Below, one piece after another: positions 1 through 64,000 of a stretch of 64,000 nucleotides of DNA. Below the pieces are notes generated by a model. It saw only the letters and a program-made list of their open reading frames with translations, ran no database searches and was not told where the DNA came from. Within the stretch, counting starts at the first letter, position 1. The number at the start of each line of letters is the position of its first letter. The translations under genes were made by a program, and so were the position numbers. Source of the DNA: Microbacterium sp. SA39 (GTDB lineage: Bacteria; Actinomycetota; Actinomycetes; Actinomycetales; Microbacteriaceae); assembly GCF_000967865.1 (NCBI RefSeq), contig NZ_JXRU01000023.1, forward strand, positions 1 to 64,000, in the 5' to 3' direction.

Positions 1-123
1 AACAACGGCATCCCGCAGGTCCGCGGCCCGGCCTGGTGGGACCCCCACCGCAGATGGCGCACGCCCCACCACCTCCACACCGCCTCTCACTTCGCTCGTC
101 CCTCTCGCGCCCGCGCAGGCTGA
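1..123 (+). CDS. 3' end of an unrecognised gene cut by the window edge
   Basis: Frame 1 is open from the left edge to a TGA at 121-123. It encodes about 40 residues rich in Trp, His, Arg and Pro (a WWDPH segment followed by RRWRTPHH). The composition would fit the tail of a DUF222/HNH endonuclease, a family common in this kind of genome, but no diagnostic motif falls inside the window. The call rests only on the open frame and its ending before the next gene. Confidence 0.3.
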   Translation, partial: NNGIPQVRGPAWWDPHRRWRTPHHLHTASHFARPSRARAG

Positions 124-200
124 ACCGAGCGTCACCCGATGCCCATCGACGGGTGCAACCCGATGTGGCATAGTGGGCGGGACGCCGACCCAGGGATGAC

Positions 201-1340
201 ATGTCGAGACCACTCGCGGGACCGCAAAGCCTGCTTCGAACGCTCAACGGCCGCGCGATCCTCGAGGCGCTGGCGCGCAAAGGGCCGCAGACCCGCGCCG
301 AGCTGATGGCCGCGACCGGACTCTCCCGCACGGCCGTGACCCAGGTGCTCCGCATGCTGGACGGCGTCGGAGCCGTCGCCGCCGCGGGGGTCGACCGCGA
401 CACCCGCGGTCCCGCGGCCGCGCGGGTCGGACTGCATCCTCGCCTCGGTTTCGCCGCGGCCGTGCACGTCGACCACCGTGCGGCGCACGTCGTGCTCGTC
501 GATGCGACAGGCACCGTGCGCGCAGAGCAACATGCGCCCTTCCCGACGAACGACGACCGCGTCGGACACATCGCCGCGCTCGTCGAGGGATGCCGTCGCG
601 CCCTGAAAGGGCCGGTGCAGCTCGCGGTCGTCGGCGTCCCTGGCATCGTCACCCCCGACGGCGGCATCCGTGACGACATGGGACCCGACGGGGGTGCCTT
701 CCGGACCGCTCTCTCCGACGCCCTCGGCTGCCCCGTCCGCGTCGAGAACGACGTCAACCTCGCGGCCCTGGCCGAACTCACCTCCGGTGCGGGCGGCGAG
801 CTCGCGAGCTTCGCCCTGCTGCACCTCGACGACGGCCTCGGCGCCGGCATCGTGATCGAAGGAACCCTCCACCGCGGATTCTCCGGCGTCGCGGGCGAGG
901 TCGCCTACCTCCCCCAGACTCCGCTCCCGATCGGCGCCCCGATCGTGAACGATGCGGTCGTCGGAGACCTGGCCCTCGGACTCGGCCTCGACGTCGATGC
1001 CCCGCTCGTCGCGCACCTCGAGGCAGCGGCAGGCGGCGACGAGGCCGCGCAGAAACTCGTCGCCGAGGTCGGCAGACGCCTCGTGCTCGTCGCCGGCACC
1101 GTCGGACTCGTGATCGACCCTGAGGCGTTCATCCTGGGCGGCGACGCCGTGCATCCGATGCTCATCGACGCGGTCGCCCGCACCGCAGCCGAGTACAACG
1201 CCCAGCTCCCGTTGCGGTTCCTCGTCTCCTCGTTCGGCCCCGAAGCGCCTCTCGTCGGGGCCGTGGGCGAAGCGGCATCCGCTCTTCGCGTGGCGCTGTT
1301 CACCCGCATCCTCACCCCGCCCGCCAAGGTCAGTCGCTGA
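201..1340 (+). CDS. ROK-family transcriptional regulator
   Basis: This 379-residue protein has an N-terminal winged-helix domain (about residues 14-60, with a GLSRTAVTQVLRML recognition-helix pattern) followed by a ROK sugar-kinase-like fold (residues about 80-370). The C-terminal domain keeps the GVPGIVTPDG and GVAGEV stretches, but the CxCGxxGC zinc motif that normally follows GEV in ROK proteins is absent, since the stretch after GEVAYLPQ has no cysteine. ROK regulators of this layout (NagC/Mlc/XylR type) bind sugars or sugar phosphates and control nearby catabolic genes. The deacetylase and MFS genes follow in the same direction with a 20-base gap, so it probably controls them. The ATG at 201 has no convincing Shine-Dalgarno. 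Ligand unknown. Confidence 0.85.
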   Translation: MSRPLAGPQSLLRTLNGRAILEALARKGPQTRAELMAATGLSRTAVTQVLRMLDGVGAVAAAGVDRDTRGPAAARVGLHPRLGFAAAVHVDHRAAHVVLVDATGTVRAEQHAPFPTNDDRVGHIAALVEGCRRALKGPVQLAVVGVPGIVTPDGGIRDDMGPDGGAFRTALSDALGCPVRVENDVNLAALAELTSGAGGELASFALLHLDDGLGAGIVIEGTLHRGFSGVAGEVAYLPQTPLPIGAPIVNDAVVGDLALGLGLDVDAPLVAHLEAAAGGDEAAQKLVAEVGRRLVLVAGTVGLVIDPEAFILGGDAVHPMLIDAVARTAAEYNAQLPLRFLVSSFGPEAPLVGAVGEAASALRVALFTRILTPPAKVSR

Positions 1341-1360
1341 CCGCCCGACAGGATCCGCCG

Positions 1361-2290
1361 ATGACCGCTCCGTCCGACCTCGCCGATCGTCTCGGACTCG
1401 CGCCGGGCACGCGGGGAATCATCCTCAACGCCGACGACTTCGGCATGTGCCACGCGGCCAACACCGCCATCATCGATCTCCTGATCGCGGGCCGGATCGA
1501 CTCCACCACGGTGATGGTGCCGTGCGCCTGGTCACCGGAGGCTCTGGCGTTCGCGGCATCCCGCACCGACCTCGACGTCGGGGTGCACCTCGTCCTGACC
1601 AGCGAATGGACCCGCTACCGCTGGCGCCCGCTCACCGGCACAGCGACGACGCTCGTCGATGCAGACGGGTTCTTCCCCGTAGACACCGCGGCCGTCGAAC
1701 GCGACGTCTCAGAAGAGGATGTCGCCGCAGAGATCGCCGCACAGCTGCACGCCGCGCTCGACGCCGGCGTCGACGTGACGCACCTCGACAACCACATGGG
1801 CTCCGTCTACGGACTCGTCACCGGCCGAGACTTCCTGCGCCCCGTCTTCGAGCTCGCCGCGCGCCACGGACTTCCGTTCCGTCTGCCACGCAGCATGGAC
1901 GGAGTCGGAGCGGATGCCGCGCTGCAGGCGAAACTCGACGAGGCGGCGGCGGCTGCAGAGGCTGCCGGCGTCGAGATCGTCGACCGCCTGTGGAGTCACC
2001 CGTTCGCCCTGCTCGGCGAGGGGACAGCCGAGGAGGAGACCTACGAACAGGTGCGGGAAGGTTTCGTCGCCCTGCTGCGCGCCGTCCCGGCGGGAGTGAC
2101 CGAGATCTACCTGCATCCGATGATCGACGACGACGAACTGCAGGCCGTGGTCGACTACGGCGCCGCGAAACGCGGCTACGAGCAGCGGCTGCTGAGCGAC
2201 CCCGTGGTCCTGCAGGCGATCGAGGACGAGGCGCTCGTGCGCGTGGGGTGGCGCGATCTGCGAAACCTGCAGCGGAGCGGCATCCGATGA
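1361..2290 (+). CDS. ChbG/HpnK (YdjC-like) carbohydrate deacetylase
   Basis: 309 residues. The NADDFGMC motif at about residues 23-30 is the metal-binding signature of the YdjC/ChbG family, with further family histidines in VGVHLVLTSEW and THLDNHMGS. ChbG removes an N-acetyl group from chitooligosaccharides; relatives such as HpnK act on other N-acetylated sugars. It is a soluble enzyme with no signal peptide. It starts 20 bases after the ROK regulator, behind an AGGA element, and its stop overlaps the start of the MFS transporter (ATGA), so the three genes form one unit, likely for uptake and processing of an acetylated or glycosidic sugar. The substrate is inferred only at this level. Confidence 0.88.
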   Translation: MTAPSDLADRLGLAPGTRGIILNADDFGMCHAANTAIIDLLIAGRIDSTTVMVPCAWSPEALAFAASRTDLDVGVHLVLTSEWTRYRWRPLTGTATTLVDADGFFPVDTAAVERDVSEEDVAAEIAAQLHAALDAGVDVTHLDNHMGSVYGLVTGRDFLRPVFELAARHGLPFRLPRSMDGVGADAALQAKLDEAAAAAEAAGVEIVDRLWSHPFALLGEGTAEEETYEQVREGFVALLRAVPAGVTEIYLHPMIDDDELQAVVDYGAAKRGYEQRLLSDPVVLQAIEDEALVRVGWRDLRNLQRSGIR

Positions 2291-3660
2291 CCTCCCCGGA
2301 CGGGCAGATCCACGGGCAGACCCGCGAGCTCTTCCGCGCGCGCCTCCGCGACCGCCGACTGGATGCCGCACCGACGCGGGCGCAGTCGATCGCCTTCGGC
2401 GCCTCCGGCTTCCCGACCCAGCTGATGACGCAGACGTTCTCGGCCTTCGTCGTCTACTTCTACGTCGCGCAGCTGGCGGTGCCCGCGGGGTGGGTGGCCG
2501 CGGCGATGATCGCCCACGGCATCCTGAACGCCGTGCTGAACCCGATCGTCGGTACGCTGTCCGACCGCCTGCGCACGCCGTGGGGCAGGCGCATCCCGTG
2601 GATCGGCATCGGTGTCGTGCCGCTCGTCGTCGCGTTCGCGCTGGTCTGGATGCCGCCGGAACTCCCGGTCGCGGGACTCATCGTCTGGTTCCTGGTCGTC
2701 GTCGCGGTCTACGACATCGCCTTCGTGGTGGTGGTGCTGAACATCTCTGCGCTGTTCCCGGAGATCTTCCGCACCACCGAGGAACGCGCGAGAGGCAACG
2801 TCCCCAGGCAGATCTTCGCCATCCTCGGCATCGTGCTCGGCACCGCCGGCGCTCCCGCGCTCTACGCCACGATCGGCTGGCCCGGGATGGCCCTCGTGCT
2901 CGCCGGCGTCTGCCTGGTGCTGCTGGTGTGGTCCTTCCTCGGGGGCATGATCGAGCGCCGCGCGCCCGACGCCGCGTCGACGCCGACTGCCGTCGAGATG
3001 CGCTGGCGCGACCAGCTGATCTACACGTTCCGCAATCGCGCTTTCGCCCCCTACGTACTCGGGTCGCTCCTGGTGCAGACCGCGATCGCCGTGATGCTGG
3101 CCGCGGTCCCCTTCTACGTGCGCTACTCGCTCCGGGCGGACGAGGGCGAGGGCAGTCTCCTGCTGGGAGCGATCTCCGTGACCGCGATCCCCTCGATCGT
3201 GCTGTGGAGCGCCGTCGTGCGGCGGACGAGTCCGCGCACGGCACTGCTGTGGAGCGTGGCCGTGCTCGGCATCGCGGTACTCGGCTACGTGTTCCCGTCG
3301 AACGTCGCGGGCGCGGCTCTCGTCGGTGTCGCGGCCGGCGTCGGCGTCGGTGGGCTGCTGCAGCTGCTTGAGGTGATGCTGGCGCAGATCATCGATGCGG
3401 ATGCCGCGCGCACAGGGCGCCGCCGCGAGGGCGCCTACTTCGGGGTGAACGGTTTCGTGGTGCGCGGTAGCGTCATCTTGCAGGCGATCGTCGCGGCCTG
3501 GGTGTTGACGGCATCCGGCTTCGATGCACGGCTGGAGGATGCTCAGCCGGACGGCGTCGACGGCGGCATCCGTGTCATGCTCGCCGTGATCCCCTTCGGA
3601 TTCACGGCGCTCGCCTGGCTCTGCTTCTGGCTCTACCCGATCCGCACTCGCGACGTCTGA
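2287..3660 (+). CDS. MFS transporter, GPH/SLC45-like sugar permease
   Basis: 457 residues when started at the ATG that overlaps the deacetylase stop (ATGA). The frame stays open further upstream, but that part only mirrors the deacetylase gene. About twelve hydrophobic segments are visible. The loop after TM2 reads SDRLRTPWGRRIPW, which fits the D-x-x-R-x-x-x-G-R-R loop of glycoside-pentoside-hexuronide and sucrose-type carriers. Inner-membrane location and cation-coupled sugar import are inferred from the family. Translational coupling to the deacetylase suggests the transported sugar is its substrate. Confidence 0.87.
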   Translation: MTSPDGQIHGQTRELFRARLRDRRLDAAPTRAQSIAFGASGFPTQLMTQTFSAFVVYFYVAQLAVPAGWVAAAMIAHGILNAVLNPIVGTLSDRLRTPWGRRIPWIGIGVVPLVVAFALVWMPPELPVAGLIVWFLVVVAVYDIAFVVVVLNISALFPEIFRTTEERARGNVPRQIFAILGIVLGTAGAPALYATIGWPGMALVLAGVCLVLLVWSFLGGMIERRAPDAASTPTAVEMRWRDQLIYTFRNRAFAPYVLGSLLVQTAIAVMLAAVPFYVRYSLRADEGEGSLLLGAISVTAIPSIVLWSAVVRRTSPRTALLWSVAVLGIAVLGYVFPSNVAGAALVGVAAGVGVGGLLQLLEVMLAQIIDADAARTGRRREGAYFGVNGFVVRGSVILQAIVAAWVLTASGFDARLEDAQPDGVDGGIRVMLAVIPFGFTALAWLCFWLYPIRTRDV

Positions 3661-3678
3661 GTCGCATCCCTCTAGCGA

Positions 3679-3717
3679 CGTTTCGTCTCCCTCGCTTCGC
3701 TCCCTCGCTCAACGACC
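3679..3717 (-). repeat. REP-like element, family A (GTCGTTGAGCGA...GACGAAACG)
   Basis: Read on the minus strand this is GGTCGTTGAGCGA, then GAGCGAAGCGA, then GAGACGAAACG. Near-identical copies occur at 11825-11862, 30726-30757 and 30767-30804. It lies just after the MFS stop codon. Confidence 0.8.
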
Positions 3718-3796
3718 GGCAGGCGCAGCCGGCGAGCGCAGCGAGCCGCTGCCTCCGCCGTACCTCCGTACAGGAAACGCGGCCGTCCTACGGCTC

Positions 3797-3896
3797 GCGG
3801 GTGCGGGGATCGCGCCGAGGCGAGCATCGGGGAGGGGACCCGCTTGCGGGGAGGGGCGCCCCGCTCTGCGAGCAGCGGCGCGATCCCCGCACCCGC
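3797..3896. repeat. Perfect 20-bp inverted repeat between convergent genes
   Basis: The left arm at 3797-3816 is GCGGGTGCGGGGATCGCGCC, and 3877-3896 is its exact reverse complement. The 60-base loop is itself G-rich. It fills the gap between the MFS gene and galE, which converge, so it could act as a bidirectional transcription barrier. No T-tract follows, so a classical terminator is not certain. Confidence 0.75.
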
Positions 3897-3915
3897 CCCC
3901 CGAGAAACCTGAGAC

Positions 3916-4896
3916 CTAAGAACCGGAAGCCCGCCGAGCTTCCCACCCAGACGCCACCATAGCGTCCACCGAATACCGCATCTTCCACTCCAGGTCCCGC
4001 GCCGCGAGCTCGCCGGTCGCGACGATGCGGTCGGGGTCTCCAGGGCGGCGCGGACCGATCTCGGGGGTGAAGTCGATGCCGGTGACGCGGGCCACGGCAT
4101 CCATGATCTGCTTCACGCTGAGGCCGTCGCCGGAACCGAGGTTGTACGCGGCTTCGATGGGCTGGCCGCCGGCCAGGCGCTTCGCGGCGGCGACGTGCGC
4201 GGCCGCGATGTCGCCGACGTGCACGTAGTCGCGCACGTTGGTGCCGTCTTCGGTGTCGTAGTCGTCGCCGAAGATCTTCGGGGTCTTCCCCGCGATGAGC
4301 GCCTCGAACACGATCGGGAAGAGGTTGTGCGGGCTGACGTCGTAGACCGTGGGGTCGGCGGATCCGACCACGTTGAAGTAGCGGAGCGAGGTGTGGCGCA
4401 GCGGGCGGTCCGACTCGGCGGTGGCGATCGCCTGATCACGCAGCAGCCACTCGCCGATGAGCTTCGACTCGCCGTAGGGGCTCGCCGGCTTCTTCGCGGT
4501 GGCCTCCTCGACGAGAGCGACGTCGGGGGTGCCGAAGACGGCGGCGGACGAGGAGAAGACGATGTTCGCCACGCCTGCGGCCTCCATGGCCTCGAGGATC
4601 ACCCGCGTGCCCTCGACGTTCTGCGCGTAGGTGTGCAGGGGGCGCTGCACGGAGACGCCGGCGTACTTGAAGCCGGCGACGTGGATCACGCCCTCCGCAT
4701 CGTGGTCGCGGAGCGTCTTCTCGACGAGCGCACGATCGAGGATGCTGCCTTGCACGAAGGGCACGCCCTCGGGCACGAACGACGGCACTCCGCTGGAGAG
4801 GTCGTCGAGCACGACCGGGGTGAGTCCGGCATCCGCGAGGGCACGGACGACGTGGGCACCGATGTAGCCGGCGCCGCCGGTCACGATCCAGGACAT
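3916..4896 (-). CDS. galE: UDP-glucose 4-epimerase
   Basis: 326 residues, the usual GalE length. The N-terminal Rossmann motif is TGGAGYIGAH (residues 6-15), and the catalytic S...YxxxK pair is visible as SSSAAVFG and SPYGESK. GalE interconverts UDP-galactose and UDP-glucose with bound NAD+, closing the Leloir pathway begun by GalK and GalT just upstream. It follows galK by 48 bases, behind a good Shine-Dalgarno (GGAGAGGAA). It is therefore the third gene of the galT-galK-galE transcript, although an internal promoter in the gap cannot be excluded. Confidence 0.96.
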   Translation of the reverse strand: MSWIVTGGAGYIGAHVVRALADAGLTPVVLDDLSSGVPSFVPEGVPFVQGSILDRALVEKTLRDHDAEGVIHVAGFKYAGVSVQRPLHTYAQNVEGTRVILEAMEAAGVANIVFSSSAAVFGTPDVALVEEATAKKPASPYGESKLIGEWLLRDQAIATAESDRPLRHTSLRYFNVVGSADPTVYDVSPHNLFPIVFEALIAGKTPKIFGDDYDTEDGTNVRDYVHVGDIAAAHVAAAKRLAGGQPIEAAYNLGSGDGLSVKQIMDAVARVTGIDFTPEIGPRRPGDPDRIVATGELAARDLEWKMRYSVDAMVASGWEARRASGS

Positions 4897-4944
4897 GACG
4901 TTCCTCTCCTGCCGCAGTTCGTCGCGGCTCGACCACTCATTCTG

Positions 4945-6164
<1,220 letters not shown>

Positions 6165-6168
<4 letters not shown>

Positions 6169-7430
6169 GCGGTGGGCTCCAGGTCAGGTGTCTGCGCCTC
6201 GCCGGAGGGCGGGGTGCTCTCGGCGGGCGAGGTGCTCTCAGCGAGCGGGGTGCTCTCGGCATCCGCGCGTGCGATCGCCTCGCGGATGCGGGCGGCGCCC
6301 TGCTCGGGCGGGACTTCGGCGGCCCACGCCCCCATCGCGGCCTCGGACCCGGCGAGGAACTTGAGCTTGTCGGCTGCCCGGCGGGGACTCGTCAGCTGCA
6401 GGTGCAGGCGCACGGCGTCGCGGCCCGCGTGCACGGGAGCCTGATGCCATGCGGAGATGTAAGGAGTGGGGGAGTCGTAGAGCGCGTCCACTCCGCGCAG
6501 CAGCCGCAGGTAGAGGGGGGCGAGCTCGTCGCGTTCGGCTTCCGACGTGGCGGCGAGATCCGGCACGTGACGGTGCGGCATGAGGTGCACCTCCAGCGGC
6601 CAGCGCGCGGCGAACGGCACGAACGCCGTCCAGTGCTCGCCGCGGAAGACCACGCGCTCGGATGCCTGCTCGAACTCGAGGATGCGCTGGAACAGGTCGG
6701 GCGCAGTGCGGTCGATCGAGTCGAGAAGGCGGGTGGTGCGCGGCGTCACGTACGGGTACGCGTAGATCTGACCGTGCGGGTGCGGGAGGGTCACGCCGAT
6801 CGCCTCTCCGCGGTTCTCGAACGGGAAGATCTGCTGGATCCCGGGAAGCTGCGAGAGTGTCGCTGTGCGGTCAGCCCAAGCCTCGATCACCGTACGGGCC
6901 CGGGTCACCGACTGGGTGCCGAAGGAACCGGTGTGCTCGGGGCTGAAGCAGACGACCTCGCAACGGCCGATCGAGGTGCGGGAGCGGCCGAGGCCGAGGG
7001 CGTCGAGGTCGTCGAGTCCGCGGGGAGCGTCGGCGGCCGCGGGGGCACCGCCGAGGGCTTCGGCCAGCGCGGGGCCGAACGCGGGCGAGCGGTTCTCGAA
7101 CACGGCGACGTCGTAGAGCGAGGGCACCTCGGAGGGATTGTCCGGGGTCTGCGGCGCGAGCGGATCGGCCGACGCACTCGGCATCATGACGCGGTTCTGC
7201 CGGTTCGCCGCGACCGTGATCCAGTCTCCGGTGAGAACGTCGAGGCGCATGGAGGCGGTCTCGGGGCGCGGGGCGAGGGTGCGGGCGTCGACGGCGCGTT
7301 CGGCGCCGAGCGTCGTGCCGGGGTCGTCGTAGTAGACGAGGTCTCGGCCGTCGGCGAGCGTGGTGGCGCGCTTGACCACACCGGCGCCGAGGGTCTCGGT
7401 GCGCAACTCAGCAAGATTTTCCGTGTTCAC
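6165..7430 (-). CDS. galT: Galactose-1-phosphate uridylyltransferase
   Basis: 421 residues from the chosen GTG. The active-site HPHGQIYAYP and the MPHRHVPDL stretch of GalT are present; the last 35 residues are a low-complexity Ser/Thr/Pro/Glu tail not expected in the family. The enzyme exchanges UMP between UDP-glucose and galactose-1-phosphate. Start choice: the frame stays open to 7631, but that part runs through the regulator gene. At 7430 a GTG sits exactly 6 bases behind a -10 box TACCAT (7442-7437), itself 18 bases behind TTGACG (7466-7461). This is the leaderless spacing seen at many genes here. A TTG at 7406 is an alternative. The operator at 7424-7437 covers the -10 and start, so galTKE is under LacI-type repression. 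Confidence 0.9.
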
Positions 7431-7479
7431 GTAAACATGGTACGTCCGCGACCGTGGTAACGTCAACATTGCTGAGTTG
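7404..7479. repeat. Inverted repeat enclosing the gal control region
   Basis: CAACTCAGCAA at 7404-7414 is repeated in exact inverted orientation at 7469-7479, with 54 bases between. The arm and its flank (CAACTCAGCAAGATTTT) resemble the arm of the palindromic element inside cydD at 61000-61016 (CACAATTCAGCAAGAAT), which suggests a shared repeat family. Confidence 0.55.
7424..7468. promoter_or_regulatory. Divergent gal promoters with two LacI-type operators
   Basis: Operator 1 is TGTTCACGTAAACA (7424-7437; 6 of 7 positions symmetric about the central CG). Operator 2 is TGGTAACGTCAACA (7455-7468; 5 of 7). Their centres lie 31 bases apart, about three helical turns. The leftward galT promoter is TTGACG (7466-7461), 18 bases, then TACCAT (7442-7437), so operator 2 covers its -35 and operator 1 its -10 and start site. 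On the plus strand TAACGT (7458-7463) can serve as -10 for the regulator gene. Binding by the adjacent LacI protein is inferred. Confidence 0.7.
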
Positions 7480-7495
7480 TGAACGGAGGATGCCG

Positions 7496-8539
7496 GTGAC
7501 CGACGGCGATCTCGACCCCCGCGCCCTCCCCGCGCCGGACCGCCGCCCGCGATCTCGGCGTCCGTCATCGGGTCGCGTGTCGATGGCGATGGTCGCCGCC
7601 CGTGCCGGTGTCTCCGGACAGACCGTCTCACGCGTCGTCAACGACAGTCCTCGCGTCGATCCCGCCACGAGAGCCCGGGTCGAGCAGGCCATGGTCGAGC
7701 TCGGCTATCGCCCGCACCGCGCAGCACGTGCACTTCGCACCGGTCGTTCGCACACCATCGGGCTCGTCGTCACGACGCTCGCGACGATCGGCAACTCGAG
7801 GATGCTGCAGGCCACGGCCGAAGCGGCGGCGGACCGCGGTTACGCCCTCACGGTCGTGACCGCCGCAGACGGGGTCGGCTCGGCCTTCGACCGCCTGGCC
7901 GAGCAGGAGGTCGACGGAGCCATCGTCCTGAACGAGGCCTCGGCGCAGGTCTCCGCCGAGAAGCACCCGGCGGGGCTGCGTCTCGTCGTCGTCGACGCTC
8001 CGACCGACGCCGGGTTCATCGCCGTGCACAGCGACCATCGTGGGGGAGCGGCGACCGCGACCACGCGCCTGCTCGAGCTCGGGCACGACACCGTGCATCA
8101 CCTCGCGGGTCCCGCCGACTCCTATGCAGCGTCCGAACGCGAGCGGGGATGGCGGGAGACGCTCGTCGCGGCGGGCGTCTCCGCACCCGATGTCGTGCGC
8201 GGCGACTGGAGCGCAGATGCCGGATTCGTCGCCGGTACGGCCCTGGCCTCGGCATCCGCCGTGTTCTGCGCCAACGACCAGATGGCGCTCGGCCTGCTGC
8301 GCGCGCTCGCCGAGACCGGCAGACGGGTGCCCGGGGATGTCAGCGTGATCGGCTTCGACGATGTGCCGGATGCCGCGAACTACCGCCCACCGTTGACCAC
8401 GATCCGGCAGGACTTCACCGCTCTCGCGCAGCGCGCGGTGGCTGCCCTCGTCGCCGGCATCGAGGGATTCGACGGCCTCGAGGGCCCCGACATCATCCCG
8501 ACGCGGCTCGTGGAGCGCGAGAGCGCTGCGTCACGCTGA
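7496..8539 (+). CDS. LacI-family regulator of galactose genes
   Basis: 347 residues from a GTG at 7496, chosen because GGAGG (7485-7489) lies 6 bases before it; the in-frame ATG at 7490 overlaps that Shine-Dalgarno. After a basic, Pro/Arg-rich tail of about 25 residues comes the LacI headpiece (VSMAMVAARAGVSGQTVSRV, hinge VELGYRPHRAARALRTGRS) and a type-1 periplasmic-binding-protein-like ligand domain ending in the GFDDVPDAANYRPPLTTIRQD stretch. It is divergent from galTKE and shares the operator region. It very likely represses galTKE and itself, with galactose or a related sugar as inducer; the ligand is inferred from context. Confidence 0.88.
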   Translation: MTDGDLDPRALPAPDRRPRSRRPSSGRVSMAMVAARAGVSGQTVSRVVNDSPRVDPATRARVEQAMVELGYRPHRAARALRTGRSHTIGLVVTTLATIGNSRMLQATAEAAADRGYALTVVTAADGVGSAFDRLAEQEVDGAIVLNEASAQVSAEKHPAGLRLVVVDAPTDAGFIAVHSDHRGGAATATTRLLELGHDTVHHLAGPADSYAASERERGWRETLVAAGVSAPDVVRGDWSADAGFVAGTALASASAVFCANDQMALGLLRALAETGRRVPGDVSVIGFDDVPDAANYRPPLTTIRQDFTALAQRAVAALVAGIEGFDGLEGPDIIPTRLVERESAASR

Positions 8540-8624
8540 CGGCGCATCAGCCGGGGCTCAACACAAAAACGCGACGGCGTGAGGCCTCTGGCTGCACGAT
8601 GCATGCGTATGCCAGACTGCGTGG

Positions 8625-9761
8625 ATGGCCGAACGCATCCTGACCACGCACGTCGGGTCGCTGCCCCGCAGCGCCGCCGTCACCGACCTCGTCTTCGCGC
8701 AGGAGCGCGGCGACGCGGTCGACGCGAAGCGGTTCGACGCGGTGATCGGTGAGGCCGTCGACGAGTGCGTCGCGCGACAGGTGTCCGCCGGGATCGACCT
8801 GGTGTCGGACGGGGAGATGTCGAAGATCTCCTACGCGACGTACATCAAGGACCGCATCACGGGGTTCGACGGCGACAGTCCCCGCACACCGCCCGCCGAT
8901 CTGGAGGACTTCCCCGGCTTCCTGCGCCGCCAGGCGAGCAGCGGCGGAACGCCCACCTACCGCCGGCCCTGCTGTGTGGGTCCGATCGCCCCGAAGACCC
9001 TCGCCCCGCTCGAGGTGGATCTGCGGCACCTCCGGGCGCCGGTCGACCGCCACCGTCCGACGGATGCGTTCATGAACGCGGCGTCGCCCGGGGTCATCGC
9101 GCTGTTCCAGCCGGATCGGTATTACGGCGATCACGACGCCTACCTCGAAGCGCTGGCCGAGGCGATGCGTCCGGAGTACGAGGCCATCGTCGCAGCCGGC
9201 TTCACGCTGCAGCTGGACAGCCCCGACATCGGAGTCGGGCGCCACATGATGTTCAAGGACCGCAGCGATCACGAGTACCTGCGCGTCGTCGCGCAGCACA
9301 TCGAGGTTCTCAACCATGCGCTGCGCAATGTCCCTGCGGATCGCGTGCGGATGCATGTGTGCTGGGGGAACTACGAGGGTCCGCACCACCGTGACATCGA
9401 GATGCGCACGATCCTTCCCGCGCTGATGAAGGCGAAGCCGCAGGGGCTGCTCTTCGAGGCCTCGAACCCGCGTCACCAGCACGACTGGCAGGCCTTCAGC
9501 GAGCACGCGGAGCTCCTCCCCGACGACCGGGTGCTGATCCCCGGTGTGATCGACTCGACGACGAACTTCATCGAGCATCCGGAGGTCGTCGCGCAGCGCA
9601 TCGCCGCGTTCGTGAACATCGTGGGTCCCGACCGCGTGATCGCCGGCACCGATTGCGGCTTCTCGACGTTCGCGGGTTTCGGGGCGGTCGACCCCGACAT
9701 CGTCTACGCGAAGCTCGAGACGCTGGCGGTCGGCGCCGAGCTCGCGAGTTCGCGGCTCTGA
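8625..9761 (+). CDS. MetE C-terminal-domain-like protein (cobalamin-independent methyltransferase fold)
   Basis: 378 residues, the size of single-domain relatives of the MetE C-terminal barrel (core methionine synthases, epoxyalkane:CoM transferase-like proteins) rather than full-length MetE of about 750. The N-terminus LTTHVGSLPRS is typical. Zinc ligands can be proposed as H244 and C246 (MHVCWGNYEG) and C344 (GTDCGFSTF). It probably transfers a methyl or alkyl group to or from a thiol, but the physiological substrate is unknown. Start: CAGACT at 8613-8618 lies 6 bases before the ATG with no Shine-Dalgarno, consistent with a leaderless mRNA. It stands alone between the gal regulator and the next operon. 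Confidence 0.75.
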   Translation: MAERILTTHVGSLPRSAAVTDLVFAQERGDAVDAKRFDAVIGEAVDECVARQVSAGIDLVSDGEMSKISYATYIKDRITGFDGDSPRTPPADLEDFPGFLRRQASSGGTPTYRRPCCVGPIAPKTLAPLEVDLRHLRAPVDRHRPTDAFMNAASPGVIALFQPDRYYGDHDAYLEALAEAMRPEYEAIVAAGFTLQLDSPDIGVGRHMMFKDRSDHEYLRVVAQHIEVLNHALRNVPADRVRMHVCWGNYEGPHHRDIEMRTILPALMKAKPQGLLFEASNPRHQHDWQAFSEHAELLPDDRVLIPGVIDSTTNFIEHPEVVAQRIAAFVNIVGPDRVIAGTDCGFSTFAGFGAVDPDIVYAKLETLAVGAELASSRL

Positions 9762-9769
9762 CGCCCCGT

Positions 9770-9816
9770 TTGCACGTTCGCTCGCTTCGTGTCATGATCT
9801 GGGAAAGCGCTTACCC
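9770..9816 (+). promoter_or_regulatory. Promoter and LacI-type operator of the sugar-acid operon
   Basis: TTGCAC (9770-9775), 17 bases, CATGAT (9793-9798). The near-perfect palindrome GGGAAAGCGCTTACCC (9801-9816; 7 of 8 base pairs symmetric) starts just behind the -10 and covers the expected start site. Its AAGCGCTT core is typical of LacI/GalR-family operators. The likely binder is the LacI protein encoded fifth in the operon at 13918. Confidence 0.65.
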
Positions 9817-9858
9817 GTATCGAACGAGAGCGCATCTACTTCCAGAGAACGGATCACC

Positions 9859-11022
9859 ATGGCACAGGCGACCATCCGCGAGATCGGGATCATCATGAAC
9901 GGCGTCTCCGGGCGCATGGGCTACCGCCAGCATCTGGTGCGCTCGATCCTCGCGATCCGCGACGCCGGTGGCATCGAGCTCCCCGACGGCTCCCGCGTCA
10001 CGGTGAAGCCGATTCTCGTGGGCCGCAGCGAAGCGAAGCTCGCCGAACTCGCCGCGCTGCACGACATCGAGGATTACACCACCGACCTCGACGCCGCCCT
10101 CGCCGACCCGCGATGGGAGATCTACGCCGACTTCCTGGTGACCAAGGCGCGGGCCTCGGCCATCCGCAAGGCGATCGCCGCCGGCAAGGCGATCTACACC
10201 GAGAAGCCGACCGCCGAGTCGCTCGAGGAGGCGCTCGAGCTCGCCCGCCTCGCCGAGAGCGCCGGCGTCAAGACCGGCGTCGTCCACGACAAGCTCTACC
10301 TGCCGGGTCTGCAGAAGCTCAAGCGGCTGATCGACTCCGGCTTCTTCGGCCGCATCCTCTCGGTGCGCGGCGAGTTCGGCTACTGGGTCTTCGAGGGCGA
10401 CTGGCAGCCTGCGCAGCGTCCGAGCTGGAACTACCGCTCCGAAGACGGCGGCGGCATCATCACCGACATGTTCCCGCACTGGAACTACGTGCTCGAGAAC
10501 CTGTTCGGCGAGGTCACGAGCGTGTACGCGCAGGCCGCGGTGCACATCGCAGACCGCTGGGACGAGAAGGGCGCGCACTACACCGCCACCGCCGAAGACG
10601 CCGCGTACGGGATCTTCGAGATCGAGGGCGGCATCATCGCCGAGATCAACTCCAGCTGGACGGTGCGCGTCAACCGCGACGAGCTCGTCGAGTTCCAGGT
10701 CGACGGCACGCACGGCTCCGCGGTCGTCGGGCTGTTCGGCGCGAAGATCCAGCCGCGCAACGCCACGCCCAAGCCGGTCTGGAACCCCGACCTGGAAGAC
10801 ACCCGCGACTACGACGCCGACTGGCAGAAGGTGCCGACCAACGACGTGTTCCTCAACGGCTTCCGCCAGCAGTGGGAGGAGTACCTGGTCTCCTACGTCG
10901 AAGGCACCGAATACCCGTTCGACCTGCTCGCCGGCGCCCGCGGGGTGCAGTTCGCCGAGGCCGGTCTCACTTCCAGCGCCGAGGGCCGCAAGGTCTCCCT
11001 GTCCGCGCTGACCCTGGACTGA
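9859..11022 (+). CDS. Gfo/Idh/MocA-family NAD(P)-dependent oxidoreductase
   Basis: 387 residues. The N-terminal Rossmann region has an unusual glycine pattern (GIIMNGVSGRMGYRQ) and the family's EKP catalytic lysine motif is at residues 115-117 (YTEKPTAES). The C-terminal half is the Gfo/Idh/MocA substrate-binding domain. Members oxidise or reduce a ring or polyol hydroxyl of sugars, inositols or sugar acids. It is the first gene of an operon with a DUF993 protein, two TIM-barrel isomerases, a LacI regulator and glycerate kinase, which points to stepwise breakdown of a carbohydrate; which one is not visible. Confidence 0.9.
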   Translation: MAQATIREIGIIMNGVSGRMGYRQHLVRSILAIRDAGGIELPDGSRVTVKPILVGRSEAKLAELAALHDIEDYTTDLDAALADPRWEIYADFLVTKARASAIRKAIAAGKAIYTEKPTAESLEEALELARLAESAGVKTGVVHDKLYLPGLQKLKRLIDSGFFGRILSVRGEFGYWVFEGDWQPAQRPSWNYRSEDGGGIITDMFPHWNYVLENLFGEVTSVYAQAAVHIADRWDEKGAHYTATAEDAAYGIFEIEGGIIAEINSSWTVRVNRDELVEFQVDGTHGSAVVGLFGAKIQPRNATPKPVWNPDLEDTRDYDADWQKVPTNDVFLNGFRQQWEEYLVSYVEGTEYPFDLLAGARGVQFAEAGLTSSAEGRKVSLSALTLD

Positions 11023-11025
11023 TCG

Positions 11026-12234
11026 ATGACGACCCTTCGACTCCTCGCCACCGACGGGAAGCTGACGGATGCCGCGCTGCACGCCGGCGGGTCTTTCACC
11101 CGGCCGGCATCCGCTCTGCGAAGTCGCGTCGCGTACGCCGCCGCGCACGTCGTGCCGAAGGTGCACGCCGACAACACTCCGGGCCGGCCCGCCGACATCG
11201 ACTGGGATTCGACCCTGGCCTTCCGCCGCAACGTCTACTCCTGGGGGCTCGGCGTCGCCGACGCCATGGACACCGCTCAGCGGAATATGGGGCTGGATGC
11301 CGCGGCGACCCGCGAACTCATCGCGCGCAGCGCCGCAGTCGCGCGGGAGGAGGGCGGCTCAGTCGTGGTCGGTGTCAACACCGATCACCTCACCGACTCG
11401 CACGTCTCGTTCGACCAGGTGATCGACGCGTACAAGGAGCAGCTGCACTTCACCGAGGAGCAGGGCGCGGGTCCGGTGCTGATGGCCTCACGGCATCTGA
11501 TTCGGGTCGCCACGAGCGCCGACGACTACCGCCGCGTGTACCGTGCGGTGCTCGAGTCGGCGACCGTGCCGGTGGTGCTGCACTGGCTCGGCACCGCCTT
11601 CGACCCGGAGCTCGCCGGCTATTTCGGCGCTGACGACTGGCAGACGGCATCCGAAGTCCTGCTCGACGTCATCGCGGAGGACCCGGGCAAGGTCGCGGGC
11701 GTGAAGATGAGTCTGCTGAACGCCGACTCCGAGATCTCGGTGCGCGAGCGGTTGCCGGAGGGCGTGCGCATGTTCACGGGTGACGACTTCAACTACGTGA
11801 GCCTGATCGGCGGCGACACCACCCGGTCGTTGAGCGACGAGCGAAGCGAGGAGACGAAACGCACATCGCGTACTCATTCCGACGCACTGCTCGGGGCCTT
11901 CGCCGCGATCACCCCGGTCGCCTCGGCGGGGATCCAGGCGCTCGACGCGGGCGACCCCTCCCGATACCTCGACATACTCGGTCCGACGGAGGAGCTCAGC
12001 CGCCAGGTGTTCGCCGCGCCGACCTTCTACTACAAGACGGGTGTCGCCTTCCTGTCGTGGCTGAACGGTCACCAGCCGGCGTTTCAGATGGTCGGGGGGC
12101 TCCACTCCGCGCGGAGTCTCCCGCACCTGAGCCGCATCGTCGAACTCGCGAACGCCTCGTTCGCCCTGGAAGATCCGGAGCTCGCCCGCGCACGCTGGCA
12201 CGGGATGCTGCGCCTGAACGGGGTGGACGTATGA
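11026..12234 (+). CDS. DUF993 protein (dihydrodipicolinate-synthase-like aldolase family)
   Basis: 402 residues, recognised as the DUF993 family, which is related to the DapA/N-acetylneuraminate lyase TIM barrels. Its ATG is three bases behind the dehydrogenase stop, without its own Shine-Dalgarno, so translation is probably coupled. These proteins recur next to Gfo/Idh dehydrogenases and sugar isomerases; a retro-aldol or dehydratase step is an inference. Oddity: residues about 267-280 (RSLSDERSEETKR) are encoded by a family-A REP element (11825-11862) that reads through in frame between VSLIGGD and a conserved-looking HSDALLGAF segment, so the protein carries a repeat-derived insertion. Confidence 0.8.
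   Translation: MTTLRLLATDGKLTDAALHAGGSFTRPASALRSRVAYAAAHVVPKVHADNTPGRPADIDWDSTLAFRRNVYSWGLGVADAMDTAQRNMGLDAAATRELIARSAAVAREEGGSVVVGVNTDHLTDSHVSFDQVIDAYKEQLHFTEEQGAGPVLMASRHLIRVATSADDYRRVYRAVLESATVPVVLHWLGTAFDPELAGYFGADDWQTASEVLLDVIAEDPGKVAGVKMSLLNADSEISVRERLPEGVRMFTGDDFNYVSLIGGDTTRSLSDERSEETKRTSRTHSDALLGAFAAITPVASAGIQALDAGDPSRYLDILGPTEELSRQVFAAPTFYYKTGVAFLSWLNGHQPAFQMVGGLHSARSLPHLSRIVELANASFALEDPELARARWHGMLRLNGVDV
11825..11862 (+). repeat. REP-like element, family A, inside a coding sequence
   Basis: GGTCGTTGAGCGA followed by GAGCGAAGCGA and GAGACGAAACGC. It matches the intergenic copies at 3679-3717 and 30767-30804, but here it is translated as part of the DUF993 protein. Confidence 0.85.
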
Positions 12235-13121
12235 CCAGCCCCGATCCGCGCCTGTCGCTCAACCAGGCGACCGTCAAGCACGCCGACCTCGCCACCGCGC
12301 TGCGCGTGACCGCGGATGCCGGCATCGAGGCCATCGGACTCTGGCGCGAGCCGGTCAACGAGGTCGGCCTCGACGTCGCCGCCCGGATGCTGACCGATTC
12401 GGGTCTACGCTTCTCGACGCACTGCCGCGGCGGATTCTTCACCCTGCCCGACGGGCCGGCGCGGGTCGCCGCGCTCGACGACAACCGCCGGGCGATCGAG
12501 GAGACCGCGACGCTGGCCGCCGCCGGCGCGACCGGATCGACCGCCGTGCTCGTGCTGGTCGCGGGAGGACTCCCCGAGGCGTCCCGCGACCTGATCGGTG
12601 CGCGCGAGCGCGTCCGCGACGCGATCGGCGCACTCGAGCCCGACGCGAAGGCCGCGGGAGTGACGCTCGCCATCGAGCCGCTGCATCCGATGTACGCGTC
12701 GGATCGGGCGGTCGTGTCGACGCTCGGGCAGGCGCTCGACATCGCCGCCGAGTTCGAGCCCGACGTGGTGGGAGCGGCCGTCGACACCTTCCACATCTGG
12801 TGGGACCCGCAGGTGCTCGAGCAGATCGGGCGCGCAGGGCGGGAGGGTCGCATCGCGACGTACCAGGTGTGCGACTGGAAGACCCCGCTCGAAGCCGACA
12901 TCCTGCTGTCGCGGCACTACCCCGGCGAAGGCGTGATCGACTTCGGGTCGCTGACGCGTGCCGTGATGGCCACGGGCTACGACCGCGACATCGAGGTCGA
13001 GCTCTTCCACGCCGACATCTGGGCGGATGCTCCTTCGAGCGTCGTCCGCCGCACCGCGGAGTCGTTCGCCGCGGCCGTCTCTCCGCATCTGCGCGGGGTC
13101 CCTGGTTCCACGAGAGGATGA
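12231..13121 (+). CDS. Sugar phosphate isomerase/epimerase-like TIM-barrel protein (first of two)
   Basis: 296 residues from the ATG overlapping the DUF993 stop (ATGA); a longer frame from 12057 only mirrors the upstream gene. It has the xylose-isomerase-like TIM-barrel (AP endonuclease 2 superfamily) pattern, with metal-ligand-like positions in TLAIEPLHPMY, GAAVDTFHIWWDPQ and IEVELFHADIW. Relatives isomerise or epimerise keto-sugars, or act as 3-keto-glycoside lyase subunits. The substrate is unknown. Its coupling to DUF993 and the second TIM-barrel gene places it in the same pathway. Confidence 0.85.
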   Translation: MTSPDPRLSLNQATVKHADLATALRVTADAGIEAIGLWREPVNEVGLDVAARMLTDSGLRFSTHCRGGFFTLPDGPARVAALDDNRRAIEETATLAAAGATGSTAVLVLVAGGLPEASRDLIGARERVRDAIGALEPDAKAAGVTLAIEPLHPMYASDRAVVSTLGQALDIAAEFEPDVVGAAVDTFHIWWDPQVLEQIGRAGREGRIATYQVCDWKTPLEADILLSRHYPGEGVIDFGSLTRAVMATGYDRDIEVELFHADIWADAPSSVVRRTAESFAAAVSPHLRGVPGSTRG

Positions 13122-13125
13122 ACGC

Positions 13126-13908
13126 ATGACCTCGATCCGCGCAGGGCTGTGCTCGGTGACGTTCCGGGAGTTCGCGCCCGAGCGGATCGTCGAGCTCGCG
13201 GCAGATGCCGGTCTCGAGGTCATCGAATGGGGAGGCGACCTGCACGTTCCTCCGGGGGACGTGGACCGCGCCGCGCACGTGGCGAAGCTCACGACCGATG
13301 CCGGACTCTCGGTCGCGTCCTACGGCTCGTACTTCCGCGCCGGGATCGACGAGCCGCTCACGCCCGTCCTCGACAGCGCGGAGGCCCTCGGCGCAGATCG
13401 CATCCGGATCTGGGCAGGCGATCTGGGCTCCGCCGACGCCACCGCGGCCTACTGGGGGACGACGGTCGCGCGGCTGCGGGCGGCAGCATCCGAGGCGGCA
13501 TCGCGGGGGATCGGACTGGCGCTCGAGTTCCACTCGGGGACGCTCGCCGACACGGCGCCGACGACACGTCGGCTGCTCGCTGAGGTGGGGCATCCGGCCC
13601 TGTCTACGTACTGGCAGCCCACCGTCTCGGCATCCGTCGACGTCGCGCTCGCCGAGTACGCGGCGCTCGCCGACCGCACGACGGCCGTGCACGTCTTCTC
13701 GTGGTGGCCCGAGGCGGAGCGACTGCCGCTGCGTGCGCGCGACGCCCTCTGGACGCGGCTCTTCGCCCAGGCGCAGACGGCTGCCGCCCCGCCGCGCGAC
13801 GCCCTGCTGGAGTTCGTGCCGGGTGACGATCCGGCGCTGCTCGCAGGGGAAGCGGCCGCACTCCGCGCCTACCTCGGGTGGCCGGAGCGCCGCCGTTCCG
13901 GCCAGTAG
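13126..13908 (+). CDS. Sugar phosphate isomerase/epimerase-like TIM-barrel protein (second of two)
   Basis: 260 residues from the ATG at 13126, four bases behind the previous gene and with GAGAGG about 8 bases upstream. It belongs to the same xylose-isomerase-like TIM-barrel superfamily as its neighbour but is clearly divergent in sequence. Ligand-like residues appear in LEVIEWGGDLHV, ALEFHSGTLAD and TAVHVFSWWPE. The two may form different steps or a hetero-oligomer, as seen with paired TIM-barrel subunits in C-glycoside and 3-keto-sugar lyases. That is inference. Confidence 0.82.
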   Translation: MTSIRAGLCSVTFREFAPERIVELAADAGLEVIEWGGDLHVPPGDVDRAAHVAKLTTDAGLSVASYGSYFRAGIDEPLTPVLDSAEALGADRIRIWAGDLGSADATAAYWGTTVARLRAAASEAASRGIGLALEFHSGTLADTAPTTRRLLAEVGHPALSTYWQPTVSASVDVALAEYAALADRTTAVHVFSWWPEAERLPLRARDALWTRLFAQAQTAAAPPRDALLEFVPGDDPALLAGEAAALRAYLGWPERRRSGQ

Positions 13909-13917
13909 GCTCTGGGC

Positions 13918-14985
13918 ATGAGTGCGCCTTCATCCCCGGATCCCGCACCGCTCGCGCGCCCGGCCCGCTCGGCACGAGGGGCTGCACCCACGCTGCATGA
14001 CGTGGCGAGAGCCGCCGGAGTGTCGCTCGCGACGGCATCCCGCGTGCTGAACGGCTCCGAGCGCACGGTGGCCGAGTCGTTCCGCGACCGGGTGCAGACC
14101 GCCGCTGCCGAACTCGGATACACCGCGAACGTCTCGGCACAGGCGACCGCGCGCGGATCGTCGCCCGTGATCGCGCTGCTCGTCGCCGATATCGCCGACC
14201 CCTACTTCGGATTGATCGCCTCCGGCGTCGCGCGCGGCGCCGATGAGCACGGCCTCGTCGTGACGATCGCGATCACCGAACGCGACCCTGAGCGCGAGGC
14301 GCGGATCGTGCGCGCGCTCCGTGGTCAGCGCCCCCGCGGCCTGATCCTCGCGGCGTCACGCTCCGGAGAGCCCATGGAGTCGGAGACCGCCCGGGAGCTC
14401 GCGGAGTTCGCGCGGCTCGGCGGCCGGACGGTCACCTTCGGCCCCGACGGCGTCGGGGAGCGCCGCGTGGAGATCGACAACCGCGCGGGAGCCGAGGCGC
14501 TCGGCCGCCGCATGGCGGAGCGCGGTTACCGCGTGGCCATCGCGATCGGCGCCGCGGAGGGAGTGCGCACGTCCGATGAGCGTCTCGCCGGTTTCCGCGC
14601 AGGATTCGAGTCCGTCGGCGGAACGATCGGTCGCGTCCTGCGCGGAGACTTCCGGCGCGAGTCGGGAGCGGCTGCGATGGCGGCGGCGCTCACGGCGGGC
14701 GTGGAGAAGGGCGCCCTGGTCTTCGGCATCAGTGATGTCGTTGCGATCGGCGCGATGGCGGCGATCCGCGGGGCCGGACGCGAGGTCGGTGCGGACATCG
14801 CGGTCTGCGGCTTCGACGACGTGCCGTCGAGCAGCGACGTCACTCCCGCGCTCACCACGGTGCGCGTACCGCTGACCGAGGTCGGATACCAGGCCTTCCG
14901 GGCGACGGTCGATGCGGACTGGCAGCAGCCTCCGCTCCCGCTCGAGGTCATCGTGCGCGACAGCACTCCCGAGGCGGCCGCGTGA
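13918..14985 (+). CDS. LacI-family transcriptional regulator
   Basis: 355 residues. The headpiece is PTLHDVARAAGVSLATASRVLNGSERTV, followed by the hinge and a PBP1-like ligand domain (FGLIASGVARGADEHG; GFDDVPSSSDVTPALTTVRVP). It probably represses its own operon through the operator at 9801-9816; the adjacent glycerate kinase overlaps its stop by four bases. Start: TAGGCT (13906-13911) ends 6 bases before the ATG and there is no Shine-Dalgarno, so besides read-through from 9.8 kb the gene appears to have its own leaderless promoter, whose -10 overlaps the upstream stop codon. Confidence 0.9.
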   Translation: MSAPSSPDPAPLARPARSARGAAPTLHDVARAAGVSLATASRVLNGSERTVAESFRDRVQTAAAELGYTANVSAQATARGSSPVIALLVADIADPYFGLIASGVARGADEHGLVVTIAITERDPEREARIVRALRGQRPRGLILAASRSGEPMESETARELAEFARLGGRTVTFGPDGVGERRVEIDNRAGAEALGRRMAERGYRVAIAIGAAEGVRTSDERLAGFRAGFESVGGTIGRVLRGDFRRESGAAAMAAALTAGVEKGALVFGISDVVAIGAMAAIRGAGREVGADIAVCGFDDVPSSSDVTPALTTVRVPLTEVGYQAFRATVDADWQQPPLPLEVIVRDSTPEAAA

Positions 14986-16085
14986 CCCGCGTCGTCCTCG
15001 CCCCGGACAGCTTCAAGGGCACGATCACGGCGGCGGATGCCGCGGCGGCGCTCGAGTCGGGGTGGACCGAGGTCGACCCCGGCGCGGAGTTCATCCATCG
15101 CCCCATGGCCGACGGCGGCGAGGGTACGGTCGCAGCTTTCGCGGCGGCGGTTCCGGGAGCCACGCGCATGCCCGTCGCGGTCGAAGGGCCGACCGGCGCG
15201 ATGATCGACACGACGTGGCTGCTGCTGCCGCCGACCGTCGATGCGCCGCAGGGCACCGCGGTGATCGACCTCGCCTCGACCTCGGGCATCGAACTCCTCG
15301 ATCGGCTGCGACCGTGGGATGCCGACACGACCGGCTTCGGCCAGGCGATCGCCGCCGCACTCGATCACGGCGTCTCGCGCGTCGTCGTCGGCATCGGCTC
15401 CAGCGGGTCCACCGACGGCGGGACGGGGATGCTGACCGCCCTCGGCGCGCGCTTCCTCGATGCCGCGGGCGCTCCGGTCCTGCGCGGCGCCCGCGGGCTC
15501 GCCGGCATCGCCTCGGTCGATCTGGCCGGTCTCCGCGCCGCGCCGGACGTGCGCGTGCTCACCGATGTCACCAACCCGCTCATCGGACCGCGCGGCGCCT
15601 CGGCCGTCTTCGGACCGCAGAAGGGGCTGAACTCGGTCGCCGACATCACGCTCGCCGATCGGGGCCTCGGCCGGCTCGCCGTGCTCCTGGGTCTGGACGC
15701 GGATCTGCCCGGCACGGGCGCGGCCGGCGGCACCGGCGGGGCGCTCGTCGCGTGGGGCGGCGTGCTGGCGCCGGGAGCCGCGGAGGTCGCGCAGCTGATC
15801 GGACTGGCCGACGCGATCGCCGCTGCCGACGTCGTCATCACCGGCGAGGGCTCGTACGACGGGCAGTCCGGTGACGGCAAAGTGCCCTCGTTCATCGCGA
15901 CCCTCGCGGCGGATGCCGGCGCTCAGGCCCTCCTCGCCGCCGGACGCATCACGGAAGACGCGGACACCGACCTGTTCGCGGCATCCGCTTCGCTCACCGA
16001 CCTGGCCGGGTCATCGGATGCCGCGCTCGCCGAGCCCGCCCGCTGGCTGCGGGCAGCCGGCGCCGAGCTCGCCCGCGGGCGTTAG
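14982..16085 (+). CDS. Glycerate kinase (GlxK/GarK family)
   Basis: 367 residues, starting in the ATGA/GTGA-type overlap with the LacI gene. The N-terminal [15 protein letters not shown] and MADGGEGT are hallmarks of the type-1 glycerate kinase family, and [15 protein letters not shown] lies near the C-terminus. It phosphorylates D-glycerate to 2- or 3-phosphoglycerate, feeding lower glycolysis. As the last gene of the 9859-16085 operon it suggests that the pathway yields glycerate, directly or via tartronate semialdehyde. It converges with pgm and the two overlap by four bases (TTAG). Confidence 0.93.
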
Positions 16086-17773
16086 CCGCCGAGCGCCGCC
16101 GACACCACGGCGCGGGCCTCGGCCTGCACCTCGGCGAGGTGCTCGGGGCCGCGCAGGCTCTCGGCGTAGAGCTTGTACACGTCTTCCGTGCCCGAAGGGC
16201 GCGCGGCGAACCAGGCGTGCTCGGTCTGCACCTTGAGTCCGCCGATCGCGGCGCCGTTGCCGGGGGCCTGCGACAGCTTCGCCGTGATGTCCTCACCGGC
16301 GAGGGTCGTCGCCGTCACGGCATCCGGCGACAGCTTGCCCAGCGTCGCCTTCTGCTCGGGCGTCGCCGGCGCGTCGACGCGCTGGTAGGCGGAGGACCCG
16401 AAGGCCTTCTCGAGTTCGGCGTAGCGCTCCGACGGGGTCTTGCCCGTCACCGCGAGGATCTCGGCGGCGAGCAGACAGAGCAGGATGCCGTCCTTGTCGG
16501 TCGACCAGACCGAGCCGTCCTTGCGGAGGAACGACGCACCCGCCGACTCCTCCCCGCCGAACGCGACGGAGCCGTCCAGCAGCCCGGGCACGAACCACTT
16601 GAAGCCGACGGGCACCTCCAGCAGGCGACGGCCGAGCGACTCGGCGACGCGGTCGATGATCATCGACGACACGAGGGTCTTGCCGATGGCGGCATCCCGC
16701 GGCCACTCGTTCCGGTGCGAGAACAGGTAATCGATCGCGACGGCGAGGTAGTGGTTCGGGTTCATCAGCCCGGCATCCGGGGTGACGATGCCGTGCCGGT
16801 CGGCGTCGGCGTCGTTGCCGGTGAGCACGTCGTAGTCGCTCTTCTTGGCGACGAGGGACGCCATCGCCGACGGCGACGACGGATCCATCCGGATCTTCTC
16901 GTCCCAGTCCAGCGTCATGAAGCGCCAGGTCGGGTCGACCTCGGGGTTGACGACCGTGAGGTCGAGATCGTGGACCTCGGCGATCAGGGCCCAGTACTCG
17001 ACGGATGCTCCGCCGAGAGGATCCGCACCGATGCGCACGCCCGCGCGGCGGATGGCGTCGATGTCGATGATCGAGGGGAGGTCGCGCACGTACGCGTCGC
17101 GGAAGTCATACCCGGTGATCGCGTCCCAGTCGACATCGGCGAAGCGCGCGCGCTTGACGCCCTGAAGGCCGGTCGCGATCAGCTCGTTCGCGCGGTCGGC
17201 GATCCAGCCCGTGGCATCCGTGTCGGCCGGCCCGCCGTGCGGCGGGTTGTACTTGAAGCCGCCGTCGCGCGGCGGGTTGTGCGACGGGGTGACGACGATG
17301 CCGTCGGCGCGGCCGGCGTTGTATTCCGGCGACCCGTCCGTGGGTCCCTGCCCTTCGACGGGCTCAGGAACCGCGCGAAGGGCGCGGTTGTACGTGAGGA
17401 TCGCGTGGCTGAGCGCCGGGGTCGGCACGTACGAGTCACGGGAGTCCACGCGCACGTCGACCCCGTTCGCGAGCAGCACTTCGATCGCGCTGCGCTCGGC
17501 GGGGAGGGAGAGCGCGTGCGTGTCGCGGCCGAGGAAGAGCGGCCCGGTGATGCCCTGCGCGGCGCGGTAGTCGACGATCGCCTGCGTGGTGGCGAGGATG
17601 TGCGTCTCGTTGAAGCTGTTCGACAGCGATGAGCCGCGATGCCCGCTCGTGCCGAAGACGACGCGTTCGGCGGCTACCTCGGGGTTCGGCACACGGTCGT
17701 AGTAGGCGGCGATCAGCTCGTCGACATCGATCAGGTCAGTGTCCTCCGCGGGGAGGCCGGCACGGCTCGTCAT
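16082..17773 (-). CDS. pgm: Phosphoglucomutase (alpha-D-glucose phosphate-specific)
   Basis: 563 residues. The catalytic serine motif [11 protein letters not shown], metal-binding [10 protein letters not shown] and C-terminal sugar-phosphate loop RPSGTED are all present. It interconverts glucose-1-phosphate and glucose-6-phosphate, linking the Leloir pathway upstream in this window to glycolysis. The chosen ATG at 17773 has CAGACT 6 bases upstream, the leaderless spacing; the frame stays open to 19135 but that part is antisense to pheA. Oddity: residues about 134-144 ([11 protein letters not shown]) are encoded by a family-B repeat at 17344-17373, inserted just before the active-site serine segment. 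Confidence 0.95.
17344..17373 (-). repeat. Family-B repeat (CCTGAGCCCGTCGAAGG) inside pgm
   Basis: On the minus strand the core is GGTTCCTGAGCCCGTCGAAG, read in the pgm frame as VPEPVEGQ. The same core, CCTTCGACAGGCTCAGG, recurs at the first codons of cydC (61702-61718). Confidence 0.8.
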
Positions 17774-17860
17774 CCTCTCAGTCTGCCCCCTGATCGCGGG
17801 GACCGCATCCGTCTTGACATCCGAACGTCCGGTGCGACACCGGGGGATAGGCTGAACGCC

Positions 17861-18802
17861 GTGACTGAACGCCGCACCTACAGCTATCTCGGCCCTGCCG
17901 GAACCTTCACGGAAGCGGCTCTCGACCAGGTCGCCGAGGCGCGAGGCCAGGACTGGCGCCCGGTGCACAACGTGGGCGAGGCGCTCGACGACGTGCTCGA
18001 GGGACGCAGCGACGCGGCGATGATCGCGATCGAGAACTCGATCGAGGGCGGTGTCTCCACCACGCAGGATGCGCTGGCGACGCTGCCGGGTCTGCGGATC
18101 ATCGGCGAGTACCTCGTGCAGGTGAACTTCGTGCTCGTCGCCCCGCGCGGCACCACGCTCGACCAGGTCGAGGTCATCGCGGCGCACCCCGTCGCGTACG
18201 CGCAGTGCCACGGCTGGCTCGGCGCGAACGTGCCCTCGCATTCGCACGTGCCCGCCGCGAGCAACGTCGCCTCGGCCATCGGCGTGCTCGACGGCTCGCT
18301 CCCCGCGCAGGCGGCGATCGCGGCTCCCGGGATCGTGAAGCACTACGACGTGGACGTGCTGGCCGAGGGCATCGGAGACAACGCGCAGGCCGTGACCCGC
18401 TTCGTGCTGGTCACCCGCACGACCACTCCGCCCGAGCCGACGGGCGCCGACAAGACGTCGCTCATCGTCGAGCTGCCGCACGACCACCCCGGGTCCCTCC
18501 TCGAGATGCTCGAGCAGTTCTCGACCCGCGGGATCAACCTGTCCCTCATCGAGTCGCGCCCGATCGGCGATGAGCTCGGCCGCTACCGGTTCGTGATCGA
18601 TGCCGACGGGCATGTCGAGCACGAGCGGATGGCGGATGCGCTCCTCGGCATCCGCCGGTTCAGTCCTCGCGTGGTGTTCCTCGGGTCGTATCCGCGCGCC
18701 GATCGGCAGATCGTGCAGTACCCCGACCGCTACGCCGACGACGTGTTCGTCGAGGCGCGCGACTGGCTCCGCGGCCTCCTCTCCGGCGAGCCCGCGGAGT
18801 AG
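17861..18802 (+). CDS. pheA: Prephenate dehydratase
   Basis: 313 residues from a GTG. The substrate domain opens with [15 protein letters not shown] and contains [16 protein letters not shown] and the VTRFVLV end. Residues about 200-275 form a regulatory ACT domain with the phenylalanine-binding ESRP motif (SLIESRPIG). It converts prephenate to phenylpyruvate in phenylalanine synthesis and is expected to be feedback-inhibited by Phe through the ACT domain. There is no chorismate mutase domain, as usual in actinobacteria. The GTG lies 7 bases behind TAGGCT (17848-17853) with no Shine-Dalgarno, indicating a leaderless message. It is monocistronic and divergent from pgm. Confidence 0.95.
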
Positions 18803-18837
18803 CCCGCCGGCGCCGCCGCGGATCAGTCCGGGCGTGG

Positions 18838-18895
18838 GCTGGATCACAAATGCGGGTGCGGCAGTCGTTTCGCCAGCATTTTCGATCCACCCTGG
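18838..18895. repeat. Hairpin repeat copy 1, upstream of the DUF559 gene
   Basis: It begins GCTGGATCACAAATGC and ends GCATTTTCGATCCACCCTGG. The terminal TGGATC/GATCCA and AATGC/GCATT segments pair across a 22-base centre. A second copy in the same orientation lies directly behind the DUF559 gene (19944-20001). Confidence 0.8.
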
Positions 18896-19015
18896 TTCAG
18901 GCGCGAGCGGGAGGGCGTCTGCACCGGCGGGTCGGGGCGGGGGAGTTCGCACAGGGGCCGGCGGAGACGCGATAGGGGACGACGGTGGGGTGCGTCGTGT
19001 TGCGAGCATTGCTCC

Positions 19016-19942
19016 ATGCGTCATCGGATCGAGCTCCCCGCGCGCCTGGGTGCGCAGTTCAGCGTCCAGCAGGCGGCATCGGCTGGTGTGCGCCGTGGAC
19101 GAACGGATGCCGCCGACCTCGACCGCCCGTTTCACGGTGTCCGCTCAGTGTCAGCGCCGACGACGTTCCGTGCCCTCGTCGACTGCTATCTGCCGCGGAT
19201 GCGACCCGGTCAGAGGATCGTCGGCCGGAGCGCTGTGCGTCTGTGGGCCCTGCCCTTCCCGGAGAAATGGCGAGCGACCGAACCACTCGAGATCGCCGCA
19301 CCGCAGGAGAACAGCCCTCCGCGGGCACACGGCGTGACAGGACGTCATCTGCAGGCGGCGCGGGCTCAGACCTGGCGCGTCGGGGGTGCGCCCGTGGTCG
19401 ATCCGATCGCCGCCGTCTTCAGCTGCGCGCGCGAGCTGTCCGTTGCCCACCTGGTCATGCTGCTCGATGCGGTCGTCACCGACAGCATGAACTACCCGGG
19501 CGTGGCTGAGGTTGCTCGCCCGAGGTCTACGCTCGCAGATCTCCGGACACGGCTCATCGAATGGGGACGATTCCCTGGTAGTGCGGACGTGCGCAGGGCA
19601 CTGCGCAGGGCTCGGGAAGGAGTGGAATCCCCGAAGGAGACCGAGACGCGGCTGACGATCGTGGATGCCGGCCTCCCGGAGCCCGCGGTGCAGTTCGAGC
19701 TGCATGTCGGAGGCCGCCTCGTCGCACGGATCGACCTCGCGTACCCGGAGTGGCTGATCGCGGTCGAGTACGAGGGAGATGGCCATCGCACGGACAAGGC
19801 GCAATGGCGCAGGGACATCGCCCGTCAGCGCGAGCTGGAGGAACGGGGCTGGATCGTGATCCGCCTGACCCAGCAGGATCTCACCCATCCGGGCCCGTTT
19901 CTCGCCCGCATCCGCTCGGCGATCGCCGAACGTTCGGTCTGA
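19016..19942 (+). CDS. DUF559 (Vsr-like) endonuclease-domain protein
   Basis: 308 residues. The first ~180 residues resemble the N-terminal region of AbiEi-like/DUF559 proteins. The C-terminal ~100 residues form a Vsr-like PD-(D/E)xK domain: the helix ESPKETETR (204-212), catalytic candidates D240 ([10 protein letters not shown]), E251 and E253 (VEYEGDGH), then the conserved [20 protein letters not shown]. The fold suggests a nicking or restriction-type nuclease. These genes are common but uncharacterised in actinobacteria. The gene is alone between pheA and a small gene, and is bracketed by two copies of a ~58-base hairpin repeat, the second starting two bases after the stop, which hints at a mobile or repeat-processing role. 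No helicase or methylase partner is present. Confidence 0.8.
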
Positions 19943-19943
19943 T

Positions 19944-20001
19944 GCTGGATCACAAATGCCGCTGCGCGGCCCCGTTCGGCGGCATTTCTGATCCACCATG
20001 G
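19944..20001. repeat. Hairpin repeat copy 2, downstream of the DUF559 gene
   Basis: It begins GCTGGATCACAAATGC and ends GCATTTCTGATCCACCATGG. The arms TGGATCACAAATGC and GCATTTCTGATCCA pair at 13 of 14 positions. It could also serve as the transcription terminator of the gene, although no T-tract follows. Confidence 0.8.
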
Positions 20002-20032
20002 ATGCCGAGGCGCGGCGGCGGGCCGGGCCGGG

Positions 20033-20242
20033 TCAGTGTTCCTGGAAGCGCGGCCAATCGCTGCCGGGTGCCATGTGGGAGTGCAGTGCTCCCTTGGCGG
20101 ATGCCAGGTTCGGGTACGTGCCCGTGGCGGCATCCGATCCCGCCATCGTGACGACGTAGCCGTCCTCAGCATGGCGGATGCTGCCGACCACGCCGTTCTG
20201 TCCGTAGGCGACCCAGAGGGCCAGGGTCTTCGTGGTGCTCAT
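20033..20242 (-). CDS. Small conserved-looking protein of unknown function
   Basis: 69 residues with a good Shine-Dalgarno (AAGGAG, 7 bases before the ATG). No signal peptide or membrane segment is visible. It has a WVAYGQNGVVGSIRHAEDGYVVT segment that looks like a small beta-rich fold, and an aromatic/acidic tail (SDWPRFQEH). Function not recognised. The proper ribosome binding site and clean boundaries support a real gene. It reads in the same direction as the nitrate reductase gene, whose stop is about 100 bases before it, and is probably independent. Confidence 0.6.
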   Translation of the reverse strand: MSTTKTLALWVAYGQNGVVGSIRHAEDGYVVTMAGSDAATGTYPNLASAKGALHSHMAPGSDWPRFQEH

Positions 20243-20343
20243 CGTCGAACTCCTTCCACTGCCGTGACACGGCCGGTGACCGTGCTCGTGACGCTACGCC
20301 TCACGCCCCCGGAACACCAGGGCTTGACAGCGCGATTCCGCCA

Positions 20344-22482
20344 TCAGGCCGGTACGGCGGCCGGCAGGGCGTCGAGCAGAGGCGCGGGCACCGCGGTGAT
20401 GTCGACCAGCGCCCGCTTGAACTCCGGCATCGCGGAGCGCGGGTCCACCCTGTCGTCGGTCAGGAGGTTGGCGCTCCCGGCATCCGGGTAATGGAACGGC
20501 AGGAAGACGGTGTCGGGACGGATGTCGCGGGTCAGCTCGGCGCGTGCGGTCACGGCGCCGCGATCGTTGGTGATGCGGATGCCGTCGCCCTCGGCGATGC
20601 CGTGCCGGCGAGCCGTCGCGGGGTGCAGCTGCGCGATGAGCGCGGGCCGGGTGGCGGTGAGCTCGACGACGCGGCGGGTCTGCGTGCCGCTCTGATACTG
20701 CTCCAGCAGTCGGCCGGTGACGAGGTTGAGACGCTCGCCTTCTGCCACCTCGTGCTCCTCGGCACGCACCGCGACCAGCCGGGCGCGGCCGTCGGGGTGC
20801 GCGAAACGATCGGCGAACAGACGCGGCGTGCCGAGGCTGCCGACCGGGAACGGCCAGTGCGCCTCGATGCCGAGGTCGAGCAGGGCGTGGCTGAGACCGG
20901 AGTAGTCCGCGGGGCCACCGGCGGAGGCGCGGGCGAGCTCGTCGAACACCTCGGCGGGTTCGAGGCTCCACACCCCGGGGGCATCCAGCCGACGGGCCAG
21001 CTCGGCCATGATCCAGAGTTCGCTGCGGGCGCCGGCCGGCGGAGCGAGGGCTCGGCGTCGTCGCAGCACCCGCCCCTCCAGGTTGGTCATCGTGCCCTCC
21101 TCCTCGGCCCACTGCAGCACCGGCAGGACGATGTCGGCCATGCGCGCCGTCTCGGAGAGGAAGAAGTCCGACACGACCAGCAGGTCCAGCCGACCGAGCG
21201 CCGCCCTGACGGTGGCGACGTTCGGCGAAGACACGACGACGTTCGACCCGTGCACGAGCAGCGCCCGCACGCCGCCGGGAAGCCCCGCGCCCTGCAGCAG
21301 CTCGACAGCCGGAACCCCGGGCCCGGGGATATCGTCGGCATCCACTCCCCAGACAGCGGCGACGTGCGCGCGTGCCGCGGGATCGGTGATCTTGCGGTAC
21401 CCCGGCAGTTGATCGGCCTTCTGCCCGTGCTCTCGTCCGCCCTGTCCGTTGCCCTGTCCCGTGAGGGTGCCGTAGCCGGAACCCGGCGTGCCGGGGAGCC
21501 CCAAGAGGAGGGCGAGGTTGATCGCGGCGGTCGCCGTGTCGGTGCCGTCGACGTGCTGCTCCACTCCGCGCCCGGTGAGGATGTACGCCGAGTTCGAGCG
21601 GGCGAGCGCTCGGGCGAGATCGCGGATGCTGTGCGCCGGCACTCCCGTGACGGTCGCTGCCCGTTCGGGCCACCACGACGAGACGGACACGCGGAGCGCG
21701 TCGAACCCGGAGGTGCGCTGGGCCACGTACCCGGCGTCGAAGAGGCGCTCGGCGATGACCACGTGGATGAGCGCGAGCAGCAGGACGAGGTCGGTGCCGG
21801 GAACGGGCTGCAGGTGCGTGCCGCCGCCGTCGGCGCACAGGCGCGCTGTCGAGCTGCGCCGCGGATCCACGACGATCAGGCCGCCACGGGCCCGCGCCCC
21901 CTGGAGGTGCGAGACGAAGGGCGGCATCGTGTCGCCCACGTTCGTGCCGAGGAGCAGGATCGTCTCGGCCGTGTCGAGATCCGTCAGCGGGAACGGCAGC
22001 CCGCGGTCGATGCCGAACGAGCGGTTCGCCGCCGCTGCCGCGGACGACATGCAGAAGCGGCCGTTGTAGTCGATGCGAGAGGTGCGTAGCGCGATGCGGG
22101 CGAACTTGCCGAGCTGGTAGGCCTTCTCGTTCGTCAGGCCGCCGCCGCCGAAGACGCCGATCGCGTCGCGCCCGTGCTCTCCCGAGATCTCGGCCAGCCG
22201 GGCTGCGAGCAGGTCGAGGGTGGTGTCCCACTCGGAGGGATGCAGCTCGCCGTCGGCGCCGCGCACCAGCGGTGTCGTCAGGCGGCCGGTGTCGGCGAGG
22301 AGATCGGCGGAGGTCCAGCCCTTCTTGCACAGGCCCCCGCGGTTCGTGGGGAAGTCCCGCCCGGCGACACTGACCGGGAGCGGTCCGTCGGTGGTCGGCG
22401 TCAGCGACATCGCGCACTGGAGCGCGCAGTAGGGGCAGTGCGTGTCGGTCACGCCGCTGTCCGTCACGCCGTGGCCCGTCAT
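20344..22482 (-). CDS. nasA: Assimilatory nitrate reductase catalytic subunit (NasA/NarB-like molybdoprotein)
   Basis: 712 residues from the ATG overlapping the stop of the flavoprotein gene (ATGA). The N-terminus carries the [4Fe-4S] ligands C16, C19, C23 and C52 (CPYCALQC ... GLCKKG). A Mo-bis-MGD oxidoreductase body follows, with GRFCMSSAAAAANRSFG, and a C-terminal molydopterin-dinucleotide-binding domain begins at about residue 590. It reduces nitrate to nitrite in the cytoplasm. Unlike NasA of some bacteria it has no C-terminal BFD [2Fe-2S] domain; that domain is on the coupled flavoprotein instead. The context (NarK, MobA, MoeA) supports nitrate over formate as substrate. Confidence 0.88.
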   Translation of the reverse strand: MTGHGVTDSGVTDTHCPYCALQCAMSLTPTTDGPLPVSVAGRDFPTNRGGLCKKGWTSADLLADTGRLTTPLVRGADGELHPSEWDTTLDLLAARLAEISGEHGRDAIGVFGGGGLTNEKAYQLGKFARIALRTSRIDYNGRFCMSSAAAAANRSFGIDRGLPFPLTDLDTAETILLLGTNVGDTMPPFVSHLQGARARGGLIVVDPRRSSTARLCADGGGTHLQPVPGTDLVLLLALIHVVIAERLFDAGYVAQRTSGFDALRVSVSSWWPERAATVTGVPAHSIRDLARALARSNSAYILTGRGVEQHVDGTDTATAAINLALLLGLPGTPGSGYGTLTGQGNGQGGREHGQKADQLPGYRKITDPAARAHVAAVWGVDADDIPGPGVPAVELLQGAGLPGGVRALLVHGSNVVVSSPNVATVRAALGRLDLLVVSDFFLSETARMADIVLPVLQWAEEEGTMTNLEGRVLRRRRALAPPAGARSELWIMAELARRLDAPGVWSLEPAEVFDELARASAGGPADYSGLSHALLDLGIEAHWPFPVGSLGTPRLFADRFAHPDGRARLVAVRAEEHEVAEGERLNLVTGRLLEQYQSGTQTRRVVELTATRPALIAQLHPATARRHGIAEGDGIRITNDRGAVTARAELTRDIRPDTVFLPFHYPDAGSANLLTDDRVDPRSAMPEFKRALVDITAVPAPLLDALPAAVPA

Positions 22483-24029
22483 GCCGCCGCCGCCGCGTGG
22501 GCGTGGACGAGCTCCGCGATGCGGGCGCGGCATCCGCCGCAGCCGGTGCCGGCGCGTGTGCATCCGCCGACCTCGGCGACCGTCGCGCAGCCGTCGTCGA
22601 TCGCGTCCTCGACCTGCCCGACCGTCACGGCGTTGCAGATGCAGAGCGTCGCATCGCGTCCGCTTCCCGACACGGTCTCGTCGACGTCGTCGAGACGAAG
22701 CAGCAGGGATCGATCGGCGGGCAGCTCGCCGCCGCGCAGGTAGAGCACGCTCAGTTCGGCCGCGGCCCGCGGCATCCCGACGGCGACGAATCCGGTGAGC
22801 ACGCCGTCGCGCGTCGCCATCTTCACGTACGTGCCGTGCTGAGGGTCGGCCCAGACCGCGATGCCCGGAGCATCCTCACCGGCCGGGACGGGAGCGAACG
22901 GGTCCGCCGAAACATCACCGGCCGACACGAGGTCGACGAGCTCGCCCTTCAAGACCACGACGCCGGGCTGATCCTCGCGGAACGTCTCGCGCTCTTCGCT
23001 GACCTCGAGACCCGCCTCGATCTCCGCGCTGATCTCCGCCGCCAGCCACGCGGCCTGCCGCCATCCCGGGCCGACGAGTCCGTTCGGTCCGCCGGGCACG
23101 TGCTTCTCGTGCAGATAGAGCTCCGGATCGGCGAGGTGGGCGCAGTCGCCGATGGCGTGGATGAGCGGATCGGTCCACGAGCGCAGGGCGCCGTCGACGA
23201 GCACGCCGTTCCCGACGCGGAGTCCCGCATCCTCGGCGAGCTCGGTGCGCGCGCGGACCCCGCACGACAGCACGAGCAGGTCGCCCTCGATGTGCTTGGC
23301 ATCGGAGCTGACGAGCGCGCGGAACCGGCGCTCGCCGTGCTCGTCCTCCCGGATGATCACGCCTTCGGCCCGCGTGTGCGGCACGAGCACGACACCGGCG
23401 GAGGCGAGCGCCCCGGACAGGACGGATGCCGCGCCGCGATCCAGCTGACGCGGCATCGGGATCGGTCCGAAGTGCGCGACCGCCGGGGTCGCCCCCGCGT
23501 CGGCGAGGAGCATCGCGAGCTCGATCCCGAGCACGCCGGCGCCGAGCACGACCACGCGTCCACCGCGCTCGACGACGTCGCGCACCTGCGCGGCATCCGA
23601 CAGATCGCGCAGCACGCACACGCCGGAGGTCAGGCGCGTGTCGAGGCCGGTCTCGTCGGGCCCGAGGTCGTGCAGCCCGTCCAGCGTCGGGATGATCGGT
23701 CGCGCACCGGTCGCGAGCACGAGCCGGTCGTAGCCCACGGTCGACCCGTCGTCGAGCACGACCTGCTGCGCCGCCCGGTCGACCCGTTCCGCCCGGGCTC
23801 CGAGGCGCAGGTCGACTCCCGGCAGGGTCTCGGCCGTGGCGAGCGTGAGCTCGGAAGCCGCGACCTCGCCGACCGCGTACTCGCCGATCAGCACGCGGTT
23901 GTACGGGTCGGCGGTCTCGGCGCCGACCACCGTCACGCTCGCCCGGCCGCTCGTCACGAGGGGAAGCAGCTCCTCGGCGAAGCGGATGCCGACCGGACCG
24001 GCACCGACGACGACGACCCGCACAGTCAT
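22479..24029 (-). CDS. FAD-dependent NAD(P)H oxidoreductase with C-terminal BFD-like [2Fe-2S] domain (nitrate reductase electron-transfer subunit)
   Basis: 516 residues. Residues 1-400 are a NirB-like pyridine-nucleotide-disulphide oxidoreductase: FAD site VVVVGAGPVGIRFAEEL, NAD site VVVLGAGVLGIELAML, and AIGDCAHL. Residues about 463-505 are a BFD-like [2Fe-2S] domain with ligands C463, C465, C497 and C500 (CIC ... CGGC; 31 residues between pairs). The sirohaem/[4Fe-4S] nitrite-reductase half of NirB is absent, so this is not a nitrite reductase. It most likely passes electrons from NAD(P)H to the NasA-like protein, whose start overlaps its stop. Its own start overlaps the narK stop by one base (TGATG). 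Confidence 0.85.
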   Translation of the reverse strand: MTVRVVVVGAGPVGIRFAEELLPLVTSGRASVTVVGAETADPYNRVLIGEYAVGEVAASELTLATAETLPGVDLRLGARAERVDRAAQQVVLDDGSTVGYDRLVLATGARPIIPTLDGLHDLGPDETGLDTRLTSGVCVLRDLSDAAQVRDVVERGGRVVVLGAGVLGIELAMLLADAGATPAVAHFGPIPMPRQLDRGAASVLSGALASAGVVLVPHTRAEGVIIREDEHGERRFRALVSSDAKHIEGDLLVLSCGVRARTELAEDAGLRVGNGVLVDGALRSWTDPLIHAIGDCAHLADPELYLHEKHVPGGPNGLVGPGWRQAAWLAAEISAEIEAGLEVSEERETFREDQPGVVVLKGELVDLVSAGDVSADPFAPVPAGEDAPGIAVWADPQHGTYVKMATRDGVLTGFVAVGMPRAAAELSVLYLRGGELPADRSLLLRLDDVDETVSGSGRDATLCICNAVTVGQVEDAIDDGCATVAEVGGCTRAGTGCGGCRARIAELVHAHAAAAA

Positions 24030-25417
24030 CAGATCCGGTGTCCGGCGAGGGAGGTGCGGGGCATCGCGTAGACGAGCACCGTGATGGTCAGGAGCACGAT
24101 GTACGCGCCGACGAAGCCGGCGAAGGCCGGAGCGTAGGACCCTGTCGCGTTCTGCGCCGCGGCGAGCACCTGCGGGATGACGAACCCGCCGTAGGCGCCG
24201 ATCGCCGAGATCAGCCCCAGCGCGGCGGCGGCCTTGCGCTGGGTGCTCACGGTCATCGGGTCGCCGGCCGTGGCAGCGCCGCGTGCCGCGAACACGTTCG
24301 GGATCATCCGGTACGTCGAGCCGTTGCCGAGCCCGGCCGCGACGAACAGCAGCAGGAAGCATCCGAGGAACACCGCGAAGCTGTCGGTATCGAGCGTGAG
24401 CAGCAGCGAGAGTGCTCCGGCGATCATCAGGCAGAACGCGACGATCGTCATCCGCGCGCCGCCGAAACGGTCGGCGAGCTTCCCGCCGTAGGGTCGGGCG
24501 AGCGAGCCGACGAGGGCGCCGAGGAACGCGAGCGTGAGCGACGCGCTGCCGATCTGGAACGTGGAGTACTCGGGGAAGCTGTCGGCCATGAGCTTGGGGA
24601 ACACGCTGGCGAATCCGATGAACGATCCGAAGGTGCCGATGTACAGCAGGGACAGCACCCAGAGGTGCGGTTCGCGGAGCGCCGCCGCAGCGCCGGCGAA
24701 GTCGGCCTTCGCCGACGACAGGTTGTCCATGTAGCGCCAGGCGCCCCACGCTGCGAGCAGGATCAGCGGGATCCACATCCATCCGGCGAACGACAGGTTG
24801 AAGGTGACCGCGGCGGTGAGCGAGACGACGATCGGCACGGCGAGCTGCGCGACTGAGGTGCCGAGGTTGCCGCCGGCCGCGTTGAGGCCGAGCGCCCAGC
24901 CCTTCTCCTTCTGCGGGAAGAAGTAGGTGATGTTCGACATGGAGCTGGCGAAGTTGCCGCCGCCGAAGCCGGCGAGGGCCGCCACCAGCAGCATGATGCC
25001 GAACGGGGTCTCGGGGTTCTGCACCACGACACCGAGGAGCACGGCCGGTATCAGCAGCAGCAGCACCGAGACGATCGTCCAGTTGCGACCGCCGAACTTG
25101 GCGACGAGGAACGTGTACGGGAAGCGCAGGGTCGCACCGACGAGGCTCGGCAGCGAGATCAGCCAGAAGGATTCGCTGGTCGAGAGCGTGAACCCGGCGG
25201 CGGGGAGCAGCACCACGACGATGCTCCACAGTTGCCACACGATGAAGCCGAGGAACTCGGCGAAGATCGACCAGCCGAGGTTGCGGCGGGCGATCGCACG
25301 GCCCTCCGCGGCCCAGAAGACGGCGTCCTCGGGATTCCAGCCGTGGATCCAGCTGCCGTCACGGGTGAGGGTGGTGGCCGAGGCGTCGACCCTGGTGTTT
25401 CCGACTGTCTGAGACAT
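24029..25417 (-). CDS. narK: Nitrate/nitrite MFS transporter
   Basis: 462 residues, about twelve TM segments. The glycine-rich NNP-family signature appears as GFGGGNFASSMSNITYFFPQKEKGWALGLNAAGGNLG. It imports nitrate and/or exports nitrite across the cytoplasmic membrane. The N-terminus has a soluble ~45-residue extension with WNPEDAVFW, common in actinobacterial NarK. It is the first gene of the narK - flavoprotein - nasA transcript, with one- and four-base overlaps. It starts behind a CAGGAG-type Shine-Dalgarno. Confidence 0.93.
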   Translation of the reverse strand: MSQTVGNTRVDASATTLTRDGSWIHGWNPEDAVFWAAEGRAIARRNLGWSIFAEFLGFIVWQLWSIVVVLLPAAGFTLSTSESFWLISLPSLVGATLRFPYTFLVAKFGGRNWTIVSVLLLLIPAVLLGVVVQNPETPFGIMLLVAALAGFGGGNFASSMSNITYFFPQKEKGWALGLNAAGGNLGTSVAQLAVPIVVSLTAAVTFNLSFAGWMWIPLILLAAWGAWRYMDNLSSAKADFAGAAAALREPHLWVLSLLYIGTFGSFIGFASVFPKLMADSFPEYSTFQIGSASLTLAFLGALVGSLARPYGGKLADRFGGARMTIVAFCLMIAGALSLLLTLDTDSFAVFLGCFLLLFVAAGLGNGSTYRMIPNVFAARGAATAGDPMTVSTQRKAAAALGLISAIGAYGGFVIPQVLAAAQNATGSYAPAFAGFVGAYIVLLTITVLVYAMPRTSLAGHRI

Positions 25418-25490
25418 CGCGGCTCCTGGAGTTCGAGAGGAAGAATGCTCCGAACCTAGGGGTCGCGTATTTCCCGGCCGCTCTCCGGCG

Positions 25491-25506
25491 ATTTCGGGAT
25501 GATGAC
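25491..25506 (-). promoter_or_regulatory. Possible GlnR-like half-site pair upstream of narK
   Basis: On the minus strand the sequence is GTCATCATCCCGAAAT, that is GTCAT-N6-GAAAT, which loosely follows the actinobacterial GlnR pattern GTNAC-N6-GAAAC. It lies about 75-90 bases upstream of the narK start; a TAGGTT -10 candidate is at 25458-25453. GlnR control of nitrate genes is known in several actinobacteria, but the match is imperfect. Confidence 0.25.
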
Positions 25507-25574
25507 GTTTGCATCACATCGGCGAGACCCCCCATGAGAGGTCGCCGTGATCGAGGGGTGATCGACGCGGTGCG

Positions 25575-25856
25575 TCAGCCCTGATCGGCGGTGCGCCAGC
25601 CCGCGGCGAGGTCGCTGATCGCGGCTGCCGAGGCTGCAGATGCGTCGGGCGTACCGCCTGCGCGTCCTGCGGCGAGCCCGGCAAGGTACGCGCTCAGTGG
25701 TGCGGCCGGGCGGGCCACGCCGTGGGCGACATCGCGGGCGAGATCGAGGATGAGCGCCACGTCGACGTCGGAGCGCTCGAGGCCGAGCCGGGCGCACACG
25801 GCCGCGGTCCATTCCTCGAGGGCTTCGACAGGGAGATGCCGCGGCTGTTCCGTCAT
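25575..25856 (-). CDS. DUF6457 protein, molybdopterin-gene associated
   Basis: 93 residues from the ATG that overlaps the mobA stop (ATGA). The pattern EEWTAAVCARLGL ... ILDLARDVAHGVARPAAPLSAYLAGLAAGRAGG matches small helical proteins (DUF6457) that often sit next to or are fused to MobA in actinobacteria. An adaptor or chaperone role in molybdenum cofactor delivery is a guess from context. It ends a moeA-mobA-DUF6457 unit that reads toward the nitrate genes. Confidence 0.75.
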   Translation of the reverse strand: MTEQPRHLPVEALEEWTAAVCARLGLERSDVDVALILDLARDVAHGVARPAAPLSAYLAGLAAGRAGGTPDASAASAAAISDLAAGWRTADQG

Positions 25857-26503
25857 GTCTGCTCCTGATCCGTGGGACTCGTCGGCGAGGCGCGACGCGC
25901 TCTCGCACGTTCCAGATCGTCCCATGTGTCGACATCCGCCGCCAGGTCGCCGGCAGTCACGAGTTCGAGGCGAAGCCCGGCCACGAGCGAGCGGATCGAG
26001 GCGTCGCGCCCGGAATTCGGCATCCGACCGAGGGCGGCGCGCAGCGCGGCCGTGCGGTACCGGCCGATCAGCCACTGGGCGCGTCCGGCCGTGTCGGCGA
26101 GGCAGACGCCGTCGGCGTCGTCGAGCGGATGCTGTCGCAACAGGGCGACCGCCTCCTCGGCGCGGGGCGTGTCGGCGGCCACGATGCAGACCTCGTCGCG
26201 CTCCACCAGGGCCAGGCCCGCGGCGATCGCGGCCACGGGCCCGCCGAACGCGGGCGTCTCGCGCGCCCAGATGATCTCGGCGCTGCCGGTGTCGGCGTTC
26301 CCGATATCAGCACTGACGGATGCCGCTGGGCCGACCACGACGATCGAATCGCACCACGCGACCGACCGCACCGCGTGGTCGAGCAGGGTCGCTCCGTCGA
26401 CGACGAGCTGCGGCTTGTCGACGCCGCCCAGCCGCGTGGCCCGGCCGCCCGCGAGGATGATCGCGGCAGTCGGAGACCCAGCGGGCTTGGCGAGGTCCGT
26501 CAT
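25853..26503 (-). CDS. mobA: Molybdenum cofactor guanylyltransferase (NTP transferase)
   Basis: 216 residues from the ATG overlapping the moeA stop (ATGA). The nucleotidyltransferase P-loop-like motif is AIILAGGRATRLGGVDKPQLVV, with CIVAADTPRAEE as the metal-binding stretch. It adds GMP to Mo-molybdopterin to make the bis-MGD form needed by NasA-type nitrate reductases, which fits the neighbourhood. A longer frame to 26710 exists but only mirrors moeA. Confidence 0.9.
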   Translation of the reverse strand: MTDLAKPAGSPTAAIILAGGRATRLGGVDKPQLVVDGATLLDHAVRSVAWCDSIVVVGPAASVSADIGNADTGSAEIIWARETPAFGGPVAAIAAGLALVERDEVCIVAADTPRAEEAVALLRQHPLDDADGVCLADTAGRAQWLIGRYRTAALRAALGRMPNSGRDASIRSLVAGLRLELVTAGDLAADVDTWDDLERARARRASPTSPTDQEQT

Positions 26504-27768
26504 GACAGCATCACGACATCGACGAGGTCTCCGGCGTGCACCGTCGACACGTCCTCCGGCACGACCACGTACGCCTCTGCGCGTGCCAGACCCGCGGCCA
26601 GATGTGAGCCCGATCCGCCGGCCGTGGCGGGCTGAACCGACCAGCGCGACGGATCGTCGCGGTCGATGCGCGCGGGCACGAACTGCCGCCGCCCCTCCTT
26701 CGAGCGCCACCCGGTAGCCGCGGGCAGCCGGAGCACGGGAGGATGCAGCGCGGAACGCCCCTGCAGCGCAAGCAGCGCCGGCCGCACGAAGGCCTCGAAC
26801 GACATCGCGACGCTCACCGGGTTTCCCGGTAGGCCGAAGACGAGGGCACCGCCCACGCGCCCGAACGCCTGCGGCTCGCCCGGCTGCATCGCGACCGAGA
26901 CGAACGAGATTCGGTCGCCCAGTACGCTGCGGACGACCTCGTACGCTCCGGCGCTGACGCCGCCCGACGTCACGACGACGTCTGCTCCGAGATCCTCCGT
27001 CGCGTGGACGAGGGCTGCCGAGAACGCGGCGTCGTCGTCGCGGACGGTGGTCACCGACACCACGTCGGCACCCGCCTGGCGGCAGGAGCTCGCGAGCAGG
27101 ATCGAGTTCGATTCCGGGATCTGCCCCCGAGTGAAGTCTCCGCCGGTGGGGGCGAGCTCACTGCCGGTGGAGATGACGGCGACGCGCGGGTTCCGGTGCA
27201 CCTGGACCCGATCCACTCCGGATGCCGCGAACGCCGCCGCCTGAAGGGGGCCGACGACGGTGCCCGCGGGTGCGACCTCGGCCCCGGCGCGCACGTCTTC
27301 GCCGCGGCGGCGGATGTGCGCGCCCTCGCTCCGCGGCCGGGCGGTCACGACGACAGCGGTGGCGGATGCCGCGAAGCCGCCACGAGCGTCCTCGACGGGG
27401 ATCACGGCGCTCGCCGCCGTGGGGACGGGCGCACCCGTCATGATCCGCGCGGCCTCACCGGGCGCGAGAGGCGGGTCGACGGGCGAGCCGGCGGGGATGT
27501 CGGCGACGACGCGCAGGGTGACGGGGCGTTCCGCATCGGCATCCGCGACGTCGGCGTGACGCACGGCGAAGCCATCCATCGCCGAATTGTCGAACAGCGG
27601 CACGTCGACGCGTGCGAGCACGGGGGCCGCGAGTGTGCGGCCGACGGCGTCGGCGAGCAGGACGCTCTCGGCGGGCGACGCGGAGGTCGCCGCGAGGATC
27701 ACCGCGAGATGCTCCTCGACCGTGCGGCGCGTCGACCCCGCGCCGGACGTGGGGGAGTCGGGGCGCAT
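26500..27768 (-). CDS. moeA: Molybdopterin molybdenumtransferase
   Basis: 422 residues, the usual MoeA length. Recognisable segments are DVPLFDNSAMDGFAVRHAD, GRGEDVRAG-type RRRGEDVRAG, the MPT-binding VISTGSELAPTG with GQIPESNS, VVTSGGVSAGAYE, and LVFGLPGNPVSVAMSFEAFVRPALL. It inserts molybdate into adenylated molybdopterin. First gene of the moeA-mobA-DUF6457 unit. TACGCT (27780-27775) lies 6 bases before the ATG and no Shine-Dalgarno is seen, so the message is probably leaderless. Confidence 0.95.
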   Translation of the reverse strand: MRPDSPTSGAGSTRRTVEEHLAVILAATSASPAESVLLADAVGRTLAAPVLARVDVPLFDNSAMDGFAVRHADVADADAERPVTLRVVADIPAGSPVDPPLAPGEAARIMTGAPVPTAASAVIPVEDARGGFAASATAVVVTARPRSEGAHIRRRGEDVRAGAEVAPAGTVVGPLQAAAFAASGVDRVQVHRNPRVAVISTGSELAPTGGDFTRGQIPESNSILLASSCRQAGADVVSVTTVRDDDAAFSAALVHATEDLGADVVVTSGGVSAGAYEVVRSVLGDRISFVSVAMQPGEPQAFGRVGGALVFGLPGNPVSVAMSFEAFVRPALLALQGRSALHPPVLRLPAATGWRSKEGRRQFVPARIDRDDPSRWSVQPATAGGSGSHLAAGLARAEAYVVVPEDVSTVHAGDLVDVVMLS

Positions 27769-27867
27769 GGATTCAGCGTACGCCGGGCCGCCGCTCCACC
27801 CGGCGGGTCGCCGTGTCGTGTGTCGCGAGATTGCAGCGCGACGATGAGACGGCGGCCCTCCACACGT

Positions 27868-28908
27868 TCAGAGCGCGGCGGCGATCAGTTCCAGCGTCTG
27901 CGCGCGCCCGGCCGACGTGTTCCGCGGCTCGGATTCGTAGGACCCCGCGACGGGCGACAGCATGACCTCGTCGACGCCGTAGGTCTCCGCGAAGGTGCGC
28001 AGCTCGCGGGCGACGCTCTCTCCGGTGCCGACGAACCACCGCGAGCGTGCGGCCTCGACGACCTGGTCCGTGGCGGCGTCGGTCTCGGCGGCGAGCGCCT
28101 CCTCCACCGTCTCGAGGGCGGTCAACGGCTGGTTCAGCCGCAGCTTCGCCATCATGCGCAGCTGAGGCAGCGCGCGGGCCTCGGCCTCTTCGGCGGTCGG
28201 CGCGGCGACGACGTTGACGGTGAGGAAGGTGCGCGGCGTCGGGTGCTCCTCGCTGGGCTGGTAGCCCGAGCGGTAGAGATCCAGCGCCCGCTCGAGGCCC
28301 TGGCCGGAGAAGTGATTCGCGAAGACGTAGGGGAGCCCCTGGGACGCCGCGAGCTGCGCCGAGTAGTCGCTCGAGCCGAGCAGCCAGACCTCGGGGGCAC
28401 CGGTCGCCGCGGGCGTCGCGCGAACCGTGTACTCGCCGCCGGAAGTGAACCGCAGCGTCGCGCCTTCGCCGGAGACGAGGGCCGCTATGTCCTGCACGTG
28501 GCGAGGGAACTGCTCCACGTCGCTCGAGGTGCCGGCCTGGCGCAGCAGCTGCGTGATCACCGGGTCGCTGCCGGGGGCCCGCCCGAGCCCCAGGTCGATG
28601 CGCCCCGGCGCGATGGCCTCGAGGGCGGCGAACTGCTCGGCGACGATCAGCGGGGCGTGGTTCGGGAGCATGACTCCGCCGGAACCGAGACGCAGCCGCG
28701 TCGTGCGGGTGGCTGCGGCGGCGATCAGCACCGGAGGAGTGGTGGAGGCCACGGCCGGCATGTTGTGGTGCTCGGCGAACCAGTAGCGGCGGTAGCCGAG
28801 ACGGTCGGCTGTCTCGGCCAGGGCGAGCGAGGAGGCGATGGCCTCGGTGCTGGTCTGGCCGGTGCTGACCGGGACGAGATCGAGGACGGAGAGAGCGAGT
28901 TCAGACAT
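27868..28908 (-). CDS. LLM-class (luciferase-like) flavin-dependent oxidoreductase
   Basis: 346 residues from the ATG at 28908, preceded by AGGG. The N-terminus LALSVLDLVPVSTGQT...AETADRLGYRRYWFAEHHNMP is the classic opening of the LuxA-like FMN/F420 monooxygenase family (YhbW/MsnO-like subgroup). A TIM barrel and the C-terminal VDEVMLSPVAGSYESEPR fit. It probably oxidises a small molecule with reduced flavin; the substrate cannot be deduced. It is convergent with none of its neighbours and appears monocistronic. Confidence 0.9.
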   Translation of the reverse strand: MSELALSVLDLVPVSTGQTSTEAIASSLALAETADRLGYRRYWFAEHHNMPAVASTTPPVLIAAAATRTTRLRLGSGGVMLPNHAPLIVAEQFAALEAIAPGRIDLGLGRAPGSDPVITQLLRQAGTSSDVEQFPRHVQDIAALVSGEGATLRFTSGGEYTVRATPAATGAPEVWLLGSSDYSAQLAASQGLPYVFANHFSGQGLERALDLYRSGYQPSEEHPTPRTFLTVNVVAAPTAEEAEARALPQLRMMAKLRLNQPLTALETVEEALAAETDAATDQVVEAARSRWFVGTGESVARELRTFAETYGVDEVMLSPVAGSYESEPRNTSAGRAQTLELIAAAL

Positions 28909-28979
28909 CCCTGTCTGCAACCGGCGGGGCTGCCCGGACATTCCCGCGGGCTCCCGCGTCCGCCCGCTAGCGTGGGCGC

Positions 28980-30710
28980 ATGGATGCCCAGATCTTCTAC
29001 GTGCTCGTCGGGGCGGTCGCTGTCGCAGCCGTCGCGCGCTGGAGGGGGTGGCCCGCACCGCTCCTCGTGACGATCGTCGCGCTCGCCGTGTCGTTCCTGC
29101 CCTTCGTGCCCGAGCTCGACATCGACGGTCACCTGCTGCTGAACCTCGTGCTGCCGCCGCTGCTCTACTCGGCGGCGCTGGACGTCTCGTTCGTCGGGTT
29201 CAAGCGCAGTCTGCCGCAGATCCGTCGGCTCGGCGTCACCCTCGTGCTCCTCACCGCGCTGGCCGTCGGGTTCGTCGCCTGGTGGATCTTCCCCGCGCTC
29301 ACGCTGCCGGGCGCCCTGCTGCTCGGTGCGATCGTCGCCCCGCCGGATGCCGTGTCGGCCGCAGCCATCGGCCGCAAGCTCGGACTCCCGCGGCGCATCA
29401 TGACGGTGCTCTCGGGGGAGAGTCTCATCAACGACGCGACCTCGCTGACGCTCTACCGGGTGTTCGCCGCCATCCTCGCCGGGGCGACGCTCACGGTGCG
29501 GGACGGCGTCTGGCAGTTCCTGCTGGCCGTCGTCGTCGGCGTCGTGATCGGTCTCGTCTTCGGCATCGTGCTGCACCAGTTGCGCATGCGGATCAGCGAC
29601 CCGGTGGTGATCGGCACCGTCGGGCTGCTCGCCCCGTTCGGCGCCTACGCGATCGCCGAACACCTGCTCGGGTCGGGTGTGCTGGCCGTCGTGGCGATGG
29701 GACTCTACGTCGGCTTCAACGCGCCGCGCACCGACTACACGACGCGGCAGCAGGAGAAGCCGCTCTGGCTCTCCGCCGACCTGCTGCTGGAGAGCTTCGT
29801 CTTCGCCTACATCGGGCTGCAGTTCCCGCGTGTGCTCAACGACCTCGGCAGCGAGTCGGTCGGGCACATCATGCTGCTCTCGGCGGCCGTGCTGCTGGTC
29901 GTGCTGATCGTGCGACCGCTGTACATCTACCCCGTGAGCGCCTGGTCGAACTTCCAGGACCGGAAGAGGCTCGCCCGCATGGATCGAGGGATCGCGTCGG
30001 GCGACTTCGACAAGCGCAAGGATCAGTCCCAGCGCTGGGGGCAGTACAGCTCGGAGGAGCTGCGGTCGCAGATCGTCCGCGAGCGGATGGCGGGTCTCCA
30101 GCTCACCTGGAGGGACAACGCCGTCATCTCCTGGGCCGGGATGCGCGGAGTGGTGACGCTCGCGACCGCGCTCGCGGCATCCGATCTGGCGGCGCTCGAC
30201 GACGAGGCCTCGCACGCCATCGTGGTGGTCGCATTCATCGTGACCGTCGCGACCCTGCTGCTGCAGGGGCTCACGCTGCCGATGCTCATCCGCGGTCTCG
30301 GGATCGCGAGCGAGGTCGACGAGGCGGAGGACGAGAAGGCGCTCGCCGCAGTGAAGGAGAAGAGTCGAGCGGCGGGCACGGCGTTCCTCGCCGAGAAGCG
30401 GCTCGAGTGGGAGGCGAAGTACGGCCCGGTCGACGTGGGCGTCTTCGACGCGTTCACGAAGCGGATGACCCGGGTCGAGCAGGACACCGATGAGGCGCAG
30501 CAGGTGGAGGATGCCGCGAGCCGACCATCATTCGACGACCTGGTCGCCCTCTCTCGGGGCTGGCTGCAGGTTCGGCGTGAGATCCTCCTCGCGGAGCGCG
30601 ACGCCGGCAACCTCGACGAGGAGGTCATGCGCGAGCTGCTCACCGCGATGGATGCCGAGGAGCTCGCGCTCGACACCCGCGGCGCCGCGCGCCAGCAGGG
30701 TCGCGCGTAG
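28980..30710 (+). CDS. Na+/H+ antiporter, CPA1 family
   Basis: 576 residues. About twelve TM helices occupy residues 1-440. The ion-binding region is AIVAPPDAVSAAAIGRKLG followed by GESLINDATSLTLYRV, the ND motif of CPA1 exchangers. The C-terminal ~140 residues are a charged cytoplasmic tail (KARRARMKE-like, with ELLTAMDAEELAL), which likely regulates transport. It exports Na+ in exchange for protons and supports pH and salt homeostasis. Start: TAGCGT (28968-28973) ends 6 bases before the ATG, leaderless type. A REP pair and a strong terminator hairpin follow. Confidence 0.93.
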   Translation: MDAQIFYVLVGAVAVAAVARWRGWPAPLLVTIVALAVSFLPFVPELDIDGHLLLNLVLPPLLYSAALDVSFVGFKRSLPQIRRLGVTLVLLTALAVGFVAWWIFPALTLPGALLLGAIVAPPDAVSAAAIGRKLGLPRRIMTVLSGESLINDATSLTLYRVFAAILAGATLTVRDGVWQFLLAVVVGVVIGLVFGIVLHQLRMRISDPVVIGTVGLLAPFGAYAIAEHLLGSGVLAVVAMGLYVGFNAPRTDYTTRQQEKPLWLSADLLLESFVFAYIGLQFPRVLNDLGSESVGHIMLLSAAVLLVVLIVRPLYIYPVSAWSNFQDRKRLARMDRGIASGDFDKRKDQSQRWGQYSSEELRSQIVRERMAGLQLTWRDNAVISWAGMRGVVTLATALAASDLAALDDEASHAIVVVAFIVTVATLLLQGLTLPMLIRGLGIASEVDEAEDEKALAAVKEKSRAAGTAFLAEKRLEWEAKYGPVDVGVFDAFTKRMTRVEQDTDEAQQVEDAASRPSFDDLVALSRGWLQVRREILLAERDAGNLDEEVMRELLTAMDAEELALDTRGAARQQGRA

Positions 30711-30725
30711 CCTCGCCCAGTCGGT

Positions 30726-30804
30726 GCGTTTCGTCTCGCTGGCGCTCGCTCAACGAACGGGGCATCGGTCGTTGAGCGAGGAGCGCAGCGACGAGACGAA
30801 ACGC
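30726..30804. repeat. Inverted pair of family-A REP elements
   Basis: A minus-strand copy (30726-30757, GCGTTTCGTCTCGCTGGCGC...) faces a plus-strand copy (30767-30804, GGTCGTTGAGCGAGGAGCGC...), separated by 9 bases. Paired head to head they can fold into one long hairpin, the arrangement called a REPIN in other bacteria. Confidence 0.85.
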
Positions 30805-30817
30805 CCCGGGAACGCGA

Positions 30818-30850
30818 AAGCGCCTCGCCCCAAGATGGGACGAGGCGCTT
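30818..30850. terminator. Intrinsic terminator-like hairpin between convergent genes
   Basis: AAGCGCCTCG (30818-30827) pairs perfectly with CGAGGCGCTT (30841-30850), with additional C/G pairing in the loop. It lies between the antiporter and symporter genes, which converge, and can serve both. Confidence 0.75.
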
Positions 30851-30862
30851 CGGGAAGCCGCG

Positions 30863-32281
30863 TCAGCGGGTGCTGACGGGCTCCTGGACGGCATCCGACT
30901 CCGGCGCGTCAGAATCGTCGCTGTCGTCGGCGAAGGGCAGGCCCTCACGCGGTGCGTTGTAGAGCTCCTCGTCGAGGATGCCCTCGCGCTTCGCGACGAT
31001 CGTCGGCACGAGCGCCTGGCCCGCGACGTTGACCGCGGTGCGGCCCATGTCGAGGATCGGGTCGATCGCGAGCAGCAGGCCGACGCCCTCGAGCGGCAGG
31101 CCCAGGGTCGACAGGGTGAGGGTCAGCATGACGGTCGCGCCGGTGGTGCCGGCGGTCGCCGCAGAGCCGACGACCGAGACGACCACGATGAGCAGGTACT
31201 GCACGATGTTCAGCTCGATGCCGAAGAACTGCGCGACGAAGATCGCGGCGATGGCCGGGTAGATCGCGGCGCAGCCGTCCATCTTCGTGGTCGCGCCGAA
31301 CGGCACGGCGAAGGAGGCGTAGGAGCGGGGCACGCCGAGGTTGCGCTCGGTGACCCGCTCGGTCAGCGGCAGGGTGCCGATCGAGGAGCGGCTGACGAAG
31401 GCCAGCTGCACTGCGGGCCACACGCCCGAGAAATACTGCTTGATCGACAGGCCGTGCGTCTTCACCAGGATCGGGTAGACGACGAAGATCACGAGGGCGA
31501 GGCCGATGTAGACCGCGGCGGCGAACCAGGCGAGAGAGGCGAGCTTCTCCCAGCCGTACTCGACCACGGCGGCGCCGATCAGGCCGAAGGTGCCGAGCGG
31601 GGCGATGCGGATGATCCACCACAGCACGCGCTGGATGACCTTGAGCAGCGACTCGGTGAACGCGAGGAACGGCTCGGCCTTCTTGCCGGCCTTGAGGGCG
31701 GCGATGCCCACGGCCACGGCGATGACGATCACCTGGAGGATGTTGAAGTTGACACTCGACGAGAAGGTGCCTTCTGCAGCGCCCGGATTCGTGCTGACGC
31801 TCAGCCCGAGGAAGTTCTGCGGGATGAGTCCGAGCAGGAAGTTCCACCAGGTGCCGACCGTGTACGGATCGCCCGGCTCGAGGCCGTCGCCGGCCTTCGA
31901 ACCCGGCTGGATGATGAGGCCGAGCGCGATGCCGATGCTCACGGCGATGAACGCGGTGATCGCGAACCACAGCAGCGTCTGGCCGGCGAGGCGCGCGGCG
32001 TTCTGCACGCGGCGCAGGTTCGAGATGCTCGCGACGATGGCCGTGAAGATCAGCGGCACGACGGCGGCGCGGAGCAGCGTCACGTACGAGCTGCCGATCG
32101 TGTCGAGAGTCGCGGAGAGACCGTTCGGGCTGTCGGCGGTGGCGCCGAGGTTGCGTGCGATCAGGCCGGCGGAGACGCCGAGGACGAGGGCCGCGAGGAT
32201 CTGGAAGCCGAAGGACGTCAGCAGCTTCCGGACCGGACCGCGGGTGTCAGGCGCCTTCTGGGCGCGTGCGGTGGTGCTCAT
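30863..32281 (-). CDS. Dicarboxylate/amino acid:cation symporter (DAACS/GltP family)
   Basis: 472 residues, membrane protein with the glutamate transporter fold: the serine-rich hairpin SRSSIGTLPLTERVT, TKMDGCAAIYPAIAAIFVAQ in TM7, and DMGRTAVNVAGQALVPTIVA in TM8. It imports C4-dicarboxylates or acidic amino acids with Na+ or H+. The C-terminal tail is acidic and disordered (DDSDDSDAPESD). GGAG lies about 10 bases before the ATG. Substrate choice between dicarboxylate and glutamate cannot be settled by eye. Confidence 0.92.
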   Translation of the reverse strand: MSTTARAQKAPDTRGPVRKLLTSFGFQILAALVLGVSAGLIARNLGATADSPNGLSATLDTIGSSYVTLLRAAVVPLIFTAIVASISNLRRVQNAARLAGQTLLWFAITAFIAVSIGIALGLIIQPGSKAGDGLEPGDPYTVGTWWNFLLGLIPQNFLGLSVSTNPGAAEGTFSSSVNFNILQVIVIAVAVGIAALKAGKKAEPFLAFTESLLKVIQRVLWWIIRIAPLGTFGLIGAAVVEYGWEKLASLAWFAAAVYIGLALVIFVVYPILVKTHGLSIKQYFSGVWPAVQLAFVSRSSIGTLPLTERVTERNLGVPRSYASFAVPFGATTKMDGCAAIYPAIAAIFVAQFFGIELNIVQYLLIVVVSVVGSAATAGTTGATVMLTLTLSTLGLPLEGVGLLLAIDPILDMGRTAVNVAGQALVPTIVAKREGILDEELYNAPREGLPFADDSDDSDAPESDAVQEPVSTR

Positions 32282-32375
32282 GTGGGGTGGAACTCCAGGG
32301 AGAAATCGCGGCGTGCCGAGTGCACGCCATAACGCCCAACGCTAGGAGCGCCTGTTCATTCCCGGGGCCGATATG

Positions 32376-32416
32376 ACGAAGGATGACGGATGCTGTGCGC
32401 ATCCGTCATCCTTCGT
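32376..32416. terminator. Perfect 17-bp stem terminator downstream of the lipoprotein gene
   Basis: ACGAAGGATGACGGATG (32376-32392) and its exact complement (32400-32416) enclose a 7-base loop. It lies 24 bases beyond the stop of the leftward lipoprotein gene. Confidence 0.85.
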
Positions 32417-32439
32417 TCGCTGCGACCTGCCGGCGAGGG

Positions 32440-32727
32440 TCAGGCGATGCACTCCTGCACGTTGTCCTCGCCGTTCGCGAGGAACGTGAGGGTCTCGTTG
32501 CTCAGCTCGGAGTCGACGAGGTAGTCCGCGAGGCACTCGGCGGCGTCGGCGTCGATCTGGTCGCCCATGCCCTGCGTCTCGAAGAACTCCGTGAGGCCCT
32601 TCGCGACGTCGGCTTCCGACGGACGGCTGGGGCCGCCGCATGCGGCGAGGGAGAAGGCAAGGGCGGCGATGGGCAGCGCCATGAGAAGGCGGGCGGGGGT
32701 GCGCAGGTTCCGGTCGTTGATCGTCAT
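32440..32727 (-). CDS. Small lipoprotein of unknown function
   Basis: 95 residues. Signal peptide with basic n-region and hydrophobic stretch (ARLLMALPIAALAFSLAAC), lipobox cysteine at residue 30, then an acidic, probably helical domain of about 60 residues with two further cysteines (C65 and C93) that might form a disulphide. It is expected to be anchored to the outer face of the membrane. Start: TAGCGT (32740-32735) is 7 bases before the ATG, leaderless type. Flanked downstream by a perfect terminator, so monocistronic. No family recognised. Confidence 0.75.
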   Translation of the reverse strand: MTINDRNLRTPARLLMALPIAALAFSLAACGGPSRPSEADVAKGLTEFFETQGMGDQIDADAAECLADYLVDSELSNETLTFLANGEDNVQECIA

Positions 32728-32835
32728 GCTGATCACGCTAGCGGTGTATCGGAATATCGGCGGAGGGGTTGCATGGGGAGAGATGCCCACGGTTCGCCAC
32801 TCCCGCGCACGCCCTGGCTCTGCCACGATGTCCTC

Positions 32836-33216
32836 ATGTTCATCGTGACCACGAACGACGTCCCCGGCTACCGCATCACGCAGGTGCTCGGCGAGGTCAT
32901 GGGCCTGACCGTGCGGTCGACCGACTTCGGGCAGAGCTTCACCGCCGGTTTCCGCTCGCTCGGCGGCGGCGAGATCCCCGAATACACGCAGGTCATGTAC
33001 GAGAGCCGTCAGGTCGTCATGGGCCGGATGTGGGCCGAGGCGCAGCAGCGCGGCGCGAACGCGATCGTCGCGATGCGCTTCGACACCGGATCGATCGGCA
33101 ACTTCAGCGAGGTCTGCGGCTACGGTACGGCCGTCGTCGTCGAGCCGCTCGGACAGCCCGCGCCACCGGCATCCGCCCCTCCGACGCCTCCGCACACTCC
33201 GCCGCCCGCGGTCTGA
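32836..33216 (+). CDS. YbjQ family (UPF0145) protein
   Basis: 126 residues from the ATG at 32836; the upstream open frame is antisense to the lipoprotein gene. The YbjQ core is complete: TTNDVPGYRITQVLGEVMGLTVRS ... GGGEIPEYTQVMYESRQVVMGRMWAEAQQRGANAIVAMRFDTGSI. A Pro-rich tail of ~20 residues follows. The family forms pentameric beta-sandwich rings, once proposed to bind heavy metals; the role is unknown. CACGAT at 32824-32829 sits 6 bases upstream of the start, consistent with leaderless expression. Confidence 0.9.
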   Translation: MFIVTTNDVPGYRITQVLGEVMGLTVRSTDFGQSFTAGFRSLGGGEIPEYTQVMYESRQVVMGRMWAEAQQRGANAIVAMRFDTGSIGNFSEVCGYGTAVVVEPLGQPAPPASAPPTPPHTPPPAV

Positions 33217-33220
33217 GGCG

Positions 33221-33655
33221 TCAGGCCTCCGAAGCCGGATCGAACCACTTCAGGTTCGGGAATCGCCCGAAGCCTCGGTCGCGGGTGGCGAGACGGGCGT
33301 TGTTCGCAAGGCAGAGCGCCGCGAGGTAGGCATCAGGCACGAGATTCCCGCGGATGCCGGCGTCGTCGGCGGAGAGAGCGTCGAGGCGATCCCACGCCGG
33401 TGCCCCCGCCGTCAGCCATTGCGTGCGCGGCGCCGCGAGCAGAATTCGCGTGAAGCCCATGGCCGCTTCGATGGGAGCGGGTGCGGTCGTGATGCGCGGG
33501 TGCGTCACGATACGCACGAAGCTGCTCAGGATCGTGTCGGAGACGCCGATGGGCTCGCGAGCGACCGCCTCGTTGAGCCAGGGTGCGTACGTCGAATGCT
33601 CTGCGGCATCAGCGCGGAACGCGTAGACGAGGATGCTGACGTCGGGGACGATCAC
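33221..33655 (-). CDS. VapC-like PIN-domain toxin
   Basis: 144 residues. PIN-domain acidic residues are visible in IVPDVSILVYAFRAD (D5), VPDAYLAALC and ATRDRGFGRFPNL. VapC toxins are Mg2+-dependent ribonucleases, often cleaving tRNA or rRNA. The start overlaps the stop of the upstream antitoxin gene (ATGA), the classical toxin-antitoxin arrangement. It matches the actinobacterial VapC group that opens with (I)VPDVNVLVYAFR. Confidence 0.88.
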   Translation of the reverse strand: MIVPDVSILVYAFRADAAEHSTYAPWLNEAVAREPIGVSDTILSSFVRIVTHPRITTAPAPIEAAMGFTRILLAAPRTQWLTAGAPAWDRLDALSADDAGIRGNLVPDAYLAALCLANNARLATRDRGFGRFPNLKWFDPASEA

Positions 33656-33909
33656 CGGCTCGGGACCTCGTCCAGCGCTTCCCAGAGCGCATCACGGTCG
33701 TCGATGTCGACGAGGAAATGCGAGGTGCTCGGATCTCCGAAGGTCGGCAACGGCGCGGCGGGGGCCATCGCCTCACTCTTCGCGAGACGATCCCGAAGCG
33801 CCTCTTCGATGAAGCTGGTCAACGTGCGCCCTTCGGCGGCGGCGCGAATCTTCGCCTGGGCGGCCAGCGCTTCAGAGAGATTCAATGTCGTACGCACGCA
33901 GACAAGCAT
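33652..33909 (-). CDS. VapB-like antitoxin
   Basis: 85 residues from the ATG at 33909 (GGAAG a few bases upstream); a GTG at 33897 giving 81 residues starting VRTTLNLSEALAAQAK is an equally plausible start and is closer to the family's usual N-terminus. It has a ribbon-helix-helix pattern (TTLNLSEALAAQAKIRAAAEGRTLTSFIEEALRDRL), then a toxin-binding tail with PTFG and a stretch DIDDRDALWEALDE. It binds VapC and the operon promoter. The operon lies directly downstream of the HTH/DUF2975 unit with a 35-base gap. Confidence 0.85.
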   Translation of the reverse strand: MLVCVRTTLNLSEALAAQAKIRAAAEGRTLTSFIEEALRDRLAKSEAMAPAAPLPTFGDPSTSHFLVDIDDRDALWEALDEVPSR

Positions 33910-33944
33910 ACGCTTCCAGGCAGACATCTGCCTCGAGACGAATG

Positions 33945-34181
33945 TCAGCGCGGAGCCAGCACCAGCAGCTCCCCGACTTCGCACCCGAGGGCATCGCAGA
34001 TCGCCCGCAGAGTCGAGTAGCGGATCGCCCGCGCGCGGTCGTTCTTCAGCACCGACAAGTTCACGATGCTCACGCCGACCAGCCCGCTCAGCTCGGTCAG
34101 CGTCATCCCGCGTTCGGCGAGCAGCTCGTCGAGTCGGCAGTGGATGCCGGTGAACTCGTCGTCGTTCTCGGCCGGGCTCAC
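33945..34181 (-). CDS. Small Cro/CI-type HTH regulator (YozG-like)
   Basis: 78 residues from a GTG overlapping the stop of the upstream membrane gene (GTGA). Nearly the whole protein is one helix-turn-helix: LDELLAERGMTLTELSGLVGVSIVNLSVLKNDRARAIRYSTLRAICDALGCEVGELL. Single-domain HTH proteins of this type are commonly encoded beside DUF2975 (YoaS-like) membrane proteins, as with YozG/YoaS in Bacillus. It is the last gene of a coupled four-gene unit, and probably binds the inverted repeat at 36233-36283 to regulate the unit. The operator assignment is inference. Confidence 0.82.
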   Translation of the reverse strand: MSPAENDDEFTGIHCRLDELLAERGMTLTELSGLVGVSIVNLSVLKNDRARAIRYSTLRAICDALGCEVGELLVLAPR

Positions 34182-34951
34182 ACCAGGCCCTCCGTGTCCT
34201 TCTGAAGGCGCGCCGTCTCCTGCGCCAGATGCTCGCGCTCCTGCTGCAGGCGTGATCCCTCGCGGAAGACCGCAGCGAGAGCGGCGAGGCCCAAGGCGCC
34301 GACGAACGGAAGCGGCGTGACGGTCAACTGGAAGCCCCGGGGGTACCACTCGCTACTGAGCTCGAAGACCTCGCGCAGAGCGGCCGTCGCCGCGATCGAG
34401 CCCAGGAGATCGGATGCGACTCCGAGGACCAGCACGGCGATCGCGCCGCCCGTGAGGGCGCGAGTCACGATGCGCGAGAACGTCGCTCCGCGCAGCGTCT
34501 GGAAGCAGATGATCGCCAGAATCAATGCGGGCATGGTCGTCAGCGCCACCGTTGACAGCTGCGCCGCAGCGGCGAGAAGCCGCAGGCCGAGCGACGCGTT
34601 GCCGACGGTGAAGTCGGCGAGCGCATTTCCGCCACAGGTCAGCATCGTTCCTGCACTGTCACCGAACTCTGAACACGGGAGGCCCGTGGGCCAGTCCACC
34701 CGGACATCGGTCGCGCCATGGAACTCCGCGAAGTCCACGCTGAACGCCTTGATGATGATGATGACCGCTCCGACTCCCGACAGCATCACCCACCAACCGG
34801 AGATCGCGAGCGCGGCGTCGAGCGCGATCGTCCTGCTCCCCTTCTTCCTGCCGCGCCAGACCACGATGCCGACGACGGCCGCGATGGCGGCCAGCACGAG
34901 GCCGATGTTGAGGAGCGAGGGCCAGACCTCCTCCGAGCCGAAGCTGAGCAT
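34178..34951 (-). CDS. DUF2975-like membrane protein, third of three tandem paralogues
   Basis: 257 residues with about five hydrophobic segments. The first (LLNIGLVLAAIAAVVGIVVW) is followed by a basic loop, and a periplasmic loop holds two cysteines (LPCSEFG and LTCGG). The protein ends in a charged coiled segment (REGSRLQQEREHLAQETARLQ) with KDTEGLV at the C-terminus. The same T-E-G-L-V end closes the other two membrane proteins of the unit and is characteristic of DUF2975/YoaS-type proteins. Function unknown; possibly a membrane signal partner of the small HTH protein whose start overlaps its stop. It has clearly diverged from its two neighbours. Confidence 0.7.
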   Translation of the reverse strand: MLSFGSEEVWPSLLNIGLVLAAIAAVVGIVVWRGRKKGSRTIALDAALAISGWWVMLSGVGAVIIIIKAFSVDFAEFHGATDVRVDWPTGLPCSEFGDSAGTMLTCGGNALADFTVGNASLGLRLLAAAAQLSTVALTTMPALILAIICFQTLRGATFSRIVTRALTGGAIAVLVLGVASDLLGSIAATAALREVFELSSEWYPRGFQLTVTPLPFVGALGLAALAAVFREGSRLQQEREHLAQETARLQKDTEGLV

Positions 34952-35592
34952 CAGACGAGCCCTTCCGTTTCCTTCTCGAGTGCCGCTTTCTCCTGCCGGA
35001 GGCGGATGCCGCGGCGGAACGCGACCGCGATCAGCCCCACGGCGACGCCAGCGGCGAAGATCGGCGTGACCGTCCAGAACTCGATCGGATGCACCGGCTC
35101 GACGATGCCGATTCCCAGGGCAGCGGTGACGCCATTGCGCCCCATCTTCTCCAGGATCACGATGACCATAGGCGCGGCCACCAGGGTCCAGCCGATCGCA
35201 TCGAAGGCGCGTGCGTTACCGGGGACGAAGATCCGGCCGCGGAGGAGGTTGAACGCGACGAGTGCAACCGAGCCGATCACGACGAGTGCCGCCAGCGCCC
35301 ACAGCGCGATGCCGCCGATGATCGCGGCGATCGACACCGGATCCACACCGGTCGCGAACACCATCGCCTGCTGGGCGATGCCCTCGACCGTCACCGCGCC
35401 GGAACCGGTCGTCGCGGAGATCGGCTGTTCGTCGATGGGGATCGACCAGGCGATTCCGGCATCGCGGAACGTGCTTGCTAAACGGAGCGCTGTGGAGATC
35501 CCCACGATGACGAGCGCAGCGGCGCTGAAGAGGATGACGGTGATGGCATCCGCCGTCTCGGAGCGGGTGGGGGCAGCAGTGGTGGCAGCCAT
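34951..35592 (-). CDS. DUF2975-like membrane protein, second of three
   Basis: 213 residues from the ATG that overlaps the previous stop by one base (TGATG); the longer frame to 35880 mirrors the first paralogue. Four TM segments: residues about 14-33, an intramembrane or periplasmic stretch, then three more (IAAIIGGIALWALAALVVIGSVALVAF and so on). The third TM is followed by LLRGRIFVPGNARAFDAIGW, which matches the RLFTGRPFTKAATWGIA motif of the first paralogue. It ends in RQEKAALEKETEGLV. Function unknown. Confidence 0.75.
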   Translation of the reverse strand: MAATTAAPTRSETADAITVILFSAAALVIVGISTALRLASTFRDAGIAWSIPIDEQPISATTGSGAVTVEGIAQQAMVFATGVDPVSIAAIIGGIALWALAALVVIGSVALVAFNLLRGRIFVPGNARAFDAIGWTLVAAPMVIVILEKMGRNGVTAALGIGIVEPVHPIEFWTVTPIFAAGVAVGLIAVAFRRGIRLRQEKAALEKETEGLV

Positions 35593-36218
35593 CAGACGAG
35601 TCCTTCCGTGTCGCGCTGCATGCGCTGTCCGATCTCGAATGCCCCCGCGATCACGGCCAGGGCGAAGCCCCATCCGAGTGGGGCGAGGTCGATGCTCATC
35701 TCGAAGCCTGCGAGACCCACCGCCTCGAGGCCCAGTTCGTCCGTGATCTCGAAGTGGGCGTTCGCACGCACCGCCTGGCTCATGAGGCCGCCGAACATCA
35801 CGATGAGGGACGCCGTCGCGATTCCCCAGGTCGCCGCCTTCGTGAACGGGCGCCCGGTGAAGAGCCGTACGCACAGCCACGCGACCACGACGCAGAGGCT
35901 GATCACGCCGATCACCCCGAGCAGGTCCGCGAGGGCGAGCAGGACTCGTGGCGACGTCGAGAGCCCTTCGACGCTCAGCGTGACGCTGTCGAACGTGGCG
36001 TCGATCACGGAGGGCGCGTCGGAGATGCGCTCAGCGGAAGGGTCGGCCAGGGCCATCCCGCGAACCGTCACGGCATCAGCGGTCATCGTGGTCACCGAGC
36101 GCGCGATCATCCCGATGACGTCGATGAGCGCGATCGCCGCGGCCGCTCCGGCGATGAACCCCAGAATGGTCTTCTCCACGAGGCTCGCCGCCCGCGCCGC
36201 CCGTTGCGTCTCCGTCAT
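35592..36218 (-). CDS. DUF2975-like membrane protein, first of three
   Basis: 208 residues, start preceded by a strong GGGGGAAG Shine-Dalgarno. Four hydrophobic segments with a ~60-residue extracytoplasmic loop between TM1 and TM2. The cytosolic motif is CVRLFTGRPFTKAATWGIA, and the C-terminus is FEIGQRMQRDTEGLV. It is the promoter-proximal gene of the unit; its stop overlaps the start of the second paralogue (TGATG). The family is known mainly from pairing with small Cro/CI-type regulators. A role as a membrane-bound sensor or anti-regulator is only a hypothesis. Confidence 0.78.
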   Translation of the reverse strand: MTETQRAARAASLVEKTILGFIAGAAAAIALIDVIGMIARSVTTMTADAVTVRGMALADPSAERISDAPSVIDATFDSVTLSVEGLSTSPRVLLALADLLGVIGVISLCVVVAWLCVRLFTGRPFTKAATWGIATASLIVMFGGLMSQAVRANAHFEITDELGLEAVGLAGFEMSIDLAPLGWGFALAVIAGAFEIGQRMQRDTEGLV

Positions 36219-36232
36219 GACTTCCCCCTGAC

Positions 36233-36283
36233 ATATCGATAGTCGTTATTAGCGATAAACGTTAACATAACGACTGTCGATAT
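36233..36283. promoter_or_regulatory. Large AT-rich inverted-repeat operator of the DUF2975 unit
   Basis: The left arm ATATCGATAGTCGTTAT (36233-36249) and right arm ATAACGACTGTCGATAT (36267-36283) are complementary at 16 of 17 positions, around a 17-base spacer containing AGCGATAAACGTTAAC. It starts 15 bases upstream of the first gene and is the most AT-rich stretch of the neighbourhood. It probably contains the promoter and the binding sites of the HTH protein encoded at 33945-34181. Confidence 0.75.
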
Positions 36284-36492
36284 CCCCGTCAACCCCGCGC
36301 TGGCTCCCGTCGCAGAAACGGCGAGTGTTCCGCCGCTGCACCCGCCGAAAGTGCCACGGGAGCGGATGCCGCGCTGTCACGCCCAGGGCGAACACGGGCA
36401 TACCTCGCCCGAGCGGTGGTTACTCTCGATGTACAAGCGCAGAACGCCCTGACGGCGCAGCGCTTCGCCCCAGTGCGAAAAGGAGTAGCAGC

Positions 36493-39021
<2,529 letters not shown>

Positions 39022-39027
39022 TTCATC

Positions 39028-39061
39028 AGAAGGGGCGGATGCTGCGGCATCCGCCCCTTCT
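39028..39061 (+). terminator. clpC terminator
   Basis: A perfect 15-bp stem (AGAAGGGGCGGATGC, 39028-39042; complement 39047-39061) with a 4-base loop begins 7 bases after the clpC stop codon. Confidence 0.88.
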
Positions 39062-39080
39062 GCATGTCTAGGCTGGGGAT

Positions 39081-39581
39081 GTGAGCGAGTACATCGTCCG
39101 ACCGGCGCGCAGCGCCGACGTCGTCGGCATCCGGAACCTGCTGCAGCCGCTCGTCGAACAGCGCATCCTGCTGGGCAAGGATCTCGCGGTGCTCTACGGC
39201 TCGGTGCAGGAGTTCATCGTCGCGGAAGCCGACGGCGAACTCATCGGCTGCGGTGCGCTGCACGTGATCTGGGAGGATCTCGGCGAGGTCCGCACGCTTC
39301 TCGTGCGGGACGACTGGCTGCACCACGGCGTCGGGCGCGGCATCGTCGACCGGCTCGAGGAGGCAGCCAAAGCCCTCGGTCTGACGCGGCTGTTCTGCCT
39401 GACCTTCGAGGTCGAGTTCTTCGGCCGACGCGGATACACCCCGATCGGCGAGCAGGTCGTCGACCCCGACGTGTACTCCCAGCTGCTGCGCAGCGGTGAC
39501 GCGGGTGTCGAGGAGTTCCTCGACCTCGCGCACGTGAAGCCCAACACGCTCGGCAACACGCGCATGCTCAAGGTGCTCTGA
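39081..39581 (+). CDS. Amino-acid N-acetyltransferase, short actinobacterial N-acetylglutamate synthase type
   Basis: 166 residues, GNAT fold. The opening VRPARSADVVGIRNLLQPLVEQRILLGKDLAVLYGSVQEFIVAE, the WEDLGEVRTLLV segment and the acetyl-CoA site HHGVGRGIVDRLEEAAK match the stand-alone ArgA-like acetyltransferases (Rv2747 type) that acetylate glutamate as the first step of arginine synthesis. No amino-acid kinase domain is present. Start GTG at 39081 lies 6 bases behind TAGGCT (39069-39074), leaderless type. Confidence 0.85.
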   Translation: MSEYIVRPARSADVVGIRNLLQPLVEQRILLGKDLAVLYGSVQEFIVAEADGELIGCGALHVIWEDLGEVRTLLVRDDWLHHGVGRGIVDRLEEAAKALGLTRLFCLTFEVEFFGRRGYTPIGEQVVDPDVYSQLLRSGDAGVEEFLDLAHVKPNTLGNTRMLKVL

Positions 39582-39742
39582 CCTCGCGAGGGCTCGTCGG
39601 GCGATCCATCGTTTCGTCCATGTTCTTCCCCGATCCCGCCATGGGGCGCGGCGCGCGTCGCCGATAGCTTCGTCGCAGGACCCCGCGTCCTGTCATCGAC
39701 CGCAGTTCGTCGACGGCTCGCACCTGCACGGAGGATCAACGG

Positions 39743-42733
39743 ATGAACGACGATGTCATCGACGTCGGATCGACCATGAGCGGTCATCAAGAGAGCACGC
39801 GGAGCGATCACCGCATAGTCCTGCCGGAGGCGACAGGAGAGCTTCGCGCCGCGCTCGACCGCGACGAGGCGATCGCCTGGAGCGAGCCGCTGAGCATCCT
39901 GACCTACGACGCCGCCGAGCCCAGCATCCACCCGATGTATCTCGACAAGCGGGTCTATCAGGGCTCGAGCGGCAAGGTGTACCCGATCCCGTTCACCGAG
40001 CACATCGCTGATGACGGCGTGATCCGCGAGTGGCAGGCGATCCACGTCGAGAACGAGTACGTGCGTCTCGTGATCCTTCCCGAGCTCGGCGGGCGCATCC
40101 ACGTCGGCTACGACAAGACGACCGGCTACGACTTCTTCTACCGCAACAACGTGATCAAGCCGGCGCTCGTCGGGCTCGCCGGCCCCTGGATCAGCGGTGG
40201 CGTCGAGTTCAACTGGCCGCAGCATCACCGCCCGGGCACCTACCTGCCGGTCGAGACGACGATCGAGCACGACGACGACGGCGCCGTCACGGTGTGGTGC
40301 CACGACCACGACCCGTTCACGCGGATGTCGGCGCAGCACGGCATCCGTCTTCGCGCGGGGAGTTCGGTCGTCGAGCTCGTCGTGCGGCTCCACAACCGCA
40401 CGAGCGAGCGGCAGTCGTTCCTGTGGTGGGCGAACGTCGCTGCCCGCGTGCACGACGACTATCAGTCGTTCTTCCCGCAGGACGTTCGGTTCGTCGCCGA
40501 CCATGCGCGCCGGGCGCTGACCGCCTTCCCCGAGGCCGACCGCCCGTACTACGGCGTCGACTACCCGGCTCTCGCCGCCGAGCGCGAGGGCGCCGACCGC
40601 ATCGACTTCTACCGGAACATCCCCGTGCCGACGTCGTACATGATCGTCGACTCGCAGCAGGACTTCTTCGGCGGCTACGACCACGCGGCGGGCGCGGGAT
40701 TCGTGCACTGGGCGGAGCGGCGCCTGGCCCCCGGCAAGAAGCAGTGGACCTGGGGCGACGCGCCGTTCGGCCACGCCTGGGACTCCCAGCTCACCGACGC
40801 CGACGGCCCGTACGTCGAGCTCATGGCAGGCGTGTACACCGACAACCAGCCCGACTTCGCGTGGCTGCTGCCCGGTGAGACGAAGGTCTTCAGCCAGTAC
40901 TGGTACCCGATCCCCGCGATCGGGGCGGCGCATCAGGCGACGACGGATGCCGCCGTGCACGTCGAGCGTGGGGAGCGGGTGACGGCGAGCTTCGCGGTCA
41001 CGAGCCGCCGCGCCGGCGCGACGCTGCGGATAATGGAGCACGGTGTCGTCGTCGCCAGCCTGACGGCCGACCTCGTCCCCGGCGTGCCCGTCTCCCTCGA
41101 AGCGGACGTCGCCTCCTCCGACGGGATCGTCGCAGAGCTCGTCGACGCCGACGGCGGTCTGCTCGTGCGCTGGATGCCGACGGATGCCGCAGACGGCGAG
41201 CCCTGGGTGGCCGACGAGCCGCCACTGCCCGAAGACATCGACAGCGTCGAGGAGCTCTACCTCACCGGTCTTCACCTTCATCAGAACCGGCATCCCACCC
41301 GGTCGCCGCTACCCTACTGGCGGGCGGCGATCGAGCGCGACGCGGGTGATGCGCGCACGAACCTGGCACTCGCGGATCGGGCATATCGTGCCGGCCGCTT
41401 CGAGGGCGCGCTCGCACACGCGCAGACCGCGATCGAGCGCCTGACGCGCCGTAACGCGAACCCGACCGACACGGAGGCGTATTACCTCGCGGGGCTCGTG
41501 CTCGCCCGTCTCGGCCGGGAGACCGAAGCGCAGCGGATGTTCGGGAAGGCCGGATGGGACGGGACGTGGGCCGCGGCATCCGGTGTCGAACTCGTCCGGT
41601 CGTTGCTGCGGACGGGCCAGCACCGCGCGGCCCTGCGGGTGCTGGACACGCTCGACGGCATCGTCGGTCACGACACTCGTCGGATCGCACTCCGCGTTCT
41701 CGCTCTGCGCGGTCGCGGCGAGATCGCTCTCGGCACGGCCATCGCTCAGCGTGCCCTCGGGGCCGACCCGCTCGATGCGACGCTCCGCGTGCTCGCCGGA
41801 CGTGACCTGGGATCGGATGCCGGGCTGCTGCTCGACGTGGCTCTGGACCTTCGGCTTGCGGGAGCGGTCGACGATGCACTGCGCCTGATCGAGGCGGCCA
41901 ACGCCGCCCCGATCCGCGCGGCCGGGAATGTGCGCCCGATCGCGGCCTACCTGGCTGCGGAGATCCATGCGGCGCGTGGTGAGCACGAGGCCGCGGCTCG
42001 CGCACGGTCGCGCGCCAGAACGATGGATCAGCGCTGGGCGTTCCCGGCCGGCCTCGACGCGCTGCAGGCGCTCGAGTCTGCCGTCGCGGCCGAGCCCGAC
42101 GACGGGGTCGCCCTGTCTCTCCTCGGCATGCTGCTCTTCTCGGTCGGCCGACGTCGGGAGGCGACCGAGGCGTGGAATCGCGCGATCGAGACCGGTCGGG
42201 AGGATGCCGTGCTGTTCCGCAATGCGGCGCTCGCGGCCTACAACGTCGAGCGCGACGAGCAGAAGGCCTGGAGTCTGTACGTCCGCGCTGTCGAGACCGC
42301 GCCGTCCGACGCGCGCGTGCGATATGAGCAGGATCAACTCGCCGCGCGGCTGGGCCAATCCGCTGCGGAACGTCTCGCCCGGCTGCGTCCCGCGGAAGAC
42401 CTGGTCCTCACCCGCGACGACTTCGCGATCGAGTACGCGCGTCTCCTCGTCGCGGAGGGAGAGGCTGCGCGGGCGCGCAGCATCCTGCTCACCCGTCGGT
42501 TCCACCCCTGGGAAGGCGGAGAGGGGCAGGCGATCTCCACCTGGGATCTCACGCTCGAGGCTCTCGGCCTGCCGCTGACCGACCCGCCGGCCACGCTCGG
42601 CGAGGCGCGCGCGGCCTATGTCGCACCCGCCGCCGTTCGTGACGACGGGGTGACCGACTACTTCGCGACGAGCCTGCCGGAGCTGCTGCTGTTCGACCAG
42701 GCCGGAGAAGGGGATGACGGCGAGGAGGATTGA
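39743..42733 (+). CDS. DUF5107 domain protein with C-terminal tetratricopeptide repeats
   Basis: 996 residues, soluble. Residues about 30-400 form a DUF5107 domain, a galactose-mutarotase-like beta-sandwich (RLVILPELGGRIHVGYDKTTGYDFFYRN ... WISGGVEFNWPQHHRPGT). The C-terminal ~550 residues are helical TPR-like repeats (ALAHAQTAIERL, EALGAD-type blocks, VALSLLGMLLFSVGRRREATEAWNRAIETG). Such proteins are often encoded with glycoside-processing genes; a sugar-binding or enzyme role is inferred. GGAGG lies 8 bases before the ATG. The stop is one base before the aldose epimerase start, so the two are cotranscribed. Confidence 0.85.
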   Translation: MNDDVIDVGSTMSGHQESTRSDHRIVLPEATGELRAALDRDEAIAWSEPLSILTYDAAEPSIHPMYLDKRVYQGSSGKVYPIPFTEHIADDGVIREWQAIHVENEYVRLVILPELGGRIHVGYDKTTGYDFFYRNNVIKPALVGLAGPWISGGVEFNWPQHHRPGTYLPVETTIEHDDDGAVTVWCHDHDPFTRMSAQHGIRLRAGSSVVELVVRLHNRTSERQSFLWWANVAARVHDDYQSFFPQDVRFVADHARRALTAFPEADRPYYGVDYPALAAEREGADRIDFYRNIPVPTSYMIVDSQQDFFGGYDHAAGAGFVHWAERRLAPGKKQWTWGDAPFGHAWDSQLTDADGPYVELMAGVYTDNQPDFAWLLPGETKVFSQYWYPIPAIGAAHQATTDAAVHVERGERVTASFAVTSRRAGATLRIMEHGVVVASLTADLVPGVPVSLEADVASSDGIVAELVDADGGLLVRWMPTDAADGEPWVADEPPLPEDIDSVEELYLTGLHLHQNRHPTRSPLPYWRAAIERDAGDARTNLALADRAYRAGRFEGALAHAQTAIERLTRRNANPTDTEAYYLAGLVLARLGRETEAQRMFGKAGWDGTWAAASGVELVRSLLRTGQHRAALRVLDTLDGIVGHDTRRIALRVLALRGRGEIALGTAIAQRALGADPLDATLRVLAGRDLGSDAGLLLDVALDLRLAGAVDDALRLIEAANAAPIRAAGNVRPIAAYLAAEIHAARGEHEAAARARSRARTMDQRWAFPAGLDALQALESAVAAEPDDGVALSLLGMLLFSVGRRREATEAWNRAIETGREDAVLFRNAALAAYNVERDEQKAWSLYVRAVETAPSDARVRYEQDQLAARLGQSAAERLARLRPAEDLVLTRDDFAIEYARLLVAEGEAARARSILLTRRFHPWEGGEGQAISTWDLTLEALGLPLTDPPATLGEARAAYVAPAAVRDDGVTDYFATSLPELLLFDQAGEGDDGEED

Positions 42734-42734
42734 C

Positions 42735-43670
42735 GTGTCGACGCCGCTGTCGGGAAAGCCGTTCGCGCTGCGATCCGGGTCCTTCGAGGCGCGGATCGCG
42801 AGCGTCGGTGCGTCCCTGCGGTCGCTGCGGTGGAACGGCGTCGACCTCATCGTGCCGTTCGGGGAGGACGAGATCCGGCCGTCGATGCGGGGCGCATTTC
42901 TCGCGCCCTGGCCGAACCGCATCGCCGGCGGGCGCTTTGAGTTCGCCGGCGCCGTGCACCAGCTCGTGCAGAACGAGCCGGATACCCGCACCGCGGCGCA
43001 CGGCCTGATCGCGTGGATCGACTTCGCTGCGACGGCGGTGGCACCGGATAATCTCGTGCTCACCGCAGTGATCGCACCGCAGCCCGGCTACCCCTGGAGG
43101 GTGCGCGTCGACGCGGAGTTCCGTCTGAGCACGGCAGGTCTCTCGCAGGAGATCACCGCCACGAATGAGAGCGCGACGTCGGCTCCCGTCGGCCTCGGCG
43201 GGCATCCGTATCTGGTGGCGGAGTCCCCGCGGGCGCGGGGAATCGATGAGTTGGCGCTCGAGCTGGATGCCGAGCGGATTCTGCTCATCTCGGAGGATCG
43301 GATGCTGCCGATGCGCGAGGTCCACGTGGCTGACCCGCTCGCAGACGGGCGCGACTTCCGCGAGTCGAGGCGCATCGGCCGCACCGAGATCAACCACGCG
43401 TTCACGGGTCTCGACCGCCGCGATGGCCTGGCGCGCGCGCGACTCCTGGCTGATGACGGCACGGGCGTCGAGATCGAGTGGGACGAGCGCTGCCCCTGGG
43501 TGCAGGTCTACACGACCGACCACGGCGCCGGCGAGGAGTTCCGCAGCGGGGTGGCGATCGAGCCGATGACCTGTCCGCCTGACGCGTTCAACTCCCGCCG
43601 TGATCTGCTCGTCGTCCCGCCCGGCGGCTCAGTCAGCGCGGGCTGGGTGATCCGCCCGGTCCCCGCGTGA
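42735..43670 (+). CDS. Aldose 1-epimerase (galactose mutarotase family)
   Basis: 311 residues from a GTG at 42735 chosen for GGAGG 6 bases upstream; an in-frame ATG at 42714 overlaps the DUF5107 gene. The mutarotase motifs are LAPWPNRIAGGRFEFAG, AAHGLIAW, GLGGHPYL (catalytic histidines) and TGLDR, with the C-terminal glutamate region VAIEPMTCPPDAFN. It interconverts sugar anomers. With the DUF5107 protein, which has the same fold in its N-terminal half, it makes a two-gene sugar-handling unit. Confidence 0.9.
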   Translation: MSTPLSGKPFALRSGSFEARIASVGASLRSLRWNGVDLIVPFGEDEIRPSMRGAFLAPWPNRIAGGRFEFAGAVHQLVQNEPDTRTAAHGLIAWIDFAATAVAPDNLVLTAVIAPQPGYPWRVRVDAEFRLSTAGLSQEITATNESATSAPVGLGGHPYLVAESPRARGIDELALELDAERILLISEDRMLPMREVHVADPLADGRDFRESRRIGRTEINHAFTGLDRRDGLARARLLADDGTGVEIEWDERCPWVQVYTTDHGAGEEFRSGVAIEPMTCPPDAFNSRRDLLVVPPGGSVSAGWVIRPVPA

Positions 43671-43846
43671 GCGTCGGCGAAAGCGTCCGGCCGGGAAGTA
43701 TCGATATGCCGGTATCAACCAGGCCTTCGCCGCGAAGGAGGTGGATTTCGCCCTTGCAGCGTCTACGGCGAGCAGAGAAACCGAGGGTGGGATCCGCCTG
43801 GAGGCAGTCGTTGAGATGCAGCTTGGGAACGCCCATAGTGTTCTCA

Positions 43847-43940
43847 AATCCGGGCTACGCAAAGTTGACATAGTGGCCCGAATCCGGGTTAGGATGAGTT
43901 CATTGCTCCCCGCCGTCTCCGGATTGGCGGGGATTTTTTT
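43847..43940 (+). promoter_or_regulatory. Promoter, direct repeat and leader hairpin with T-tract ahead of the NYN gene
   Basis: TTGACA (43865-43870), 19 bases, TAGGAT (43890-43895). The octamer AATCCGGG occurs at 43847-43854 and 43881-43888, on both sides of the -35. Downstream, TCCCCGCC (43907-43914) pairs with GGCGGGGA (43926-43933) and seven T follow, ending 16 bases before the ATG of the NYN gene. This could be an attenuator, or the terminator of the upstream operon. The segment 43671-43846 holds no recognisable gene. Confidence 0.6.
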
Positions 43941-43956
43941 ACCTCGGGGGGCCGCG

Positions 43957-44634
43957 ATGCTGCGTACATCAGTCGTCATCGACTATCAAAACGTTCATCT
44001 GACTGCGCACGACGTGTTCAATCCTGGCGGCAACCGGCATGACTCCCTGATACATCCGATGCAGTTCGCGAAGAGCGCGATCATTGAACGCAACGCTCGT
44101 CAGCGTGCTGGGTTTCCGCATGCGGTATGCGAACGCGTCACCGTGTTCCGCGGGTTGCACCACGTCGACCACGACTGGGAGCAGAACCGGCGCTGCAGGG
44201 ATCAAGCAACCGAATGGACGAACGACGGCGTTCACGTCGAGCTTCGCGACCTGAAGTATCGTTTCCAGCGCGGCGCTGACGGACGGCCTGTGCTTGATAT
44301 TAACGGCAAGAAGGTACCCGAGGGGCGTCCGGTGGAGAAGGGCATCGACGTGCTCTGCGCTCTCGCCTGCGTCCGCGAAGCAGCGCGACCCGACGTCGAC
44401 TTGGTCATACTCGCATCGCGAGACACTGACCTAGTTCCTGCGCTCGATGAGGTCTACGACTTCCGAGGCGCCGACCCCGCTCGGTACGCTCGAATCGAGA
44501 CCGTAGCGTGGTTCGACAGCGGTGCTGCGCGCAACTTTGGTAGCTTGCGACCCACAGCCCCTCGAAAGATCTGGAACACCAATCTTGGTCGCGCCGTGTT
44601 CGATGCTTCCTTGGACAGGAAGGACTACCGGTAG
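43957..44634 (+). CDS. NYN-domain (LabA/PIN-like) putative ribonuclease
   Basis: 225 residues from the ATG at 43957, preceded by a G-rich CGGGGGG element. The NYN fold is clear: N-terminal VVIDYQNVHLTAHDVF (D and N of the active site), and DLVILASRDTDLVPALDEVYD with the acidic pair of the PIN-like centre. Central GIDVLCALACV matches the family's K-G-x-D-V helix (VEKGIDVL). NYN proteins are metal-dependent RNases or RNA-binding regulators. Codon use includes many A/T-ending codons unlike its neighbours, indicating transfer. It is the first gene of an accessory island, and a 20-bp perfect palindrome spans its stop codon. Confidence 0.85.
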   Translation: MLRTSVVIDYQNVHLTAHDVFNPGGNRHDSLIHPMQFAKSAIIERNARQRAGFPHAVCERVTVFRGLHHVDHDWEQNRRCRDQATEWTNDGVHVELRDLKYRFQRGADGRPVLDINGKKVPEGRPVEKGIDVLCALACVREAARPDVDLVILASRDTDLVPALDEVYDFRGADPARYARIETVAWFDSGAARNFGSLRPTAPRKIWNTNLGRAVFDASLDRKDYR

Positions 44635-44639
44635 TCCTT
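44620..44639. repeat. 20-bp perfect palindrome over the NYN stop codon
   Basis: AAGGACTACCGGTAGTCCTT is its own reverse complement; the TAG stop (44632-44634) lies in its right half. It may be a protein-binding or recombination site, or a weak terminator. The next 150 bases, to the small membrane gene, show no gene. Confidence 0.6.
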
Positions 44640-44784
44640 GACCGTGTAGTCGACGCGTCGATCGCTCTTACACGGCCGTGCCGACGAGCGACGCGAGGGA
44701 TCGGTGCTTTGATGCGCTCGTATGTCGAGGTCTCTAGCTATCGTCAGACCCAACGGCGAGGGGCGCCACGAAGAGGAGACAGTG

Positions 44785-44961
44785 ATGGAGTGGTTCCTGG
44801 ATGGACTTGGAACGATGTTGATCGGACTGGTGCTCGGCGGCGCCGGGGGAAGCGTCGTCACCTGGCGCGTTATGTCCCGGAAGACCTCGCAGCACCAACG
44901 AGCGGGGAGCAATTCGACTCAGGTGCAGGCCGGGCGTGACTTCAAAGGCGACATCAGGTGA
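44785..44961 (+). CDS. Tiny membrane protein of the accessory island
   Basis: 58 residues from the ATG at 44785, chosen for GAGGAG about 6 bases upstream; an ATG at 44722 gives 79 residues. One glycine-rich TM segment (about residues 8-27, TMLIGLVLGGAGGSVVTW) is followed by a basic stretch and the C-terminal GSNSTQVQAGRDFKGDI. This N-S-x-x-V-Q-A-G-R-D pattern resembles short beta-strand motifs seen in many mobile-element proteins, and a similar motif opens the next protein. Its stop overlaps the next start (GTGA). Likely inserts in the inner membrane with the motif in the cytoplasm. Function unknown. Confidence 0.7.
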   Translation: MEWFLDGLGTMLIGLVLGGAGGSVVTWRVMSRKTSQHQRAGSNSTQVQAGRDFKGDIR

Positions 44962-46022
44962 CTTGGGGGCGGAAGCAGCGACAAGAAGCGGGTGACGGCG
45001 CGCAACAGTGGCAAGTCGCTGGCAACGTCATCGTCGGGATCAACGAGGAGCGCGCGCGAGAGATCGCGGAGGTTACGGCTAAGCAGGTCATCGCTGAGCA
45101 TGCAGGTGTAGCGCTCGCGATCGTTCAGGAGCGGATCGATGAGTTCGATCGCCGCGTGATCTCAAGTCTCGAGGCTCGCGGCCACCTGGATGCGTTTGGG
45201 GATCCGGCATTCCAACGGGCCTATCGGAAAGCTCAGACCGGTGCGGCCTCATCTGACCGCGCGACCGACTACGACACGCTTGCAGCCCTTCTTTCCGACA
45301 GAGCTGAGTCCGTTGGCGACCGAGTGGCGGTCGGGGCGATCGAAAAGGCTATCGAGGTCGTCGATCTCGTCGATGACCTCGCACTCCGCGGCATGAGCCT
45401 TATGTACGCGATAAGGGAATGGCACCCCTTCTCGTATGACATCGATGAAGGGCTTGACGTAATCGATCGGATGATGGGAGTTCTCATCACGGGACCCCTG
45501 CCGCATGGCAGCGAGTGGGTTATGCATCTGGAGTCCCTCGGCTTGGTGCGCGCGACGACAGTAATGGAACTCAAGAAAATGCCACTCCTCCTGTCTGAGA
45601 AGTTGGTGGGGTACGTCGCACCGGGGGTTGAGAGCCGCGCTATGCCGGAGCAGGTCCACCCAGCGGTCCCTGGGGTGCGGTGGGAGCCCTTGACCGTCGA
45701 GCACGCCCTAAAGCCTGGCTATCGGCGCGTGCGCGCCTCGAACGAAGCCATGTTGAGCAGGGTCTTTGAACAGAACGGATTCCCTCAGCATTGGCGCGAG
45801 ATCATCATGGCTGAAGCGAGAAGCTTGTTTGGACTTGGCACCATTGATCCTTCGCTCAGGGAACCTCTGCTCGCTGCCGCTCAGGAGCGGACGCACCTTG
45901 CACAGGCGATGATCTTCTGGGATTCAATCCCGCTCGGCGCTCACTTGACTCTGACGGGAGAGACTCTCGCTAAGGCGAATGCCTACCGGCTGGATACAGA
46001 GGGATACATCACACGTGAGTAG
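44958..46022 (+). CDS. LPO_1073/Vpar_1526-like protein of unknown function
   Basis: 354 residues from a GTG overlapping the membrane gene's stop. Near the N-terminus is GDGAQQWQVAGNVIVGI, followed by a helix with EERAREIAEVTAKQVIAEHA. This layout resembles, from memory, the LPO_1073/Vpar_1526 family. The middle is helical (DTLAALLSDRAESVGDRVAVGAIEKAIEVVDLVDDLALRG) and the rest is mixed. No nuclease, ATPase or membrane signature is visible. Translational coupling with the tiny membrane protein and the shared Q-A-G-type motif suggest they act together. Base use differs from flanking genes, so horizontal transfer is likely. Confidence 0.65.
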   Translation: MTWGRKQRQEAGDGAQQWQVAGNVIVGINEERAREIAEVTAKQVIAEHAGVALAIVQERIDEFDRRVISSLEARGHLDAFGDPAFQRAYRKAQTGAASSDRATDYDTLAALLSDRAESVGDRVAVGAIEKAIEVVDLVDDLALRGMSLMYAIREWHPFSYDIDEGLDVIDRMMGVLITGPLPHGSEWVMHLESLGLVRATTVMELKKMPLLLSEKLVGYVAPGVESRAMPEQVHPAVPGVRWEPLTVEHALKPGYRRVRASNEAMLSRVFEQNGFPQHWREIIMAEARSLFGLGTIDPSLREPLLAAAQERTHLAQAMIFWDSIPLGAHLTLTGETLAKANAYRLDTEGYITRE

Positions 46023-46348
46023 CCGTCACGACTGTGGTTCGTTCTTGAGCATTACCCGGAGACGAAGGTCTTCGGCTTCATCTCGGGCTACGGACTCGTT
46101 CTCGCGGACGACAGCCCGTACGCGAACCGCGTGTTCGATCCCAGCACGGTGGACGACTTCTACGTCGCTCCGGATGCCGTCCGAGACGAGATCCTGCGTC
46201 GGCACCGCATGATCGTGGACGGCGACGCATTACCCATCTTCGAGATCGGCACCAACGATTCCCCGCAGGCCTGGGCGTCGGCTTGCTCTCCAACATCGCC
46301 GTGAGGTCAGGCGAGATCGTGAACACATTGGTCGAGAGCACGAACTAA
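46023..46348 (+). pseudogene. 5'-truncated, frameshifted host-like gene fragment
   Basis: Directly after the island's last stop, one frame encodes FVLEHYPETKVFGFISGYG through IFEIGTNDSPQA without a start codon. Around 46270 the coding sense moves to another frame, continuing LGVGLLSNIAVRSGEIVNTL to a TAA at 46346-46348. The GC-rich codon use is host-like, unlike the island. It looks like the 3' part of a resident gene whose 5' end was lost when the island arrived. The family is not recognised. Confidence 0.65.
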
Positions 46349-46383
46349 AGCCCGACGACGGGCCTCGACGACACTCCTGAGCC

Positions 46384-47274
46384 TCACCCCTTGTGGAGGG
46401 CCCGATACGCCGTGGGGTTGAGCCCGTGCAGTCGCCGGAAGTGCCGCGAGAAGTACAGCGGATCCGTGTACCCGACCGCCGCCGCGATCTCCCGCACCGA
46501 GAGCCCGGTGGTGTCGAGCAGGTTGCGGGCGTGCGACATGCGCAGCGAGGTGTGGAAGGCCGCGGGTCCGCTTCCGGTGGCCTGGCGGAACAGCGCGCTG
46601 AGATGCGACGGCGACATGCCCACGAGGGCGGCGAGTTCGCTGACCTGGATGTTGCCGTCGACCCGCGCCTCCAGGTAGCGCATCGCGCGTTCGAGCGCGG
46701 AGCCCTCACTCGGGAGGATGCTGTCGGCGGCGATCCGCGTGAGCAGATTCCAGGCGATGCCGGAGGCGATCAGCAGCTGCGGGGGAGAGAGCCTCCGCTC
46801 CAGCGTCGTGACGAGCTCGTCGAAGAGAGCGACGACGCGATCCAGGGAGCGCAGCCGCGTGACCGGGCTCTGCCGCCCGAGGGTCTGGGTGGTGAGCTCC
46901 GCGGCATCCGTCCCCCGCACGTGCAGCCACCAGATCGTCCACGGGTCCTCGTCCGATGCCTCGTAGACGTGCGGCGCCCCGGCGCCGATCGCGATCGCGG
47001 AGGAGGCGGTGAGCGGATGGACCTCGCCCGAGATCGTCACGGTGCCGCGCCCGGCGACGCACAGCAGCACCACGGTCTCGGCAGACCCGTGCGGACGGGC
47101 GCGGCGGTGGCCGCGCGCGCGGGGGAAGTACCCCGCATCGGTCACCAGCAGCCGGCGAGTTCCGGCGGCGCCGAGTGCGGTCTCGACCTGGGGACGCGGC
47201 AGCACGCACAGCCGCTGATGCTCGAACCCCTCCATGCGATAGTGAGGTTCCGCGGGGATCGGCGTCTCGTCCAT
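46384..47274 (-). CDS. AraC-family transcriptional regulator
   Basis: 296 residues. The N-terminal AraC-like cupin covers residues about 30-150 (VLLCVAGRGTVTISGEVHPLTASSAIAIGAGAPHVYEA), and the two HTH motifs of the C-terminal domain are IQVSELAALVGMSPSHLSALFRQATGSGP and LSVREIAAAVGYTDPLYFSRHFRRLHGLNPTAYR. The cupin probably binds a pentose. It is divergent from an arabinose-type ABC transporter and is the obvious candidate to control it. GAGG precedes the ATG by about five bases. Confidence 0.92.
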   Translation of the reverse strand: MDETPIPAEPHYRMEGFEHQRLCVLPRPQVETALGAAGTRRLLVTDAGYFPRARGHRRARPHGSAETVVLLCVAGRGTVTISGEVHPLTASSAIAIGAGAPHVYEASDEDPWTIWWLHVRGTDAAELTTQTLGRQSPVTRLRSLDRVVALFDELVTTLERRLSPPQLLIASGIAWNLLTRIAADSILPSEGSALERAMRYLEARVDGNIQVSELAALVGMSPSHLSALFRQATGSGPAAFHTSLRMSHARNLLDTTGLSVREIAAAVGYTDPLYFSRHFRRLHGLNPTAYRALHKG

Positions 47275-47408
47275 GAGGCCTCGCAGGTGTATGACGGTGT
47301 GGGACGGCCGTGTTCGCAGGCCGGTCCCGTCAGGCTATCCGCTGAACGGCACCCGTGGTCGGCGAGACGTCCCGCCGGGAGAGGAGCGGCGCCGTAGGAA
47401 AGTCCATA

Positions 47409-47467
47409 TGTTCCGTGAGATCGTCCTCAAGCCCTGCCGTGCGATCGATGTACGTTCGATCTGTTCC
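47409..47467. promoter_or_regulatory. Control region between AraC regulator and ABC transporter
   Basis: TGTTCC occurs at 47409-47414 and again at 47462-47467, 53 bases (about five turns) apart in direct orientation, a spacing compatible with AraC-type half-sites. A small inverted repeat GATCGA/TCGATC spans 47443-47461. No clear -35/-10 pair was found in the 246-base gap. Confidence 0.3.
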
Positions 47468-47520
47468 ACACAGCACCCGGTCGTCATGACCGGCCATCGC
47501 ACGAAGACGAAGGAGTCTCA

Positions 47521-48558
47521 ATGTTCGCCACACGCAGCCGCCTCTGGGCGCGAACTGCCGCGGGCGGGGTCGCCGTTCTGGCTCTCGCCGCGCTCACCGC
47601 CTGTTCCTCCGGCATGGAGACGGCAGACCCGGCCACCGGAGACAAGGGTCCCTCCGACGGTCCCCTCACGATCGCGCTGATCCAGAAGCAGGGCGACCAG
47701 CAGTACTTCATCGACGAGGCGAACGGCGCGAAGGAGGCCGCGAAGGCCGACGGCGACGTCACCATCAACGTCGTCGACGTCAGCACCGACTCGAACAAGG
47801 CGATCTCCGAGGTCGAGGCGGCGATCGCCCAGGGCGTCGACGCCATCATCATCGTCGTGCCCGACACGCAGATCGGCCCGCAGGTCATTCAGCTGGCGAC
47901 TGACGCCGGCATCCCGATCATGGCCGCCGACGACCCGATCGTCGACGCGAAGGGCGACGACGCTCCCTTCACCGGCTTCGACGGCACGTCGATGGGAGAG
48001 CAGGTCGGCGCGGACGCCGCCCGTCTCTACCAGGAAGCCGGATGGGCAGCTGCCGACACCCGCATCCTCTCCGCCTACAAGCAGGACCAGCCGAACTGTG
48101 TGGAGCGGGTCGACGGCGCGGTCGCCGCCTTCTCGGAAGCCGTCCCGGACGGCCCCGAGGTGATCGAGGTCGGCACCGACAACTCCGCCACCGACGCACA
48201 GGACAAGGCCGGCGCCATCATCACCGCCAACGCCGGTGTCAAGCACTGGGTCGTGTGGGGCTGCAACGACGAGAACGAGACCGGCGTCGTCACGGCGCTG
48301 CAGAACTCCGGCGTCGCGCCCGCTGACATCATCGGCGTCGGTCTCGGCGCCTACCTGACCTGCAAGGACTGGAACGCCGGACAGGAGACGGGCAACAAGT
48401 CCGCGCTGTTCATCTCGGGCGTCGAGGTCGGCAAGGCCGCCGTCACCTCGATGGTCGACCTGCTGCGCAACGGCACCGAGCTGCCGCCGAAGACCGTGGC
48501 GAACACCGAGATCGTCGACGCCTCCAACTGGGAGGAGAAGGGCGTCGTCTGCACCTGA
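47521..48558 (+). CDS. Sugar ABC transporter substrate-binding lipoprotein, L-arabinose (AraF) type
   Basis: 345 residues. Signal peptide with lipobox LAALTAC (lipidated C28). The mature part follows E. coli AraF closely in order: IAAIAQGVDAIIIVVPD-type segment, IPIMAADDPIVDAKG, GVKHWVVWGCNDENETGVVTAL and PADIIGVGLGAYL. It captures a sugar, most likely L-arabinose or a related monosaccharide, outside the membrane and delivers it to the permease. GGAG lies 7 bases before the ATG. First gene of the three-gene transporter operon. Confidence 0.87.
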   Translation: MFATRSRLWARTAAGGVAVLALAALTACSSGMETADPATGDKGPSDGPLTIALIQKQGDQQYFIDEANGAKEAAKADGDVTINVVDVSTDSNKAISEVEAAIAQGVDAIIIVVPDTQIGPQVIQLATDAGIPIMAADDPIVDAKGDDAPFTGFDGTSMGEQVGADAARLYQEAGWAAADTRILSAYKQDQPNCVERVDGAVAAFSEAVPDGPEVIEVGTDNSATDAQDKAGAIITANAGVKHWVVWGCNDENETGVVTALQNSGVAPADIIGVGLGAYLTCKDWNAGQETGNKSALFISGVEVGKAAVTSMVDLLRNGTELPPKTVANTEIVDASNWEEKGVVCT

Positions 48559-48634
48559 CGCCTTCCGGGGGCGGCCGCGCGAGCGGTCGTCCCCGTCATC
48601 GATTCGCATCGTCACCCCACCCTGAGAGGCACGC

Positions 48635-50134
48635 ATGACTGAGCAGGCCGCAGCGCTGAAGGCGCACGCGATCACCAAGTCGTTCGGTCCCGTCCACGCC
48701 CTCCGCGGCGTGGACCTCGAGCTCCGCGCCGGAGAGGTCACCGCCCTCATGGGTGAGAACGGCGCAGGCAAGTCCACGCTGCTGAAGATCCTCGGCGGCG
48801 ACTACCGCCCCGACGGCGGCGAGCTGCTGCTCGCGGGCGAGGCGACGGACTTCACCGGTCCGGCGGACGCCCGAGACGCCGGGCTGCGGGTGATCGCCCA
48901 GGAGCCGGAGATCGTGCCCTGGGTCTCGGTCGCGGAGAACATCTACATCGGCACTCTCGGCTCGGTCGGCTTCCGTCGCGGACAGCTCGAACGGAACGCC
49001 ACCGAAGAGCTGCGCCGCTGGGGCTTCGACCGGGTCATCGACGCCCGCACGCTCGGAGCCGACCTCTCGCCCGCGCAGCGGCAGATCGTCGAGATCATGC
49101 GCGCCGTGATCGCACGGCCGAAGGTCATCTGCTTCGATGAGCCGACCTCGTCCCTCGGCGACGAAGAGGTCGCGCTGTTGTTCGCCCTGATCCGCCGGCT
49201 CAAGGCCGACGGCGTCGCGATCGGATACGTGTCGCATCGCATGGGCGAGATCTTCCAGCTCGCCGACCACATCACCGTGCTGCGTGACGGCGCGTATGTG
49301 GGAACGAAGGCCGTCGGCGAGACCGACCACGACGAGCTCGTCCGCATGATGGTCGGCCGCGACCTCACCCAGTTCTTCCATCGCGAGCCCGCCGCTCTCG
49401 GCGACACGGTGCTCGAGCTCGACAACGTGTCCAACGACATCGTCCACGACATCTCGCTGACGGTGCGCGCCGGCGAGGTCGTCGGCGTCGCCGGCCTGGT
49501 CGGCGCCGGGCGCAGCGAGCTCATGAAGACCATCGCCGGCGATCTGCTCGTCACGGGCGGCGAGATCCGCATGCACGGGGTGCCGCGACGATTCCGCAGC
49601 CCTCAGGACAGCATCCGCGCCGGCATCGGCTTCGCGCCGGAAGAGCGCAAGGCCGAGGCCCTGCTGCTCGATCGCAGCGTGCGCGACAACACCGCGCTCG
49701 CGGTGCTCCGCTCGCTCTCGCGGTGGATCTTCGTGAAGGATGCCGCGGAGTCGGCCCTCGCGCAGAGCTACATCGAGTCGCTGCGCATCCGCACGCCGAG
49801 CCCGGAGCAGCTGGTCGGACGCCTCTCCGGCGGCAACCAGCAGAAGGTCGTGCTCGCACGGTGGCTCGCCACCAAGCCGAAGCTCCTCCTGCTCGACGAG
49901 CCCACGCGCGGCATCGACGTCGGGGCGAAGGCGGAGATCTACGCGATCATCGATCGCCTCGCTCACGAAGGGGTCGCGGTCATCGTGGTCTCCAGCGAAC
50001 TTCCCGAGGTGCTCGGCGTCTCGGATCGCATCTATGTCATGGCCCACGGGCGCATCACGGGAGAGCTCCCGCGTGCCGAGGCAACCGAAGAGAGCATTCT
50101 CGCGCTCGCGATGGACGAGGAGGTCGCCGCATGA
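48635..50134 (+). CDS. Sugar ABC transporter ATP-binding protein (AraG/RbsA type)
   Basis: 499 residues with two nucleotide-binding domains in tandem. The first has Walker A GENGAGKST and a degenerate signature LSPAQRQIVEIMRA; the second has a degenerate Walker A (GLVGAGRSEL) but a good signature LSGGNQQKVVLARWL and Walker B LLLLDEPTRGIDVGAK. This alternation is typical of monosaccharide importers. It powers uptake through the permease encoded next, whose start overlaps its stop (ATGA). Confidence 0.93.
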   Translation: MTEQAAALKAHAITKSFGPVHALRGVDLELRAGEVTALMGENGAGKSTLLKILGGDYRPDGGELLLAGEATDFTGPADARDAGLRVIAQEPEIVPWVSVAENIYIGTLGSVGFRRGQLERNATEELRRWGFDRVIDARTLGADLSPAQRQIVEIMRAVIARPKVICFDEPTSSLGDEEVALLFALIRRLKADGVAIGYVSHRMGEIFQLADHITVLRDGAYVGTKAVGETDHDELVRMMVGRDLTQFFHREPAALGDTVLELDNVSNDIVHDISLTVRAGEVVGVAGLVGAGRSELMKTIAGDLLVTGGEIRMHGVPRRFRSPQDSIRAGIGFAPEERKAEALLLDRSVRDNTALAVLRSLSRWIFVKDAAESALAQSYIESLRIRTPSPEQLVGRLSGGNQQKVVLARWLATKPKLLLLDEPTRGIDVGAKAEIYAIIDRLAHEGVAVIVVSSELPEVLGVSDRIYVMAHGRITGELPRAEATEESILALAMDEEVAA

Positions 50135-51201
50135 GCGACGACGCACTGAAAGACGACGCACTGAAGGACGGCGCCGTGAAGACGGCGACCACGACCACCA
50201 CCGCCCCTGCTCCGACGGCGGGAGGCCCGTCGCCGCTGAAGCGGCTGATCAGCGGGGTCGGCGCGCAGAACATCTCCCTGATCATCGCGATCGTGCTGGT
50301 GGTCGCCGTGATCGGGTTCCAGAACCCGCTGTTCTTCAGCGTCGGCAACCTGAAGGTGATCGGCACCGCGATCGCCATCATGGGTCTGCTCGCGGTGGTG
50401 CAGACCATCGTGATCATCCTCGGTGCCCTCGACATCTCGGTCGGCTCGATCGCGGGTCTCACCTCGGTGACGTCGGCGATGCTGTTCACCGCCGCGGGTC
50501 CTGCGGTCGGAGTCGTCGGCGCGATCGGCATCGGCATTCTCTGCGGACTCGTCAACGGCTGCATCATCGTGTTCGGGCGGGTGAACCCCGTCATCGCGAC
50601 CCTCGCCACGCTCGCTGCGTTCAAGGGCATCGCGCAATTGATCTCGGACGGCCGCGCCCAGGGGTACACCGGCGCCGACCCCTTCTTCGTGTTCTTGGCC
50701 CGCGGCGGTGTCGCCGGCATCCCGACTCTGATCCTGGTGCTGCTGATCGTCGCGCTGCTCGCGCACATCGTGCTGCGCTACACCTCGTGGGGTCGCAACA
50801 TCTACGCGGTCGGCGGCAACAACATCGCCTCCCGACTCGCGGGCATCAACATCAACCGCTACATCATCGGCGTCTACATGGTCACCGGTGCGATCGCCGC
50901 GATCGCCGGCATCCTCATCACCGCACGGACCGGGTCGGGGCAGCCGATCTCCGGATCGGAGGGGCTCGAGCTGCAGGCGATCACTGCGGCCGCGCTGGGC
51001 GGGGCTGCGCTCAAGGGTGGCAAGGGAACGATCGCCGGCACCATCCTCGCGGTGATCCTCCTCGGCGTGCTCACCAACGGAATGACGATCCTGGGCGTCA
51101 ACTCGTTCTGGCAGAACGTCGCCCAGGGCGCGCTCCTCGTGATCGCCGTCGTGATCCAGCAGCTGCGATCCGGCGAGCGTCGTATCGGAATTCCGGGCTG
51201 A
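50131..51201 (+). CDS. Sugar ABC transporter permease (AraH/RbsC type)
   Basis: 356 residues from the ATG overlapping the ATPase gene. The N-terminal ~45 residues are a polar extension with the repeat DDALKDDALKDGA. About nine TM segments follow, with the family's GALDISVGSIAGLTS, GRVNPVIATLATLAAFKGIAQ, GGNNIASRLAGINI and GQPISGSEGLELQAITAAALGGAALKGGKGTI motifs. Works as a dimer with the ATPase. No arabinose catabolic genes follow; the next gene is 190 bases away and unrelated. Confidence 0.93.
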   Translation: MSDDALKDDALKDGAVKTATTTTTAPAPTAGGPSPLKRLISGVGAQNISLIIAIVLVVAVIGFQNPLFFSVGNLKVIGTAIAIMGLLAVVQTIVIILGALDISVGSIAGLTSVTSAMLFTAAGPAVGVVGAIGIGILCGLVNGCIIVFGRVNPVIATLATLAAFKGIAQLISDGRAQGYTGADPFFVFLARGGVAGIPTLILVLLIVALLAHIVLRYTSWGRNIYAVGGNNIASRLAGININRYIIGVYMVTGAIAAIAGILITARTGSGQPISGSEGLELQAITAAALGGAALKGGKGTIAGTILAVILLGVLTNGMTILGVNSFWQNVAQGALLVIAVVIQQLRSGERRIGIPG

Positions 51202-51393
51202 TCGCCCGGTCGGTCGCACGGCAGGCCACCGTTAGTCCAAAAGGCGATCGCGTTGTCCCCCGAAAGGCGGACAGACAGGCAGCAAAGACCATCAGTATCC
51301 TCACATGACTACATAAGTTAGGCATACGAGCTATGAGTCCTATGCCGTCAACCTGAGAGCGAACGATGTCTACTGCACGCTCTGAGCAGCACG

Positions 51394-51831
51394 ATGCGCC
51401 GTGCGCGTGAAAGACGTCGAGGAGCGGTCGGTATGCTGGCCGTCGTCCTCGCTCTCTCGGGTTGCGCAGAAGCACCTCCGCCAACGCCGAGCCCGACCGG
51501 ACGACCTCTCGGGTCTTTTCTAGGCGGCACGTTCGAGGCGGTCACGCGGGAGATCCCGCCTGACATCTTCGTGATCATCCAGGACGTCTCGGTGCTCGCG
51601 GACGCGGATCCGACCTACACGGCAGTGAACTACGGCAGCCCTGAGTGGACCGTCCTGGCCCTCTGTGCCGACCGGCCCCACCTGGGAGCGGCGACGTCTG
51701 TCGAGGTTGCCGTGATCCCCCATTCAGTCGCGTCGAGCACGATGATCGCAAATGCCCGAGAAGGGGCTTACAGCGAATCGGTGACGTGCGGAGATCGACC
51801 GTACCGGGCCTCACCGGAGTCCTCGGGCTGA
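51394..51831 (+). CDS. Small lipoprotein of unknown function
   Basis: 145 residues. A strongly basic n-region (MRRARERRRG), a short hydrophobic core and lipobox LALSGC (C24) mark a lipoprotein. A downstream ATG at 51433 has a better Shine-Dalgarno (GAGGAG) but would leave no n-region. The mature part has a Pro-rich linker and a small beta-rich domain with IFVIIQDVSVLADADPTYTAVNYG and two Cys. No family recognised. The 190 bases upstream are AT-richer than average with no recognisable feature. Confidence 0.6.
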   Translation: MRRARERRRGAVGMLAVVLALSGCAEAPPPTPSPTGRPLGSFLGGTFEAVTREIPPDIFVIIQDVSVLADADPTYTAVNYGSPEWTVLALCADRPHLGAATSVEVAVIPHSVASSTMIANAREGAYSESVTCGDRPYRASPESSG

Positions 51832-51866
51832 GCGGTTCCTCCCACTCGATCGCATAGCCTGGACAC

Positions 51867-52529
51867 ATGCCCCGTCACTCCGCCGCCGTCTATCGTCGAC
51901 GGCGCCTGGTGCTCCTGATCGGCCTGATCCTCGTGGTCGCCCTGATCGGCGTCTCGGTGTGGCTGCTGATCGCACGGCCATGGGCAAATGCCGCTGCCGG
52001 CCCCGCGCCGACCAGCTCCGCGACACCCGAGGACACGCCGACGCAGACAGCGACTCCCGGCGCGACTCCCGGCGCGGAAACGCCCGCGCCGACACCCTCG
52101 GGCGAGTCGACCCCCGCGATCGTGGCCTGTGAGGCGGAGGACATCGAGGTGACGGCGGTGACGGATGCCGATACCTACCCCGCCGGCGTCACGCCTCGGC
52201 TCTCGATCTCGCTGACGAACAACGGCTCCACCGACTGCACGATCGACGTGGGCTCGACCACGCAGGTGTTCACGGTGTCGAGCGGTTCCGATGTGTGGTG
52301 GCGCTCGACCGACTGCCAGGAGAACCCGAGCAGCATGATCGCGACCCTCGCGGCCGGCACCACGGTGACCAGCAAGGACCCCGTGGTCTGGGACCGCACG
52401 CGCTCGAGCGTCGAGACGTGCGCGGCGGAGAACCGCCAGCGTGCGCCGGGCGGTGGCTCGTCGTTCCACGTCTCTGTCTCGATCGGCGGGTTCACGAGCG
52501 TGACGACGAAGCAGATCCTGCTGTACTGA
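51867..52529 (+). CDS. Membrane-anchored extracytoplasmic protein of unknown function
   Basis: 220 residues. One N-terminal TM (about 13-36) after a basic tip, a Thr/Pro/Ala-rich linker (about 44-82), and a beta-sandwich-like outer domain with four cysteines (VACEAED, DCTIDVG, TDCQEN, ETCAAEN) and SISLTNNGSTDCTI, reminiscent of DUF4232-type exported domains. TAGCCT (51855-51860) lies 6 bases before the ATG, leaderless type. Stands alone. Confidence 0.72.
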   Translation: MPRHSAAVYRRRRLVLLIGLILVVALIGVSVWLLIARPWANAAAGPAPTSSATPEDTPTQTATPGATPGAETPAPTPSGESTPAIVACEAEDIEVTAVTDADTYPAGVTPRLSISLTNNGSTDCTIDVGSTTQVFTVSSGSDVWWRSTDCQENPSSMIATLAAGTTVTSKDPVVWDRTRSSVETCAAENRQRAPGGGSSFHVSVSIGGFTSVTTKQILLY

Positions 52530-52625
52530 TCCGGCGCGTCGCCGTCACCTGATCACCACGGTGTCCTCCCGATACGGCATCATCCGTCGTACGGGTGTAC
52601 ACCGAACGGAAACAGGAGGACGCTC

Positions 52626-52964
52626 ATGCGTTACATGATCAACATCTTGACCGACGACGACGCCCGGAAGCAGTGGGCTGCGGATGCGGCGATGTTCGAC
52701 GAGGCCCACCGGGCCGTCCATCTCGAGCTGCAGAAGACCGGAGAGCTCGTCGACTCCAACGAGCTCGATCAGGAGGATGCCACGGTCATCGGCACCTACC
52801 GCGGCGAACCGATCGCCACACGCGGGCCGTTCACGGAGGGCGCGGAGATCATCGGCGGGTACTACATCGTCGACGTGGCCGACCGGGAGCGGGCCGTCGA
52901 GATCGCCGGTCGTCTGGCGGAGACGCGCTTCTCACCGGTCGAGATCCGACGTTTGATGCACTGA
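52626..52964 (+). CDS. YciI/DGPF-family protein (first)
   Basis: 112 residues with an ideal AGGAGG Shine-Dalgarno. YciI fold: MRYMINILTDDDARKQW ... TYRGEPIATRGPFTEGAEIIGGYYIVDVADRERAVEIAGRL. The DGPF motif is altered to RGPF. Proteins of this group are encoded beside ECF42 sigma factors and are thought to work with them. The gene is 80 bases upstream of a second YciI gene and the sigma gene. Confidence 0.88.
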   Translation: MRYMINILTDDDARKQWAADAAMFDEAHRAVHLELQKTGELVDSNELDQEDATVIGTYRGEPIATRGPFTEGAEIIGGYYIVDVADRERAVEIAGRLAETRFSPVEIRRLMH

Positions 52965-53045
52965 GAACTTTCGTCCCGAAGTGTCCTCCGGGCCTTCTCG
53001 TCCCCGTCGTCATGACGAAGAATCAATCCGAGAGGGAGAGAGCAC

Positions 53046-53378
53046 ATGGAATATCTGCTGTTCATCGTCAGCGACCCGGCCGCCCCGGCGTACGTGCCCG
53101 AAGAGGACAACATCGAGGAGTGGGCGGCCGAGGTGGAGACCCGCGGGGTCGCCCGGACGGGCAATCGGCTGCGACCGCCGTCCGATGCGACCACGGTGAC
53201 GGTGCGAGACGGCCGGACGATCCTCACCGACGGCCCATTCACCGAGACGAGGGAATGGATCGCCGGGTTCGACCTCATCGATGTCGCCGACGTCGACGAG
53301 GCGATCGAGATCGCGGCGAAGCACCCGATGGCCCGCTTCGGTCGCGTCGAGGTGCGCCCCGTCTGGCCGATGGAGTGA
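53046..53378 (+). CDS. YciI/DGPF-family protein (second)
   Basis: 110 residues, with the intact DGPF motif (ILTDGPFTETREWIAGFDLIDV) and the usual C-terminal EIAAKHPMARFGRVEVRPV. A GGGAGAG Shine-Dalgarno precedes it. Its stop lies four bases before the sigma factor start, so the two are cotranscribed. DGPF proteins accompany ECF42 sigma factors in many actinobacteria and proteobacteria; their role in signalling is not settled. Confidence 0.92.
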   Translation: MEYLLFIVSDPAAPAYVPEEDNIEEWAAEVETRGVARTGNRLRPPSDATTVTVRDGRTILTDGPFTETREWIAGFDLIDVADVDEAIEIAAKHPMARFGRVEVRPVWPME

Positions 53379-53382
53379 CCGG

Positions 53383-54702
53383 ATGACCGACTCGACGGCG
53401 ATCGCCGAGGTGCGCCGCGTGCTCGCCTCGACGGTCGCCGTCGAGCGTCTGCGGATCGTGGCGACGCTGATCTGTCGCACGGGGGAGTGGGACCTCGCGG
53501 AGGATGCCGTGCAGGATGCCGTCACCCGCGCTCTGACCGTCTGGCCGGATCGCGGCATCCCCGACAACCCCGGCGCGTGGCTCACGACGGCCGCGCGGAA
53601 CGCGGCTGTCGACGCCCTTCGCCGGGCCGCGACCGATCGCAGGACGGCGGCCCGCGCGGCCATCGAGGCGGACATCGATCGTGAGGATGCAGAGGCGCGC
53701 GGCGCGGCATCTGCCGCAGAGGATGAGGGCGTGGTCGACGACGATCCGCTTCGGCTGATCTTCACCTGCTGCCACCCCGCCCTGCCGATGGAGGCGCGCG
53801 TCGCCCTGACCCTGCGCACTGTCGCCGGGCTCGAGGTCGACGAGATCGCGCGCGCCTTCCTCGTGTCGGAGCCGGCGATGCAGAAGCGCCTGGTGCGGGC
53901 GCGCGCCAGGATCCGTGATGCGGGGATCCCCTACCGCGTCCCGCGGGAGGAGTACCTGCCGGAGCGTACGCAGGGAGTCCTCGCGGTCCTCTACCTGCTG
54001 TTCACCGAGGGATACGCGGGTGGGGGCGTGCTCGTGCGGACCGAGCTGTCGGAGGAGGCGATCCGGCTCGGACGACTGCTCGCCACGCTGATGGCCGGCT
54101 CACCGCTGCTGCCCGAGGTGCTGGGACTCCTCGCCCTCATGCTGTTCCAGCACTCGCGCGCGGAGACCCGCCTCGATGAAGCGGGCGATCTGGTCCTGAT
54201 GGAAGACCAGGATCGGGGAAGGTGGGATGCCGCCATGATCGGTGAAGCGGTGGCGGCGCTCGCTGCCTCGGAGTCCGCGCGCCGACAATTCGACAGCGTC
54301 GTCGGACCGTATCGCCTGCAGGCGGAGATCGCGCGCCACCATGCGACCGCCCCGTCACCCGAGTCGACCGACTTCGCGCGGGTGGCCGAGCTCTATGCGC
54401 GGCTGGCGCGAGTGGCGCCCTCGCCGGTCGTGGACCTGAACCGCGCGGTGGCCGTCGGACTTTCGGAGGGCCCGCTCGCGGGACTCGCTCTTCTCGACGC
54501 GCTCGAGGACGCACGGTTGGAGAGCTACCATCTGCTGCCCGCGGCTCGGGCCGACATGCTGCGCCGTGCCGGGCGGGACACCGAGGCCCTGGTGCACTAT
54601 GCCCGCGCACTCGATCTCGCCCCGTCCGATCCGGAACGGCGGTTCCTCGCACGTCGGATCGCGGAACTCCGGCAGAGCGGCGGCGATCGTAGTTCGTTGT
54701 GA
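53383..54702 (+). CDS. ECF42-type RNA polymerase sigma factor with C-terminal helical extension
   Basis: 439 residues from the ATG at 53383. Sigma region 2 (about 20-90: LICRTGEWDLAEDAVQDAVTRAL ... WLTTAARNAAVDALRR), region 4 (about 140-190: LTLRTVAGLEVDEIARAFLVSEPAMQKRLVRARARIRDAGIPY), then the DUF6596 domain (LAVLYLLFTEGYAGGGVLVRTELSEEAIRLGRLLATLM) and TPR-like helices. This long C-terminal part is the hallmark of ECF42 and replaces an anti-sigma factor as the regulator. Partner genes are the two YciI proteins upstream. Confidence 0.93.
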   Translation: MTDSTAIAEVRRVLASTVAVERLRIVATLICRTGEWDLAEDAVQDAVTRALTVWPDRGIPDNPGAWLTTAARNAAVDALRRAATDRRTAARAAIEADIDREDAEARGAASAAEDEGVVDDDPLRLIFTCCHPALPMEARVALTLRTVAGLEVDEIARAFLVSEPAMQKRLVRARARIRDAGIPYRVPREEYLPERTQGVLAVLYLLFTEGYAGGGVLVRTELSEEAIRLGRLLATLMAGSPLLPEVLGLLALMLFQHSRAETRLDEAGDLVLMEDQDRGRWDAAMIGEAVAALAASESARRQFDSVVGPYRLQAEIARHHATAPSPESTDFARVAELYARLARVAPSPVVDLNRAVAVGLSEGPLAGLALLDALEDARLESYHLLPAARADMLRRAGRDTEALVHYARALDLAPSDPERRFLARRIAELRQSGGDRSSL

Positions 54703-55036
54703 ATCCCCCCTCCGAACTTCGAAAAGCACTGTCGATCGTGCTCCACGATTCGGAATACTTCGACATCAGAGGTTTTGTGCGACGGGTGCAGACAGGAACC
54801 GCTCTTTGGGATACCATTGAGTGACTCTCCGCACTAGCGGCACATGCCATCCCCAGTGGCGTCGAACTACAGCGTCCCCAGCGCTTCGACATCGCCGTTC
54901 GAGAGTCCGAGGGCCCTCTCGAGTACCCCAGTCCCCAATGTGGGACTCGAGAGGGCCCCAATCTTTTCTCGGGCGGCTCTTTTCGCCGCCAGCGGATGCC
55001 GCGCACTGCGCCGCCGACCGTGAATAAGCTGGTGAC
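54703..55036. other. 334-base gap with one strong hairpin, no gene seen
   Basis: The first 200 bases are slightly AT-rich and show no supported gene on either strand. GGGCCCTCTCGAGT (54911-54924) pairs perfectly with ACTCGAGAGGGCCC (54945-54958), and CATCTTTTCT-like T-rich sequence follows at 54960-54970, a good terminator candidate, although it is 209 bases beyond the sigma gene stop. A -10 box TAAGCT (55025-55030) serves the next gene. Confidence 0.6.
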
Positions 55037-55447
55037 ATGGCAGCGAAGAAGGCGAAGGCCTCGAAGAAAAAGCCCGCACCGGAAGACTTCCGATCGGATG
55101 CTCTGGCCCACGCCCTCGAGAAGCAGGATGTCGCCGCCGTCGCCCTGGCGCTCCGTCACGGCACGACCGTCGTGCCCCTGAACTCGCCGGGTGCACGCGA
55201 CAACCCGCTCGACAGCGGCGAGGTGTGGACCTACCGCGATGCGAAGACGGGCGACCTCGCGCTGCTGCTCTTCAGCGACGCGAAGAACAAGCCGGCGAAC
55301 CTCCCGCCCGGCGTGGGCATCTACACCGCGGACTGGCTGCGGAAGTTCCTCGCCGCGCATCCGATCACGACGGTGTTCCTCGACATCGCCGGCCCCCACC
55401 CGATGCAGGCTGACCCGGTCGAGCTGCTCAAGGCGCTCGACGCGTAA
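55037..55447 (+). CDS. SseB-like family protein
   Basis: 136 residues. A Lys/Ala-rich basic start (MAAKKAKASKKK) is followed by a single domain like the SseB N-terminal domain found in many actinobacterial proteins: DALAHALEKQDVAAVALALRHGTTVVPL ... GDLALLLFSDAKNKPANLPPGVGIYTADWLRKFLAAHP ... VFLDIAGPHPMQADPVELLKAL. Role unknown. The ATG is 6 bases behind TAAGCT with no Shine-Dalgarno, leaderless type. It converges with radA. Confidence 0.75.
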   Translation: MAAKKAKASKKKPAPEDFRSDALAHALEKQDVAAVALALRHGTTVVPLNSPGARDNPLDSGEVWTYRDAKTGDLALLLFSDAKNKPANLPPGVGIYTADWLRKFLAAHPITTVFLDIAGPHPMQADPVELLKALDA

Positions 55448-55458
55448 CCCGGGGGAAT

Positions 55459-56823
55459 CTAGAACGGAGGGATGTCGCGTTGCTCGCGCGGACCGCGTTC
55501 GCGCGCCTTGATGTCTTTCAATGCGCCGACGAGCGTCTTCGAGCGGTCGTCGACGACCTGGTCGTAGCCGAGGCGCGATGCCTCCGACCGGCGCTGTGCG
55601 GCCTGCGTCACGGGACGGATCTCACCCGCCAGGCTCAGCTCGCCCACGGCGGCCACCGTGCGCGGCACCGAGGTGCGCTGAACGGATCCGGCCACGGCGA
55701 TCGCGATCGCGAGATCCGCCGCCGGTTCGGTGAAGCGCACGCCGCCGACGGTCGACACGTAGACGTCGAGGTTGCTGGTCTTGATGTTCGCGCGCCGCTC
55801 GAGGATCGCGAGCACCATCGCGACGCGCGACGAATCGACGCCGTGCACGATGCGCCGGGGGTTCGGCGCCGTCGACGGCACCGTGAGCGCCTGCACCTCG
55901 ACCGGCAGCGCGCGTCGGCCCTCGAGGGAGATCGCGACGCACGTGCCCTCGGCCGTGGACTTCGAGAGGAACAGCCCTGACGGGTCGGGGACCTCGGCGA
56001 TGCCGGCACCGGTCATCTCGAAGCAGCCGACCTCGTCGGTGGGGCCGAAGCGGTTCTTGAGCGCGCGGATGAAACGCAGCGAGGTCTCCCGGTCGCCCTC
56101 GAAGTGGCAGACCACGTCGACGAGGTGCTCGAGCACGCGAGGACCCGCGACCTGACCGTCTTTCGTCACGTGGCCGACGAGGATGATCGGAAGGTCGCGG
56201 TCTTTCGCCACCCGGATGAGAGTCGAGGCGACCTCGCGCACCTGGCTCGGCTGGCCGGCCGCGCCGTCGGACAGCGACGACGAGACGGTCTGCACCGAGT
56301 CGACGATCACGAGCTGCGGCTGCACGTCATCGATGTGGCCGAGGATCGTCGCGAGATCGGTCTCGCTGGCGAGGTAGAGCTCGTCGTGCAGTGCCCCGGT
56401 GCGTTCGGCGCGCAGGCGCACCTGGCCGGGGGACTCCTCGGCGCTCGCATAGAGCACCCGCCGCCCGCCGCGCGCGGCCTGTGCCGCCACCTCGAGCAGG
56501 AGCGTCGACTTGCCGACGCCCGGCTCGCCGCTGAGCAGGATGGCGGCGCCGGGCACGATGCCGCCGCCGAGCACGCGGTCGAACTCTCCGACGCCGCTGG
56601 TGCGACGTGGAGCATCCTGCGTGGTGATCTGCGTGATCGGCCGAGCCGAGCGCTCGGCGGTGGGAGCGAGCGCCGTCACCCGGCGCAGGATGCCGGTCGG
56701 AGCCGCCTGTTCCTGCACCGTGCCCCACTGCTGGCACTCACCGCAGCGACCGACCCACTTCGCCGTCGTCCACCCGCATTCCGTGCAGACGTACGCCGGA
56801 GGAGCGGATTTTCGGGTGGCCAT
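55459..56823 (-). CDS. radA: DNA repair protein RadA
   Basis: 454 residues. N-terminal C4 zinc finger (CTECGWTTAKWVGRCGEC), RecA-like ATPase with Walker A GEPGVGKST, the RadA-specific ALKNRFGPTDEVGCFEM (KNRFG) motif, and a C-terminal Lon-like domain (LDVYVSTVGGVRFTEPAADLAIA, AVGELSLAGEIRPVTQ). It extends recombination intermediates by branch migration. TAGCCT (56835-56830) lies 6 bases before the ATG, leaderless type. Confidence 0.97.
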   Translation of the reverse strand: MATRKSAPPAYVCTECGWTTAKWVGRCGECQQWGTVQEQAAPTGILRRVTALAPTAERSARPITQITTQDAPRRTSGVGEFDRVLGGGIVPGAAILLSGEPGVGKSTLLLEVAAQAARGGRRVLYASAEESPGQVRLRAERTGALHDELYLASETDLATILGHIDDVQPQLVIVDSVQTVSSSLSDGAAGQPSQVREVASTLIRVAKDRDLPIILVGHVTKDGQVAGPRVLEHLVDVVCHFEGDRETSLRFIRALKNRFGPTDEVGCFEMTGAGIAEVPDPSGLFLSKSTAEGTCVAISLEGRRALPVEVQALTVPSTAPNPRRIVHGVDSSRVAMVLAILERRANIKTSNLDVYVSTVGGVRFTEPAADLAIAIAVAGSVQRTSVPRTVAAVGELSLAGEIRPVTQAAQRRSEASRLGYDQVVDDRSKTLVGALKDIKARERGPREQRDIPPF

Positions 56824-56923
56824 GCCCCCAGGCTATCGCCGGCATCCGACATCCCTATCGGAGAGGGCATTATTCACGGCCGCACGCCTCGATCCCGCAG
56901 CAGACTGCGGGGAGGATGGAGTC

Positions 56924-57595
56924 ATGCGCAACGGCGGGCCCGTCTGCGGGCCGATCTCGACCTTCTCACGGGTGCAGCTCCTGCACCTGCTCTTCGAACA
57001 CGCCAGGGTCCAGAGCCGTCCCCAGCGCACCATCGGGGAGCTGAGCGAGGCGACCGGCCTCCACCCGAACACGGTGCGCGAGCACCTGCAGCGCTTGATC
57101 GACGGCGGCTACGTGATCGCCACGACCGAGCACCGCACCACCCGCGGTCGGCCGCGTGTGCTCTACAGCGCGGCGACCGGCGCCCCCGGAGCATCCAGCC
57201 CCGTCGCCCAGCACAAAGCGAAAGCCGCCGCTCGACGCGGCGACCTCATGCGGCGGATGCTGCCGGGTGCGGCATCCGATCTGAGTGAAGCGGCGATCTA
57301 CCAACTGGATGCGCTGGTCGAGCACCTGGAGGAGAGCGGCGTCGAACCCGTCGTCGACGACGAGCGGCTGACCGTCGACCTCAGCCCGTGCCCGCATGCG
57401 GCGGGCCGCCCCGAGGATCGCGCGATGCTGTGCCAGGTGCACCTCGGCCTCATGCAGGGCGTGCTGACCGAGGCCGGCGGGCCGCTCTCCGCGGAGTGCG
57501 TGCGGGTATCCGGACGACCGTCGGACTGTGTCGTCCAGCTCACAGACACACAGCAGCTGACCGACCGAACAGGAGTCGCGCATGGAATGGCTTGA
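56924..57595 (+). CDS. HTH regulator with a putative SufR-like Fe-S cysteine set, coupled to cydABCD
   Basis: 223 residues from the ATG at 56924 (GGAGG 8 bases upstream). A winged helix occupies about 15-85 (RTIGELSEATGLHPNTVREHLQRLIDGGYVIATTEHRTTRGRPRVLY). The C-terminal half carries C156 (SPCPHAAG), C170 and H173 (LCQVHLGLMQGVL), C192 and C202 (SDCVVQL), the spacing pattern seen in SufR-like regulators that hold an Fe-S cluster. Its end overlaps the cydA start by 14 bases, so it is translated with the oxidase. It probably senses oxygen, NO or redox state and controls cydABCD. That is inference. Confidence 0.78.
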   Translation: MRNGGPVCGPISTFSRVQLLHLLFEHARVQSRPQRTIGELSEATGLHPNTVREHLQRLIDGGYVIATTEHRTTRGRPRVLYSAATGAPGASSPVAQHKAKAAARRGDLMRRMLPGAASDLSEAAIYQLDALVEHLEESGVEPVVDDERLTVDLSPCPHAAGRPEDRAMLCQVHLGLMQGVLTEAGGPLSAECVRVSGRPSDCVVQLTDTQQLTDRTGVAHGMA

Positions 57596-58997
57596 CCCGC
57601 TCGTCCTCTCTCGATGGCAGTTCGGGCTGACGACCGTCTACCACTACCTGTTCGTGCCGCTCACGATCGGGATGGCGCTGGTCGCGGCGATCTTCCAGAC
57701 CGCCTGGGTGCGCACCGGCAAGGTCCATTACCTGCACCTGACCCGGTTCTTCGGCAAGATCTTCCTCATCAACTTCGCCATGGGCGTCGTCACCGGCATC
57801 GTGCAGGAGTTCCAGTTCGGCATGAACTGGTCGGACTACTCCCGCTTCGTCGGCGACGTGTTCGGCGCCCCGCTCGCCTTCGAGGGCCTGCTCGCGTTCT
57901 TCTTCGAGGCGACCTTCATCGGCCTGTGGATCTTCGGCTGGGACAAGCTCCCGCAGAAGCTGCACCTCGCCACCATCTGGTGCGTCTCGATCGGCAGCAT
58001 CCTCTCGGCGTACTTCATCATCGCGGCCAACTCGTTCATGCAGAACCCGGTCGGCTACGTCTACAACCCCGAGACCAACCGCGCCGAGCTCACCGACTTC
58101 TGGGCGCTGCTGACGAACCCCGTCGCGCTCGCCGCGTTCCCGCACACGATCTTCGGCGCGCTGATGTTCGCGGCGGGAGTCGTGATCTCGGTGTCGGCCT
58201 GGCATCTGGCTCGCGGGCAGCACTTCGACACCATGCGCATCTCGCTGAAGTTCGGCCTCTGGGCGATGATCTTCTCCACGGCCGGGGTGGTGCTCACCGG
58301 TGACCAGCTGGGAATCGCGATGTACGCCGCGCAGCCGATGAAGATGGCGGCGGCCGAGGCGACCTTCGACACGGTCTGCGGCGCGGACGCCTCGTTCAGC
58401 CTCTTCACTCTCGGCACACCCGACGGCAGCTCGGAGCTGTTCTCGATCCGCGTGCCGTACCTGCTCTCGCTGCTGTCGACGCACACCCTCGACGCGTGCG
58501 TGCACGGGATCAACGACCTCAACGCCCAGTACGCCCAGACCTACGCGGCCACCGGGCTGACCGAGTTCGCGCCGGTGCTGTGGATCACGTACTGGGCGTT
58601 CCGCTGGATGATCGGCCTCGGCATGGCCGCCGGCCTCGTCGCCGTGATCGGCCTCTGGCTGACCCGCAAGAGCGCGAAGAAGGAGCCTGCGCAGTGGATG
58701 TGGAAGCTCGCGATCTGGTCGTTCCCGCTCGCCCTCTTCGCCAACATCATGGGCTGGGTCTTCACCGAGATGGGCAGGCAGCCCTGGATCGTCTTCGGAC
58801 TGATGAGCACCCGCGACGGTGTCTCGCCGGGTGTCAGCGGCCTCGAGGTGCTGATCTCGCTCATCGCGTTCACGGCGATCTACGCGGCGCTCGCCGTGGT
58901 GGAGATCCGCCTCATCATCCGGGCCGCGCAGAAGGGGCCTGACACCGAAGAGCAACCCCACGACGAGACGGCCCAGCTGCCGTCGGTCGTCTACTGA
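57582..58997 (+). CDS. cydA: Cytochrome bd ubiquinol/menaquinol oxidase subunit I
   Basis: 471 residues, nine TM segments, short Q-loop type. Haem-ligand histidines lie in VYHYLFVPLTIGMAL (N-terminal) and AFPHTIFGALM; the quinol and haem-b motif WVFTEMGRQPWIV carries the ligand methionine. It oxidises menaquinol and reduces O2 with high affinity without pumping protons. AGGAG precedes the ATG, which lies inside the end of the regulator gene. Confidence 0.97.
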   Translation: MEWLDPLVLSRWQFGLTTVYHYLFVPLTIGMALVAAIFQTAWVRTGKVHYLHLTRFFGKIFLINFAMGVVTGIVQEFQFGMNWSDYSRFVGDVFGAPLAFEGLLAFFFEATFIGLWIFGWDKLPQKLHLATIWCVSIGSILSAYFIIAANSFMQNPVGYVYNPETNRAELTDFWALLTNPVALAAFPHTIFGALMFAAGVVISVSAWHLARGQHFDTMRISLKFGLWAMIFSTAGVVLTGDQLGIAMYAAQPMKMAAAEATFDTVCGADASFSLFTLGTPDGSSELFSIRVPYLLSLLSTHTLDACVHGINDLNAQYAQTYAATGLTEFAPVLWITYWAFRWMIGLGMAAGLVAVIGLWLTRKSAKKEPAQWMWKLAIWSFPLALFANIMGWVFTEMGRQPWIVFGLMSTRDGVSPGVSGLEVLISLIAFTAIYAALAVVEIRLIIRAAQKGPDTEEQPHDETAQLPSVVY

Positions 58998-59011
58998 GAG
59001 GAAGGAGCATC

Positions 59012-60040
59012 ATGGATCTCGCCACGCTCTGGTTCTGGCTCGTCGGCTTCTTCTTCGTGGGGTACTTCGTGCTCGACGGCTTCGACTTCGGAGTCGGGAT
59101 GTCGCTGCCCTTCCTCGGGCGCAACGACGTGTCGCGCCGCCAGGTCATCAACACGATCGGCCCGATCTGGGACCTCAACGAGACCTGGGTCATCGTCGCC
59201 GGCGCCGTGCTGTTCGCGTCGTTCCCGGAGTGGTACGCGACGCTCTTCAGCGGCTTCTACCTGCCGCTGCTGCTGATCCTGCTCGCGCTGATCCTGCGCG
59301 GCGTCTCGTTCGAGTACCGGCACCAACGAGAGGACGCGGCGTGGAAGCGCCGCTTCGACCGGATGATCGTGATCGGCTCGGCCGTGCCGGCCTTCCTCTG
59401 GGGCGTCGCCTTCGGCAACATCGTGCAGGGGGTGGCGATCGATGAGAACCACATCTACGTGGGCGGCTTCTTCGCCCTGCTGAACCCGTACTCGCTCGTG
59501 GTCGGCCTCACGACACTGCTGGTCTTCTTCCTGCACGGCGTGCTGTTCGTGGCTCTCAAGACCGACGGTCAGGTGCACGACGACGCCCGGCGGCTGGTGA
59601 AGATCGCCGCTGTGCCGACGATCGTCGCGGCCGCCGCGACCGTGCTGTGGACGATCGGTATCGCCTCGGGTCGTGAGGCTCCGATGCTGTTCCCGGTGGT
59701 CGTCGCGGGGGCGCTCGCCGCAGTCTCGCTGATCGCGGCGGTCGTGTTCTCGCTGCGGGGGCGCGACGGCCGGGCCTTCGCCGCAGGAGCCGCGACCGTG
59801 CTGTTCGCCGTCGTGATGCTCTTCCTCGCGCTGTTCCCCTTCGTCATGCCGTCGACGATCGACCCGGCCTACAGCCTCACGATCGCCAATGCCTCGAGCA
59901 CGCCGTATACGCTGCAGATCATGAGCTGGACCGCGCTGATCGCCCTCCCGCTGGTCATCGCGTACCAGAGCTGGACCTACTGGATCTTCCGCAAGCGCGT
60001 CACGCGCTCGTCGATCGAGGCGGCGCCGGCACACGCATGA
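59012..60040 (+). CDS. cydB: Cytochrome bd oxidase subunit II
   Basis: 342 residues, eight or so TM segments. The opening WFWLVGFFFVGYFVLDGFDFGVGM, then NTIGPIWDLNETWVIVAGAVLFASFPEWYA and LRGVSFEYRHQ, are conserved in CydB/AppB. It partners CydA. AAGGAG lies about 6 bases upstream. Its stop overlaps the cydD start (ATGA). Confidence 0.97.
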   Translation: MDLATLWFWLVGFFFVGYFVLDGFDFGVGMSLPFLGRNDVSRRQVINTIGPIWDLNETWVIVAGAVLFASFPEWYATLFSGFYLPLLLILLALILRGVSFEYRHQREDAAWKRRFDRMIVIGSAVPAFLWGVAFGNIVQGVAIDENHIYVGGFFALLNPYSLVVGLTTLLVFFLHGVLFVALKTDGQVHDDARRLVKIAAVPTIVAAAATVLWTIGIASGREAPMLFPVVVAGALAAVSLIAAVVFSLRGRDGRAFAAGAATVLFAVVMLFLALFPFVMPSTIDPAYSLTIANASSTPYTLQIMSWTALIALPLVIAYQSWTYWIFRKRVTRSSIEAAPAHA

Positions 60041-61701
60041 AACCCGTCGATCCGCGGCTGCTGAGGTACGCGGGTGCCGCACGCGGTTTCCTCGCGGCAT
60101 CCGCCATGATCGGCGTCGTCCAGACCGCCGTCACCGTCGCATTCGCCTGGCTGCTGACGGATGCCGTCACCGGCGCGCTCGCCGGGCGGGATGTCTCGGG
60201 CTCGCTGCTGTGGCTCCTCGCGGCGGCTCTGCTGCGCGGCACCCTGATCGCGGCGTCGGATGCGGCGGGAACGCGTGCCGCGGCGAAGACCGGGATGCAG
60301 TTGCGTTCCGCGCTCATCGCGGCCGTCGGCCGTCTCGGGCCGGGGTGGCTCGCGCAGCGGAACCAGACCGCCCTCGCCGTCACGGCGGGGCATGGGCTCG
60401 AGGCGCTCGACGCGTACTTCGCGCGGTACATTCCGCAGCTCGTGCTCACGGTGATCGCGACGCCCGTGATCGTCGCCGTGATGTGGTGGCAGGACTGGCC
60501 GAGCGGACTCACCGCGATCATCACGCTGCCGCTGATCCCGCTGTTCCTGATCCTGATCGGCATGGCCACGCGCACGGTGCAGCAGAAGCAGTGGCAGACG
60601 CTGCAGCGCCTCGCGGCACGCTTCGCCGACACGGTGCAGGGGCTGTCGACGCTGCGGCTGTTCGGACGGGATCGGCGAGCCGCCGACCGCATCGAGACCA
60701 CGGCCGACGAGTATCGGCGCGAGACGATGAAGGTGCTGCGCTTCTCGTTCCTGTCGGGGTTCGCGATGGAGCTGCTGGCCTCGATCGCGGTCGCGCTCAT
60801 CGCGGTGGCGGTCGGGTTCCGGTTGTTGTCCGGAGAGCTGTCTCTCGAGGTCGGGCTGTTCGTGCTGCTGCTCGCGCCCGAGGCCTTCCTGCCGATCCGC
60901 CAGGTCGGGGTGCAGTTCCACGCGGCGGCCGAGGGCGTCGCGGCGACCGAAGACGTGTTCGATGTGCTCGATCAGGCCGAGGGTCGGCGGCCGGCCGTTC
61001 ACAATTCAGCAAGAATTTCGACTGAGGGGGCGGACACGGCTCGGCAGGCCACCCGGCCGAACATTCTTGCTGAATCGTGCACGCGTGATCGGCGGCTCGA
61101 GGTGTCAGGTCTCCGCGTCCGTGACCTGCCGCCCGTGTCGTTCACCGCCGCTCCCGGCACGATCACGCTGATCGAGGGGCCGAGCGGTGCGGGGAAGTCG
61201 AGTCTGCTCGCTGCCCTCCGAGGCGCGACGGACTTCGAGGGCACCACGACCTTCGCCGGACGCGACGTGCGTGCACTCGATCCGGCCGCGTGGCTCGCAT
61301 GGGCGGGACAGAAACCCGGTCTGCTCCGCGGGACAGTGGCCGAGAACGTCGCCCTCGGCGACCCGCACCCCGATGCCGACGGCATCCGCGCTGCTCTCGA
61401 TGCCGCCTGCGCAGACTCGATCGAGCCGGAAAGGATGCTCGGCGTGCAGGGCAGCGGGTTGTCGGGCGGGCAGGCGCAGCGCGTCGCCGTCGCGCGCGCG
61501 CTCTACCGGCACGCATCCGACCCCGGCCGGGTGCTCGCACTTGACGAGCCCTCGAGCGCGCTCGACCCTGAGACCGAGGCGCGACTCTGGCGATCTCTCC
61601 GAGAGCGGGCGGATGCCGGAGCGACGATCCTCCTCGTCTCGCACCGCCGGTCGGCACGCGAGATCGCCGACCAGGTCGTGGCGCTGGGGGTGAGCGCATG
61701 A
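60037..61701 (+). CDS. cydD: Thiol reductant/haem ABC exporter subunit CydD
   Basis: 554 residues. TM domain residues about 15-300, nucleotide-binding domain about 345-545 with Walker A GPSGAGKSS, signature LSGGQAQRVAVARAL and Walker B VLALDEPSSALD. With CydC it forms the heterodimeric transporter needed to assemble cytochrome bd. Oddity: between the two domains, residues about 322-348 (HNSARISTEGAD ... NILAESCTR) are encoded by an 80-base palindromic element (61000-61079), so the inter-domain linker is repeat-derived. Confidence 0.94.
   Translation: MKPVDPRLLRYAGAARGFLAASAMIGVVQTAVTVAFAWLLTDAVTGALAGRDVSGSLLWLLAAALLRGTLIAASDAAGTRAAAKTGMQLRSALIAAVGRLGPGWLAQRNQTALAVTAGHGLEALDAYFARYIPQLVLTVIATPVIVAVMWWQDWPSGLTAIITLPLIPLFLILIGMATRTVQQKQWQTLQRLAARFADTVQGLSTLRLFGRDRRAADRIETTADEYRRETMKVLRFSFLSGFAMELLASIAVALIAVAVGFRLLSGELSLEVGLFVLLLAPEAFLPIRQVGVQFHAAAEGVAATEDVFDVLDQAEGRRPAVHNSARISTEGADTARQATRPNILAESCTRDRRLEVSGLRVRDLPPVSFTAAPGTITLIEGPSGAGKSSLLAALRGATDFEGTTTFAGRDVRALDPAAWLAWAGQKPGLLRGTVAENVALGDPHPDADGIRAALDAACADSIEPERMLGVQGSGLSGGQAQRVAVARALYRHASDPGRVLALDEPSSALDPETEARLWRSLRERADAGATILLVSHRRSAREIADQVVALGVSA
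61000..61079. repeat. 80-base palindromic element inside cydD
   Basis: CACAATTCAGCAAGAAT (61000-61016) and ATTCTTGCTGAATCGTG (61063-61079) are complementary at 16 of 17 positions. The element reads through in the cydD frame. Its arm resembles the inverted repeat around the gal control region (7404-7479). Confidence 0.85.
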
Positions 61702-63410
61702 CCCTTCGACAGGCTCAGGGACCCACGGGCGGAGCTCAGGCGCCGAAGCGTCAGGCGACGGATCAGCGAGTCCGAGACGTGCTCCGCCTCGCGCAGCCTC
61801 CCCTCGGGCGCTTCCTGCCCGGCCTGGTCTGGGGCGTGCTTTCCGCGGCCGCCGCCGTCAGCCTCCTGGCTGTGAGCGGCTGGCTGATCGTGAGCGCCTC
61901 GATCGTCGACTCGCTCGTGCCGCTGTCGATCGCGGTCGTCGGTGTGCGCTTCTTCGCCGTGTCGCGGGCTGTGACCCGCTACCTCGAGCGGCTGAGCGGG
62001 CACGACGCCGCGCTACGCCAGCTCGCCTCGACCCGCGCCGACATGGTGCGCCGCCTCATCCCGCTGTCTCCGGCCGGCCTCGGCGGGACCGACCGGGGTC
62101 GGGTGCTCGCCGCGCTCGTCGACGACGTCGAGAACCTGCAGAACCTGCCGTTGCGTGTCGTGCAGCCGCTCGCCGTCGCGATGCTCGTCGCACTCGGGGC
62201 GGTCGGGTTCCTCGCCTTCGTGTCGCCGCCGGCAGCGCTGACGCTGGCGATCTGCCTGGTCGTCGCCGTCGCAGCCTCGATCGGCCTCGGCTGGGTGTTC
62301 GGTTCCCGCGCCGAGGCGCTCGTCTCCGCACGGCGAGCAGATCTCTCGGCCGCGCTCGTCGACTACTTCGGCAGCCTCGACGTGCTCCTGGCCTTCGGCG
62401 CCGAAGAGCAGGCACGCGCGCGCATCGCAGACGCGGATGCCGAGCTCCGGCGGCTGGTCTCGCGGGCCTCGCTCGCGCAGGCGGTCGCCGCCGGGGTGGT
62501 GTCGGCGGTCGCCGGAGCCGCATCGGTATGGGCGCTCGCCGCGGCGGCACCGGGCCTCTCCACCGGCGCGATCGACGGGCCGTGGCTGGCGGTCGCGGTG
62601 CTCGTGCCGATGGTGGTGTTCGAGATCTTTGGCGCGGTGCCGATCGCCGCGGCATCCTGGCGCAGCGTGCGGTCGAGCGCCGAGCGCCTCGTCGACGTGC
62701 TCCCAGAGCGGATGCCGGACGAGCTGAGAGCGGATGCCGGTGACGATGCCGAGATCATCGGCCCCCCGGCGTTGCGGCTGCGCGGAGTGCGGGCGGCCTG
62801 GCCGGGCGGCGCGCCGGCGCTGCAAGGTGTCGATCTCGATCTGCGACCCGGCGAGCGGGTGCTCGTCGCGGGGCCGAGCGGTGCGGGGAAGAGTTCGCTC
62901 GCATCCGTGCTCGTCGGCTTCCTCCGCGCCGAGGGCGAGTATCTGCTCGACGGTCGGGATGCTGCGTCGCTCTCGGGCCCGGTGCTGCGCCGGACGATCG
63001 GGCTGTGCGAGCAGAGTCCGCAGCTGTTCGACGAGGACATCCGCCAGAACCTGCTGTTCGCGCGGGACACCGCGACCGACGAGGAGCTGCTCGAGGTGCT
63101 CGACCGGGTCGGCCTGGGGGAGTGGGTGCGCGAGCGGGGCGGACTCGACGCGCGGGTCGGCGACCGTGGCGCCCTGGTCTCGGGCGGGCAGTCGCAGCGC
63201 ATCGCCCTGGCGCGCGCTCTGCTGCGCGGCTTCCCGGTGCTGGTGCTCGACGAGCCGACCGCGGGGGTGGATCCGGAGGCATCCGACGCCCTGCTGCGCG
63301 ACCTGCTCGGCGCGGCCGGTGAGCAGTCGGTGCTGCTGATCTCGCACGTCGCCCCGCCGGAAGGGACGGTAGATCGCGTGGTGCGCCTGGAGGGCGGCCG
63401 GACGGTCTGA
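61698..63410 (+). CDS. cydC: Thiol reductant/haem ABC exporter subunit CydC
   Basis: 570 residues from the ATG overlapping the cydD stop (ATGA). TM domain (LAVSGWLIVSASIVDSLVPLSIAVVGVRFFAVSRAVTRYLERLSGHDAALR, a CydC hallmark) and a nucleotide-binding domain with GPSGAGKSSLAS, VSGGQSQRIALARALLRG and LVLDEPTAGVDPE. The first ~12 residues (TLRQAQGPTGG) are encoded by a family-B repeat placed directly after the start codon and are not part of the usual CydC N-terminus. Confidence 0.95.
   Translation: MTLRQAQGPTGGAQAPKRQATDQRVRDVLRLAQPPLGRFLPGLVWGVLSAAAAVSLLAVSGWLIVSASIVDSLVPLSIAVVGVRFFAVSRAVTRYLERLSGHDAALRQLASTRADMVRRLIPLSPAGLGGTDRGRVLAALVDDVENLQNLPLRVVQPLAVAMLVALGAVGFLAFVSPPAALTLAICLVVAVAASIGLGWVFGSRAEALVSARRADLSAALVDYFGSLDVLLAFGAEEQARARIADADAELRRLVSRASLAQAVAAGVVSAVAGAASVWALAAAAPGLSTGAIDGPWLAVAVLVPMVVFEIFGAVPIAAASWRSVRSSAERLVDVLPERMPDELRADAGDDAEIIGPPALRLRGVRAAWPGGAPALQGVDLDLRPGERVLVAGPSGAGKSSLASVLVGFLRAEGEYLLDGRDAASLSGPVLRRTIGLCEQSPQLFDEDIRQNLLFARDTATDEELLEVLDRVGLGEWVRERGGLDARVGDRGALVSGGQSQRIALARALLRGFPVLVLDEPTAGVDPEASDALLRDLLGAAGEQSVLLISHVAPPEGTVDRVVRLEGGRTV
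61702..61721 (+). repeat. Family-B repeat at the cydC start
   Basis: CCTTCGACAGGCTCAGG directly follows the cydC ATG. The same core, in inverted orientation and with CGGGCTC, is inside pgm (17344-17373). Confidence 0.8.
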
Positions 63411-63422
63411 CCGCGGGGCGGC

Positions 63423-64000
63423 TCAGCCGTACAGCGGAGTCGGCGGCTCCATCACGATGCCCTGCGCCTCGAAGGCGCGGCGGCGCTCCTCGATGCGGCG
63501 GTGCAGCTCGACCTGCGCGTCATCGACGAACTGTGCATCCAGCTCGACCGTCGGTGGATGCGGGTCGCCGTGGTGCGCGGCGATGTAGGCGTCGAGTTCG
63601 GGGCCGCTCGTCCACGAGGTGATGAGCGCGTAGCGCGGTGCCGTGCCGCGGTGCCAGACCGCGTGCCAGAAGCGCTGCGTGTCGACGATGATCCGTGAGC
63701 CTCTGCCGAGCGGCAATCGCACCTCGGTCGCCGGATCGAAGCGGTCGGAACGGAGGATCAGCATCGATGCGGTGTCGTCCGTCAGGTTGAAGAACCCGCG
63801 CACGACCCAACCGGTGCCCTCGTCGTTGAGGCGGTTGTTGTCGTCCTGGTGCAGGTTGTAGATGGCATCCGCGTACTCGTTGGGCTGCAGCTCGATCACC
63901 CGGCAGCGTCCGACGCCCGCGCCCGGTTCGAGGGCCCACTGCTGCAGCGTCGGCGCGGTCGCGACCTGGGACGCGATCCAGATGCCGTCTTTGTCGGTGC
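63423..64000 (-). CDS. Partial gene, possible 2-oxoglutarate/Fe(II) oxygenase-like protein
   Basis: The frame is open from a stop at 63423 through the right edge; an internal ATG at 63899 is not the start because conserved-looking coding sequence (DGIWIASQVATAPTLQQWAL) continues upstream of it. The visible 190 residues include NLHQDDNNRL, a possible HxD pair, and about 75 residues later FWHAVWHRGTAPRYALITSW, which could supply the distal His and Arg of a double-stranded beta-helix oxygenase. This reading is tentative. It converges with cydC, 12 bases apart. Confidence 0.65.
   Translation of the reverse strand, partial: TDKDGIWIASQVATAPTLQQWALEPGAGVGRCRVIELQPNEYADAIYNLHQDDNNRLNDEGTGWVVRGFFNLTDDTASMLILRSDRFDPATEVRLPLGRGSRIIVDTQRFWHAVWHRGTAPRYALITSWTSGPELDAYIAAHHGDPHPPTVELDAQFVDDAQVELHRRIEERRRAFEAQGIVMEPPTPLYG

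What the first reader, a model, noticed from the sequence alone, without database searches (positions are those of the whole stretch)
43847..46022. Accessory island: NYN nuclease, tiny membrane protein and LPO_1073-like protein
Three plus-strand genes with non-host codon use sit between ordinary metabolic genes. The NYN protein is a probable RNase. The 58-residue membrane protein ends in NSTQVQAGRDFKGDI and its coupled partner begins with GDGAQQWQVAGNVIVGI, so both carry a similar short beta motif, as if they co-assemble. Membrane component plus sensor plus nuclease is the general layout of several anti-phage systems, but this combination is not one I recognise.
Basis: partly seen in the sequence, partly recalled or inferred. 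Interest (0 to 1): 0.7.

Follow-up and report, generated by a model that had tools for sequence, protein, structure and literature searches.

The report
Two-gene membrane-sensor pair sharing a motif
A tiny membrane protein and its neighbour protein carry matching copies of a short sticky-looking sequence, and the same gene pair turns up in distant bacteria and in phages, several times beside known virus-defence genes, which suggests a small infection-triggered membrane switch wired like fungal and animal cell-death switches.

Summary
The three genes and their foreign composition are real, but only two form a unit. The NYN gene does not travel with the others: 0 of 16 related loci, and in 99 genomes of the genus NYN and LPO_1073 carriers overlap only in the window's own genome.

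The 58-aa membrane protein and the LPO_1073 protein are a conserved gene pair. I found 16 distinct copies in Actinomycetota, Clostridia, Enterobacterales and a phage scaffold. The C-terminus of the membrane protein and the N-terminus of LPO_1073 share a motif, QxQ(R/K)AG(D/N)NSxQxQ(V/I/A)G. Five mutually dissimilar membrane parts carry it. In Pantoea both copies are N/T-rich. A motif-only search returned only adjacent pairs at E<1e-4.

Pairs lie inside a type I restriction locus (L011), in the gpA-gpQ defence hotspot of P2-like prophages beside Hp1-Hp2-Hp3 (L048), and near recombinases.

Best reading: an abortive-infection module in which an LPO_1073 sensor engages a membrane effector through a homotypic, probably cross-beta, motif. 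The layout is that of Bell/NLR amyloid signalosomes, without an NLR. Amyloid formation, defence and trigger are untested.

The parts
44785..44961 (+). 58-aa single-pass membrane protein, glycine-zipper-like TM helix (about residues 7-25), predicted cytoplasmic C-terminal tail; putative effector
   Evidence: homologues immediately upstream of LPO_1073 in 11 other loci of this TM type
44890..44943 (+). C-terminal shared motif QHQRAGSNSTQVQAGRDF (residues 36-53)
44958..44961 (+). GTGA overlap of the stop of the membrane gene and the start of the LPO_1073 gene (translational coupling inferred)
   Evidence: 4-base overlap in 10 of 16 pairs and some overlap in 15 of 16, with start codons chosen by me
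44958..46022 (+). LPO_1073/Vpar_1526 family protein, 354 aa, mostly helical; putative sensor
   Evidence: NF045477 62.1 bits, cut-off 45; AlphaFold2 mean pLDDT 86 with residues 1-27 below 50
44976..45035 (+). N-terminal shared motif QRQEAGDGAQQWQVAGNVIV (residues 7-26), low confidence in the model
43957..44634 (+). NYN/PIN-like RNase gene on the same low-GC island; neighbour, not part of the module
   Evidence: Pfam NYN E=9e-4 but below gathering score; no co-occurrence seen

Best explanation
Genes 44785-44961 and 44958-46022 are a mobile two-gene conflict (anti-phage) module. SHOWN by sequence: a conserved, usually overlapping gene pair; a membrane protein with a C-terminal motif; an LPO_1073 protein with the same motif at its N-terminus, followed in the model by a long helix and a mostly helical domain; replacement of the membrane part while the motif link is kept; location of several copies in restriction loci and a prophage defence hotspot. 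INFERRED: the LPO_1073 domain senses infection and oligomerises; its disordered N-terminal motifs come together and form a cross-beta (beta-arch) nucleus with QxQ..G(D/N)N..SxQxQ strands; this templates the cytoplasmic C-terminal motifs of the membrane protein; the clustered glycine-zipper helices permeabilise or depolarise the membrane, so that the infected cell stops or dies before phage release. Trigger and LPO_1073 ligand are unknown.
For: 16 distinct pairs. Motif-only profile in 246 + 204 genomes: every match at E<1e-4 falls in adjacent-gene pairs, in 5 genomes; 4 of these gave rows to the profile, 1 (G653) is an independent find with a different two-TM protein. Outside the motif, the membrane parts of L014, L048, L050 and L084 show no significant similarity to the window type or to each other (10 comparisons, 62-465 of 500 shuffles as good), while L007, L010, L011 and L013 match the window type (0 of 500). 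Cognate motifs match better than re-paired ones over 16 pairs (48.0 vs 40.0, 1 of 20000 permutations; phylogeny not removed), and Pantoea's N/T-rich motif is mirrored in both partners. LPO_1073 proteins lacking the motif have their own N-terminal hydrophobic helix in 3 of 4 cases, two of them near-identical loci. Defence context: inside hsdM-hsdS-...-hsdR (L011) and one gene before hsdR (L013); next to Hp1-Hp2-Hp3 in the P2-like gpA-gpQ interval, which PMC9122126 describes as a defence hotspot (passages read). Motif region below pLDDT 50 in the monomer model.
Against: No amyloid, toxicity or phage assay was seen or run. No significant match of the motif profile to published motif peptides (shuffles as good, of 2000: BASS3 212, archaeal 108, fungal sigma 463, published non-aggregating peptide 1701), and no RHIM fibril among PDB matches. 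Partner-specific matching is weak or absent in narrower tests: 327 of 20000 for 12 pairs of the window's TM type; on 13 ungapped positions 711 of 20000 for 14 pairs, 8704 for 11, 15063 for 6. The glycine-zipper pattern used is loose and has no control. PADLOC has no model for either protein. Defence proximity has no background control; for 6 of 16 pairs I noted no known defence gene or recombinase, most of their neighbours not being scanned. One LPO_1073 locus (L044) has neither partner nor own TM.
Confidence: 0.5

Rival explanations
1. Constitutive tether: the motif is a stoichiometric beta-zipper that only anchors LPO_1073 at the membrane; LPO_1073 itself is the working part and no amyloid switch is involved.
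For: Three LPO_1073 proteins without the motif carry their own N-terminal hydrophobic helix (L041, L042, L043), so membrane location may be the constant feature; no partner-specific divergence in the narrower tests.
Against: A low-complexity Q/N/G motif on both sides is an odd choice for a heteromeric anchor (judgement); LPO_1073 shows no recognisable enzyme fold (inconclusive).
Confidence: 0.25
2. Toxin-antitoxin pair: the small membrane protein is a toxin held inactive by LPO_1073 binding through the shared motif.
For: Tiny membrane toxin-like protein, coupled genes, mobile context.
Against: The partner is a 285-376 aa protein that follows the toxin gene; single chains with TM helix and LPO_1073 domain (L041, L042) do not suit an antitoxin.
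Confidence: 0.12
3. Prophage or restriction-locus accessory function other than cell death, e.g. superinfection exclusion at the membrane.
For: P2-like prophages carry it at the place where P2 has old and tin.
Against: Also found outside prophages, e.g. inside a type I restriction operon.
Confidence: 0.1
4. Three-gene NYN-TM-LPO_1073 defence system.
For: Shared low-GC island and orientation in the window.
Against: NYN absent from 16 of 16 related loci of 6-20 kb; in 99 genomes of the genus NYN and LPO_1073 carriers overlap only in the own genome; 150 bp separate NYN from the pair.
Confidence: 0.03

Closest known systems
Bacterial Bell/NLR amyloid signalosomes (BASS1-10; Dyrka et al. 2020, known here only through passages of PMC7889193 and PMC8086366)
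   Same: Adjacent or overlapping genes; short motif at the C-terminus of a membrane-targeting effector and at the N-terminus of the receptor
   Different: Receptor is an LPO_1073 protein, not an NLR; effector is a 55-110 aa one- or two-TM protein; motif not detectably homologous to the published peptides tested; present also in E. coli prophages
Fungal HET-S/HELLP-NLR and mammalian RHIM necroptosis signalling (passages of PMC7885112)
   Same: Short motif linking receptor and membrane executioner; (V/T/M)-Q-(V/I/A)-G core resembles the RHIM tetrad (recalled)
   Different: Strict (I/V)-Q-(I/V)-G on only 3 of 16 TM-side motifs; no kinase, HeLo domain or NLR
LPO_1073/Vpar_1526 family (NF045477)
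   Same: The larger protein is a scoring member
   Different: No described function was found in the searches made; the motif-bearing N-terminus lies before the part matched by the family model (which starts at residue 27)
P2-like gpA-gpQ hotspot systems (PMC9122126, passages), incl. Hp1-Hp2-Hp3
   Same: The E. coli pair sits in this interval beside Hp1-Hp2-Hp3
   Different: Different genes; in L052 the pair occurs there with other neighbours, so it is a separate unit. Whether the pair is among the arrangements listed in that paper's Table S5 could not be read

Membership tests
LPO_1073/Vpar_1526 family (NF045477) | Score above curated cut-off (45 bits) | tested here: met
   62.1 bits, E=6e-17
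Bacterial amyloid signalosome (Bell/NLR, BASS) | Adjacent genes sharing a short motif at effector C-terminus and receptor N-terminus | tested here: met
   16 pairs; paired hits only at E<1e-4 in motif search
Bacterial amyloid signalosome (Bell/NLR, BASS) | Receptor is an NLR (NB-ARC/NACHT ATPase) | tested here: not met
   No Pfam match at E<=1 for the 354-aa protein; NCBIfam gives LPO_1073 only
Bacterial amyloid signalosome (Bell/NLR, BASS) | Effector carries a Bell domain | tested here: inconclusive
   58-aa protein has no Pfam match, but whether Pfam holds Bell was not checked
Bacterial amyloid signalosome (Bell/NLR, BASS) | Motif belongs to BASS1-10 | tested here: inconclusive
   One BASS3 peptide scored: 212 of 2000 shuffles as good; BASS profiles not available
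Bacterial amyloid signalosome (Bell/NLR, BASS) | Motif forms amyloid and cross-seeds | not testable with these tools
   Needs peptides
RHIM | (I/V)-Q-(I/V/L/C)-G core (recalled) | tested here: inconclusive
   3 of 16 TM-side motifs strictly; window has VQAG; no RHIM structure among PDB matches
Known anti-phage system (PADLOC 2023) | Match to a PADLOC model | tested here: not met
   None for the 58-aa and LPO_1073 proteins nor for P0007/P0008
NYN nuclease (43957-44634) | Pfam gathering score | tested here: inconclusive
   20.2 bits against 24.2; IDYQN, KGID and RDTD stretches visible (their catalytic role recalled)

The most novel reading that the evidence does not exclude
A prion-like signalling system independent of NLRs: LPO_1073 proteins are a new receptor class that transmits a phage-infection signal by templating a cross-beta fold onto interchangeable small membrane effectors, used by ordinary unicellular bacteria and by prophages against rival phages.
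Probability: 0.4. Interest if true: 0.85.

Novelty: new variant of a known kind. Interest (0 to 1): 0.72.

Why it matters
The review PMC7889193 (passages read) lists as open whether bacteria have signalling amyloids in pathways not dependent on NLRs. This pair is a concrete candidate, small enough for synthetic peptides, and exists in a P2-like prophage of E. coli, so it can be tested in K-12 with standard phages. It would also give the LPO_1073/Vpar_1526 family, for which I found no described function, a first functional hypothesis, and would show swapping of membrane effectors behind a constant motif.

Tried and rejected
Rejected: (1) NYN as third component. (2) The 'ssl2009 thylakoid' NCBIfam match of the 58-aa protein (E=0.008, 16.8 bits against cut-off 58) and the PADLOC HEC-09 match of NYN (E=0.0018): too weak. 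(3) Two virus coat-protein matches of the motif profile in PDB (E 1.1 and 2.2): chance. (4) A known fold for LPO_1073: Foldseek had no match at E<=0.001; VIA-align best Z 7.5, many of the top rows designed helical proteins, which is uninformative. (5) Weak small-TM matches: 8 of the 12 genomes (E 4.5e-4 to 0.009, frames of 102-951 aa) were not pursued; G1129 is a 275-aa membrane protein without the motif by eye. (6) Weak motif matches in G573 and G636:C6 (E about 0.05) lie in frames without a paired motif by inspection. (7) Homology of the motif to published amyloid motif peptides: not significant. (8) A first pairing permutation (16 of 20000) is discarded because two rows were out of register; corrected. 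(9) Scans for relatives that found none.

Literature: searches. No paper holds LPO_1073; one holds Vpar_1526 (a proteome paper, listing seen only). None of the listed titles and abstract starts showed an amyloid-linked bacterial anti-phage pair without an NLR. Passages or sections were read of PMC12261475, PMC8086366, PMC7889193, PMC7885112, PMC9122126 and PMC12881547; supplementary files could not be read. Preprints and most subscription papers are not in the library. Dyrka et al. 2020 itself was not read.

Full report
OBSERVATION. The window holds, on the + strand, a NYN-like gene (43957-44634), a 58-aa membrane protein (44785-44961) and a 354-aa LPO_1073/Vpar_1526 protein (44958-46022). The stretch has G+C 0.607; none of 229 equally long stretches outside it is as low (minimum 0.654). 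In a congener, G005, the aligned ends of the DUF5107 gene and the AraC gene lie 40 bp apart, with epimerase, NYN and pair not at that place, so the site is variable; whether the epimerase came with the island is open.

WHICH GENES BELONG TOGETHER. Relatives of the LPO_1073 protein were collected from species genomes (9 loci), the genus (3 of 99 genomes including the own one; the other two have the same contigs as L008 and L009 by length), the phylum (2 of 396 including the own), genomes of L013's phylum (4 of 299 including L013's own), phages and plasmids (none with the L003 protein in plasmids). All 9 loci have a small membrane gene directly upstream. A search with the small membrane proteins in 296 genomes gave three convincing intact loci (own, G567, G624), all followed by LPO_1073, and one decayed pair (G636). 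With L015 (phage scaffold), L048 (E. coli), L050 (Pantoea, small gene unannotated) and L084 (G653) there are 16 distinct pairs: window, L006-L015, L028, L029, L048, L050, L084; in L015 the LPO_1073 frame is short. Genes overlap in 15 of 16, by exactly 4 bases in 10 (start codons chosen by me). NYN was found in none of 16 loci of 6-20 kb: 14 of the 15 other pairs (L050 was not included), the relic L030 and a second copy of the E. coli pair, L052; two known NYN loci served as positive controls and were found. Among the same 99 genomes of the genus NYN occurs in 4 (one a fragment) and LPO_1073 in 3; only the own genome has both.

LPO_1073 WITHOUT THE PAIR. Four such loci were seen. L041 has an N-terminal hydrophobic helix (LIALSAVIGGAAG) fused to the LPO_1073 domain and directly follows a type I restriction R gene, with a Shedu SduA gene nearby. 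L042 and L043 (near-identical to each other) carry the domain at the end of a 725-aa protein with an N-terminal TM helix. L044 has neither helix nor visible partner. Thus a TM helix is in three of these fused to LPO_1073, and in the 16 pairs supplied by a neighbour that carries the motif.

THE MOTIF. Alignment A5 of 28 motif copies (14 pairs) gives QxQ(R/K)AG(D/N)(N/G)SxQxQ(V/I/A)G, with alternating Gln on two presumed strands around a Gly-Asp/Asn-Asn turn (the strand reading is inference). TM-side against LPO-side: at most 4 of 1000 shuffles score as well in 14 of 16 pairs; exceptions are L006 (14) and the window itself (162). In 14 pairs the same small proteins score 13-22 against LPO residues 60-109, compared with 27-61 for the motif region. 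A search with the 20-position motif alone in 246 genomes of the window's class and 204 genomes of L013's phylum found, at E<1e-4, matches in 5 genomes, each exactly two, in adjacent genes. Four of these genomes had contributed to the profile; the fifth, G653, is new and has a different, 110-aa two-TM protein before its LPO_1073 gene. The membrane parts fall into a WFFDGLGT single-TM type (12 pairs, each with a loose glycine-zipper pattern, no control) and the longer forms of L014, L048, L050 and L084. Outside the motif, these four show no significant similarity to the window type or to one another (62-465 of 500 shuffles as good in 10 comparisons), whereas L007, L010, L011 and L013 match the window type with 0 of 500. 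In Pantoea the motif is N/T-rich in both partners (GISGGKNSTN / GISSGDNSNT). Over 16 pairs cognate scores exceed re-paired ones (1 of 20000 permutations); within the 12 WFFDGLGT pairs the effect is weak (327 of 20000), and on 13 ungapped positions it is 711 of 20000 for 14 pairs, 8704 for 11 and 15063 for 6. Relatedness was not removed, so co-divergence is suggested, not proven.

CONTEXT. L011: hsdM, hsdS, two unknown genes, membrane gene, LPO_1073, hsdR, all on one strand; L013: pair, one unknown gene, hsdR; L007: type II restriction-modification genes about 1.7 kb away; L012: PDC-M01 candidate system within 6 kb. L048: E. coli P2-like prophage, pair between the replication endonuclease and the portal gene, beside Hp1-Hp2-Hp3; PMC9122126 (passages read) defines the gpA-gpQ interval as a defence hotspot and reports an active three-gene system without clear domains, which I take to be this one (inference). 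The pair covers at least 80% of the query in 6 of 5426 E. coli genomes, each time beside a portal gene; a seventh matches over 9% only. In L052 the pair has other neighbours. Five IMG/VR contigs carry it, with the small gene upstream in 5 of 5. Recombinases or integrases lie in L007, L008, L014, L015, L028 and L084. In total 10 of 16 pairs have a known defence gene, recombinase, integrase or prophage in the flank; for the other six (window, L006, L009, L010, L029, L050) none was noted, most of their neighbours not being scanned, and no background rate was measured.

STRUCTURE. AlphaFold2 of the LPO_1073 protein with 10 sequences: mean pLDDT 86, residues 1-27 (the motif) below 50, a helix 30-73, then a mostly helical domain. 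No solved structure is a convincing match. No enzyme active site is suggested, which fits a sensor or scaffold better than an enzyme, but this is weak.

MECHANISM. The layout (membrane effector with C-terminal motif; partner with N-terminal motif; overlapping genes; swappable effectors) is that of Bell/NLR and fungal HeLo/NLR amyloid signalosomes as described in PMC7889193 and PMC7885112 (passages read). By analogy: trigger, LPO_1073 clustering, cross-beta nucleation by the N-terminal motifs, templating of the membrane-protein tails, clustering of glycine-zipper helices, membrane failure, abortive infection. Every step, including that the two motifs touch each other, is inference from conservation. 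The main rival is a permanent tether that holds LPO_1073 at the membrane. It works like a Bell/NLR signalosome in layout but is not filed as one, because the NLR criterion is not met and the motif is not detectably a BASS motif (one BASS3 peptide tested).

NOVELTY. In ten searches of an open-access library none of the listed papers showed this pair or a function for LPO_1073/Vpar_1526; preprints, most subscription papers and supplementary tables were not covered. I rate it a new variant of a known kind.

Noticed in passing
window 46026-46304: Fragment of an unidentified gene (frame reading ...EHYPETKVFGFISGYGLVLADDSPYANRVFDPSTVDDFYVAPDAV...) right after the LPO_1073 gene, apparently a remnant of further cargo.
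   Followed up: no
window 43913-43934: Terminator-like hairpin with a T run just upstream of the NYN gene; about the number expected by chance in the region (3 found, mean 1.6, sd 1.3 in shuffles).
   Followed up: no
L030:5840-6100: Decayed copy of the pair in G636: membrane gene frameshifted, stop inside the LPO_1073 start region.
   Followed up: partly
L015:1215-1496: Phage-scaffold membrane protein carries two copies of a motif-like stretch, reminiscent of repeated motifs in fungal HET-s.
   Followed up: no
PHROG families 27656, 19542, 13487: phrog_27656 and phrog_19542 match the E. coli P2-like pair over full length; phrog_13487 (120 aa, unknown) weakly matches both the window membrane protein and the motif part of the E. 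coli one, so it may be another membrane partner.
   Followed up: no
L041:1182-7681: LPO_1073 fused to its own N-terminal hydrophobic helix sits directly after a type I restriction R gene and near a Shedu SduA gene.
   Followed up: partly
L055, L056: NYN-like relatives in two congeners (G091, G029); no membrane-LPO_1073 pair was seen in their surroundings, so the NYN gene looks like a separate accessory gene.
   Followed up: partly
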